Source of the DNA: a virus | Direction: 5' to 3' (one strand) | Length of the DNA: 35,764 nt | IMG/VR virus record: IMGVR_UViG_3300043435_000133 | Span: 1 to 35,764 of that record | Part shown: positions 1 through 35,764 of the stretch, piece by piece | How the letters are laid out: each line of letters begins with the position of its first letter | Numbering within the stretch: the stretch's first letter is position 1 | Translations under genes and position numbers: made by a program | The notes under the pieces: generated by a model | What the model saw: the letters and a program-made list of their open reading frames with translations, nothing else | What the model was told of the DNA's origin: nothing | Database searches by the model: none

Positions 1-131
1 TTAAAAACCAAAATGAATTGATTGAGTACAGGTTAAAGATTCGGCAATTGGCAGTTTCTCCCACTGAGAACCCCACATTTCCCTCTTTACCAGAATCAAT
101 TTGGGTACAAAACGACAGCACTGGAGAATAA
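1..131 (+). CDS. Tail fibre assembly chaperone-like protein, C-terminal part (5' truncated)
   Basis: An open frame starting at base 3 runs without a stop to TAA at 129-131 and gives 42 residues. The readable part has a charged helix (ELIEYRLKIRQLA) followed by a Pro-rich tail with PTENPTFPSLPESIW. This helix-then-P-x-x-P-x-x-W layout is typical of the C-terminus of small phage tail-fibre assembly chaperones, which are non-structural helpers encoded next to the fibre they fold. The gene lies 3 bp before a tail protein gene, as expected. The start is outside the window. The matching N-terminal half of such a protein is cut off at the right edge (35648-35764), so the two pieces may be one gene. 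Confidence 0.6.
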   Translation, partial: KNQNELIEYRLKIRQLAVSPTENPTFPSLPESIWVQNDSTGE

Positions 132-134
132 ATA

Positions 135-1067
135 ATGCCTATCGCAATATCAGGAACAACAGGTATTACCCTTGCAGGGCAATTTGATTCTGCCTCTACG
201 TTTGGCTTTCGCAACCGCATCATCAATGGCGCAATGCAAATTGCACAAAGAGCAACGTCTGCGACCATCACCGCTGGCTCAACCATTGCGGCTGGCTATT
301 CGACTGTTGACCGCTTTTATGTCTACTGTACTGGCGCAAACGTAACTGCGGCACAAGTAGCTGGTTCAGGCGCAATAAAGAATAACTTGCAGATTACTGG
401 CGCAGCATCAGTCACGGCGATTGGCGTTGGTCAACGTATTGAACAATTGAATAGCTATGACATGGCTGGCTCTAACGCCACGTTGTCTGTTAATCTTTCA
501 AACAGTTTGCTAACCACAGTTACATGGACTGCATACTATGCCAACACCACTGACACATTTGGCACATTGGCAAGCCCTACAAGAACACAGATTGCGACAG
601 GCACATTTACTGTCACATCAACTTTAACTAATTACAGCGCCCAAATCAGTATTCCTGCCGCCGCTACAACAGGTATAGAGGTTGTCTTTACTGTTGGCGC
701 TCAGATTTCTGGCACTTGGGTGGTTGGCAACGTGCAGTTGGAGAAATCGTCCATTGCAACGTCATTTGATTACAGACCTTATGGGACTGAGTTGGCGCTT
801 TGTCAAAGGTATTATGAGAAGGCTACGTTTGATGTAAGAACTTATGCGCCATCTTCTCAAAACTATGCTGCAGCTTTAACTGTTGTTGAGAAACGCACTT
901 CATCATATACACCAGCATATACGGCGGCGGCATCTGCATCAAGCAATATTAGCGGTACTCCCTCTGTTGGGGTTACAAATACTAGACAAGTTCGTTTCAG
1001 TTATGCTTCTGCCGCCGCAGGAGATACTTTTTATGTTCGTGATTTTGAAATGCCTGCGGAGCTATAA
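135..1067 (+). CDS. Tail fibre / receptor-binding type protein
   Basis: This 310-residue protein is rich in Ser, Thr, Ala and Gly with little charge, as in beta-structured phage fibres. The N-terminus MPIAISGTTGITL resembles that of the second fibre gene at 35124. Next comes FRNRIINGAMQIAQR (about residues 25-39), a signature seen at the start of a jelly-roll, carbohydrate-binding-like domain in many phage tail proteins. It is followed by VDRFYVY and, near residues 215-227, YGTELALCQRYYE, the conserved end of that domain. The last 80 residues form a short variable tip that probably contacts the host surface. ATG at 135 follows GGAG at 123-126. A chaperone-like gene lies just upstream. The fibre class is fairly sure; the receptor is unknown. 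Confidence 0.7.
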   Translation: MPIAISGTTGITLAGQFDSASTFGFRNRIINGAMQIAQRATSATITAGSTIAAGYSTVDRFYVYCTGANVTAAQVAGSGAIKNNLQITGAASVTAIGVGQRIEQLNSYDMAGSNATLSVNLSNSLLTTVTWTAYYANTTDTFGTLASPTRTQIATGTFTVTSTLTNYSAQISIPAAATTGIEVVFTVGAQISGTWVVGNVQLEKSSIATSFDYRPYGTELALCQRYYEKATFDVRTYAPSSQNYAAALTVVEKRTSSYTPAYTAAASASSNISGTPSVGVTNTRQVRFSYASAAAGDTFYVRDFEMPAEL

Positions 1068-1069
1068 AA

Positions 1070-1225
1070 ATGTATAAATTATTTAATTTTGTGGATGGCA
1101 AAAAAATTGTCATCAAGATGGATGAAAACGAATCATTCATTCCTATGATTGAAGAAAATGAAGACTACCAAGCCTACTTAGCATGGCTTGCAGAGGGCAA
1201 CACACCAGAGCCAAGCGATGATTGA
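1070..1225 (+). CDS. Small acidic phage protein, 51 aa, tail-associated hypothetical
   Basis: The ATG at 1070 begins 2 bp after the tail protein stop, and the frame ends at TGA 1223-1225. The product is strongly acidic, starts MYKLFNFVDGKKIVI, and ends YLAWLAEGNTPEPSDD. The ending AYLAW-x-AEGNTPEP recurs in small proteins and domain tails coded next to phage tail fibres, so a role in fibre assembly or as a small tail component is inferred from position. Its end overlaps the next start by 8 bp, which supports it as a real translationally coupled gene. There are no membrane segments or Cys residues. No biochemical function can be assigned. Confidence 0.65.
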   Translation: MYKLFNFVDGKKIVIKMDENESFIPMIEENEDYQAYLAWLAEGNTPEPSDD

Positions 1226-1406
1226 AAAAGACTTCGCCGTGCATGAAGCCATTTGCGCCCAAAGGTACGAGGCTATTGAGAAGTCATTTGTCGATGGCGA
1301 CAAGCGCATGACGCGCATTGAGTATCTGCTCTACGTCGTGATCGCTGCGGTGTTGCTCGGTCCAGGCTTTGCTGGCGAGTTGATCAAGAAAATCTTGGGG
1401 CTGTAA
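1218..1406 (+). CDS. XhlA-like small membrane protein (lysis accessory)
   Basis: This 62-residue protein has a charged amphipathic first half, including an R-x-E-Y segment, and one C-terminal membrane helix (about residues 36-57, YLLYVVIAAVLLGPGFAGEL). That layout matches XhlA-type phage proteins, short single-span membrane proteins that sit with holin and endolysin genes and help lysis. The start at 1218 overlaps the upstream stop by 8 bp; in-frame upstream codons are less likely because they lie deep inside the previous gene. It opens the lysis cassette that ends with the endolysin at 3764. It could equally be a one-span holin in its own right. Confidence 0.55.
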   Translation: MIEKDFAVHEAICAQRYEAIEKSFVDGDKRMTRIEYLLYVVIAAVLLGPGFAGELIKKILGL

Positions 1407-2072
1407 ATTGACCCGCTCAGCATCTTGTTTGCTGCCAACGCCTGTGTTGCCGCCATCAAACAAGGATGCAAACTCTACAAAGACGCCAAAACGTCTTTCA
1501 TGGAGATCAAGTCAGCCGTCAATGACGTTGTTGGTGTCACAAACGAAGTCCGTGGGTTCTGGTCTAAGCTCTTTGGAACAAAACAAGACACGCCAAAGCC
1601 TGTGGCGAAAAAGAAGGAAACCTATGTAGCTGTTGACGAAACCCAAGTCATGGCAGACATTGTTACCCAGCTATCTCAATTTTTTAAACTACAAGAACAA
1701 CTTGCGGCGCATATACGGGAAGAGGAAGAACGCTCAAAGACCATCTACGACCCTGATGCCAACCTGATGGAAGCCGCCCTAAAACGAGTTATGGCGCAAG
1801 ACCAAATGGCGTTGCTTGAGACTGAGATCCGAGAGGCGATGGTGTACGGCGCTCCTAAAGAGATGGGGGCTCTTTACAGCAAAGTGTTTGAGATGCGGGA
1901 CGTTATCAAAGTAGAGCAGGACAAAGCAAGGAAGAAACGGGATGACGAATCATGGCAACGCAAAGAGGGGGAGCGGCTCCTAAGAGAAAGACAAGCGTAT
2001 CTGCTGGTGACTATCCTATTCCTCCTATATATGTGGTTGCTCCTCGGCCTCTTGTACAGGATTGGGAAGTAG
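1407..2072 (+). CDS. Phage membrane-anchored coiled-coil protein in lysis cassette; probable AUU start
   Basis: This protein of about 220 residues starts I/M-D-P-L-S-I-L-F and has a small hydrophobic helix near its N-terminus. A long Lys/Glu-rich helical middle follows (about residues 60-190). The C-terminus is a strong membrane segment (about residues 196-217, rich in Leu, Tyr and Trp) with a short basic end. No ATG exists near the 5' end. ATT at 1407 directly follows the upstream TAA, keeps the typical DPLSI start, and has GGGG at 1397-1400 at good spacing; TTG at 1425 lacks a ribosome site. I therefore prefer ATT. The last 121 bp are also read in another frame by the next gene. The function is unknown; position suggests a membrane role in lysis. 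Confidence 0.65.
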   Translation: MDPLSILFAANACVAAIKQGCKLYKDAKTSFMEIKSAVNDVVGVTNEVRGFWSKLFGTKQDTPKPVAKKKETYVAVDETQVMADIVTQLSQFFKLQEQLAAHIREEEERSKTIYDPDANLMEAALKRVMAQDQMALLETEIREAMVYGAPKEMGALYSKVFEMRDVIKVEQDKARKKRDDESWQRKEGERLLRERQAYLLVTILFLLYMWLLLGLLYRIGK

Positions 2073-2227
2073 TTATGGGATGGATTGCGGCGTGTATTCT
2101 TGTAGTATTGTTGCTACCTCTTTTGGGAATGTTGTACATAGACGTACTGCAAACCAAAAAGGAAGCCCAAGCGCAAATTGAAAAAGTAGAAAAACTCAGA
2201 CGGCAGGTTGAAAAGGAAAAAAAGTGA
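1952..2227 (+). CDS. Small membrane protein with C-terminal coiled coil (spanin-like layout)
   Basis: This 91-residue protein overlaps the 3' 121 bp of the previous gene in a different frame. It begins with a basic segment (PKRKTS), then a Pro/aromatic motif PIPPIYVVAPRP, a single membrane helix (about residues 42-62) and a Lys/Glu/Gln coiled coil to the end (EAQAQIEKVEKLRRQVEKEKK region). The PPIYVV motif and its spacing to the membrane helix read as a conserved protein and not chance, so I keep the 1952 start. An internal ATG at 2075 would give a shorter form with an N-terminal anchor. The anchor-plus-coiled-coil design recalls inner-membrane spanins, but no outer-membrane partner is obvious in this cassette. 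Confidence 0.6.
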   Translation: MATQRGGAAPKRKTSVSAGDYPIPPIYVVAPRPLVQDWEVVMGWIAACILVVLLLPLLGMLYIDVLQTKKEAQAQIEKVEKLRRQVEKEKK

Positions 2228-2445
2228 CAATTTACATTCCGCTGTTGTATATTTGTATTGCATTGGAATGTGAGTTCTTCCAATCAGAGATTTACATGTT
2301 AGAAGAAAAAAAGTGTGAGCAGGAAATTGCTAAAAGAAAAATTGAATTAATCAAGCAAGGCAGAACGGTTGAAGCGATTTGCGTAGATGTAAAAATTTTG
2401 GAGAAGAAAACAGATGTTACCTATCGTAGCCACCCTATTAGGTAG
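2224..2445 (+). CDS. Small hypothetical protein of lysis cassette, 73 aa
   Basis: GTG at 2224 overlaps the upstream TGA (GTGA), and the frame ends 32 bp inside the holin gene, so it is a tightly packed operon member. The protein starts with a short hydrophobic stretch (IYIPLLYICIALE). A Cys/Phe segment (CEFF), a charged helical part with KKCEQEIAKRKIE and a C-terminal VEAICVDVKI strand follow. The three or four Cys residues and the small size suggest a disulfide-bonded or membrane-edge protein of the kind often found beside phage holins. I recognise the pattern but know no function for it. Confidence 0.55.
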   Translation: MTIYIPLLYICIALECEFFQSEIYMLEEKKCEQEIAKRKIELIKQGRTVEAICVDVKILEKKTDVTYRSHPIR

Positions 2446-2929
2446 TCTTGCCCAAAACGGGCTGGGACTGCTCTCCAGCGCCATCCAAGCCAAAGGCAAA
2501 GAGGTGGTCGAGAACACGCTTGGCGTGAAGATCCCCGACAACCCCACGCCTGAAGACGTCAGCAAGCTGCGCCAGTTGCAGTTTGAACATGAAGAGCGCT
2601 TGCTTGAGCTTGGAATTGAAAAGGCCAAGATGGAGCTAGCCGAGCTTGATCTGTTGGCAAAGGCTGCTCAGTCTGACGCTGACAACATCACAGACCGCTG
2701 GGAAGCAGATATGTCTAGTGATTCATGGTTGTCAAAGAACATCCGACCCATGAGCTTGATTGCCATCTTCTTGGGGTACTTTCTGTTCGCCTTAATGTCT
2801 GCCTATGGGTACAACGCAAACGAGTCCTACGTCACGTTGCTTGGAAATTGGGGAATGCTTGTTTTTGGCGCTTATTTTGGGTCAAGAACAGTCGAGAAGA
2901 TTACAGAAATGCGGAGTAAGGCTAGATGA
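2414..2929 (+). CDS. Holin, three-transmembrane (Holin_3TMs / GTA-holin type)
   Basis: This 171-residue protein would open the inner membrane to let the endolysin reach the cell wall. It has an N-terminal hydrophobic segment (about residues 1-25), a conserved charged central helix with VENTLGVKIPDNPTPED, and two strong membrane helices (about residues 113-132 and 140-158). Between and around them are the family marks WLSKNIRPMSLI and GAYFGSRTVEKI. Length and motif order fit the 3-TM holin family. ATG at 2414 follows GGAGAAG at 2400-2406. Its stop overlaps the HNH gene by ATGA, and the M15 endolysin follows that gene. Confidence 0.85.
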   Translation: MLPIVATLLGSLAQNGLGLLSSAIQAKGKEVVENTLGVKIPDNPTPEDVSKLRQLQFEHEERLLELGIEKAKMELAELDLLAKAAQSDADNITDRWEADMSSDSWLSKNIRPMSLIAIFLGYFLFALMSAYGYNANESYVTLLGNWGMLVFGAYFGSRTVEKITEMRSKAR

Positions 2930-3423
2930 AAATCTGTTCTTTATGCAAAGTAAAAAAACCTTTTACAGATTTTAGTCCTGATAGGCGGGAAGCATCAGGA
3001 GTGCAATCACGTTGCAAATCGTGCTTTGCTGAAATAATGCGTGAAAGAAGACTAAAAAATCCTGAAGCGCATAGGTTGGCTGTGAATAAAAGCACCAAGA
3101 AAAATTACAAAGCAAAGCTAGAAAGAAACAATCTGTACAGAGCAAACAACCCTGAAAAAGTTTATCAATGGAAAAAGAAAGATAGAACAGAAAACAAAGC
3201 AAGAATCCTTGCGGATTGTGCAAAACGTAGAACTTTGCTTACGGGTGAAACTTCTGTCGAAATAGAACAGCTATATGTTTTGAGAGATTTTTACCAAGCC
3301 ATGTCTTTGGGTGAACGTTTCCATGTTGACCACATAGTTCCTTTAAGTCGTGGTGGACTCCATGCGTATAAAAACCTGAGAGTAATTCCAGCAATAGACA
3401 ATCTGCGAAAGGGTAATAAATGA
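2926..3423 (+). CDS. HNH endonuclease (homing-type) inserted in lysis cassette
   Basis: This 165-residue DNA endonuclease probably acts as a free-standing homing enzyme. The N-terminus carries a zinc-knuckle pair, C4-x2-C7 and C30-x2-C33. A Lys/Arg/Asn-rich DNA-contact region follows. The C-terminus (residues 132-165) is a full HNH core: HVDH with catalytic H136, SRGG, and YKNLRVI with N150. It sits between holin and endolysin and is joined by ATGA overlaps on both sides, so it reads in the lysis operon without breaking it. Codon choice is A-rich (many AAA/AAT) compared with the neighbouring genes, a sign of recent arrival. Confidence 0.9.
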   Translation: MKICSLCKVKKPFTDFSPDRREASGVQSRCKSCFAEIMRERRLKNPEAHRLAVNKSTKKNYKAKLERNNLYRANNPEKVYQWKKKDRTENKARILADCAKRRTLLTGETSVEIEQLYVLRDFYQAMSLGERFHVDHIVPLSRGGLHAYKNLRVIPAIDNLRKGNK

Positions 3424-3764
3424 GCCTATCTACCGAACAAGCCGCATTCTTGCTGGATGCTTGCAAACTGATCCAACACGCCACCGCCCAAGGCTTTGTG
3501 GTCACTGGCGGTGAGTTGGCCAGAACACCCGAACAACAAGCGATCTACTTCAAGACAGGCCGCTCCAAAACCATGAACAGCATTCACTTGAAACGCTGCG
3601 CCATTGATCTGAACTTTTTCAAAGATGGCAAGATCATTTGGGATAAGGCGGTTCTTGCGCCTCTTGGGGCGTACTGGGAGAGTCTTCACCCGAAAAATCG
3701 TTGGGGCGGGAACTTCTCCAATCTGGTGGACTGTCCACATTTTGAACGTGTGCCAAAAGCATAG
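3420..3764 (+). CDS. Endolysin, M15 family peptidase (VanY/L-Ala-D-Glu peptidase type)
   Basis: This 114-residue zinc peptidase would cut peptide bonds of the peptidoglycan stem and act as the lysis enzyme. The M15 fold is visible as GFVVTGGELARTPEQQ, then S54-x-H56 with D63 (SIHLKRCAIDLN), and D104-C-P-H107-F-E. H56, D63 and H107 are the expected zinc ligands. W85 and RWGGNF near residue 94 fit the family. Length is that of single-domain phage endolysins. There is no signal peptide, so release depends on the holin upstream. The start overlaps the HNH stop (ATGA). The 3' end overlaps a convergent gene on the other strand by 131 bp. Confidence 0.88.
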   Translation: MSLSTEQAAFLLDACKLIQHATAQGFVVTGGELARTPEQQAIYFKTGRSKTMNSIHLKRCAIDLNFFKDGKIIWDKAVLAPLGAYWESLHPKNRWGGNFSNLVDCPHFERVPKA

Positions 3765-3831
3765 CCAAAAGGAACAGCGTCCCAACGCCGATGATTGCGC
3801 CTATGGCCAAGGCAAGTACGGTTGCAATCAT
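3634..3831 (-). CDS. Small membrane protein, 65 aa, last gene of the leftward operon
   Basis: ATG at 3831 overlaps the stop of the upstream minus-strand gene (ATGA), which is good evidence for translation. The first 27 residues form a membrane helix (VLALAIGAIIGVGTLFLLAM). The remaining 38 residues are polar and rich in Pro, Ser and Asp and are coded antisense to the 3' end of the endolysin gene. The membrane part lies beyond the endolysin, while the tail is probably a by-product of the antisense overlap. It may be a membrane-targeted accessory protein; no family is recognised. The gene could instead be a chance open frame, although the helix argues against this. Confidence 0.5.
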   Translation of the reverse strand: MIATVLALAIGAIIGVGTLFLLAMLLAHVQNVDSPPDWRSSRPNDFSGEDSPSTPQEAQEPPYPK

Positions 3832-3977
3832 TTATTTAACTCTCTGTATGCCTTGATGGCGTCTTTCAATTCATTTTGCAATTGTTCGATGCGGTCGTGT
3901 TGTTCTTGCATCTTGGCGTAGGCTTGGGCAGCAAACTTGGCCAAATTGTCATGGCTCCATGTTTCAAACGCTGGCAT
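3828..3977 (-). CDS. Small coiled-coil protein, 49 aa
   Basis: The ATG at 3977 is preceded by GAAAGGAAAG, a good ribosome site, and TGA at 3828-3830 overlaps the next start. The product starts MPAFETWSHDNLAKFAAQ and continues as a Gln/Glu/Lys-rich amphipathic helix (EQHDRIEQLQNELKDA) to its end. A W-x-x-x-x-L-A-x-F-A start followed by a coiled coil is common among small phage early proteins. It overlaps the gene upstream by 14 bp. No function is known; oligomerisation is likely from the heptad pattern. Confidence 0.6.
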   Translation of the reverse strand: MPAFETWSHDNLAKFAAQAYAKMQEQHDRIEQLQNELKDAIKAYRELNK

Positions 3978-4125
3978 TTGCTTTCCTTTCAAATCTGCTG
4001 TCTTTCAAAAACGACCTCAACCATTTACCTTTGCCAAGTTTCACCCATTCGTCGTATTCGCTCTGTGTTACTTTAACGGTAATAGATCTACCGTTCTTGG
4101 TCAGTTCACGTTTTGGTTTCAGCAT
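3964..4125 (-). CDS. Putative ribbon-helix-helix regulator, 53 aa
   Basis: This very short basic protein reads as a beta strand (RSITVKV), a first helix (TQSEYDEWVKLG) and a second helix (KWLRSFLKD). That order and the length of about 45 residues fit ribbon-helix-helix DNA-binding proteins of the Arc/CopG kind, in which a strand pair from two chains contacts DNA. It would be a candidate regulator of this leftward operon or of the operator at 7305-7329. ATG at 4125 follows GAAGAAAA, a weak ribosome site. It overlaps genes on both sides. The fold is inferred from pattern only. Confidence 0.5.
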   Translation of the reverse strand: MLKPKRELTKNGRSITVKVTQSEYDEWVKLGKGKWLRSFLKDSRFERKANASV

Positions 4126-4291
4126 TTTTCTTCATTCCCATGATTGCATCTTGAAATCTGTACTCACAGCTATGCTGTGCGCCAGCTTGTTTAGTTATGA
4201 ATACCAACTTGCATTCGGTGCAATACCACGCCGCGCCTTGCTCTACCACAAGCGTCTTGGGTTTGAAAAACGCGCGTATGCGTTCAAGCAT
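4106..4291 (-). CDS. Small zinc-finger-like protein, 61 aa
   Basis: The protein carries a C24-x2-C27 ... H40-x-C42 set of potential zinc ligands (WYCTECKLVF and AQHSCEY), flanked by a basic N-terminus (ERIRAFFKPK) and a polar tail. A CCHC finger of this spacing may bind DNA or protein. I place the start at ATG 4291 because AGAGGG lies about 6 bp upstream at good spacing; an in-frame GTG at 4297 would sit directly on that ribosome site. It overlaps the next gene downstream by 20 bp and the previous one by 8 bp, as usual in this operon. Role unknown. Confidence 0.55.
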   Translation of the reverse strand: MLERIRAFFKPKTLVVEQGAAWYCTECKLVFITKQAGAQHSCEYRFQDAIMGMKKNAETKT

Positions 4292-4505
4292 AATCACCCT
4301 CTTTTGTGTGTTTCAACAGTTGCGCCTCAAGACGCTTGATGCGCTCTTCGTTGTATTGGATGTTGGCATGGGCGTAGTCCGCAGCAGTCTCAGCTTCCAA
4401 CTTGCGTAGGTGTGCTTCATGCAATTCATGTGCAATGATTTCATGGATAGTCTTTGCCCTGATGACATCCTTGATGTACTTGATGGTTGTCTCTCTGAAT
4501 GTCAT
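4284..4505 (-). CDS. Small helical protein, 73 aa
   Basis: ATG at 4505 overlaps the stop of the preceding gene (ATGA). The protein is almost entirely helical, with charged repeats: TIKYIKDVIRAKTIHEIIAHE, then LRKLEAETAADYAHAN and YNEERIKRLEAQLL. The second half has coiled-coil heptads. There are no Cys, no membrane span and no known motif. Close packing with genes on both sides shows that it belongs to the operon. I do not recognise the family. Confidence 0.55.
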   Translation of the reverse strand: MTFRETTIKYIKDVIRAKTIHEIIAHELHEAHLRKLEAETAADYAHANIQYNEERIKRLEAQLLKHTKEGDYA

Positions 4506-4837
4506 GTGTTGAGTTCCTTGAGTTTGGCTTCAATGGCTTGGGCAAGAGCAACAAAAGAACCAATGCGTCCCGATTGGTATCCGCTTCTTAATTTATCAAT
4601 CTCCTCATCCGTCAGCCCTACCCATGTGCGCTGTGGTGGCAATTTCCTAGCGTCACAAGCGGGGCAACCATCTGTGCAGTATTTGCATTGCCCGTCTTGC
4701 GTCTGTGCCAAGGCTTCTTTGATGGCGATGATGGCTTTCACTCGCTTACCTAGTGCCAAATCGCAACCATCAACATAAGGCGCATTCCAAGGGGTTTCCA
4801 ACGCCTCAAGTGCTAGCTTCAATGCTTCTTGTGTCAT
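4502..4837 (-). CDS. Phage conserved hypothetical protein (MTQEALKLALEALE type), 111 aa
   Basis: The start at ATG 4837 gives MTQEALKLALEALE, an opening very common among small phage early proteins. Next comes VKAIIAIKEALAQTQ and then a Cys cluster, CKYC...CPAC (about residues 62-72), which could bind zinc. The C-terminal third has WVGLTDEEIDKL and a Gly/Ser-rich linker before a final helix. An upstream in-frame extension would overlap the lipoprotein gene fully and lacks these marks, so I reject it. The preceding gene ends 1 bp upstream of this start. Function unknown. Confidence 0.65.
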   Translation of the reverse strand: MTQEALKLALEALETPWNAPYVDGCDLALGKRVKAIIAIKEALAQTQDGQCKYCTDGCPACDARKLPPQRTWVGLTDEEIDKLRSGYQSGRIGSFVALAQAIEAKLKELNT

Positions 4838-4838
4838 A

Positions 4839-5111
4839 TCAATACCTGTATTTAGGCGCGCAGGACACGTCAGCAACAACGTCTGCGGTGTAGTTGTTAA
4901 TCTTGCGCTTGGCAATGATCATCACGGCGCGAAGGCCAGAGCTTTCACATTCCTGCACGGCCAAGATCACCTCGTTGCGGCTCATCGCTTGGATGTCCTT
5001 GTCCAATGTCAACTTCTGCTGCGCGGTGCTACTGGCGCCATCCAACAGACTGGCGTTCCAAGACGATCCTGCGGCGCAGCCGGTCAGCATCAAAACTAAA
5101 AGATATTTCAT
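4839..5111 (-). CDS. Small phage lipoprotein, 90 aa
   Basis: The N-terminus MKYLLVLMLTGC is a short lipoprotein signal with lipobox L9-T-G-C12. Cleavage and lipidation at C12 would place the protein in the periplasm on a membrane. The mature part holds the conserved-looking stretch MSRNEVILAVQECESSGLRAV, AKRKINNYTADV and a final SCAPKYRY. Two further Cys residues could form a disulfide. Such small lipoproteins recur in early operons of related phages; surface exclusion or envelope modification is possible but not shown. The start overlaps the stop of the upstream gene (ATGA). Confidence 0.7.
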   Translation of the reverse strand: MKYLLVLMLTGCAAGSSWNASLLDGASSTAQQKLTLDKDIQAMSRNEVILAVQECESSGLRAVMIIAKRKINNYTADVVADVSCAPKYRY

Positions 5112-5299
5112 GGTTGTCTAGCCTCCTGTAAAAGTTCGATACGTTCGCGTGACGCCCTTAGCGTGGTGTAGCGTTGGTGCAGGCGCTCCAACACCACCAC
5201 ACGCCTAGCATTCGCGCGCTCATGGTTTAGCATATCCAAGACCTTTTGCTCGTCAAAAGTCTTGAGTTCATTATTTAATTGACGCCAGGTGAGTTGCAA
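5108..5299 (-). CDS. Small helical hypothetical protein, 63 aa (TTG start)
   Basis: The start is TTG at 5299. A strong GGAGG lies 7 bp upstream on the minus strand, which decides this start, as no ATG is near. The product begins MQLTWRQLNNELKT and goes on with two helices, EQKVLDMLNHERANARR and LERLHQRYTTLRASRERIELL. The W-x-Q-L-x-x-E-L opening and ERLHQRYTTLRA-RER end are seen in small phage early proteins of unknown role. It overlaps the upstream gene by 29 bp and the lipoprotein gene by ATGA. Confidence 0.6.
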   Translation of the reverse strand: MQLTWRQLNNELKTFDEQKVLDMLNHERANARRVVVLERLHQRYTTLRASRERIELLQEARQP

Positions 5300-5432
5300 T
5301 TTTGTCCTCCAGTTTTTTGATTGTTTCCATGCTCTTGCTCAACTTACGCCAAGCAGCGTTGAAGTCGCGTTGGTATATCTTGTGAATAGACTTCTCAGCC
5401 TTTAGCTGGGTCTTCCATTTAAGTAATCTCAT
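5271..5432 (-). CDS. Small basic hypothetical protein, 53 aa
   Basis: ATG at 5432 overlaps the stop of the helicase gene (ATGA), and the frame ends in TAA at 5271-5273. The product is Lys-rich and helical (MRLLKWKTQLKAEKSIHKIY at the start, then WRKLSKSMETIKKLEDKI). It may bind nucleic acid given its charge, or be a helper of the helicase it is coupled to; both are inferences. Its 3' end carries the GGAGG ribosome site of the next gene inside its own coding sequence. Confidence 0.55.
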   Translation of the reverse strand: MRLLKWKTQLKAEKSIHKIYQRDFNAAWRKLSKSMETIKKLEDKIATHLASIK

Positions 5433-6748
5433 TTCAAAGCCTCCATAGCAATATCCGATACAGCGCGCTTGTCATGTAGCGCACCCCAAATCTTTTCGTC
5501 CACAGTCTTGTTGGTCATCATCACGTAGACCCACACAGCGTGTGCTTGGCCTGAGCGGTGCAAACGGCCAACGGTCTGTTCGTACAGTTCCAAACTCCAC
5601 GGCAAGGACAGAAACACCATGTGACAGCCCCCAAACTGAAGGTTGAGGCCATGACCCGCTGACTTTGGATGGACTGCGAGTAGTCTGACCTTGCCATCAT
5701 TCCAGCGTTCAATTGCGTCCACGTCGTCAAGGGTTGTAACGGTAAAACGTCGCTTAATCTCGGCAAGTTCTTCTTGGTACTGGTAGACCAAGATGGTATT
5801 GGCGTGTTGGTTTTCATCAAGCAACTCCTCAAGGCGATCAAATTTATGGCTGCTGAACCATACGGCGGTCTGCGTAGAATCGAACCTACCAGGTATTTCG
5901 GAGGCAGTCCTACGTGTGTCGTATACGAAGCCACTGGCCATCTGTTGCAACTTGCCCGTCACCACACCCGCATTTATCGCGGTGACATCCAACGCTTGGA
6001 AGTCCTTCTTCATCTTCTCGTAAGGCTCACGGTCATCTAGATCGCACCGCACCTCGACCACGTTTATGGGCGGCAGCTTGTCTTTGTAGTCGCCAGCATC
6101 CAAGACGTAAGTCGCCGGTTTGATGCGCTCCATGACGCCGGCCAACGATCCGACGCGTGGTGCCCACTCACCGAAGTCTTTGTTGATCAGTACAAAATAC
6201 TGCTGCATGAACGCGCCCTTGGAGCGGCCAAGCAGGCTTTGGTCAACGATCTTGCACTGGCCAAACACATCTTCCAAGCCGTTGCTGGTGAATGAACCCG
6301 TCAAGCCCCAACGGATGGTCATGGGGTCAAGCACCTTCATCAGCGCCTTGAAGCGTGTGCCAGACGGGTTCTTCAAGCGTGTCAGTTCGTCAAACACGAT
6401 GGCATCAAAATCTAGTTCTTGCTCGGCCAGCCATTGGATGTTGTCGTAGTTCCTGACCACAATGCGGGCGTCAGACCGCAGCGCCGCCAACCGTTGCTTG
6501 GGTGTGCCCACCGCCACGGCAATTTCGTGGAAGGGTGCCCACTTGGGTTGCTCGACTGGCCACACGTCGGTACAGACGCGCTTGGGTGCAAGGACAAGGA
6601 AGCGCCCAACCTCTTCGTTGAAGAGCATGTCTTGCATGGCCGTCAAGGTGATGGCTGTCTTGCCAGCGCCGACAGGTGCCAAAATCATGGCGCGGTCGCG
6701 CTCGTACAAGAAGTCAGCGGCTTCGTCTTGGTAGGGTCTAAGTTTCAT
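5429..6748 (-). CDS. SNF2/DEAD-like superfamily 2 helicase
   Basis: This 439-residue ATP-driven DNA translocase is probably used in replication or recombination. All key SF2 motifs are visible: Q-like MKLRPYQDEA; Walker A APVGAGKT (24-31); LAPKRV (motif Ia, 53-58); Walker B D120-E121 in FDELTRLKN; motif III LTGS (149-152); and motif VI EQTVGRLHRSGQ (390-401), whose H-R-x-G-Q form is typical of SNF2 proteins. Length is that of compact phage helicases without accessory domains. It follows a VRR-NUC gene and a 97-aa gene; a VRR-NUC plus SNF2 helicase pair is a known phage replication module. Confidence 0.9.
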   Translation of the reverse strand: MKLRPYQDEAADFLYERDRAMILAPVGAGKTAITLTAMQDMLFNEEVGRFLVLAPKRVCTDVWPVEQPKWAPFHEIAVAVGTPKQRLAALRSDARIVVRNYDNIQWLAEQELDFDAIVFDELTRLKNPSGTRFKALMKVLDPMTIRWGLTGSFTSNGLEDVFGQCKIVDQSLLGRSKGAFMQQYFVLINKDFGEWAPRVGSLAGVMERIKPATYVLDAGDYKDKLPPINVVEVRCDLDDREPYEKMKKDFQALDVTAINAGVVTGKLQQMASGFVYDTRRTASEIPGRFDSTQTAVWFSSHKFDRLEELLDENQHANTILVYQYQEELAEIKRRFTVTTLDDVDAIERWNDGKVRLLAVHPKSAGHGLNLQFGGCHMVFLSLPWSLELYEQTVGRLHRSGQAHAVWVYVMMTNKTVDEKIWGALHDKRAVSDIAMEALK

Positions 6749-7031
6749 CTTTTTTAGCCTTAACGTACCTGATGCGGGGATCAGAGTTAATTCGACGCGT
6801 TCCTTCCATCATTCCTAAGTAATAGACCCGTTTAACAAACACCTTTAGCGCGATCAAATCCAACTTGCCTGTTGCTAAAAATTCGTCTACAACTTTGTCA
6901 ACTATGGGATCGCCAGTAGCGCCCGCCATAAAATCGTTAGCTACAGACTCAAGCTCCGATCTGGTGATCAAATGGTTAGCTACGCGGTTCAACGAAAACG
7001 CTACTTTTTTCTGTTTAAACTGACCTTTCAT
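6738..7031 (-). CDS. Hypothetical protein between VRR-NUC and helicase, 97 aa
   Basis: I place the start at ATG 7031, giving MKGQFKQKKVAF; GGTGG lies upstream at usable spacing. A TTG-initiated extension to 7046 is less likely. The protein has a basic N-terminus, a helical centre (LITRSELESVANDFM, DPIVDKVVDEFL) and a C-terminal helix with VYYLGMMEGTRRI, then a Lys-rich end. It overlaps the VRR-NUC gene by 17 bp and the helicase gene by 11 bp, so all three are probably made together. No family recognised; DNA binding is possible from its charge. Confidence 0.6.
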   Translation of the reverse strand: MKGQFKQKKVAFSLNRVANHLITRSELESVANDFMAGATGDPIVDKVVDEFLATGKLDLIALKVFVKRVYYLGMMEGTRRINSDPRIRYVKAKKDET

Positions 7032-7293
7032 TGAGCCACCCATCAATTTGTTCTATCGTCCATAAACACGCATACCGTTGGTTCAGCAAAGCCATGTCCG
7101 ACATGAACATCTTCTGCAACACCGACAGCCTGCCGCCCTTAGTCTTCAATTCCACAAACCATGTACTGCCGTCAGGCAAACACGCAATCCTGTCAGCTAC
7201 GCCTTTGCGCCCTGGGGACGTGAACTTGTACGTCTTGCCACCAATGCGCTCAACCGCCCATACGAAATGATTTTCAACTATTTTTTCTTTCAT
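7015..7293 (-). CDS. VRR-NUC domain nuclease
   Basis: This 92-residue single-domain nuclease of the PD-(D/E)XK superfamily is in the VRR-NUC branch, whose members cut branched or structured DNA. The core is readable as E14 in the first helix, GVADRIACLPDG with D34, and FVELKTKGGRLSVLQ with E48, K50 and Q60. These fit the D...ExK...Q active site. Length is typical of phage forms. It is the first gene of the leftward operon. No clear ribosome site precedes ATG 7293, and a promoter -10 lies only about 8 bp upstream, so the message may be leaderless. Next genes are a 97-aa protein and the SNF2 helicase. Confidence 0.88.
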   Translation of the reverse strand: MKEKIVENHFVWAVERIGGKTYKFTSPGRKGVADRIACLPDGSTWFVELKTKGGRLSVLQKMFMSDMALLNQRYACLWTIEQIDGWLNERSV

Positions 7294-7300
7294 GTCAAAA

Positions 7301-7333
7301 AGTTTAGCACAGTTTTATTTTCTGTGCTATAGT
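7301..7333. promoter_or_regulatory. Divergent promoter pair sharing a palindromic operator
   Basis: A perfect 8-bp inverted repeat, TAGCACAG (7305-7312) and CTGTGCTA (7322-7329), is separated by 9 T/A bases. Each arm supplies the TGTGC part of an extended -10 element facing outward: TG-C-TATAGT (7325-7333) to the right and TG-C-TAAACT on the minus strand (ending at 7301). It would drive the nuclease/helicase operon leftward and the replication operon rightward. One dimeric repressor bound to the palindrome could block both. Promoter calls are from pattern only. Confidence 0.55.
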
Positions 7334-7362
7334 TCAGTCTCAATCAATTACAGGAGAGTTCA

Positions 7363-8481
7363 GTGGATCACAGTAAAATAGTCGGCGGCTCAACCGCCAA
7401 GCGCGTTATGAACTGCCCAGGCAGTGTGGCCTTGGTTCAGAAGATGCCACCCCAGCCTAGCAACAAGTACGCCGACGAAGGTACGCTGTTGCACAACGTC
7501 ATCGCTGAAATTGTGATGTCGGACAAACACCCCGAAGAGTTCTTGCACACCAAGTACAACGACCAAGTGTTGACGCTTGACTTGATCGACAACAAACTGG
7601 TGCCTGCCCTTGCGGCGCTGGATCAGATCGACCCCAACAAGGAGATGGAAATTGAAGCTGAGTCACGTGTTGGGTTCGGTGATTTATTGCCTGGTGTTTT
7701 CGGTAGTACTGACCTTATCGGTAGGATCGGAAGCCGCGCGGTGGTTTTGGACTGGAAGTTTGGTGATGGCGTGGCTGTTGATGTGGAAGAGAATCCTCAA
7801 CTCATGTTCTACGCCGCTGCCGCTATGCGTACCGAAGAAACCAAGTGGGCGTTTGTTGACGTCGAAGAAATCGAGATGGTCATCGTCCAGCCGCCAGCAG
7901 TCAAGCGTTGGGTGACCACACCTGCTCGCATTGCCCAGTTTGAGAAGGACTTGGTAAAGGCCGTCAAGCTGGCGCAGCAACCCAACGCCGAGCTTAAGAT
8001 TGGTGACCACTGCCGTTGGTGTACGGCCAAGCCCATCTGCCCACAGATGACTGGCGCAGTAGACCGCGCGTTGAAGACGCAAATCGAGTCCATTGATGCG
8101 CCGATGCTTGGCGCGTACTTGGCCAACGCTGATATGCTGGAAGACTGGATCAAAGACTTACGTGCGCTGGCGCACCAAATCCTTGACAGCGGCGCGTCAG
8201 TCCCAGGATATAAACTGGTCAACAAGCGTGGCATACGTCAGTGGACGGATGAAGCTGCGGCTACTATGGCGTTAATTGACCTGAACATTAACCCATTTAA
8301 ACAAGAGATCATTTCTCCCGCGCAAGCGGAGAAGGAACTCAAAAAGAGCAAGAAGGCATTGCCCGACGACCTCGTCGTGTCAGTGTCTTCAGGCACAACA
8401 TTGGCAAGCGCGGATGACCCGCGCCCAGCAGTGTTGCAAATCGGGAAGCAACTTACCGCTGCCCTCTCTAAACTTCAATAA
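7363..8481 (+). CDS. RecB/Cas4-like nuclease with Fe-S cluster (DUF2800 type)
   Basis: This 372-residue protein belongs to the phage DUF2800 family of PD-(D/E)XK nucleases. The active-site set is visible: H44 (LLHNVI), D117 (GSTDLIG), D130 and K132 (VLDWKFG), and Q146/Y150 (NPQLMFYAAA). Cysteines C18 (MNCPGS) and C217-x2-C220-x5-C226 (CRWCTAKPIC) match the AddB/Cas4 four-Cys iron-sulfur pattern. It probably degrades or processes DNA ends in replication or recombination. The start is GTG 7363, preceded by CAGGAGAG. It is the first gene of the rightward replication operon and is followed by a probable ssDNA-binding protein and the DNA polymerase. Confidence 0.82.
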   Translation: MDHSKIVGGSTAKRVMNCPGSVALVQKMPPQPSNKYADEGTLLHNVIAEIVMSDKHPEEFLHTKYNDQVLTLDLIDNKLVPALAALDQIDPNKEMEIEAESRVGFGDLLPGVFGSTDLIGRIGSRAVVLDWKFGDGVAVDVEENPQLMFYAAAAMRTEETKWAFVDVEEIEMVIVQPPAVKRWVTTPARIAQFEKDLVKAVKLAQQPNAELKIGDHCRWCTAKPICPQMTGAVDRALKTQIESIDAPMLGAYLANADMLEDWIKDLRALAHQILDSGASVPGYKLVNKRGIRQWTDEAAATMALIDLNINPFKQEIISPAQAEKELKKSKKALPDDLVVSVSSGTTLASADDPRPAVLQIGKQLTAALSKLQ

Positions 8482-8489
8482 GGAAAATC

Positions 8490-9128
8490 ATGTCCAATTT
8501 AGTAGCGTTCTCTCAAGCTGGCTTGCCAGCAGTGTCCACCCTGTCAACCGCTTTGCGGTCGATCCAAGCAGACGTCGGTCCAGCCGGTACGGTCATCCTC
8601 AAAATGGATAAGACTGGCCATTGGGTCTTCGGTGCCGATCAGACCGAAGTCGAAGACGACAGCAAGTGGGCGATCAATCCCTTCTCCTTTGTCCACGGCT
8701 TCATTGCTTGGGGTGATGGTGAGGTGTTGGCCGAGAAGATGACTAGCGTCAGCCAACCGTTGCCTGAACTCGACGAAGCGCCCCCAGGTGCAAAGAAGGG
8801 TTGGGAAACTCAGGTGGGTCTGTCTCTGAAGTGCATCAGCGGCGAAGACAAGGGTATGGAAGCGCGTTACACCACGACCTCGGTCGGCGGTAAAAAAGCG
8901 GTCCAAGCCATTGCAGTCGCTTTGGCCGAGCAGGTCGAGAAGGATCAAACCAAGCCTGTGGCTGTTGTGAGCCTCAAAAAGGACCACTACGCCCACAAGT
9001 CCTACGGCAAGATCTATACGCCTGTGTTTGCTGTGACCGAGTGGATCAGCATGGATGGCGAAGCCGAACCTGTTGCTGAGGAAGCACCAGCACCCGCTCC
9101 AGCAGGCCGTCGCCGGAGGTCAGCATGA
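8490..9128 (+). CDS. Probable single-stranded DNA-binding protein (DUF2815-like position)
   Basis: This 212-residue protein follows the DUF2800-type nuclease and precedes the DNA polymerase. In other phages that slot holds DUF2815, an ssDNA-binding protein. The sequence is beta-rich with aromatic residues (GHWVFGADQTEVE, WAINPFSFVHGFIAWG) and Lys-rich loops. It ends with an acidic, Pro/Ala-rich disordered tail (EAEPVAEEAPAPAP) closed by GRRRRSA. An acidic tail is common in SSBs for partner binding; the final Arg cluster is unusual. ATG 8490 follows AATAAGGAAAA. The assignment rests mainly on synteny and tail shape. Confidence 0.5.
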   Translation: MSNLVAFSQAGLPAVSTLSTALRSIQADVGPAGTVILKMDKTGHWVFGADQTEVEDDSKWAINPFSFVHGFIAWGDGEVLAEKMTSVSQPLPELDEAPPGAKKGWETQVGLSLKCISGEDKGMEARYTTTSVGGKKAVQAIAVALAEQVEKDQTKPVAVVSLKKDHYAHKSYGKIYTPVFAVTEWISMDGEAEPVAEEAPAPAPAGRRRRSA

Positions 9129-9244
9129 AGATTGAACTCGACATTGCTGAAGTCAACGCCATCATGGCGCTCTTGGGCTCGCTGATGGACAAGATCCGTA
9201 TGCAGGCTCAACAGCAACTGCCACCCCCACCAACGCAAGAGTAA
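9125..9244 (+). CDS. Very small protein, 39 aa
   Basis: ATG at 9125 overlaps the stop of the SSB-like gene (ATGA), and TAA ends the frame at 9244. The product is one amphipathic helix (MKIELDIAEVNAIMALLGSL, then MDKIRMQAQQQ) with a Pro-rich end, LPPPPTQE. Such helix-plus-polyproline micro-proteins are common in phage replication operons and may be partners of the polymerase or nuclease; this is inference. The start overlap and clean helical pattern support it as a real gene. Confidence 0.55.
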   Translation: MKIELDIAEVNAIMALLGSLMDKIRMQAQQQLPPPPTQE

Positions 9245-9289
9245 TCTTCCTGATGCCGCGTGACAGGCGGCATTGGAAAGGAGACACGA

Positions 9290-11227
9290 ATGCTTTGGAT
9301 AGACTTCGAAACCCGTAGCCGCTGTGACTTACCCAAGCACGGCGTCTACAACTACGCTCAGGACGCCAGCACCGAAGTGCTGTGCATGTCCTACGCCTTT
9401 GACGACGATGAGGTTGAGACATGGACGCCCGACCAACCCTTTCCTAGGTGGTTAATCAGTCGTCACACCGGCCCAATCTACGCCCACAACGCGGCGTTTG
9501 AGCGCCTGATCTTTTGGTACGTGTTGGGCATTAACTTTGAGCTTGAGCAGTTTGTCTGCACCGCAGCACAAGCCCGCGCCAACTGCGCGCCTGGCTCGCT
9601 GGAAGACGTGGGTCGCTTTGCTGGCGCGTCTATGAAGAAAGACCACCGTGGCGCGCAACTGATCCGCTTGCTGTCGATCCCACAGGCCGACGGCACGTTC
9701 AGGGAAGACCCCGCGCTCATGGCCGAGATGGTGGCCTATTGCGAGCAGGACGTCCGTGCCATGCGCTCCATCAGCAAAGCCCTGCGCCCGTTAAGCGCAG
9801 ACGAGTTGGCCGACTACCACGTCAACGAACGCATCAACGACCGTGGCGTGTTGGTGGACGTGCCGCTGTGCAACGCCGCCATCAAATTCGCCAGCGATGA
9901 ATTGATCGAGATCGAACAGATCGTGGCCGAGGTCACCGAGGGCGAGATCACCAGCGTCAGGTCGCCTAAGATGCGCCAATGGGTGATCGACCGCGTAGGG
10001 CCACAGGCTTTGAAGCTGATGGAGTCCTTTAAGGACGGCGAGAAGAAATATTCAATTGACAAGACTGTGCGAGCCAACCTGCTTGCGATGGAGAACCCCG
10101 ATGAGATATCGCCCGCTGTTGCCGAGGTTATCCAATGCGCGGACGACCTATGGGCGTCTTCGGTTGCGAAGTTCAGCCGCCTTGCAAGCCTTGCAGATGT
10201 CGAAGACCACCGAGTACGGGGTGCCTTTGTATTTGCTGGAGGGTCTGCCACAGGACGCGCCTCAAGCTATGGAGCCCAAGTTCACAATTTCACTAGGCGA
10301 TGCGCCGAATTCCCCGAAGACGTTAGAACTGCAATGGTCAGAGGCCATTCAATTGTTCCTCAATTTGGAAAGCGCGTTACTGATGTCCTCAAAGGAATGC
10401 TCAGGCCCGCACTGATACCGGCCAAGGGCAAACACCTAGTCGTGGCCGACTGGTCGTCCATCGAAGCGCGCGCCAACCCGTGGCTGTCCAATTGCCCAGC
10501 AGGCGAGCGCAAGCTGGCCATCTTTGCCAAGGGTGAGGACGTTTACAAGGTCAACGCCTCGGCCACCTTTGGCGTGGCCGTGGACGCGGTAGACGACCGC
10601 CAGCGTCAGATCGGCAAAGTCCAAGAGTTAGCTTGCGGCTTTGCCGGTGGTATTGGTGCCTTTGCTGCGATGGGTCGTGTGTACGGCGTACACCTGCCTG
10701 AGTCCGACGCTAAGCGCATGGTGGACGCATGGCGTCGCGCAAATCCGTGGTCTGTACCTTATTGGCAAAAACTAGAAGAAGCCTACACCCGCGCCATGCG
10801 AAACAAGGGCCATGAGTTCAGCGTGGGGCGGGTTACCTATATGTATGACGGCCAGCATCTTTGGTATGCTTTGCCCTCTGGACGTGTGCTTTGCTACCCC
10901 TTCGCCAAACTTGAGCCTGATGGCGTGACCTACGCCAAGGCGGCTTGGAAACCGGCAGCGGATGCCAAAGAATGGCCACGCGCAAGGTTATGGAAAGGGC
11001 TGGCGTGTGAGAATATCACCCAAGCCACCGCCAACGACCTGCTGCGCCACTCACTGCGCCAGCTTGATGACGTGGTGTTGCATGTGCATGACGAGATCGT
11101 GTTGGAAACCGATAGGCCAGAGGAAATGGCTGAACAATTGGAACGTGTGATGTGTACGCCACCTGCTTGGGCTCAGGGTTTACCCCTTGGCGCAGAGGTG
11201 GCGATCATGTCTCGATATGGCAAATAA
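9290..11227 (+). CDS. DNA polymerase, family A, with 3'-5' exonuclease domain
   Basis: This 645-residue protein is the main replicative polymerase of the phage. The start is ATG 9290, preceded by AAAGGAG; a longer frame from 9260 lacks this. The exonuclease domain shows Exo I D5-F-E7 (WIDFETRS), Exo II near H66-N67 (AHNAAFE) and Exo III Y150-x3-D154 (YCEQD). The polymerase domain has motif A with D387 (ADWSSIEARANPW), motif B with R437 and K443 (RQRQIGKVQELACGFAGG) and motif C H-D601-E (HVHDEIVLE). No 5'-3' exonuclease domain is present. Motif B is a diverged, phage-type form with Gly-Gly in place of the usual Y-G. Confidence 0.93.
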   Translation: MLWIDFETRSRCDLPKHGVYNYAQDASTEVLCMSYAFDDDEVETWTPDQPFPRWLISRHTGPIYAHNAAFERLIFWYVLGINFELEQFVCTAAQARANCAPGSLEDVGRFAGASMKKDHRGAQLIRLLSIPQADGTFREDPALMAEMVAYCEQDVRAMRSISKALRPLSADELADYHVNERINDRGVLVDVPLCNAAIKFASDELIEIEQIVAEVTEGEITSVRSPKMRQWVIDRVGPQALKLMESFKDGEKKYSIDKTVRANLLAMENPDEISPAVAEVIQCADDLWASSVAKFSRLASLADVEDHRVRGAFVFAGGSATGRASSYGAQVHNFTRRCAEFPEDVRTAMVRGHSIVPQFGKRVTDVLKGMLRPALIPAKGKHLVVADWSSIEARANPWLSNCPAGERKLAIFAKGEDVYKVNASATFGVAVDAVDDRQRQIGKVQELACGFAGGIGAFAAMGRVYGVHLPESDAKRMVDAWRRANPWSVPYWQKLEEAYTRAMRNKGHEFSVGRVTYMYDGQHLWYALPSGRVLCYPFAKLEPDGVTYAKAAWKPAADAKEWPRARLWKGLACENITQATANDLLRHSLRQLDDVVLHVHDEIVLETDRPEEMAEQLERVMCTPPAWAQGLPLGAEVAIMSRYGK

Positions 11228-11250
11228 AAAGCCCGCTGGCAGGCGGGCTT
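11226..11250. terminator. Hairpin after DNA polymerase gene; T-run on the minus strand
   Basis: An 8-bp stem, AAGCCCGC / GCGGGCTT (11229-11250, loop TGGCAG), follows the polymerase stop directly. To the right only TTGTAA follows, so it is weak as a forward terminator. On the minus strand the stem is followed by TTTTT, a good intrinsic terminator for leftward transcripts. It may trim leftward read-through as well as set polymerase versus primase levels. Confidence 0.55.
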
Positions 11251-11266
11251 GTAAGGGAGCACTAAC

Positions 11267-13531
11267 TTGGAATTTTTGGACTTTATCACAAAACTCGCCC
11301 CAACCGGCGAAACCGCACTAATTGTTAGACAAAAACCACAACTGAAAGACGGCGCGATTCAGCTACATGCTGACGGCGCAGTCAAATGCACATGGCCAGC
11401 GTACCTGCCCAGCAAGGGCACCAAGGCTGGCCAAGCGTGGTACGGCAACACCGCCAGCTTCATCGTTGACCGCTTCGCCGATGGCCGCGTGTCAGCGTCT
11501 GCAGTCAATTGCGAGTACATCCTTGTGATGATGCTCGACGACATCGGCACCAAGTCCAAGACGCCCCCGTTGGAACCCACGTGGATTATGGAAACCTCCG
11601 AGGGCTCATTCCAGTGGGGTTACGCCTTCAGCGACCAGCCCACCAAGGCCGAGTTCAGCGCAGCCATCAAAGCGATCGCCGACGCGGGCTATACCGACCC
11701 AGGTGCCTGCAACCCCGTGCGCAACTTCCGACTGCCTGGTTCAGTCAATCTGAAGCCCGACCGCAACCATTTCGAGTCCCGCTTGGTCGAGTTCCACCCA
11801 GAACGCGAATACACACTAGGTGACATTTGCGAAGCCTTGGGTGTCACACCAGTCGAGGCCGATTCCCTCACCCTGCGCCCCATCCGCTTGTCCGACGATG
11901 GTGCGGATGACGTCATGGCGTGGCTGTCTGAGCAGGGTCTGCTTCTCTCCCGCCCCAACGGCGAGGGCTGGGCTGGCGTCATCTGCCCCAACGGTGCCGA
12001 GCACACCGACGGCAACCCCGAAGGCCGTTACATGCCCGCCAACCGCGCCTATTGTTGCCTGCACTCGCATTGCGTGGACTTCGATTCGCGCATGTTCCTG
12101 CAATGGGTCGCCGACAATGACGGCCCAGCACACACCCCAGGCTTGCGTGAGGAACTGTTGGCCCAAGCGATGGACTCGGCGCTGTCCAAGCTCACGCCCA
12201 CCATCGAGTACCCCAATGAGGCCGCCCGCGTCATCGCCGAGGTCGAGCGCAAAGAGCTTGGCCGTATTGAGAAGGCCGAATGGTATGAGCGGTTCGCCTA
12301 CGTTCAAGCAGATGATGGTTATTTCGACTTGACCGACCGCCGCGAAGTAACCCGCAGCACCTTCAACGCCTTATTCCGGCACATAGACTGCAAGTCGATC
12401 CACAACGCCAAGCGTCGGATTGAGGCGTCGCATTGCTTCGACGAGAACCGCCAAGCCAAGGGAGCTAAGGCATTGGCCGGTATCACCTACGCCGCTGGCG
12501 CGTCCATTTTGGTCGCCCGTGATGGCTTGGTCTACGGCAACCGCTGGCGCGACGCCCGCCCCAAGGCCGCGCCTGGGGATGTCAGCAAATGGTTAGAGCA
12601 CGTCGAGCGCATGATCCCCGAGCCCTTCGAGCGCGAGCACCTGCTCAACGCCTTGGCCCATAAGGTGCAATTCCCCGCCCATAAGATTAACCACGCCATC
12701 CTCATGGGCGGCAACCACGGCAGCGGCAAAGACACCCTCTTTGCCCCCTTCTTTTGGGCGATTGGCGGTGAGGCTAAGGCCAACTGCTCACTGGTCAAAA
12801 ACGAGGACCTGTCGTCCCAGTGGGGTTACGCGCTCGAGTGCGAAGTGATGGAGATCGCCGAATTGAGGCAGGCAGAGGCCAAAGACCGCCGCGCCTTAGA
12901 GAACACCCTCAAGCCCATCATTGCAGCGCCCCCTGAACTTCTCATGGTCAACCGTAAGGGTTTGCACCCCTATATGGCTTTGAACCGCGTTTTTGTCATC
13001 GCTTTCAGTAATGAGCGCGTGGCCATATCGTTACCCTCAGAGGATCGCCGTTGGTTTGTCCTGTGGAGCGCAGCCCCTAAACTACCCGAAGCTCAGGCGG
13101 TGAGCTTGTGGAACTGGTACCAGCACCGAGGCGGCTTTGAGGCCGTCGCCCATTACCTGCACACCCGCGACGTGTCCGATTGGAACCCCAACGCGCCCCC
13201 GCCGCTCACTGAGGCCAAGGCCATCATGGTCGAGCATGGCATGAGTACGGCCGAGTCATTCCTGGTCGACCAGCTACGCCGCCGCGTGGGTGAATTTTCC
13301 CGTGGTGTCATCGCGTCGCCCTTCCACGGTGTATGCGACCGCTTGCAGGGCATGGCGCCCACTGGCGTCAAGATAGTGCAGGCCGCGCTCTTACACGCGC
13401 TTAAGGAGGCCAACTGGGTTGACATGGGCCGCGTCGCGTCGCGCACCCATAGCACAAAGAAGCATATCTTTTGCGCCCCTGATTTGGCCAAAGCCACAAA
13501 GTCCGACCTGCGCGACATGGTCGAGGCGTAA
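11267..13531 (+). CDS. Primase / SF3 (D5-like) helicase
   Basis: This 754-residue fused primase-helicase unwinds and primes DNA for the polymerase upstream. The N-terminal region (about 80-185) resembles RepB/prim-pol type phage primases: EYILVMMLDDIG, then AGYTDPGACNPVRNFRLPGSVNLK. The helicase part has Walker A GGNHGSGKDT (481-490, K488), a B-like strand ECEVMEIAELRQ, and motif C region FVIAFSNERVAI before EDRRWFVLW, the SF3/DUF5906 pattern. A Cys/His patch (CCLHSHCVDF, about 263-272) may bind zinc. The start is TTG 11267 with AAGGGAG upstream. Strong hairpins bracket the gene. Confidence 0.87.
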   Translation: MEFLDFITKLAPTGETALIVRQKPQLKDGAIQLHADGAVKCTWPAYLPSKGTKAGQAWYGNTASFIVDRFADGRVSASAVNCEYILVMMLDDIGTKSKTPPLEPTWIMETSEGSFQWGYAFSDQPTKAEFSAAIKAIADAGYTDPGACNPVRNFRLPGSVNLKPDRNHFESRLVEFHPEREYTLGDICEALGVTPVEADSLTLRPIRLSDDGADDVMAWLSEQGLLLSRPNGEGWAGVICPNGAEHTDGNPEGRYMPANRAYCCLHSHCVDFDSRMFLQWVADNDGPAHTPGLREELLAQAMDSALSKLTPTIEYPNEAARVIAEVERKELGRIEKAEWYERFAYVQADDGYFDLTDRREVTRSTFNALFRHIDCKSIHNAKRRIEASHCFDENRQAKGAKALAGITYAAGASILVARDGLVYGNRWRDARPKAAPGDVSKWLEHVERMIPEPFEREHLLNALAHKVQFPAHKINHAILMGGNHGSGKDTLFAPFFWAIGGEAKANCSLVKNEDLSSQWGYALECEVMEIAELRQAEAKDRRALENTLKPIIAAPPELLMVNRKGLHPYMALNRVFVIAFSNERVAISLPSEDRRWFVLWSAAPKLPEAQAVSLWNWYQHRGGFEAVAHYLHTRDVSDWNPNAPPPLTEAKAIMVEHGMSTAESFLVDQLRRRVGEFSRGVIASPFHGVCDRLQGMAPTGVKIVQAALLHALKEANWVDMGRVASRTHSTKKHIFCAPDLAKATKSDLRDMVEA

Positions 13532-13554
13532 AAAAAGGGCCCCGTGAGGGGCCC
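13531..13554 (-). terminator. Strong intrinsic terminator for the leftward small-gene operon
   Basis: The 7-bp perfect GC stem GGGCCCC / GGGGCCC (13537-13554, loop GTGA) is preceded on the plus strand by a run of A from 13530, so leftward transcripts end in a T-run. It lies between convergent genes: the primase-helicase stop on the plus strand and the end of the minus operon at 13573. Rightward transcripts also meet the hairpin but without a T-run. Confidence 0.75.
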
Positions 13555-13572
13555 GTTAAGGTTTGGCAACTG

Positions 13573-13632
13573 CTATAAACCGAGCAGCACCGCCAGTATA
13601 GCGGCCAATATGGCCGCGCAGATTATCGCCAT
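13573..13632 (-). CDS. Hydrophobic micro-protein, 19 aa (tentative)
   Basis: ATG at 13632 overlaps the stop of the gene upstream by 10 bp, and TAG closes the frame at 13573-13575. All 19 residues (MAIICAAILAAILAVLLGL) are small or hydrophobic, just enough for one membrane span. It is the last frame of the leftward operon before the terminator. The composition would be unlikely for random GC-rich sequence, but with only 19 codons chance cannot be excluded. Confidence 0.35.
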   Translation of the reverse strand: MAIICAAILAAILAVLLGL

Positions 13633-13847
13633 GCTTCCACCAGTGGCGCGGCATCATAGGCCGGTGCCGGTGCGGCCACGGTAAACAGGCCAGCGCCGCG
13701 CCTGGTTCTCCCCCATGCATCCTTTCGGTTTTGGTTCACCAGCTCGCCACGTTTCACGGCCCCATAGACCATGTCACGGGTAAACCCCTCGGCCTCAATT
13801 TCGTACATTGTGCGCGGCAGCGCGCAAAAATCAGTCAAATTAGACAT
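13623..13847 (-). CDS. Small putative DNA-binding protein, 74 aa
   Basis: The start at ATG 13847 gives MSNLTDFCALPRTM and overlaps the upstream stop by 8 bp; a longer frame to 13886 would sit inside that gene. The sequence EIEAEGFTRDMVYGAVKRGEL looks like a helix-turn-helix, followed by a basic wing-like segment (NRKDAWGRTRRGAGLFTV). A small winged helix or HTH adaptor is thus plausible. The Ala/Pro-rich tail (AAPAPAYDAAP) is probably disordered. Family not recognised. Confidence 0.55.
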   Translation of the reverse strand: MSNLTDFCALPRTMYEIEAEGFTRDMVYGAVKRGELVNQNRKDAWGRTRRGAGLFTVAAPAPAYDAAPLVEAWR

Positions 13848-14052
13848 ATTGCATGGCCTCCGCTTTACAGGCTTCGACCTCGGCATCCGTGAGCCCTTGG
13901 GCCCAGTGCTCGGCCATGTCCGCGCATTCCTGCGCCCGCTCGGCGTCCGGCGCGGTGAGCCCTAGAATGAGCGCGCGCGTTACCAGCTCGGCCGGTGTGG
14001 GTGTTGGCGGTGGTGTCCAAGGGGCCAGCGCCTGTGCGAATATCGGGTTCAT
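13840..14052 (-). CDS. Small hypothetical protein, 70 aa
   Basis: ATG at 14052 is coupled to the upstream stop (ATGA) and has GGGAGGTGA in front. The product begins MNPIFAQALAPW and then PPPTPTPAE, a proline hinge, followed by an acidic helical domain (LILGLTAPDAERAQECADMAEHW, LTDAEVEACKAEAM). High Ala/Glu content fits the GC-rich base use of this operon. No motif tells its function. Confidence 0.55.
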   Translation of the reverse strand: MNPIFAQALAPWTPPPTPTPAELVTRALILGLTAPDAERAQECADMAEHWAQGLTDAEVEACKAEAMQYV

Positions 14053-14339
14053 TCTGTCACCTCCCACGCACTATCCTCGCCCACTGGCGCCATGCATGGC
14101 TCGGCCCGCAGCTGGGCCCAGTCCCACGGTAGCAGGCTTCGAACCTTATTTAATCGCTCATATTCGGCCACATATTCGGCCGTCGAATCGCCCGACCAGT
14201 AAACCGGATAAAAGCGCTTTTCGGCCCCCTTAGACTTCACCAGCTTATGCTTGCCGGTGCACTTGGCGTGCGCGGCCATGATGTCCGTGCGATCATCGCG
14301 CACGGTGTAGCGTGTAGTTCCCAAAATAATCGTTCTCAT
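14049..14339 (-). CDS. Hypothetical protein, 96 aa
   Basis: ATG at 14339 follows TAAGGGGAAACC, a good ribosome site placed 9 bp after the stop of the micro-protein upstream. The protein starts with strands (MRTIILGTTRYTV), has a basic Lys/His middle (KCTGKHKLVKSKGAEKRFYPVYW) and a helical end (AEYVAEYERLNKVRSLLPWDW). A small mixed alpha/beta fold is likely. I recognise no family. Confidence 0.55.
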   Translation of the reverse strand: MRTIILGTTRYTVRDDRTDIMAAHAKCTGKHKLVKSKGAEKRFYPVYWSGDSTAEYVAEYERLNKVRSLLPWDWAQLRAEPCMAPVGEDSAWEVTE

Positions 14340-14348
14340 GGTTTCCCC

Positions 14349-14432
14349 TTATTTAATCAAAACGTCAAAATAAGCCAGCGCGCACACTGTGAGCGCGGCC
14401 GCGATAATCAGAGCAGCAAAATAATCTTTCAT
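14349..14432 (-). CDS. Single-span membrane micro-protein, 27 aa
   Basis: ATG at 14432 overlaps the stop of the gene before it (ATGA), and GGGGAA lies upstream. The peptide starts M-K-D-Y-F and then runs as one membrane helix (AALIIAAALTVCALAYF) with a short D-x-x-I-K end. Start coupling plus a clean membrane helix make it a credible gene, too short for most gene finders. Membrane micro-proteins of this kind in early phage operons may act on host membrane proteins; that is inference. Confidence 0.5.
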   Translation of the reverse strand: MKDYFAALIIAAALTVCALAYFDVLIK

Positions 14433-14584
14433 AAATTCCCCAGAAAATGTCCGTCGTCGTCAAATACCGCGACGTAAAAGCCACGCGCGGCCCCGTGCAC
14501 CTCATACCGCCACGCGTCGCGGTCCTGTAGTGTCAATTCATCCGCGAGCGCCTGAGCGGCCGCTTTGCTTTTATAGTAGGTCAT
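14429..14584 (-). CDS. Small hypothetical protein, 51 aa
   Basis: The start ATG 14584 overlaps the upstream TGA (ATGA), and its own TGA overlaps the next start, so it is fixed on both sides. The protein reads MTYYKSKAAAQALADEL, then DRDAWRYEVHG and strands GFYVAVFDDDGHFLG. It looks like a helix followed by a three-stranded sheet, a plan common in small phage proteins that bind other proteins. Function unknown. It contains one of the four NotI sites of this region. Confidence 0.6.
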   Translation of the reverse strand: MTYYKSKAAAQALADELTLQDRDAWRYEVHGAARGFYVAVFDDDGHFLGNL

Positions 14585-14787
14585 ATGGCCAGCTCCATAA
14601 TCCGATAATCGTCGGGGTTATAGTCGTCCAAATGCCCGACCTTTACCGCGTGGGCCAGCTCGGCCAAGTATTCGGCCAGCTCGGCCGACGCGGCCGTATA
14701 CGTGTCGAAAATCACCGGCACGTCATCATCGGACCAAATATTGATCCAGCCTTGACACAGTGTGTAGGTTTCGATTTGATAGCTCAT
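14581..14787 (-). CDS. Small phage early protein, 68 aa (FDT...AELAEYLAEL...YR type)
   Basis: ATG at 14787 overlaps the upstream stop (ATGA), which favours it over an in-frame start at 14805. The sequence MSYQIETYTLCQGWINIW, a strand IFDTYTAASAELAEYLAEL and the ending DYNPDDYRIMEL follow a pattern I know from small early proteins of many phages: strand, helix, then an acidic Y-R-I strand. Their role is unknown. The repeated GCC-GAG/GAA codons give local GGCC-rich repeats at DNA level. Confidence 0.65.
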   Translation of the reverse strand: MSYQIETYTLCQGWINIWSDDDVPVIFDTYTAASAELAEYLAELAHAVKVGHLDDYNPDDYRIMELAI

Positions 14788-15029
14788 GAGCAGCACCCGC
14801 AGCATGGCGCGTCAATACACCGGCCGTTTTTATTTTGGTAGTATTCGCGCCCACCGATCTGAAACACATCGGACACGTATGTACTGGCGCGGCGCGGCAT
14901 GTCGTCTTCGTCCGTGATCCATGCGCGGCGCGTGGCCGTGTCGTATTGGATCTCATCGCCTGGCCGTATAGGCGCGCCAGTGCGCGCGCACGTGCCCTTA
15001 TATTTTGCAAGCATGGTTTTAATAGTCAT
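14784..15029 (-). CDS. Small Cys-rich phage protein, possibly zinc-binding, 81 aa
   Basis: The N-terminus reads MTIKTMLAKYKGTCARTGAPI and continues RPGDEIQYD, a motif common in small phage proteins that resembles a zinc-knuckle entry (K-x-x-G-T-C-x-x-T/C-G-x-x-I-x-x-G). The last ten residues hold five Cys (CIDAPCCGCCS), an unusual cluster that could bind metal with C14. ATG 15029 is preceded by AAAGG. A strong hairpin lies just upstream at 15070-15093. Function unknown. Confidence 0.6.
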   Translation of the reverse strand: MTIKTMLAKYKGTCARTGAPIRPGDEIQYDTATRRAWITDEDDMPRRASTYVSDVFQIGGREYYQNKNGRCIDAPCCGCCS

Positions 15030-15069
15030 GATTTACCTTTACTTTACCGAATCGGGCGAAATTACCCGC

Positions 15070-15093
15070 ACTAGGGGCCGAGCGGCCCCTAGT
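15070..15093. promoter_or_regulatory. Perfect 10-bp hairpin between minus-strand genes
   Basis: ACTAGGGGCC (15070-15079) and GGCCCCTAGT (15084-15093) pair fully around a GAGC loop. No T-run follows on either strand, so it is not a standard intrinsic terminator. It sits in the only real gap between the 251-aa gene and the 81-aa gene of the leftward operon, where it may protect or separate message parts. Confidence 0.5.
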
Positions 15094-15102
15094 ACTGACA
15101 AT

Positions 15103-15858
15103 TTAAACCGTGGCCAGTCTAATGACGCGGCGAGCGTGGCCAGTGGCGTGATCTGCTATCACAATGTCGCGCGCGTTGATCGACGTGCCGCTGCACAATG
15201 TACATTTCGCGCACGTGGCGCGCGCGCCGGCCTCTCGGCTCGCTGGGCATGACGCCTCACCGGCTTGCACGTCAACGCCGACAGATACCCTAAAAACGCG
15301 CATACCGAGCAAATTAGCGTGCGCCGCTTCGTCGATATTGTCGGCCGAGGCCATTACGAGCGGAGCCCACGCGGTCACGTCAAAATCGGCGCGCTGCCAC
15401 TGATGCGTATAACCACGGTGCCCAGCTGCATAACGTAAGATTTTGAGCCACATGGCCACCGGCGCGGCAAACGGGTCGCCATAAGTGCCCAGCCGGACAA
15501 TTTTATCGGCCAGCGCGCGCGCAATTGTGGCCTCGTCCGCTTTAACGTAGCGGCCGCGCTTGTATGCGTCAAATACCGCGCGAACCGATCGGCCGACGTT
15601 GACATAGCATGGTGGCTCGTCGCTCTCGCCGGTTTTAATCAGATACGGCCGGTGGCCACAATCGCCACATATTGACACGTCGGCACCAGTATTGAGCGCG
15701 TCGATCGGTGAAATATCCGAGCGCAAAATAAATGTTTGCACAATCGCGCCGGTTTTGACATTGTCGGAGCCGTCGATTTTATTAACGATAACGACAATGG
15801 GCGAGCCGTCGATAATGCTCGGGCCTTCATATGCGATATATCCTAGAATTTTTGACAT
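15103..15858 (-). CDS. Conserved phage protein with two Cys clusters, 251 aa
   Basis: This is the largest product of the leftward operon. The first part (about 1-60) is a beta-rich segment with SPIVVIVNKIDGSDNVKTGAI. Then follow CGDCGHR (about 64-70), PPCYVNVGRSVRAVFDAYKRGRY (82 onward), a helical region and YGDPFAAPVAMWLKIL. The C-terminus has CAKCTLCSG, a second possible zinc site. The combination CGxCxxR, CYVN and AYKRGRY recalls a family of large early proteins present in many unrelated phages, whose function is not known to me. ATG 15858 follows AAAGGAAAG. Metal binding is likely. Confidence 0.7.
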   Translation of the reverse strand: MSKILGYIAYEGPSIIDGSPIVVIVNKIDGSDNVKTGAIVQTFILRSDISPIDALNTGADVSICGDCGHRPYLIKTGESDEPPCYVNVGRSVRAVFDAYKRGRYVKADEATIARALADKIVRLGTYGDPFAAPVAMWLKILRYAAGHRGYTHQWQRADFDVTAWAPLVMASADNIDEAAHANLLGMRVFRVSVGVDVQAGEASCPASREAGARATCAKCTLCSGTSINARDIVIADHATGHARRVIRLATV

Positions 15859-15888
15859 GATACTTTCCTTTAATTTAGTTTATTTTGT

Positions 15889-15907
15889 GGCCGGCGCGTG
15901 GCCGGCC
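15889..15907. promoter_or_regulatory. GC-rich hairpin between minus-strand genes
   Basis: GGCCGGC (15889-15895) and GCCGGCC (15901-15907) form a 7-bp stem around GCGTG. It lies 8 bp after the stop of the promoter-proximal 62-aa gene and 30 bp before the start of the 251-aa gene. As with the hairpin at 15070 there is no T-run, so attenuation or message processing is more likely than simple termination. Confidence 0.4.
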
Positions 15908-15915
15908 GGTGTGGT

Positions 15916-16104
15916 TTAGATTTTGAATTCGATACGCTCATTCAAGCGGTTGACGCGGGCAAAATCTAAGAGCTCGGCGCGTGTGTTGCGGCCGCGTGTG
16001 CTGCGGATGAGCGTGGCCAGCGAGCGCGCGGCCAGTCCGCGCAGATTAGATTCATCTAAATAACCGATAATTTTTAGTAGTTCGCGTGTCTCTGATTTTG
16101 TCAT
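15916..16104 (-). CDS. First gene of the leftward operon, small helical protein, 62 aa
   Basis: ATG at 16104 gives MTKSETRELLKIIGYLDESN and is preceded by AAAGTAAG; a longer frame to 16191 would cross the promoter and is rejected. The protein is basic and helical (GLAARSLATLIRSTRGRNTRAELLDFARVNRL). Two or three helices with many Arg residues might form a DNA-binding unit, and its place next to the repeat region makes an autoregulator or repeat-binding protein possible. This is inference only; no family match is recognised. Confidence 0.55.
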   Translation of the reverse strand: MTKSETRELLKIIGYLDESNLRGLAARSLATLIRSTRGRNTRAELLDFARVNRLNERIEFKI

Positions 16105-16159
16105 GGTCTTACTTTCGTTTAGTTGATTGCCTGGCTGCAATATCGCGGCCAGTGATATT

Positions 16160-16188
16160 AATGTAAGGATATCCCTTGCACTTGTCAA
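16160..16188 (-). promoter_or_regulatory. Sigma70-type promoter of the leftward small-gene operon
   Basis: On the minus strand a consensus -35 TTGACA (16188-16183) is followed by a 17-bp spacer and TACATT (16165-16160; 4 of 6 consensus bases). The start would be near 16153, giving a leader of about 50 bases before ATG 16104. It is the best promoter match in the window and indicates early expression by host RNA polymerase. Confidence 0.7.
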
Positions 16189-16218
16189 CAATTATTTTCT
16201 AGGTGTTTACCCTATTTT

Positions 16219-16246
16219 GTGTGGGCGTTTTGGGTTAAGTGTGGGC
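16219..16246 (+). repeat. GTGTGGGC direct repeat pair
   Basis: The octamer GTGTGGGC occurs at 16219-16226 and 16239-16246, 20 bp apart, about two helical turns. It shares GTGTGGG with the arms of the hairpin at 16477-16512, so the same protein may bind all of them. Confidence 0.45.
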
Positions 16247-16265
16247 AACCGTGCACCGGCTTAAA

Positions 16266-16317
16266 TGACCTACAAAAAAAGCTTATGGCCGTTGACTTTT
16301 TTTGACTTTGTAGGTCA
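16266..16317. repeat. Inverted repeat TGACCTACAAA / TTTGTAGGTCA
   Basis: Two perfect 11-bp arms (16266-16276 and 16307-16317) face each other across 30 bp that include GTTGACTTTTTTTGACTT. The motif belongs to a family, TGACC-Y-ACA, that returns at 16429, 16486-16493 (minus), 16498 and 16803. It is too far apart for a tight hairpin and looks like paired protein-binding sites. Confidence 0.55.
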
Positions 16318-16362
16318 TATTGTCATTTTTTAGGGTATATATAAAGGACTTTAAAAATGTAA

Positions 16363-16382
16363 TACTATATAGCTATACAGTA
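16363..16382. repeat. 20-bp near-perfect palindrome
   Basis: TACTATATAGCTATACAGTA matches its own reverse complement at 18 of 20 positions. It is centred on AGCT in a stretch that also holds TATATATAAA (16336-16345). The form fits an operator for a dimeric regulator or a melting site. Confidence 0.45.
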
Positions 16383-16476
16383 GGATGTGGACCATGCCGT
16401 TTGGCGCGCGACTCAAGTTTTCAAAAAAATGACCCACAAACGCCAAAAAATGACGTAAGCCTATGATTTTAAAAGG

Positions 16477-16512
16477 AAAAAGTGTGGGTCATTCAAATGA
16501 CCCACACTTTTT
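16477..16512. repeat. 36-bp hairpin with 16-bp perfect arms
   Basis: AAAAAGTGTGGGTCAT (16477-16492) and its exact complement (16497-16512) flank a TCAA loop. It contains two facing TGACCCACA motifs. The arms end in A5/T5 runs, so it would also work as a bidirectional intrinsic terminator isolating the two operons. It touches the first 16-bp iteron at 16515. Confidence 0.75.
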
Positions 16513-16514
16513 GG

Positions 16515-16711
16515 GTTAGTGGCCACTAACTTAGGTCAAACGGCCATGTTAGTGGCCACTAACCACCAGCCGATGGCCATGTTAGTGACCGCTCACTTCA
16601 CTAAGTTAGTGCTCACTAACTTAGCATAGTGATAAAGGTTAGTAGACACTAACTTAGCTGCTGTAAGTAAGCGCTCACTAACCAGGCTGCTGTAAGTAAG
16701 TGCTCACTAAC
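16515..16711. repeat. Array of seven 16-bp palindromic iterons GTTAGTGnnCACTAAC
   Basis: Copies start at 16515, 16548, 16581 (degenerate), 16605, 16638, 16667 and 16696. The first two are identical (centre GGCC). The copy at 16605 extends to a 24-bp palindrome (16601-16624, CTAAGTTAGTG arms). The last two, at 16667 and 16696, lie in a 26-bp direct repeat and carry GTAAG in the left arm. Spacings are 33, 33, 24, 33, 29 and 29 bp, mostly about three helical turns, so proteins bound there would line up on one DNA face. Spacer lengths exclude a CRISPR. Confidence 0.85.
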
Positions 16712-16713
16712 TT

Positions 16714-16734
16714 AGGAGGGTGGGGGGGGTAGGG
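16714..16734 (+). other. G-run with quadruplex potential
   Basis: Directly after the last iteron, GGAGGGTGGGGGGGGTAGGG provides four G-triplets with loops of one or two bases on the plus strand, so it could fold as a G-quadruplex when single-stranded. In an origin such a block could hold strands open or stall a polymerase. Confidence 0.45.
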
Positions 16735-16770
16735 CCGGCGGCCAAGGGCCAACGGTGACGTAGGTTTCAC

Positions 16771-16796
16771 AAACAATTTTTTTTTATTTTTAAATT
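16771..16796. other. AT-rich tract, candidate duplex-unwinding element
   Basis: A 26-bp run of A and T with a single C (16774), including a T10 block, lies 60 bp right of the iterons and just before another TGACCCACA motif (16804-16812). An easily melted block next to iterons is the usual plan of iteron-type origins. Confidence 0.4.
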
Positions 16797-16851
16797 GCCC
16801 ACATGACCCACAGGCTGATATATTCCTATTGCTGCGCGCATAGCAACTGGA

Positions 16852-16880
16852 TTGACCATAGCTCCTTAACTTTGTATTTC
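16852..16880 (+). promoter_or_regulatory. Possible late promoter before terminase
   Basis: TTGACC (16852-16857), a 17-bp spacer and TATTTC (16875-16880) face the terminase genes, with a start near 16887 and a leader of about 35 bases before ATG 16922. The -10 matches only half of the consensus, so it may be weak or need an activator. No better rightward promoter is seen between the hairpin at 16477 and the gene. Confidence 0.35.
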
Positions 16881-16921
16881 TAGAACTCCCTGCGCCAGCA
16901 TTTCTTTGGTATATTCCGCGC

Positions 16922-17371
16922 ATGACGTTCCACAGCCTCCCTTTTGAGCCGCGCAAGATCGTTGCGACCGAAGCGCGCTTGAACAAGATTTACGAAGCCG
17001 CCAAGCTCGGCCTCAAAGGCGATGCCTTGGCCTTGGCCTCCGGCATGTTGCCTACCGAGTACCGGCAACTGTGCGAGCTAGACCCCATCGCCGACATGGC
17101 AGCGCTCAAAGGCAAAGCCGACGGCGAACTGGAAATGTCCAAATGTTTGCACAAAGCGGCGACCGAAGGCGACGCCAAAGCGGCGCTGGCAATCCTGCAA
17201 CACTCACACGGCTGGGTGGCCAAGCAGTCCATCAGCATAGATGTCGATCAGCGCATATCAATCATCGGCGCGTTACGCCAAGCGGAGTCACGGGTTATTG
17301 ACGTGATCGCTAATGAGCCAAGCCCTAAGCTAGAACAGACACTAAATGCAGAACACCATCTACAGCGCTGA
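16922..17371 (+). CDS. terS: Terminase small subunit
   Basis: This 149-residue protein lies directly before the large terminase and overlaps it by 26 bp. It should recognise the packaging start site and load DNA on the large subunit. The N-terminal half is helical and HTH-like (EARLNKIYEAAKLGLKGDALALASGMLPTEYR reads as two helices and a recognition helix). A central helical oligomerisation part follows (GELEMSKCLHKAATEGDAKAALAIL), then HGWVAKQSISIDVDQ, the usual exit strand of phage small terminases. The iteron array 200 bp upstream is a possible target. Call based on fold pattern and position. Confidence 0.75.
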   Translation: MTFHSLPFEPRKIVATEARLNKIYEAAKLGLKGDALALASGMLPTEYRQLCELDPIADMAALKGKADGELEMSKCLHKAATEGDAKAALAILQHSHGWVAKQSISIDVDQRISIIGALRQAESRVIDVIANEPSPKLEQTLNAEHHLQR

Positions 17372-18869
17372 AGACGAACAGGAACTGATGGCCAGACTCT
17401 GGAGTCCGGCGATCAAGGACAACCCGCTGGCGTTTGTGATGTTCGCGTTTCCTTGGGGTGTCAAGGGCACACCGCTGGAAAACTTCCAAGGCCCGCGCAA
17501 ATGGCAGCGCGAGGTGCTGTTGGATATTGCAGTGCACATAAAATCTAACCAAAGTAAGCTGGACTTCGACGTGTTGCAAGAGGCCATATCGTCTGGCCGT
17601 GGTATTGGCAAGTCTGCCCTAGTCAGTTGGATAACCATATGGATGGCGTCAACGCGCATTGGCTCGACGACCATCATTTCGGCCAATAGTGAATCGCAGC
17701 TCAGGTCGATCACCTGGGCCGAGATCACAAAATGGCTGGCGATGTCTATCAACTCACACTGGTTTGAGGTTTCAGCCACCAGAGTGATGCCAGCCAAGTG
17801 GCTGACTGAGCTTGTGGAGCGTGATTTGAAAAAGGGCACCCGCTACTGGGGCGTCGAAGGACGCTTATGGTCAGCGGAAAACCCCGACGCGTACGCTGGT
17901 GTGCACAATTTTGACGGTGTTTTGGTGGTTTTTGACGAGGCGTCAGGTATTGACGACTCAATTTGGGCGGTGACGGGTGGTTTTTTCACAGAAAACACGC
18001 CAAACCGCTTTTGGATGGCTTTTTCCAACCCACGGCGCAACACTGGGTACTTTTACGAAGCGTTTAACAGCAAACGTGAGTTTTGGAAGACCCGCGTCGT
18101 GGACGCCCGCACGGTCGAAGGCACCGACAAACAGGTATATGAGCGAATAATCGCCGAATATGGGCCAGACTCAGCCCAAGCGCACGTTGAGGTGTACGGT
18201 CAGTTCCCCAACGCGGGCGATGACCAGTTCATCGGAGCTGACATCGTGGACGACGCCATGAAACGTAATAAGTATCAGGATCAGTCAGCGCCAATCGTGA
18301 TCGGTGTAGACCCCGCACGGTTTGGAGCGGATGCGACGGTCATCGCGGTGCGGCAAGGGCGCGACATTGTGAAGATCATGCGGCACAGAGGCGACGACAC
18401 CATGACGGTGGTGGGGCATGTGATCGAAGCGATTGAGGAATTTAAGCCTACGCTAGTCGTGATCGACGAGGGTGGGCTGGGGGCTGGGATTGTGGACCGG
18501 CTGAAAGAGCAGCGGTACAAAATCAAGGGCGTGAACTTTGGAAACAAGGCCAAGAACCCAGTTATGTACGGCAATATGCGCGCGCAGATGTGGGGTGACA
18601 TGCGCGAATGGCTGAAAACGGCGGCGATTCCAAACGACAGGTTCTTGAAAACGGATCTGATTTCGCCTATGATGAAGCCTGACTCACGGGGAACGATCTT
18701 CTTGGAGAGCAAGAAGGACATGAAGTCGCGGGGGCTGGCGTCACCGGACGCCGCCGACGCAATTGCTGTTACATTTGCGTTTCCAGTGGCACATCGACAA
18801 TATGTTGAGCCAACCCGCCGCGTGAACATGCAGGGTAGTGGGGTCAACGCATCATGGATGGGATCATGA
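17346..18869 (+). CDS. terL: Terminase large subunit
   Basis: This 507-residue packaging motor and nuclease is close in length to P22 gp2. The ATPase part has Walker A SGRGIGKSA (83-91), Walker B VLVVFDEAS (192-200) and a coupling segment with AFSNPRRNTG. The nuclease part has D322 (GVDPARFGAD), D374 (VVIDEGGLG) and D468/D471 (SPDAADAIAVTFA), the RNase H-like acidic triad. The N-terminal FQGPRKWQRE is the usual adenine-binding entry. The start overlaps the small subunit gene by 26 bp, and the end overlaps the next gene by ATGA. Confidence 0.95.
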   Translation: MQNTIYSAEDEQELMARLWSPAIKDNPLAFVMFAFPWGVKGTPLENFQGPRKWQREVLLDIAVHIKSNQSKLDFDVLQEAISSGRGIGKSALVSWITIWMASTRIGSTTIISANSESQLRSITWAEITKWLAMSINSHWFEVSATRVMPAKWLTELVERDLKKGTRYWGVEGRLWSAENPDAYAGVHNFDGVLVVFDEASGIDDSIWAVTGGFFTENTPNRFWMAFSNPRRNTGYFYEAFNSKREFWKTRVVDARTVEGTDKQVYERIIAEYGPDSAQAHVEVYGQFPNAGDDQFIGADIVDDAMKRNKYQDQSAPIVIGVDPARFGADATVIAVRQGRDIVKIMRHRGDDTMTVVGHVIEAIEEFKPTLVVIDEGGLGAGIVDRLKEQRYKIKGVNFGNKAKNPVMYGNMRAQMWGDMREWLKTAAIPNDRFLKTDLISPMMKPDSRGTIFLESKKDMKSRGLASPDAADAIAVTFAFPVAHRQYVEPTRRVNMQGSGVNASWMGS

Positions 18870-19120
18870 CAAAAAAAGTATCACTCAGTGTTGGACGCGG
18901 CGAGAAGCTACCCACATCTAAGGGCGCTGGTTTGACTGAAAAAGGCAGAGCGAAGTACAATGCGGCAACGGGTTCTAACCTTAAAGCGCCAGCACCCAAC
19001 CCTAAGACTGAAGCAGATAAAGGCCGCAAGGCTTCATTTTGTGCAAGAATGGGCGCTGTAGCAGCCAACGCCAAAGACGGCGAACGCGCTAAAGCGGCTC
19101 TTAAACGATGGAAGTGTTGA
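18866..19120 (+). CDS. Small basic phage protein (DUF6321-like), 84 aa
   Basis: ATG at 18866 overlaps the terminase stop (ATGA). The sequence reads VSLSVGRGEKLPTSKGAGLTEK and GRAKYNAATGSNLKAPAP, then a Cys-containing RKASFCARM and KDGERAKAALKRWKC. This basic pattern, G-A-G-L-T-x-K-G-R-x-K-Y-N-x-x-T-G-S-N-L-K, is the mark of the DUF6321 family, often coded near terminase and portal genes. It may be a small virion or DNA-packaging factor; its function is unknown. Confidence 0.8.
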   Translation: MTKKVSLSVGRGEKLPTSKGAGLTEKGRAKYNAATGSNLKAPAPNPKTEADKGRKASFCARMGAVAANAKDGERAKAALKRWKC

Positions 19121-19121
19121 C

Positions 19122-19277
19122 ATGGCTACCAAACCTGGACTCTATGCAAACATTCACGCAAAGCAAGCGCGTATCAAAGCGGGCTCTGGCGAGAAGATGA
19201 ACAAGCCTGGCAGCAAGAATGCACCTACCGCCAAAGATTTCAAAGACTCAGCTAAAACTGCGAAAAAAGGAAAATAA
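19122..19277 (+). CDS. Small basic phage protein, 51 aa (GLYANIHAK type)
   Basis: ATG 19122 starts one base after the upstream stop, and TAA is at 19275-19277. The protein reads MATKPGLYANIHAKQARI, GSGEKMNKPGSKNAPTAKDF and a Lys-rich tail. This G-L-Y-A-N-I-x-A-K plus G-x-K-x-x-K-P-G-S pattern is very common among tiny phage proteins coded between terminase and portal. High charge and no hydrophobic core suggest a disordered, DNA- or RNA-binding peptide. Its role is unknown. Confidence 0.7.
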   Translation: MATKPGLYANIHAKQARIKAGSGEKMNKPGSKNAPTAKDFKDSAKTAKKGK

Positions 19278-19278
19278 C

Positions 19279-19620
19279 ATGCCAGACTTTAGTAAAAATA
19301 GCAAAGCTGAAATTATGTCGTTTTTGTCTGGTATGCCAGGTGGAATTGCTTTTGCTGGGTGGGAAGGGAGCGGCGCTAAATACGACGCGCCAACTGCTCG
19401 TCAATCATGGATGTCTGCCATGAAAAACCCAGAATATGATGAAGAAATTGAAAAAGCAATGCTTACCAGTATGAGCCATTTAACTGGCGGTGGCCCAATG
19501 GCAGGTAAAGACCAAATGATGCCACCCAAGCTAAAATTTTTGCAAGAAGCTAAAGAAACACCTCAAGAAGGGCCATTTCCTATAGGATTGCGCGTTTTTA
19601 ACGCAATAACAAGGAAATAA
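19279..19620 (+). CDS. Hypothetical protein between terminase and portal, 113 aa
   Basis: I start it at ATG 19279, preceded by AAAAAAGGAAAA; an upstream in-frame extension would lie inside the previous gene. It opens MPDFSKNSKAEIMSFLSGMPGG, with a middle section YDAPTARQSWMSAMKNPEYDEEIE and a Met/Pro-rich stretch near GKDQMMPPKLKFL. A helical protein with flexible Gly/Met loops is expected. Base use is more A-rich than in its neighbours. I recognise no family; a minor virion or packaging factor is possible from position. Confidence 0.6.
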   Translation: MPDFSKNSKAEIMSFLSGMPGGIAFAGWEGSGAKYDAPTARQSWMSAMKNPEYDEEIEKAMLTSMSHLTGGGPMAGKDQMMPPKLKFLQEAKETPQEGPFPIGLRVFNAITRK

Positions 19621-19621
19621 C

Positions 19622-19759
19622 ATGCCGCTAGTTAAATCAAAAACACCCGAAGCCTTTCGCAAGAACGTCAAGGCCGAAGTTGCTGCCGGTAAGCCGGTGA
19701 AACAGGCCGTGGCAATTGCTTACAGCGTCAAGCGCGAAGCAGAAAAGAAGAAGAAATGA
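19622..19759 (+). CDS. Small Lys-rich phage protein, 45 aa (AAGKPVKQAVAIAYSVKR type)
   Basis: ATG 19622 follows the upstream TAA by one base, and TGA overlaps the portal start (ATGA). The protein MPLVKSKTPEAFRKNVKAEV, then AAGKPVKQAVAIAYSVKREA and a Lys tail, is one of the commonest tiny phage proteins. It always shows A-F-x-K-N-V-K-x-E-x-x-A-G-K-P-x-K-Q-A-V-A-I-A. A single basic helix pair is likely. No function is known; binding of nucleic acid or of portal assembly partners is conceivable. Confidence 0.75.
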   Translation: MPLVKSKTPEAFRKNVKAEVAAGKPVKQAVAIAYSVKREAEKKKK

Positions 19760-21942
19760 CAGACTACACAGGCATCGCCGCAGCCGGTGCTGTGGCCAAC
19801 GGCGGCAAGCAAAAGGACTCAGAGTCTAGTGTCTTGGCGACTGCTCGCTCGCGTTTGGACATGGCCATTGGCGCATTGTCTGAGTCCCGCGAAGATGAAA
19901 TTGACGACCTGAAGTTCTACGCTGGCTCGCCTGACAACCGCTGGCAATGGCCTGCGGACGTGTTGGCCACCCGTGGTTCTGTGCAAGGTCAAACGATCAA
20001 CGCCAGACCGTGCTTGACGGTTAACAAGTTGCCTCAGCACGTAAGGCAGGTGACCAATGACCAAAGACAAAACCGCCCAAGTGGCAAAGTTATTCCAGCC
20101 GATGACCACGCAGATGTTGAAGTCGCAGAAATCTTCAACGGCATGGTTAGACACATCGAATACATCTCAGACGCCGACGTTGCTTACGACACAGCCTGTG
20201 AAAACCAAGTCTCTTACGGCGAAGGTTACATCCGCATTCTGACCGAATACTGCGACGAAAACACATTTGATCAAGACATCAAGATTGGCCGTGTGCGCAA
20301 CTCATTCAGCGTCTACATGGATCCAACGATCCAAGACCCAACCGGCGCAGATGCTAAGTGGTGCTTCATTACTGAAGACATCACCAAAGACGAATACACG
20401 CGGATGTACCCTAACTCTGCGCCCATCACCACCTTGCAAACGCTAGGTGTTGGCGACCAAAATCTGAGCCAATGGCTCATGGAAGATACCGTCCGCGTTG
20501 CTGACTACTACTATGTAGATTACGACAAAGCAACGCTTAACCTGTACCCTGGAAACATGACCGCTTTTGAAGGCACCCCAGAGGACAAACAACTGAAAGC
20601 AATTTATGGCAGACCTAAAAAATCTCGTGAATCGGATCGTGTCAAGATTAAATACTGCAAGATTAACGGCTATGAAATTCTTGAAGAACGCGATTGGGCG
20701 GGGAAATACATCCCCGTAGTCCGAATTGTCGGCAATGAATTTGAAGTCGATGGTCGCTTGTATGTGTCGGGCTTGGTGCGCAACGCCAAAGACGCGCAGC
20801 GGATGTACAACTACTGGGTAAGCCAAGAGGCAGAGATGCTTGCCTTGGCACCTAAAGCGCCATTTATTGGCTACGGTGGCCAGTTTGAAGGTTATGAAAA
20901 CCAATGGAAGACTGCAAACACGACCAACTGGCCGTATTTGGAAGTCAATCCAGACGTCACCGACGGCCAAGGCGCTGTGTTGCCATTGCCTGCACGTGCC
21001 CAGCCCCCAATGGCTTCCAGCGGTCTGTTGCAAGCCAAAGCAGGCGCATCTGAAGACATTAAGGCATCCACTGGCCAATACAACGCATCTTTGGGCATGG
21101 GCTCAAACGAACGCTCAGGAAAAGCCATTTTGGCTCGCCAACGCGAAGGCGATGTGGGTACTTACCATTACGGTGACAACTTAGCCCGTGGTGTACGTCA
21201 CATCGTGCGTCAGTTGGTGGACTTGATCCCCAAGATTTACGACACACAGCGCGTGGCTCGCATCATCGGCATAGACGGCGAAACCAAAATGGTCAAGATT
21301 GACCCGATGCAGCAAGAGCCGGTCAAGAAAATTGTGCAAGACGACATTGTGATTGACAAGATCTACAACCCCAACGTCGGCAAGTACGACGTGGTGGTGG
21401 CGACCGGCCCAGGCTACGCAACCAAACGCCAAGAGGCTTTGGAAGCAATGGCTCAACTGTTGCAGGGTAACCCTAATCTGTGGGCTGTGGCTGGCGATTT
21501 GTTTGTGAAGAACATGGATTGGCCTGGTGCGCAAGAGATGGCCAAACGGTTTGCCAAGACCATTGACCCCAAACTCATGGCCGACGGCGACAAGCCGCCC
21601 GAACTGCAAGCCGCCGAGCAACAGATCCAAGCGATGGGTCAAGAGATGGAACAGATGTACCAGATGTTGCAAAACGTGGGTAAATCCATTGAAGCGCAAG
21701 ACATGCAGCGCAAAGATTTTGAGGCTACTGTTAAAGCGTATCAGGCTGAAACACAACGTATTTCGGCTGTTCAAGCTAGCATGTCGCCTGATCAAATTCA
21801 AGACATTGTGCTCGGCACCGTACATGGCATGATTACATCTGGTGACTTGGTGAACGAAATGCCTGGCCGCGAAACTGATGAAATAATGCCCGAAATGATG
21901 CCCGAAGGCGAAATGATGCCACCACAAGGAATGCCCCAATGA
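19756..21942 (+). CDS. Portal protein, P22 gp1-like
   Basis: This 728-residue protein (P22 gp1 has 725) forms the DNA entry ring at one capsid vertex, binding terminase outside and tail factors later. The start of the fold is readable as DDLKFYAGSPDNRWQWPADV, followed by RPCLTVNKLPQHVRQVTNDQRQ and KVIPADDHADVEVAEIFNGM, all typical of P22-type portals. Further signs are YGEGYIRI and QREGDVGTYHYGDNLARG (about 455-472). The C-terminal region is a Gln/Met-rich helix (barrel-like), ending in a Met-Pro-Glu repeat. It is preceded by four small genes and coupled by ATGA. Confidence 0.93.
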   Translation: MTDYTGIAAAGAVANGGKQKDSESSVLATARSRLDMAIGALSESREDEIDDLKFYAGSPDNRWQWPADVLATRGSVQGQTINARPCLTVNKLPQHVRQVTNDQRQNRPSGKVIPADDHADVEVAEIFNGMVRHIEYISDADVAYDTACENQVSYGEGYIRILTEYCDENTFDQDIKIGRVRNSFSVYMDPTIQDPTGADAKWCFITEDITKDEYTRMYPNSAPITTLQTLGVGDQNLSQWLMEDTVRVADYYYVDYDKATLNLYPGNMTAFEGTPEDKQLKAIYGRPKKSRESDRVKIKYCKINGYEILEERDWAGKYIPVVRIVGNEFEVDGRLYVSGLVRNAKDAQRMYNYWVSQEAEMLALAPKAPFIGYGGQFEGYENQWKTANTTNWPYLEVNPDVTDGQGAVLPLPARAQPPMASSGLLQAKAGASEDIKASTGQYNASLGMGSNERSGKAILARQREGDVGTYHYGDNLARGVRHIVRQLVDLIPKIYDTQRVARIIGIDGETKMVKIDPMQQEPVKKIVQDDIVIDKIYNPNVGKYDVVVATGPGYATKRQEALEAMAQLLQGNPNLWAVAGDLFVKNMDWPGAQEMAKRFAKTIDPKLMADGDKPPELQAAEQQIQAMGQEMEQMYQMLQNVGKSIEAQDMQRKDFEATVKAYQAETQRISAVQASMSPDQIQDIVLGTVHGMITSGDLVNEMPGRETDEIMPEMMPEGEMMPPQGMPQ

Positions 21943-22307
21943 TGTACAAGGCCGCTGATTTTGTAGGAATGTTGTTCCTCGCCCGTGATGTGGCGCATAG
22001 CGTCCACTTGAACACGCGTAGCTACTCCAAGCACGTTGCGCTCAATACGTTTTATGATGAGATTATTGACCACGCTGACGCATTTGCTGAAGCCTACCAA
22101 GGCCGTCATGGCTTGATGGGGCCAATCACTTTGCATTCAGCCACCAAAACATCCAACATTATTGACTTTCTGCAAGGGCAGTTGGATGACATTGAAAAGT
22201 GCCGCTACGAAGTGGTGGACAAGTCTGATTCATCGTTGCAACAACTCATCGACAACATCATTGAGTTGTATCTTTCAACTCTGTATAAACTCCGCTTTTT
22301 GGCGTAA
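21939..22307 (+). CDS. DUF5856-like, ferritin/Dps-like fold protein, 122 aa
   Basis: The start overlaps the portal stop (ATGATG; the first ATG is used here). Sequence marks are FVGMLFLARDVAHSVHLNTRS, HVALNTFYDEIIDHADAFAEAYQGRHG and a long second helix pair with LQQLIDNIIELYLSTLYKLRFL. His/Asp/Glu residues at helix positions resemble the metal site of ferritin-like four-helix bundles, as in the DUF5856 family. A DNA-protecting or head-internal protein is possible. Its place between portal and scaffold hints at head assembly. The fold assignment is moderate; the function is inference. Confidence 0.65.
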   Translation: MMYKAADFVGMLFLARDVAHSVHLNTRSYSKHVALNTFYDEIIDHADAFAEAYQGRHGLMGPITLHSATKTSNIIDFLQGQLDDIEKCRYEVVDKSDSSLQQLIDNIIELYLSTLYKLRFLA

Positions 22308-22316
22308 GGAAACATC

Positions 22317-22583
22317 ATGGCAAATTTTGCACAAATCACCGCAACCGCCAACATCAAGCCAATGGGCGGCAAACTTAAAGGTATTTTTGTCAGCGCGGCT
22401 TCTTCCACGCCGACCATCACGGTTTATGACTCTGCTGCTGCGACCACAACTCGGACTGTTCTGAGTGTGTTCACACCTGCCGCTGCGACCTCGTATGTGT
22501 TCCCTCTTGACGGTATTTACGTCAACAATGGCATTTACGTGGTAATTTCGGGTACAGTGTCAGCAACGATCATTTTCGAATAA
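22317..22583 (+). CDS. Small beta-rich protein, possible head protein, 88 aa
   Basis: ATG 22317 follows TAAGGAAACATC. The protein is uncharged and beta-rich: MANFAQITATANIKPMGG, then KGIFVSAASSTPTITVYDS, a Thr/Ala stretch, VFPLDGIYVNNGIYVVISG and TVSATIIFE. The layout A-N-I-K-x-x-x-G-x-L-K-G-I-F-V-x-x-A-S-x-x-P-T-I is common in small phage proteins coded near capsid genes, likely capsid decoration or stabilising parts. No direct family assignment beyond this. Confidence 0.6.
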   Translation: MANFAQITATANIKPMGGKLKGIFVSAASSTPTITVYDSAAATTTRTVLSVFTPAAATSYVFPLDGIYVNNGIYVVISGTVSATIIFE

Positions 22584-22595
22584 TCAAAACCCGTA

Positions 22596-22612
22596 CTGGT
22601 GCGGTTCACCAG
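22596..22612 (+). promoter_or_regulatory. Hairpin in the leader of the scaffold gene
   Basis: CTGGTG (22596-22601) and CACCAG (22607-22612) pair fully around CGGTT, ending 20 bp before the scaffold ATG. No T-run follows, so it is not a terminator. The scaffold has only a weak ribosome site, so a translational control element is a reasonable reading. Confidence 0.45.
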
Positions 22613-22632
22613 GGAATCATTGAGATTCAAAA

Positions 22633-23421
22633 ATGACTGAAGAAGTCCAACAACCCTTAGCGGAAGTAGACTCCGCGCCAGCTCCAGAAGTGACGGCCAC
22701 TCAGGAAGCAAATCAAACGCCGGAAGTCGCTGAAGAAGCAAAAGAGCCTTCACGGGTTTTTACCCAAGAAGAACTTGATGCAGCAATCGGCAAAAGGCTT
22801 GCAAGAGAACAACGTAAGTGGGAAAGAGAGCAGTCTCAACGTCAAGCGGAAGCCCAAACGCTGAGAGCGCCAGCAAGTATTCCGTCAGTCGATCAGTTTG
22901 AAAGCACTGAAGCTTATGCAGATGCATTGGCATATCAGAAAGCCGAACAACTGCTTGCCCAGCGAGAACAAGCAAGGCAGCAATCTGCAATCATTGAGTC
23001 TTATCACGAAAAGGAAGAAGAAGCTCGGTCTAAGTATGATGACTTTGAACAAGTCGCATACAACCCGAAACTTCCAATCACAGACGTGATGGCTGAGTCG
23101 ATCCGAGCCTCGGACATAGGCCCTGAAGTAGCTTACTACCTCGGTGCTAACCCCAAGGAAGCAGATCGAATTTCTCGTCTTTCGCCTATCGTGCAAGCTA
23201 AAGAAATTGGGAAGATTGAGGCCAAAATGGCCAACGATCCTCCCGTGAAACGAACCACGTCTGCGCCAGCACCGATTTCACCTGTTACTGCTCGCTCCTC
23301 TGGGGGCCCAGCTTATGACACTACGGATCCACGGTCTACCAAGACCATGACCGATTCGCAGTGGATTGAAGCTGAAAGAGCAAGGCAGATGAAAAAGTGG
23401 CAAGCGCAAGCCAACCGCTAA
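22633..23421 (+). CDS. Scaffolding protein
   Basis: This 262-residue protein is highly charged, rich in Glu, Gln, Ala and Arg, and mostly helical. It starts with an acidic disordered part (EVDSAPAPEVTATQEANQ) and goes on with a long coiled coil (ELDAAIGKRLAREQRKWERE, KAEQLLAQREQARQQ). A Lys/Arg-rich C-terminus (WIEAERARQMKKWQAQANR) resembles the basic coat-binding end of P22 gp8. P22 gp8 is 303 residues. It lies just before the coat protein as in P22 and would guide procapsid assembly, then leave. A regulatory hairpin is in its leader. Confidence 0.78.
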   Translation: MTEEVQQPLAEVDSAPAPEVTATQEANQTPEVAEEAKEPSRVFTQEELDAAIGKRLAREQRKWEREQSQRQAEAQTLRAPASIPSVDQFESTEAYADALAYQKAEQLLAQREQARQQSAIIESYHEKEEEARSKYDDFEQVAYNPKLPITDVMAESIRASDIGPEVAYYLGANPKEADRISRLSPIVQAKEIGKIEAKMANDPPVKRTTSAPAPISPVTARSSGGPAYDTTDPRSTKTMTDSQWIEAERARQMKKWQAQANR

Positions 23422-23444
23422 ACAATTTTTGAAGGATTTTTTCC

Positions 23445-24644
23445 ATGTCTAATAGTATCTTAACGATCGACATGATCACCCGCAAAGCTCTTGAGATTCT
23501 CGAGAACAACCTGGTGCTCACTCGTAACGTGAACCGTCAGTACGACGACAGCTTCGCTGTTGAAGGTGCCAAGATTGGTTCTACACTGCGTATCCGTTTA
23601 CCCGACCGCGCTCTGGTAACTGACGGTGCCGCCTTGCAAGTTCAAGACGACAACGAACAGTTCACCACTTTGACTGTTGCTTCACAAAAGCACATTGGCG
23701 TGAACTTCACATCTGCTGAATTGACCATGCAATTGGACGACTTCGCAGAGCGTGTCCTGAAGCCTCGTATTAGCCAATTGGCCTCCAGCATTGATGCTGA
23801 CGTTGCCAATGCTTACAAAACCATCGGTAACTCCGTTGGCACCCCTGGCACCACTCCTTCTACTTCTTTGGTCTTGTTGCAAGCCCAACAGAAGCTGAAC
23901 GAAAACGCTGCCGTGATGTCTCCACGTTACGCTACCGTCAACCCCGCTGCTAACGCTGGTTTGGTTGAAGGCATGAAGGGTTTGTTTAACCCCACCGACA
24001 CCATCAGCAAGCAGTTCAAGAACGGCATGATGGGCACTGGCGTGTTGGGCTTTGATGAAGTCAACATGTCTCAGTCAATCAAGCAACACACCACCGGCAC
24101 ACGTGCTGCTACTGGCAACACCACCGGCGCTGCTGTGACTTCTGAAGGTGCATCAACTCTGACATTGACTGTCGGCTCTGGTGAAACCATCGCTGTTGGT
24201 GACGTGTTCACGATCGCTGATGTCTACGCTGTGAACCCACAAACCCGTGAATCCACTGGTTCGTTGTTCCAGTTTGTGGCTTTGGCTTCTTCAACCACCA
24301 CTACCACTGCTACTGTGACCGTGGCCCCTATGTACTCGGCCAGCCATGCTTTGGCAACCATGACTTCACTGCCTGCTACTAGCAAGGCCGTGGTGTTCGT
24401 GGGTACTGCTTCTAGCCAGTACGCTCAGAACTTGGTCTACCACAAAGACGCGATCACTTTTGCGACCGCCGACTTGTTGTTGCCCCAAGGCGTCGATATG
24501 GCTGCTCGCGCAGTTCATAACGGTATCAGCTTGCGCGTTGTTCGTCAGTACGACATCAACAACGACCGTATGCCTTGCCGTATTGACGTTTTGTATGGCT
24601 TCAGCACCATCCGCCCACAAATGGGCTGCCGCATCTGGGGCTAA
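23445..24644 (+). CDS. Major capsid protein, P22 coat-like
   Basis: This 399-residue shell protein (P22 gp5 has 430) opens with SNSILTIDMITRKALEILENN and has RQYDDSFAVEGAKIGSTLRIR, typical of P22-type coat proteins of the HK97 fold. Other marks are HIGVNFTSAELTMQLDDFAER, DADVANAYKTIGNSVG and MSPRYATVNPAANAGLVEGMKG. The region from about residue 218 (TTGTRAATGNTTG) to 285 is a Thr/Ser-rich inserted domain. Codon choice is strongly biased to C/T-ending, host-preferred codons, as expected for a very abundant protein. A terminator follows immediately at 24651. Confidence 0.93.
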   Translation: MSNSILTIDMITRKALEILENNLVLTRNVNRQYDDSFAVEGAKIGSTLRIRLPDRALVTDGAALQVQDDNEQFTTLTVASQKHIGVNFTSAELTMQLDDFAERVLKPRISQLASSIDADVANAYKTIGNSVGTPGTTPSTSLVLLQAQQKLNENAAVMSPRYATVNPAANAGLVEGMKGLFNPTDTISKQFKNGMMGTGVLGFDEVNMSQSIKQHTTGTRAATGNTTGAAVTSEGASTLTLTVGSGETIAVGDVFTIADVYAVNPQTRESTGSLFQFVALASSTTTTTATVTVAPMYSASHALATMTSLPATSKAVVFVGTASSQYAQNLVYHKDAITFATADLLLPQGVDMAARAVHNGISLRVVRQYDINNDRMPCRIDVLYGFSTIRPQMGCRIWG

Positions 24645-24647
24645 CCA

Positions 24648-24671
24648 AATGGGGCTTCGGCCCTGTTTTTT
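24648..24671 (+). terminator. Intrinsic terminator after coat gene (UUCG loop)
   Basis: The stem GGGGC / GCCCT closed by a UUCG tetraloop (24651-24664), extended by A-T pairs, is followed by a run of T from 24666. It lies 6 bp after the coat stop. It would end most coat messages and lower expression of downstream genes. Confidence 0.8.
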
Positions 24672-24694
24672 AAATCTTTTTAAGGAAAATTATC

Positions 24695-25102
24695 ATGGCA
24701 TTACCTAACGGCGCAGGCGGTTACCAAGTTGGTGACGGCAATCTGACAGAAGCTCAACTTACAGTTCAAACAATCCCCGCGTCTTTGACTGCGGACGCCA
24801 CATTGACTGCTGCTCAAGTGGCAGTTGGTTTGGTTGTTTGTGCAAAAGCCTCGGACGCTACATTGACAGTGACTCTGCCCACAGCAGCGTTGCTTGATGC
24901 AGCTATCCCAAGTGCAAAAGTTGGTTCAGCTTTCAGCTTGACCATTTGCAACAACAACAACACAGGCGCATCGTCTACCGTTCCAGTCACGGCTGGCACA
25001 GGTATCACGATCTATGGCTCTGTCACTGTCCCACGTTTCGGTGCGTACACATACCGTTTTGTGAAGACTGGCGACGCAGCTTACTCTGCATTTTTGATGT
25101 AA
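24695..25102 (+). CDS. Putative capsid decoration or head fibre protein, 135 aa
   Basis: ATG 24695 is preceded by TTTTTAAGGAAAATTATC. The product is beta-rich and nearly uncharged (MALPNGAGGYQVGDGNLTEA, GLVVCAKASDATLTVTLPTA, then a Gly/Thr-rich sheet with YGSVTVPRFGAYTYRF). The N-terminal G-G-Y-Q-V-G-D-G-N entry is shared by many small phage head-decoration proteins found directly after the coat gene. Isolated between two terminators, it may have its own abundance. Decoration role from position and fold impression. Confidence 0.6.
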   Translation: MALPNGAGGYQVGDGNLTEAQLTVQTIPASLTADATLTAAQVAVGLVVCAKASDATLTVTLPTAALLDAAIPSAKVGSAFSLTICNNNNTGASSTVPVTAGTGITIYGSVTVPRFGAYTYRFVKTGDAAYSAFLM

Positions 25103-25110
25103 ACCTGAAT

Positions 25111-25133
25111 GGGGGCTTCGGCCCCCTTTCTTA
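25111..25133 (+). terminator. Intrinsic terminator (UUCG loop)
   Basis: A perfect 6-bp stem GGGGGC / GCCCCC with loop TTCG (25111-25126) and TTTCTT after it, 8 bp past the stop of the decoration gene. Same design as the one at 24651. Confidence 0.82.
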
Positions 25134-25144
25134 AAGGAAAAATC

Positions 25145-25555
25145 ATGTCAAACACCAAATCAATTGGCGTCGCTTTTTTAGACCAAGACATCATTGGCGC
25201 ACAGTATGTGTTGTCAGGTGAGCAATTGGGCTACACCAGTGATGCTCAAGGTACTGTAACGCAAGCTACAAGTAAATCTACAGGCGTGACTTTGAACAAG
25301 TCTGCTGGTCAAATCACAACAAACAATGCTGCTTTGGCAAGCGCTACCAACGTGACATTCACGTTGACTAACTCTTTCATTTCTGCAAATGATGTTTTGA
25401 TTTTGAACGTAGGCTCTGGCGCTACCGCTGGTGCGTATAACTGTTGGGTGTCTAGCTTGTCCGCAGGTGCTGTAACCATTACTTTGCGTAACATTTCTGG
25501 CGGCTCGCTGTCAGAGGCTGTAGTTATCAACTTTGCGTTGATCCACAACGTATAA
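25145..25555 (+). CDS. Putative head-associated beta protein, 136 aa
   Basis: ATG 25145 follows AAAGGAAAAATC; an upstream in-frame extension would cover the terminator and is rejected. The protein begins MSNTKSIGVAFLDQDIIGAQ and continues with a beta-sandwich-like pattern: KSTGVTLNKSAGQITTNNAA, NVTFTLTNSFISANDVLILNV and GAVTITLRNISGGSLSEAVV. The part T-G-V-T-L-N-K-S-x-G-x-I-T recurs in small phage virion proteins. A head decoration or fibre role is inferred from its place between coat and tail genes. Confidence 0.6.
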   Translation: MSNTKSIGVAFLDQDIIGAQYVLSGEQLGYTSDAQGTVTQATSKSTGVTLNKSAGQITTNNAALASATNVTFTLTNSFISANDVLILNVGSGATAGAYNCWVSSLSAGAVTITLRNISGGSLSEAVVINFALIHNV

Positions 25556-25562
25556 ACCAACC

Positions 25563-25584
25563 AGGGGCCTAAACAGCCCCTTTT
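25563..25584 (+). terminator. Intrinsic terminator
   Basis: AGGGGC (25563-25568) and GCCCCT (25576-25581) pair around a 7-base loop and are followed by TTT. It lies just after the 136-aa gene and 7 bp before the next ATG. It is the third terminator within 950 bp. Confidence 0.7.
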
Positions 25585-25590
25585 CAAAAT

Positions 25591-25788
25591 ATGTCTGTTA
25601 TCTACATGTCTCACCCCGTTCACGGTGCCAAAGTCGCAACTATGGAGCTTGAAGCCGTAGAAGATGAAAAAAATGGCTGGGTACGATATACTTTAGATAC
25701 GCCTGTTGAGGCGGCTCCTGTCGTCAACGAATTGGAAGTTAAACGTCGTCGTAGCCGACCCACAGAGGTGGTCGAACAAGGAGCATAA
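25591..25788 (+). CDS. Small hypothetical protein, 65 aa
   Basis: ATG 25591 follows the terminator T-run closely. An internal ATG at 25606 (MSHPVHGAKVATM) is an alternative start that would give 60 residues. The protein is one beta segment (PVHGAKVATMELEAVEDEKN, GWVRYTLDT) followed by a charged, Arg-rich tail (EVKRRRSRPTEVVEQ). The H-P-x-H-G-x-x-x-A entry is known from small phage proteins coded near head-completion genes. It is followed after 2 bp by the gp4-like gene. Function unknown. Confidence 0.6.
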   Translation: MSVIYMSHPVHGAKVATMELEAVEDEKNGWVRYTLDTPVEAAPVVNELEVKRRRSRPTEVVEQGA

Positions 25789-25790
25789 AC

Positions 25791-26507
25791 ATGGCCATTT
25801 ACACTGCTGGCGATCAAATCAATAGAGCATTACGATTGCTTGGTGTGTTGGCTGAAGGTGAAACACCTTCCGCGTCCGTATCCCAAGACGCATTAATGGC
25901 GCTGAATCAAATGATTGATTCATGGAATACTGAACGCCTAGCTGTTTTTAGTACTCAAGATCAAATATTTACTTGGCCTGCCGGTGAAATTAAGCGCACT
26001 CTTGGCCCATCGGGTAACTTTGTAGGCTTGCGCCCAGTTTTGCTAGATGACGCCACCTACTACCGCGATGCAGGCACTAATGTGTCTTACGGCATCAAAT
26101 TCATTAACCAACAACAGTACAACGGCATTGCAGTCAAGACTGTGACCAGCACGTACCCGCAAGTCATTTTTGTCAATATGACTTATCCCGATGTTGAAAT
26201 GTACATTTACCCGCGTCCTACACGCGACTTGGAATGGCACTTTATTTCGGTTCAAGAATTGAGTCAGCCTGCCACTTTAGTGACCGATATTCTGTTCCCA
26301 CCAGGCTATTTACGGGCATTTACATACAATTTGGCAATGGAAATTGCGCCTGAGTTTGGCGTGGAGCCTAGCCCTCAAGTCCAGCGCATTGCAATGACAT
26401 CCAAGCGCAATTTGAAGCGCATCAACAACCCTGACGACATCATGTCGATGCCTTACGCCATTGTGGCCTCACGCCAGCGTTTCAACATTTATGCCGGTAA
26501 CTATTGA
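25791..26507 (+). CDS. Head-to-tail adaptor, P22 gp4-like tail accessory factor
   Basis: This 238-residue protein should bind the portal ring and close the DNA-filled head. P22 gp4 has 166 residues; this one is longer but holds the family marks: YTAGDQINRALRLLGVLAEG, ALMALNQMIDSWNTERL, FTWPAGEIKRTLGPSG, then FPPGYLRAFTYNLAMEIAPEFG. Its end meets the gp10-like gene at TGATG. Position after coat and before gp10 matches P22. Confidence 0.85.
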   Translation: MAIYTAGDQINRALRLLGVLAEGETPSASVSQDALMALNQMIDSWNTERLAVFSTQDQIFTWPAGEIKRTLGPSGNFVGLRPVLLDDATYYRDAGTNVSYGIKFINQQQYNGIAVKTVTSTYPQVIFVNMTYPDVEMYIYPRPTRDLEWHFISVQELSQPATLVTDILFPPGYLRAFTYNLAMEIAPEFGVEPSPQVQRIAMTSKRNLKRINNPDDIMSMPYAIVASRQRFNIYAGNY

Positions 26508-27949
26508 TGAAAACCCCGATTCTTGGCTCCAGCTACGTTGCGCGCAGCGTCAATGCTGCCGACAATCGCATGGTCAATCTGTTCCCAGAGGTCATTCCAG
26601 AAGGCGGCAAAGAGGCCGCTTTCCTGAGCCGCTGCCCTGGCCTTAAATTTCTGCAAACGATCGGCACAGGCCCCATCCGTGGGCTGTGGGCGCACCAAAC
26701 AAACGGCACTGACTTTTACGTCGTGTCGGGCGTTCAAGTATTCAAGCTTAGTAGCATGACCGGCACCCCCACGCTTTTGGGCACCGTGTCGGGCACTGGC
26801 CCAGTTTCCATCGCTGACAACGGCACACAGATCTTTTTTGCCTGCAACGGCCCTAGCTACATCTACAACGAAGTCACCAACGTCTTTCAACAAATCACTG
26901 ACCCAGATTTCCCTGGCGCGTTGACTGTGGGTTATTTGGACGGCTATTTTGTGTTTACCCAACCTAATAGCCAAAGAGTGTGGGTCACCAGCATTTTTGA
27001 AGGTACTCAGATCGACGCGTTGGATTTTGCCAGCGCCGAAGGCTCGCCTGACGGTTTGGTTGGCTTGATTGTTGACCACCGCGAAGCATGGCTGTTTGGT
27101 ACTGATTCGGTCGAAGTTTGGTACGACGCGGGCTTGGCCGACTTTCCTTTGACCCGCATTCAAGGCGCGTTTAACGAAATTGGTTGTGTGGCTACTTTTT
27201 CCATTGCCAAGCTGGACAACGGTTTGTTCTGGCTAGGCACTGACGCCCGTGGCCAAGGCATCGTCTACCGAGCCAACGGCTACACCGGCACTAGGGTATC
27301 TACCCACGCGGTCGAGTATGCAATTGCCCAATACGGCAATTTAGCCGACGCCATTGCCTACACATACCAGCAAGAAGGCCATGCTTTTTACGTGCTGACG
27401 TTCCCCACCGGCAACGCCACATGGGTTTACGACGTAGCCACCGGCGCGTGGCATGAGCGCGCAGGATGGGACAACGGTGCATTTATGCGCCACCGTTCCA
27501 ACTGCCAGTGTAATTTTGGCGGCAACATTATTGTGGGCGACTATGAAAACGGCAATATCTACCGTTTTGACCTTGATGTATTTGCTGACAATGGTGGCAT
27601 TCAAAAATGGCTGCGGTCATGGAGAGCACTACCTACTGGCCAAAATAACCTAAAACGCACCGCCCATCACAGTCTGCAATTAGATTGCCAATCAGGCATT
27701 GGATTGGTCACTGGTCAAGGCAACGACCCGCAAGTCATGTTGCGTTGGTCAGATGATGGTGGCCACACATGGAGCAATGAGCATTGGTCATCAATGGGCA
27801 AAATTGGGCAATACTTTCACCGCGTCTTTTGGCGGCGATTGGGCATGACTCTCAAGTTGCGGGACAGAGTTTATGAGGTGTCTGGCACCGATCCGGTAAA
27901 GATTGCCATTGTCGGTGCTGAGTTAATACTAAGCCCGACCAATGCCTGA
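26507..27949 (+). CDS. Tail hub / packaged DNA stabilisation protein, P22 gp10-like
   Basis: This 480-residue protein (P22 gp10 has 472) binds the gp4 ring and continues the tail tube. ATG 26507 overlaps the gp4-like stop by one base. Marks are [47 protein letters not shown], and the beta-propeller type repeats [41 protein letters not shown] and [18 protein letters not shown]. These fit the phage stabilisation family. The C-terminal [20 protein letters not shown] with a DGGHTWS loop is also typical. The end overlaps the next gene by 8 bp. Confidence 0.9.
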
Positions 27950-29366
27950 ATTACTTAATATAACGAACATACCTTCCTCGCGGGTCGATTTTATTGACCC
28001 CAGGACAGGCTTGATGTCGCGTGAATGGTATCGGTTCTTTTTAAACTTGTTTAACTTGACCGGCGGCGGTAGTAACACGACCACGCTGGATGAATTGCAA
28101 ATTGGCCCACCAACCGGCGCAGGCGAAGATTATTTTGGTACGGTGACTTCGGTGGCCATGACCGTGCCAACCGGCCTGACCGTTACAGGCTCACCCATCA
28201 CGTCTGCGGGCACTTTGGCGGTGACATTTACGGCAGGCTACTCAATCCCTACCACCGCCAAGCAGACTGAATGGGATACGGCTTATTCTGAACGGCTGCA
28301 ATGGGACGGCGGCGCAACCAATTTGGTAGCCGCCACTGGCCGCACGTCTTTGGGGGCCACCACCATCGGTGGCAACATGTTTACGTTGACCAACCCTAGC
28401 GCGGTCACATTTCCTCAATTTAACGCCGACAACACCATCAGCGCTTTAGACGCGGCCAGCTTCCGTACGGCCATTGGCGCGGGCACTGGCGGCGGTTCGG
28501 TCACTTCTGTAGGGTTATCCCTACCCGCCATTTTTACTGTGTCCGGCTCGCCAGTTACAACAACAGGCACCCTGACCGGCACCTTGGCCAGTCAAACGGC
28601 CAACTTTTTCTTTGCCGCGCCCGACGGCTCGGCAGGCGCGCCGGTCTTCCGAGCCATCGTGGCTGCGGATGTACCCACGCTGAACCAAAACACTACCGGC
28701 ACTGCGTCCAACGTGACGGGCATTGTGGCGGTGGTCAACGGCGGCTCAGGCACGGCCACACCTGCGCTGGTAGCGGGCACCAATGTGACCATTACAGGCA
28801 GTTGGCCCAACCAAACCATCAACTCAAGCAACACTGGCGGCACGGTCACCTCGGTGGCCACCAGCGGTACGGTCAACGGCATTACGCTGACAGGTGGTCC
28901 AATCACGACCACAGGCACCATCACGCTGGGCGGCACCTTGAGCAACGTGAGCTTGGCCACTCAAGTCACCGGCAACTTGCCGGTCACCAACTTGAACAGC
29001 GGCACCAGCGCGTCGGCCTCGACTTATTGGCGGGGTGACGGCACATGGGCAACGGTCGTGTCGGGCGCGTCAATCAGCAACGACACAGCCACGACGTCCA
29101 ACTTGTACCCGCTGTTTGCTGCGGCTACAACTGGCACACCGACCACAATCTACACCAGCAACCCCAATTACTTGTACAAGCCGTCCACGGGCGAATTGAC
29201 GGCTTTGGCGCATGTTTCTAGCAATGGCATACAAATTAACGCCAATACGGTGGCCACAAGCTATACTATCGCCACTGCAAACAATGGTTTGTCTGCTGGC
29301 CCTGTGACTGTAAACAGCGGTATTTCGGTGACCGTTTCTTCCGGCTCTACTTGGGTCGTTGTTTAA
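27942..29366 (+). CDS. Tail fibre or needle-position protein with repeated beta modules
   Basis: This 474-residue protein is in the slot that codes the tail needle in P22. The N-terminus ([22 protein letters not shown]) is a conserved attachment segment of phage fibres. Then come three related modules starting at about residues 66, 186 and 298: G-x-V-T-S-V ... TVSGSP(I/V)T(T/S)xGTLxxTL, typical of long Thr/Gly-rich fibres. It ends with a tip module ([20 protein letters not shown]) that returns in the fibre at 34455. Amino acid make-up is nearly without Lys, Cys or Met. Fibre assignment is firm; needle role is not. Confidence 0.75.
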
Positions 29367-29375
29367 GGAAAGACC

Positions 29376-29711
29376 ATGACCGTAACGGCAAAAAACCTTA
29401 TCCCCGCTAAAGTTGCTGAAGCCACGCAGACAACTCAGTACACTGCCGTCAACGTCACAACCATCATTGATAAATTTACTGCCACCAATTTCAGCGCCTC
29501 ATCTGCCACGATTAGCGTGAACTTGGTGACCTACACCGACACGGCAGGTAACCAAAATCTGATCACTAAAACCAAATCTTTGGGCGCGTCTGAGGTTTAC
29601 ACTTTTCCTGAACTTGTTGGCCAGATATTGTCTCCTAACAGTTTTATTTCTACAATCGCCGGAACAGCCAGTGCCATCAACATACGCGCCAGCGGTCGGG
29701 AGATTTCATAG
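29376..29711 (+). CDS. Conserved phage virion-type protein, 111 aa
   Basis: ATG 29376 follows TTTAAGGAAAGACC. The protein opens MTVTAKNLIPAKVAEATQTT and QYTAVNVTTIIDKFTATN, followed by a beta pattern FSASSATISVNLVTYTDTAG and ITKTKSLGASEVYTFPELVGQ. This set is common in small phage proteins coded near fibre genes. A beta-sandwich, possibly a fibre base or cap, is likely. The stop overlaps the next start by one base. Exact role unknown. Confidence 0.6.
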   Translation: MTVTAKNLIPAKVAEATQTTQYTAVNVTTIIDKFTATNFSASSATISVNLVTYTDTAGNQNLITKTKSLGASEVYTFPELVGQILSPNSFISTIAGTASAINIRASGREIS

Positions 29712-30310
29712 TGCAAGTCATAGCTTCAGATTCCACGCTAGCTTTGCCCATGTCGGGCAAAGTACAAGCGTTGGAAGCAGAGCTTTTAAAAATGCCGCAA
29801 GCTGATATTGTTACGGAGCATACTTTTAAACCAGGCATTTATGAGCGCAAGATTACAATCCCAGCTTGGACTGTTTTAACAGGCGCGGCGCATAAAACTG
29901 ATTATCACGTGCGGTTGGAAAAAGGTACGATTGCTGTTAACACAGAAGACGGCGTAAAAACTTTTACCGGCCCTTTTGAATTTGCTGCTTGCGCTGGTCT
30001 ACAACGCGCTGGCCGAGTGTTTGAAGAAGAAGTTGTTTGGGTGGACATATACGCTAATTCAGACAATTGCAGAGATATTTTAAAACTTGAGGACAGGCTG
30101 TATATCGTGCCGGAACATGGGCTAGGCGATAGTCGAACTGAAGAACAAAAAGCCGCTATCGCATACCGCGCTTTTTTGTACAAGTTAGGAATGGATGACG
30201 TTGAAGTTAACGAAATGTTTGATGCTTCAATGGGCGTAAAGAAAACAGCACTTGATATTTGCGTTGTGGTAGCAAGTAAAATGCAAACAAAATGTAACGT
30301 AATGTTATAA
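29711..30310 (+). CDS. Conserved phage protein with cupin-like segment, gp14 position, 199 aa
   Basis: Start GTG 29711 overlaps the upstream TAG by one base. The middle of the protein (KPGIYERKITIPAWTVLTGA, HVRLEKGTIAVNTEDGVKTF, GPFEFAACAGLQRAGRVFEEEV) has the strand and glycine spacing of a single-domain cupin. A helical C-terminus (QKAAIAYRAFLYKLGMDDVEV) follows. It lies where P22 has gp14 (172 aa), just before the ejection proteins. Similar phage proteins exist with unknown role; a chaperone-like role for ejection proteins is inference. Confidence 0.6.
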   Translation: MQVIASDSTLALPMSGKVQALEAELLKMPQADIVTEHTFKPGIYERKITIPAWTVLTGAAHKTDYHVRLEKGTIAVNTEDGVKTFTGPFEFAACAGLQRAGRVFEEEVVWVDIYANSDNCRDILKLEDRLYIVPEHGLGDSRTEEQKAAIAYRAFLYKLGMDDVEVNEMFDASMGVKKTALDICVVVASKMQTKCNVML

Positions 30311-30321
30311 GGAGAATTAAC

Positions 30322-31083
30322 ATGGCAGGATGGACAGCGGCAGCAATTGTAGGTGGTGCTTACCTAACTTCACAGGCATCGGGTAAAGCTGCTAGCGCGC
30401 AATCTCAAGCATCGACGCAGTCCGCTGATATGTCCAAAGCCATTTCCGATCAACAGATCGCGTTGGCGCGGGAACAATACGCGGCTAATGTTGGCTTACA
30501 AGAACCATTTCGCCAAGCAGGCATAAAAGGCCAAAATCGTTTGATGGATGTGCTTGGGTTAAGCGGTAACACTAGCGCGCAAGGCTACGGTTCAGCAACT
30601 AGAGACTTTGGTATGTCGGATTTTCAAGCCGATCCAGGTTACGCGTTTCGCCTAAGCGAAGGCACAAAAGCCTTGGAACGATCTGCCGCAGCCCGTGGCG
30701 GTTTGTTGTCAGGCGGCACCGGCAAAGCACTGCAACGATTTGGCCAAGATTTAGGATCGCAAGAATACACTAACGCGTTTAACAGGTATCAAGTTAACCG
30801 CAGTAATCTGTTGCAGCCGCTACAAAGTTTGGCTGGGCAAGGTCAGACTACGGCCAACACAATTGGCGGCTACGGCCAAACCATGACAGGCGACATTAAC
30901 GCATCTCTTGGCAATTACGGCGCAAATGCTTCAAATGCTTTGATTGGCGGCGCAAATGCCCGCGCGTCGGGGTACGTTGGCCAAGCAAACGCGTTGACAA
31001 GCGCGTTGGGTACGGGCTTAAACTATTACCAAAATCAAGCGCTTATTGGTGCGTTAAACAGACCATCTGTATCACTTGGGTAA
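30322..31083 (+). CDS. Probable ejection (DNA transfer) protein 1, P22 gp7 position, 253 aa
   Basis: It starts with a small hydrophobic, Ala/Gly-rich segment (GWTAAAIVGGAYLTSQASG), then an Ala/Gln-rich helix and the conserved stretch SDFQADPGYAFRLSEGTKAL followed by ERSAAARGGLLSGGTGKALQ. That stretch is seen in internal virion proteins of many short-tailed phages. The C-terminus is Gly/Asn/Ala-rich. P22 gp7 has 229 residues in the same slot. ATG 30322 follows TAAGGAGAATTAAC. It would be packed in the head and enter the cell envelope during DNA delivery. Confidence 0.7.
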   Translation: MAGWTAAAIVGGAYLTSQASGKAASAQSQASTQSADMSKAISDQQIALAREQYAANVGLQEPFRQAGIKGQNRLMDVLGLSGNTSAQGYGSATRDFGMSDFQADPGYAFRLSEGTKALERSAAARGGLLSGGTGKALQRFGQDLGSQEYTNAFNRYQVNRSNLLQPLQSLAGQGQTTANTIGGYGQTMTGDINASLGNYGANASNALIGGANARASGYVGQANALTSALGTGLNYYQNQALIGALNRPSVSLG

Positions 31084-31092
31084 GGACATAAT

Positions 31093-32520
31093 ATGGCGAC
31101 CATAGACTCAAACATTGCTCTTGGCATTAGACCAGTACAAATTGAAAATCCTCTCGCTCAATATAGCCAAGTGGCGCAATTTCAAAACGCGCGCAATCAA
31201 AACGCGCTGGCCCAATACCAATTAGATGCGGCAAAACGTGAAGAAGAATCGGTAAACGCGCTTAACGAAGCGTATGTTAAAGCATACGATCCTGCTACAG
31301 GAAAGCTAAACCGCAACCTTTTACGCGAATCTTTGGCTAGAGGTGGCTTTGGGTCTAAGATACCTGCGATTGAAAAAACGCTGATTGAATTAGACAAAGA
31401 AGATTTGTTGCGTCAAAAAGCACAAGGTGAAGTATCGGCGCAACCAACAGCGTTAGCTAAAAGTAAAACTGATCTAGTGGACGCTAAACTGAAACAAGCC
31501 CGTCAATTCTTAGACACGATTAATCCTGCGGATAGCACTGCGCCAGAACGATATCTTGGTTGGATTCGAGCCAATCATGCCGATCCTATTCTTGGCCCCG
31601 AATTAACAGCGCGCGGAATTACGCCCGAACAGTCTATAGCTCGAATTCAACAAGCTGTGCAACAAGGCCCACAAGCTTTTGCAGATCTGTTGAACCAATC
31701 TAAACTTGGCACTGAAAAGTTTATGGAGTTGAACAAGTCAACTACGTCTGTTGTTGACCAAGGCGGTCAAAAGCAACTCGTACAAACACCTGGGCTTGGT
31801 GGCGCGCCTAAGTCTGTCGGTACTTACGCTGACGTGCCATTGCCTGCCAATGTGTTTGCGCAAAAGAAAGATATTGCTAAATCTAGCGCTCCCGTTACTA
31901 ATCTTAACGTCAGTACCGAAAAGAAATATGGGGAGAAATTTGCAGGAAACGTCGCAGATGAGGATATAGAACTGTTAAAAACTGCTCGTAAAGCACCTCA
32001 ATTAGCAGAGAGCGCAAATCGAATACTTGATTTGGTAAACCAAGGCAACATATTTGTTGGCCCTGCTGCGGATGTCAAGTTGAACATTGCGCGCGCGTTG
32101 AACGTGGCGGGCGCAAACAATAGCGAAAGAATTGCCAACACCGAGGCACTTGTTGCGGCTACAGGCCAAAGCACTTTGGACGCAATTAAAGGTGCTGGTT
32201 TGGGTACTGGGCAAGGCTTTACAGACAAAGATCTTAAATTCTTGCAAGGTATTGCAGGCGGCACAATTGACCTTACGCCGCAAGCACTTAAACGATTGGC
32301 CACGCTTCAACATCAAACTGCTACTCGAAGCGCGGAGGCATGGAGCACACGCGTTAAAGAAATACCTAAAACAGCACTTGAAGGGACAGGTATTCCTGTT
32401 AACCCAATTAAAGTACCGCCGTTATCGCCAAACGCAATCTTTGCAACCAACCCAAAAACAAAGCAGCGCATACAGTCCCTTGACGGCGGCGCTACTTGGA
32501 CACCAGTAGGAGGTAAGTAA
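31093..32520 (+). CDS. Probable ejection protein 2, P22 gp20 position, 475 aa
   Basis: This 475-residue protein matches P22 gp20 (471) in size and place. It starts with MATIDSNIALGIRPVQIENP, a Gln/Asn-rich entry known from phage internal proteins, and continues as a long helical region (QFQNARNQNALAQYQLDAAK, RREEESVNAL-like heptads). The C-terminal third (ANRILDLVNQGNIFVGPAAD, KDLKFLQGIAGGTIDLTPQA) has the pattern of helical virion proteins, and the end carries a short beta piece, IQSLDGGATWTPVGGK. Very hydrophilic. The stop overlaps the next ATG by one base. Confidence 0.65.
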   Translation: MATIDSNIALGIRPVQIENPLAQYSQVAQFQNARNQNALAQYQLDAAKREEESVNALNEAYVKAYDPATGKLNRNLLRESLARGGFGSKIPAIEKTLIELDKEDLLRQKAQGEVSAQPTALAKSKTDLVDAKLKQARQFLDTINPADSTAPERYLGWIRANHADPILGPELTARGITPEQSIARIQQAVQQGPQAFADLLNQSKLGTEKFMELNKSTTSVVDQGGQKQLVQTPGLGGAPKSVGTYADVPLPANVFAQKKDIAKSSAPVTNLNVSTEKKYGEKFAGNVADEDIELLKTARKAPQLAESANRILDLVNQGNIFVGPAADVKLNIARALNVAGANNSERIANTEALVAATGQSTLDAIKGAGLGTGQGFTDKDLKFLQGIAGGTIDLTPQALKRLATLQHQTATRSAEAWSTRVKEIPKTALEGTGIPVNPIKVPPLSPNAIFATNPKTKQRIQSLDGGATWTPVGGK

Positions 32521-34445
32521 TGGCTTTACCACCTGGATTCGAACTTGAGCAAGCCGCGCCGCCTCCTCCGCAAGCGGAGAGCGTAAAGTTGCCGCCAGGC
32601 TTTCAAATGGAAACTAGTAGCGGTATTCCTAAGCAACGCCGTGACTGGTCAGATGTGCCTGGGGAAGCGTTAACTAACCTTGGGCCAAGCGCCGCAAACT
32701 TTTACCAAGGTTTGGTAACTGCCATCACAAACCCTGTGCAAACAGTGTCGGGTGTGTTGGACATTGGCGCTGGCGCATTGCAAAATATGTTGCCCAAAGA
32801 ACTTGTTGATTTGGTCAACCGAATTGACAACAATCCTGAAGCAGCCAAACGTGCTGTTGATACAGCAAATGCTGTTGGCGGTATATACAAAGACCGATAC
32901 GGCAGCGTTGAAGCGTTGAAGAACACTTTGGCCACCGACCCTGTCGGCGCGGCGTCTGATCTGTCTATGCTGTTTACCGGCGGCGCGGGGGCTATTAAAG
33001 GTTATGGCCGTGTAGGTTCGGGGGTATTAGGGAAGGTGGTTGGCCCGTCTCCAAGCCAAGCAGCTACCACTGTTGCAACATTTGACGCAATAGCCAAGCC
33101 TTTTGAAATTGCGGCCAAATACACCAACCCATTGGCACCTGTTACTGCGGCGACTGGCTACGGCTTGGCGCTAGGTGCAAAAGGCACAGGTAACGTGGTT
33201 GATGCACTTACCGGCCAACGCGCAACAAACCGCGCAGGTAATATTGTGCGCAACGCGTTGACCGAAGAAGGTAGATCACCACAAAATATTCAAGAAGCAT
33301 TAAACGCATTGCGAACCGCAACGCCGAACATGACCGTGCGTCAAGCCTTAGCTGACGTGTCATCACCTCAAGTTCAATATCTTGGCCAAACAGTTGAGTC
33401 CAAGACGGCACCTGGGCGCGCGTTAGCAATACAACAAGCCCAAGAAGCAGACCGCTTAGCGCGTTTGCAAGGTGTCACGCCTAATTTAAGCGCGGCGGAA
33501 AAAATGCGTAGCGTTATAAGCGATCCGTTTTATAGCGCCGCTACGAAACCTACCACGGCGGTTAACGTGCTGCCGTTGACGCAACAAATTGACGGCTTGT
33601 TGGCCGCAAATCCAGGCAACGCCAAACTTGTGTCCGCGCTAAACCAAGTAAAAAATGGGTTAGAAGCTAGCACAAACGCTCAACAAGTTTCTTCGGTATT
33701 GGACAACCTGAAAGATTTGATTGCTAGCAAAGACAATAAATTTATTGTCAAGAATTTGGTTAACGTCAAGAAAACAATTGAGCAAGCCTTGCCAGGGTAC
33801 GAAACCGCCCAGCAAGTCTTTGCCGCCGCGTCGCCACCTGTCAACCAAGCCAAAGTCTTGGGCGCAATGCAAGATGTGCTTAAACAGCCACTTGGAGCAG
33901 GCGAGCGCGCAGGGCCATTTATGACTGCGCTAGGTCGTGGTGAGTCAGCGCTGCTTAAAAAGTCCACTGGCGCAGCAAGGTACGACGACCTAAGCCAAGT
34001 GTTGTCGCCACAGCAAATGGGGGTCGTCAAAGGTGTTGAGTCAGAGTTGAAACGCAACGCCGAAGTGGTGCGTCAGACTCAAGCTGGCGCAGAAGCCATG
34101 AAGATAATCTTGGAAGCCAATCAATCCAAGTTTCGCTTACCTAGCTTTTTAGATGTCAAAGTAACGGTGACAAACCAAATGCTTGATCTTCTTAAAGATA
34201 AGATGAGCGCAAACGTGTTGAAGGAACTTGAAAAAGGTTTTCAGTCCGCAGAAAACTTTCAAACATTGATGAAGAAAGTGCCTGCGTCGCAACGCCTTGA
34301 TGTGTTAAGAGCGTTGGGGCAAGCTAATTTGAGTCCAACCAAATTAAACGTCATCACGCAAACTCAAAACGCCTTAGCGCCCACGCAACAAAACCAAAAC
34401 GCGCTGCGTGTTGACTTGAGCGGCATGGCTCCACAATATCCATAA
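32520..34445 (+). CDS. Probable ejection protein 3, P22 gp16 position, 641 aa
   Basis: This is the largest ejection-type protein, near P22 gp16 (609) in size and place. The N-terminus holds two copies of a short motif, LPPGFELE and LPPGFQME (residues 3-10 and 24-31). Next is a Pro/Asn helix-turn stretch (GEALTNLGPSAANFYQGLVT), then Ala/Gly-rich hydrophobic segments (about 150-220, with GGAGAIKGYGRVGSG and PLAPVTAATGYGLALGAKG) that could insert in a membrane. Long Ala/Gln helices fill the rest. ATG 32520 shares one base with the upstream stop. Confidence 0.65.
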   Translation: MALPPGFELEQAAPPPPQAESVKLPPGFQMETSSGIPKQRRDWSDVPGEALTNLGPSAANFYQGLVTAITNPVQTVSGVLDIGAGALQNMLPKELVDLVNRIDNNPEAAKRAVDTANAVGGIYKDRYGSVEALKNTLATDPVGAASDLSMLFTGGAGAIKGYGRVGSGVLGKVVGPSPSQAATTVATFDAIAKPFEIAAKYTNPLAPVTAATGYGLALGAKGTGNVVDALTGQRATNRAGNIVRNALTEEGRSPQNIQEALNALRTATPNMTVRQALADVSSPQVQYLGQTVESKTAPGRALAIQQAQEADRLARLQGVTPNLSAAEKMRSVISDPFYSAATKPTTAVNVLPLTQQIDGLLAANPGNAKLVSALNQVKNGLEASTNAQQVSSVLDNLKDLIASKDNKFIVKNLVNVKKTIEQALPGYETAQQVFAAASPPVNQAKVLGAMQDVLKQPLGAGERAGPFMTALGRGESALLKKSTGAARYDDLSQVLSPQQMGVVKGVESELKRNAEVVRQTQAGAEAMKIILEANQSKFRLPSFLDVKVTVTNQMLDLLKDKMSANVLKELEKGFQSAENFQTLMKKVPASQRLDVLRALGQANLSPTKLNVITQTQNALAPTQQNQNALRVDLSGMAPQYP

Positions 34446-34454
34446 GGAAAACAC

Positions 34455-35114
34455 ATGGCATTGCTTTCTCCAACCCCCAAGCAACAGTTCTTTGACTCCG
34501 ATGGCATTCCTTTGGCTGGGGGTAAGATTTTTACCTACGCAGCGGGCACGACCACACCAGCGACGACTTACGTTGACGCAGCTGGGGTTACGGCCAACAC
34601 CAACCCAATCATCTTGAACTCGCTTGGCCAAGCTGACATTTGGCTCTTGAGCACCGCGTCGTACAAGTTTGTGGTCAAGGACGCTGATGATGTGTTGCTC
34701 TTTACGACCGACAACATTGCCGTCACCTTGACCGTAGCGTCCTTTGCCGCGCCGCCAGTGATCGGCGACGTGACGCCCAACTCGGCTTACTTCACCACAA
34801 TCTCACTGACCGACACTACAGCGTCTAAGCTTAACGTCGGTACGACAGCGCAGCGCCCCACGCCAGTGACTGGCATGGTTCGGTACAACACCTCAACCGG
34901 CAAGTTTGAGGGCTACAATGCGTCGGCATGGGGTGCTTTGGGTGGTGGCGCTACCGGCGGCGGCACCGATCAAGTCTTTGTGGAGAACGGCCAAACAGTG
35001 ACAGCAGACTACACAATCACGACCAACTTCAACGCAATGTCAACCGGCCCGATCGCTGTCGATTCCGGCATCACAGTAACTATTCCCAGTGGTAGCAACT
35101 GGGTTGTTCTCTAA
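34455..35114 (+). CDS. Short tail fibre with head-binding-type N-terminus
   Basis: This 219-residue protein begins with a small beta domain (MALLSPTPKQQFFDSDGIPL, AGGKIFTYAAGTTTPATTY, then NPIILNSLGQADIWLLSTASYKF) found at the start of many podovirus tail spikes and fibres, where it binds the tail. A linker follows (TTAQRPTPVTGMVRYNTSTGK, then FEGYNASAWGAL), common in marine and freshwater phage fibres. The last 40 residues repeat the tip module of the 27942 fibre (STGPIAVDSGITVTIPSGSNW). It precedes the C1q-like fibre. Confidence 0.78.
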   Translation: MALLSPTPKQQFFDSDGIPLAGGKIFTYAAGTTTPATTYVDAAGVTANTNPIILNSLGQADIWLLSTASYKFVVKDADDVLLFTTDNIAVTLTVASFAAPPVIGDVTPNSAYFTTISLTDTTASKLNVGTTAQRPTPVTGMVRYNTSTGKFEGYNASAWGALGGGATGGGTDQVFVENGQTVTADYTITTNFNAMSTGPIAVDSGITVTIPSGSNWVVL

Positions 35115-35123
35115 GGAATTATT

Positions 35124-35651
35124 ATGCCAATCACAATAAATGGAACAGGAACGATTACTGGCATAAGTGCTGGTGGCTTGCCTGATGCAATCATCACACA
35201 GCCTGAACTTGCCGCTGGTGTAGCTGGTAATGGCCCTGCGTTTAGTGCTTCTGTTACTGGAACAACGACTATTACATCAGGTGTTTTTACCAAGATGGTT
35301 TTTAACTCTGAAAATTGGGACACCGCAAGTTGTTTTGATAGCACAACAAATTATCGTTTTACACCTAATGTTGCTGGATATTATCTAATTACTGGCGCTC
35401 TTGATGCTGGAACTAGTACAAATGCAAACAGAGCAATTCCAGTAATTTACAAAAATGGTTCTTCGTATCGGCTTGGTTTAAATCTTGGAACAGCAAATGG
35501 AAATACATTTACTTCAGGGGTTTCTGCACAAGTTTATTTAAATGGCTCAACTGATTATGTTGAATTATTTGCTTATGTTTTAGCAACTACAGCACAATAC
35601 ACAGCAGGAACATCAACGTGGTTTGATGGTGTTTTAGTGAGGGCAGCATGA
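35124..35651 (+). CDS. Tail fibre protein with C1q-like C-terminal domain
   Basis: The N-terminus MPITINGTGTITGISAGGLP resembles the start of the 135-1067 fibre and acts as a short attachment or trimer part. From about residue 40 on, FSASVTGTTTITSGVFTKMVF, then FDSTTNYRFTPNVAGYYLIT and GVSAQVYLNGSTDYVELFAYV show the strand order of a C1q/TNF-like jelly roll, a trimeric binding domain common in phage fibres. It ends with WFDGVLVRAA. ATG 35124 follows TAAGGAATTATT. The stop overlaps the next gene (ATGATGA). Receptor unknown. Confidence 0.75.
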   Translation: MPITINGTGTITGISAGGLPDAIITQPELAAGVAGNGPAFSASVTGTTTITSGVFTKMVFNSENWDTASCFDSTTNYRFTPNVAGYYLITGALDAGTSTNANRAIPVIYKNGSSYRLGLNLGTANGNTFTSGVSAQVYLNGSTDYVELFAYVLATTAQYTAGTSTWFDGVLVRAA

Positions 35652-35764
35652 TGACACTTTACGAAAAAATTAAAGCAATCTACCCTGAACTCACAGACCG
35701 TGACTTCTTGACCATCATCACATTGCAAAATGACAGCGATGGCAAAGGCGACTACATAGCCAAG
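35648..35764 (+). CDS. Tail chaperone-like protein, N-terminal part (cut by window end)
   Basis: ATG 35648 or 35651 (same frame) overlaps the fibre stop, and the frame is open to the last base. The visible 39 residues, MMTLYEKIKAIYPELTDRDF, then ITLQNDSDGKGDYIAK, match the start of small proteins coded after phage fibres (Y-E-K-I-K-x-I-Y-P-x-L-T-D-x-D-F ... L-Q-N/D-D-S-D-G-K-G-D-Y-I). They are probably assembly helpers. The end would lie beyond the window, possibly as the fragment at 1-131 if the map is circular. Confidence 0.65.
   Translation, partial: MMTLYEKIKAIYPELTDRDFLTIITLQNDSDGKGDYIAK

Follow-up and report, generated by a model that had tools for sequence, protein, structure and literature searches.

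A palindrome array of putative SlmA-binding sites in the control region of a freshwater phage

Upstream of the gene encoding the small terminase subunit (TerS) of a freshwater phage, seven copies of the palindrome GTTAGTGNNCACTAAC, with 0-2 mismatches each, are lined up at 16515-16711. Which protein reads this array (array A), and what is its role? We analysed the whole linear IMG/VR virus record of 35,764 bp (the window), which is podovirus-like by gene content and encodes a PolA-type polymerase, a primase/helicase, a PD-(D/E)XK exonuclease, an SNF2 helicase and the large terminase subunit (TerL). With a probability of roughly 0.6, we interpret the array as a cluster of SlmA sites that would block host division through SlmA.

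The control region and its modules

The gap at 16105-16921, between a leftward 62-aa gene and the rightward terminase genes, contains a control region of about 720 bp upstream of the TerS gene. This region consists of three modules, namely the 9-bp repeats (B), the palindrome array (A) and a G-run/AT block (C) (Table 1). As described in the initial annotation, the array is located between two genes of opposite orientation, one leftward and one rightward, and the flanking hairpin, G-run and AT tract are all present. The 20-bp double form of the last two array copies, the 9-bp repeat family TGACCCACA and the block at 16715-16791 had been overlooked.

Table 1. Features of the control region and of the terminase and primase/helicase genes in the window.
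Feature	Position	Strand	Remarks
A site 1	16515..16530		GTTAGTGGCCACTAAC; putative SlmA-dimer site
A site 2	16548..16563		GTTAGTGGCCACTAAC
A site 3	16581..16596		GTTAGTGACCGCTCAC; bases 1-10 as in E. coli SBS17
A site 4	16605..16620		GTTAGTGCTCACTAAC; inside 11-bp arms 16601-16624
A site 5	16638..16653		GTTAGTAGACACTAAC
A site 6	16663..16682		20-bp double site GTAAGTAAGCGCTCACTAAC, formed by two 16-mers shifted by 4 bp
A site 7	16692..16711		20-bp double site GTAAGTAAGTGCTCACTAAC
B repeat	16266..16274	+	TGACCTACA; putative initiator iteron
B repeat	16309..16317	-	TGACCTACA
B repeat	16430..16438	+	TGACCCACA
B repeat	16483..16491	-	TGACCCACA; hairpin arm
B repeat	16498..16506	+	TGACCCACA; hairpin arm
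Hairpin	16477..16512		two inverted B repeats; 17-bp perfect arms
Abutting 9-mers	16795..16812	+	TTGCCCACA-TGACCCACA; retained in many relatives irrespective of the B variant they have
Block C	16715..16791	+	G-run, GTAGGGCC...GGGCC, AACAATTTTTTTTTATTTTT; candidate packaging or origin core; found by regex
TerS, small terminase subunit	16922..17371	+	assigned by position and HTH; no match in PHROG and Pfam
TerL, large terminase subunit	17346..18869	+	phrog_2
Primase/helicase	11267..13531	+	phrog_1156, DUF5906; putative reader of B
Codons of primase residues 724-729	13436..13453	+	predicted wing, tracking the B variant

The array copies start at 16515, 16548, 16581, 16605, 16638, 16667 and 16696 (spacings of 33, 33, 24, 33, 29 and 29 bp) and have the consensus GTTAGT-N4-ACTAAC. 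When the whole window was searched for GTTAGTGNNCACTAAC with at most three mismatches, we found 8 matches against 1.3 expected, a number reached by none of 100 dinucleotide shuffles, which confirms the seven palindromes and their spacings as initially reported. Copy four had been extended to a 24-bp palindrome at 16601-16624; its 11-bp arms are indeed perfect, but the central CT is not palindromic. The proposed helical phasing, with most sites on one face of the DNA, was not observed, as the phases modulo 10.5 bp were 0, 1.5, 3, 6, 7.5, 5 and 2.5 (R=0.23, p=0.70). The distribution of spacings in related arrays, taken over 446 gaps, has maxima at 23-24, 28-29, 33 and 38-39 bp. Successive maxima are about half a helical turn apart, which does not correspond to a single face.

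Relatives were collected from IMG/VR by their TerL (hundreds) and more were added by the array pattern, from which 120 non-redundant related regions were compared. The array was found in 77 of these. The 43 regions (36%) that lack it show that the array is not essential. In phages, the arrays contain 3-9 near-perfect copies within about 200 bp, and many of them include the 20-bp double form (for instance GTTAGTGAGTGCTCACTAAC in the related contig L219). Exact copies of the B repeat in array-bearing regions were counted 269 times to the left of A, 113 times to the right and twice inside; as B copies are almost never inside A, array A is a self-contained module.

Block C, with the consensus GAGGGGGAGGGGGTAGGGCC...GGGCCA.CGGTGACGGAGGTTTCACGAACAATTTTTT among relatives, was recognised by a regular expression in 66 related loci, with or without array A. 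A packaging role is possible for this G-run block adjoining the array, as is a role in origin opening. Where contigs start within 700 bp of TerS, they do not share a single break point. Furthermore, insertions of several hundred bp were seen in the gap between TerS and TerL in L010, L015, L016, L154 and others.

Phage proteins as candidate readers

The initial annotation had likened the palindromes to iteron-type origins and to lambda-like cosB sites, i.e. to an origin or packaging control region. The region does have this look, and iterons that are probably those of the initiator exist, but they are the B repeats TGACCCACA and not array A. The B repeats are hypervariable among relatives, each phage having many copies of one variant, and the variant tracks a short stretch of the primase/helicase close to its C-terminus. 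The stretch GR(I/L)KSRxxD(T/S)KKH pairs with TTGTCCACA, GRLKSSLHDTKKH with TTGTCCATA, GRLASRE(Y/F)(Q/G)TKKH with TAGCCAACA, GRVAS(S/G)D(Y/F)(P/Q)SKKH with TGACCCAAA and, in the window, GRVASRTHSTKKH with TGACCCACA. When the K...D class of primases was set against the repeats TTGTCCAYA and TTGCCCACA, the counts were 24/1/2/37 (Fisher 3e-14, a statistic that ignores relatedness). A natural swap is seen in L096 and L165. Over 772 aligned positions, their primases have 25 differences, and six of these are inside the variable stretch; the B repeats of these phages are TGACGTGCA and TTGTCCACA, respectively. There is no strict one-to-one pairing, since some phages have mixed B sets alongside one primase.

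When the last 125 primase residues were modelled with AlphaFold (mean pLDDT 81), this part had a winged-helix topology and the variable stretch was predicted to be the loop between the two wing strands. A fold search with this C-terminal model returned winged-helix-like matches only, none at E <= 0.001. As the B variant follows this stretch, the B repeats are probably a set of origin iterons read by the primase/helicase, with a swappable specificity loop. The P4 alpha protein, also a primase/helicase, works with short type I iterons in direct and inverted copies. By description, the window phage is similar, with a primase/helicase of similar size and short iterons in both orientations; in contrast to P4, the iteron sequence in the window family changes between close relatives along with the wing loop of the protein. 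Together, B and the primase wing give the impression of a protein-DNA specificity code that can be read and for which nature has made swap experiments. In L055, about 300 bp upstream of TerS, the perfect DnaA boxes TTATCCACA and TTATGCACA were found among the B repeats.

For array A, a role as an iteron origin read by a phage initiator, as in the case of lambda O, is hardly credible. The region is probably an origin, as B co-varies with the primase/helicase, but repeat specificity follows the initiator in B and not in A, the consensus of which stays constant while B and the primase recognition stretch change. Moreover, close relatives, which have to replicate too, do without A, and the cumulative GC skew of the window, suggested as a check for an origin, makes no turn at 16.5 kb. 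The primase/helicase itself was considered as the reader of A and rejected, as it tracks B instead.

We also consider it very unlikely that the array is a cosB- or pac-type packaging site for TerS. Where present in the window family, the array is always just upstream of TerS and abuts the conserved G-run block, and the unrelated contigs L121, L166, L183 and L197 have it near a large terminase gene as well. However, the sites are not kept wherever TerS is kept: L029 encodes a TerS with 92.5% identity and the same HTH, and has no A site. The HTH (IYDAAKLGLKGDTLALAAGMLPTEYRQL and close variants) is common to phages with and without A and almost unchanged across the clade lacking the array, and TerS was rejected as the reader on these grounds. 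The element that both groups of phages share is block C, and unrelated terminases beside the same motif would need a convergent TerS specificity. The lambda cosB-like role put forward initially is not supported. Lambda ori iterons and cosB R sites are repeated sites of 16-19 bp near the origin or the terminase genes. Array A resembles them in this respect, but it tracks neither the initiator nor TerS.

In total, 13 array-bearing contigs had no detectable TerS, TerL or primase of the window's family, and these fall into about 10 groups that are mutually unrelated by blastn. On L121, L166, L183 and L197, the A-type array and an unrelated large terminase are located on the same fragment. The presence of the same palindrome array in unrelated phages is most simply explained by a reader that is a host protein. 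In addition, tblastn detected no SlmA/TetR gene in any of the phage loci, and none of ten small proteins of the window matched a DNA-binding family in Pfam. Searches of isolated phages and plasmids with array-like queries gave no meaningful match by BLAST, which is insensitive to such short motifs.

Similarity of the array to SlmA-binding sites

The half-site GT(T/G)AGT, together with the 20-bp double form that many arrays contain, pointed to SlmA as a candidate reader. SlmA is a TetR-family nucleoid-occlusion factor with the site consensus GTGAGTACTCAC, and its sites are absent from Ter (PMC3116907). For comparison we used this consensus, which was taken from a review, and the sequences of E. 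coli SBS17 (containing GTTAGTGACCATTTACTTAC) and SBS12 as given by the primers in PMC4117426. The SlmA-binding sites (SBSs) on the chromosomes of E. coli and V. cholerae resemble array A in their half-sites GT(T/G)AGT...ACT(A/C)AC, their palindromic form and the 20-bp double form. In contrast to the phage arrays, they are single, scattered and imperfect.

A PWM of A was built from 520 phage sites of 128 arrays. It gave per-position p-values of 7e-7 for SBS17, 2e-5 for SBS12 and 2e-5 for the consensus GTGAGTACTCAC. When consensus operators of other regulators were scored, 19 in all, none did better than 4.6e-4, worse than for the SlmA sites. With a PWM from the unrelated phages alone, SBS17 and SBS12 scored 4e-7 and 8e-5, respectively. 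The similarity of the motif to verified SBSs thus exceeds that to other operators, and the interpretation of the array sites as putative SlmA-binding sites is well supported at the sequence level.

Next to the phages, bacterial chromosomes were searched for the motif. Among 185 genomes of one class, 37 encoded SlmA above the NCBIfam cut-off and 148 did not. Matches with at most one mismatch against those of a reversed-pattern control were 71:74 in the former and 116:310 in the latter, counted after removal of the phage sites of the MAG described below. This is an enrichment of 2.56 in SlmA-bearing genomes (Fisher 3e-6; 0 of 20,000 genome permutations). Perfect 16-mers were not abundant on SlmA-bearing chromosomes, and a genome-wide search for them is by itself too weak as a SlmA signature.

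The position of the matches was analysed in G133, a genome with SlmA on one 3.11-Mb contig that was selected after showing perfect matches; 2.825 Mb were read, with the skew origin near 1 kb and the terminus near 1.507 Mb. On average, the 20 best sites were 545 kb away from the origin, against 841 kb expected, and none of 150 column-permuted PWMs was as origin-proximal. The raw match count was not above that of the permuted PWMs, so that the bias is one of position only, and with the PWM from unrelated phages it was weak (13, 23 and 7 of 120 controls). In E. coli K-12, we found 11 matches in 400 kb around oriC and 3 in 400 kb around the terminus, a modest bias (for the ten best sites, 10 of 200 controls). 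An origin-side bias of this kind is also characteristic of chromosomal SBSs. The chromosome tests agree in direction, weakly in the case of E. coli, and none of them is decisive alone. The best E. coli terminus match, TGTTAGTCATAACTAACA at 1647867 (L399), is located in the dicC-dicA intergenic region of prophage Qin, beside a prophage division-inhibitor locus.

A scan of 84,980 genomes for paired motifs yielded, among the 14 matches listed, 12 Microbacteriaceae contigs, one Agathobacter (Firmicute) contig and one member of the phage family. The latter, L219, is a window-family contig within a betaproteobacterial MAG bin. This MAG encodes SlmA (273.7 bits, cut-off 120; 46% identical to E. coli SlmA) with the recognition helix VSEAALYRHF, identical to that of E. 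coli. This one binned contig is the only host hint.

Could the array be read by a different TetR-family regulator of the host, the recognition helix of which resembles that of SlmA? In Microbacteriaceae (L208-L218 and L221), paired GTTAGTGNNCACTAAC sites 25-26 bp apart form an apparent conserved operator, most of them adjoining a SACE_7040-like TetR gene (with the similar helix VGVSGPAVYRHF) and an acyl-CoA carboxylase-like gene. Likewise, in G128 the site GTGAGTGGTCACTCAC (L229, C37:85497) immediately precedes the gene of a TetR protein that is distantly SlmA-like (25% identity). However, the Microbacteriaceae operators are pairs and not arrays, and both the E. coli sites and the genome-wide enrichment tie the motif to the SlmA equivalog, which leaves this alternative with a small chance.

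A possible block of host division

In E. coli, a multicopy plasmid carrying tandem SBSs together with functional SlmA leads to a lethal division block, because the dispersed SlmA-SBS complexes inhibit Z-rings across the cell (PMC3573117). A similar selection was used in PMC4117426. From these published plasmid experiments we infer that array A may act in the same way when bound by SlmA in its host. Each 16-mer GTTAGT-N4-ACTAAC would be the site of one SlmA dimer, and the 20-bp forms would be two overlapping dimer sites. SlmA is an inhibitor of FtsZ only in complex with DNA of this kind. As the array adjoins the phage origin and its copy number would rise with replication, SlmA would be loaded on phage DNA in all parts of the cell, where it would block Z-ring assembly and stop host division. 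Many phage copies with seven origin-adjacent sites each would reproduce the effect of the tandem-SBS plasmids. As in the plasmids pHC534 and p2SBSK, tandem sites are located on a replicating element and a SlmA-dependent division block is predicted; these plasmids are laboratory constructs, whereas the phage array is natural and adjacent to the origin.

Alternatively, SlmA might bind the sites without blocking division, either regulating the divergent promoters or the origin, or being titrated off the chromosome. In V. cholerae, SlmA is a direct activator of chb, with its site located 167 bp ahead of the start (PMC5519180), and the array is located between divergent genes beside the putative origin. 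On the other hand, repeated sites of variable number and spacing are unlike a promoter operator. With about 500 SlmA dimers for 24-52 chromosomal sites (PMC3573117), a few phage copies are unlikely to titrate SlmA early. We therefore regard binding without a division block as unlikely, albeit the most serious competitor of the division block.

The phage inhibitors of FtsZ found in the literature, lambda Kil, T7 gp0.4, T5.008/Hdi and P1 Icd, are proteins acting on FtsZ. The effect inferred for the array is the same, a stop of host division, but here DNA would activate the host's own FtsZ antagonist. No report of SlmA sites on phages was found in the literature searched, where subscription journals were thinly covered. 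It is conceivable, at slightly less than even odds, that unrelated uncultivated phages independently gained SlmA-site arrays as a protein-free division inhibitor that is activated by the multiplication of phage DNA. Phage division blocks have so far been traced to proteins; if this proposal is true, non-coding DNA exploits a host checkpoint by means of an element that is invisible to annotation pipelines. The array would then be a sequence mark of phages of SlmA-bearing hosts, useful for host prediction, and would offer a direct test of the number of DNA-bound SlmA molecules needed to stop a cell. Hosts, in turn, would have a reason to change SlmA or its sites.

Outside the control region, an A-like site with two mismatches at 11251-11266 abuts the primase start codon. 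It recurs in several relatives (e.g. at 4159 in L007 and at 1342 in L022) and may be a chance overlap with the ribosome-binding site.
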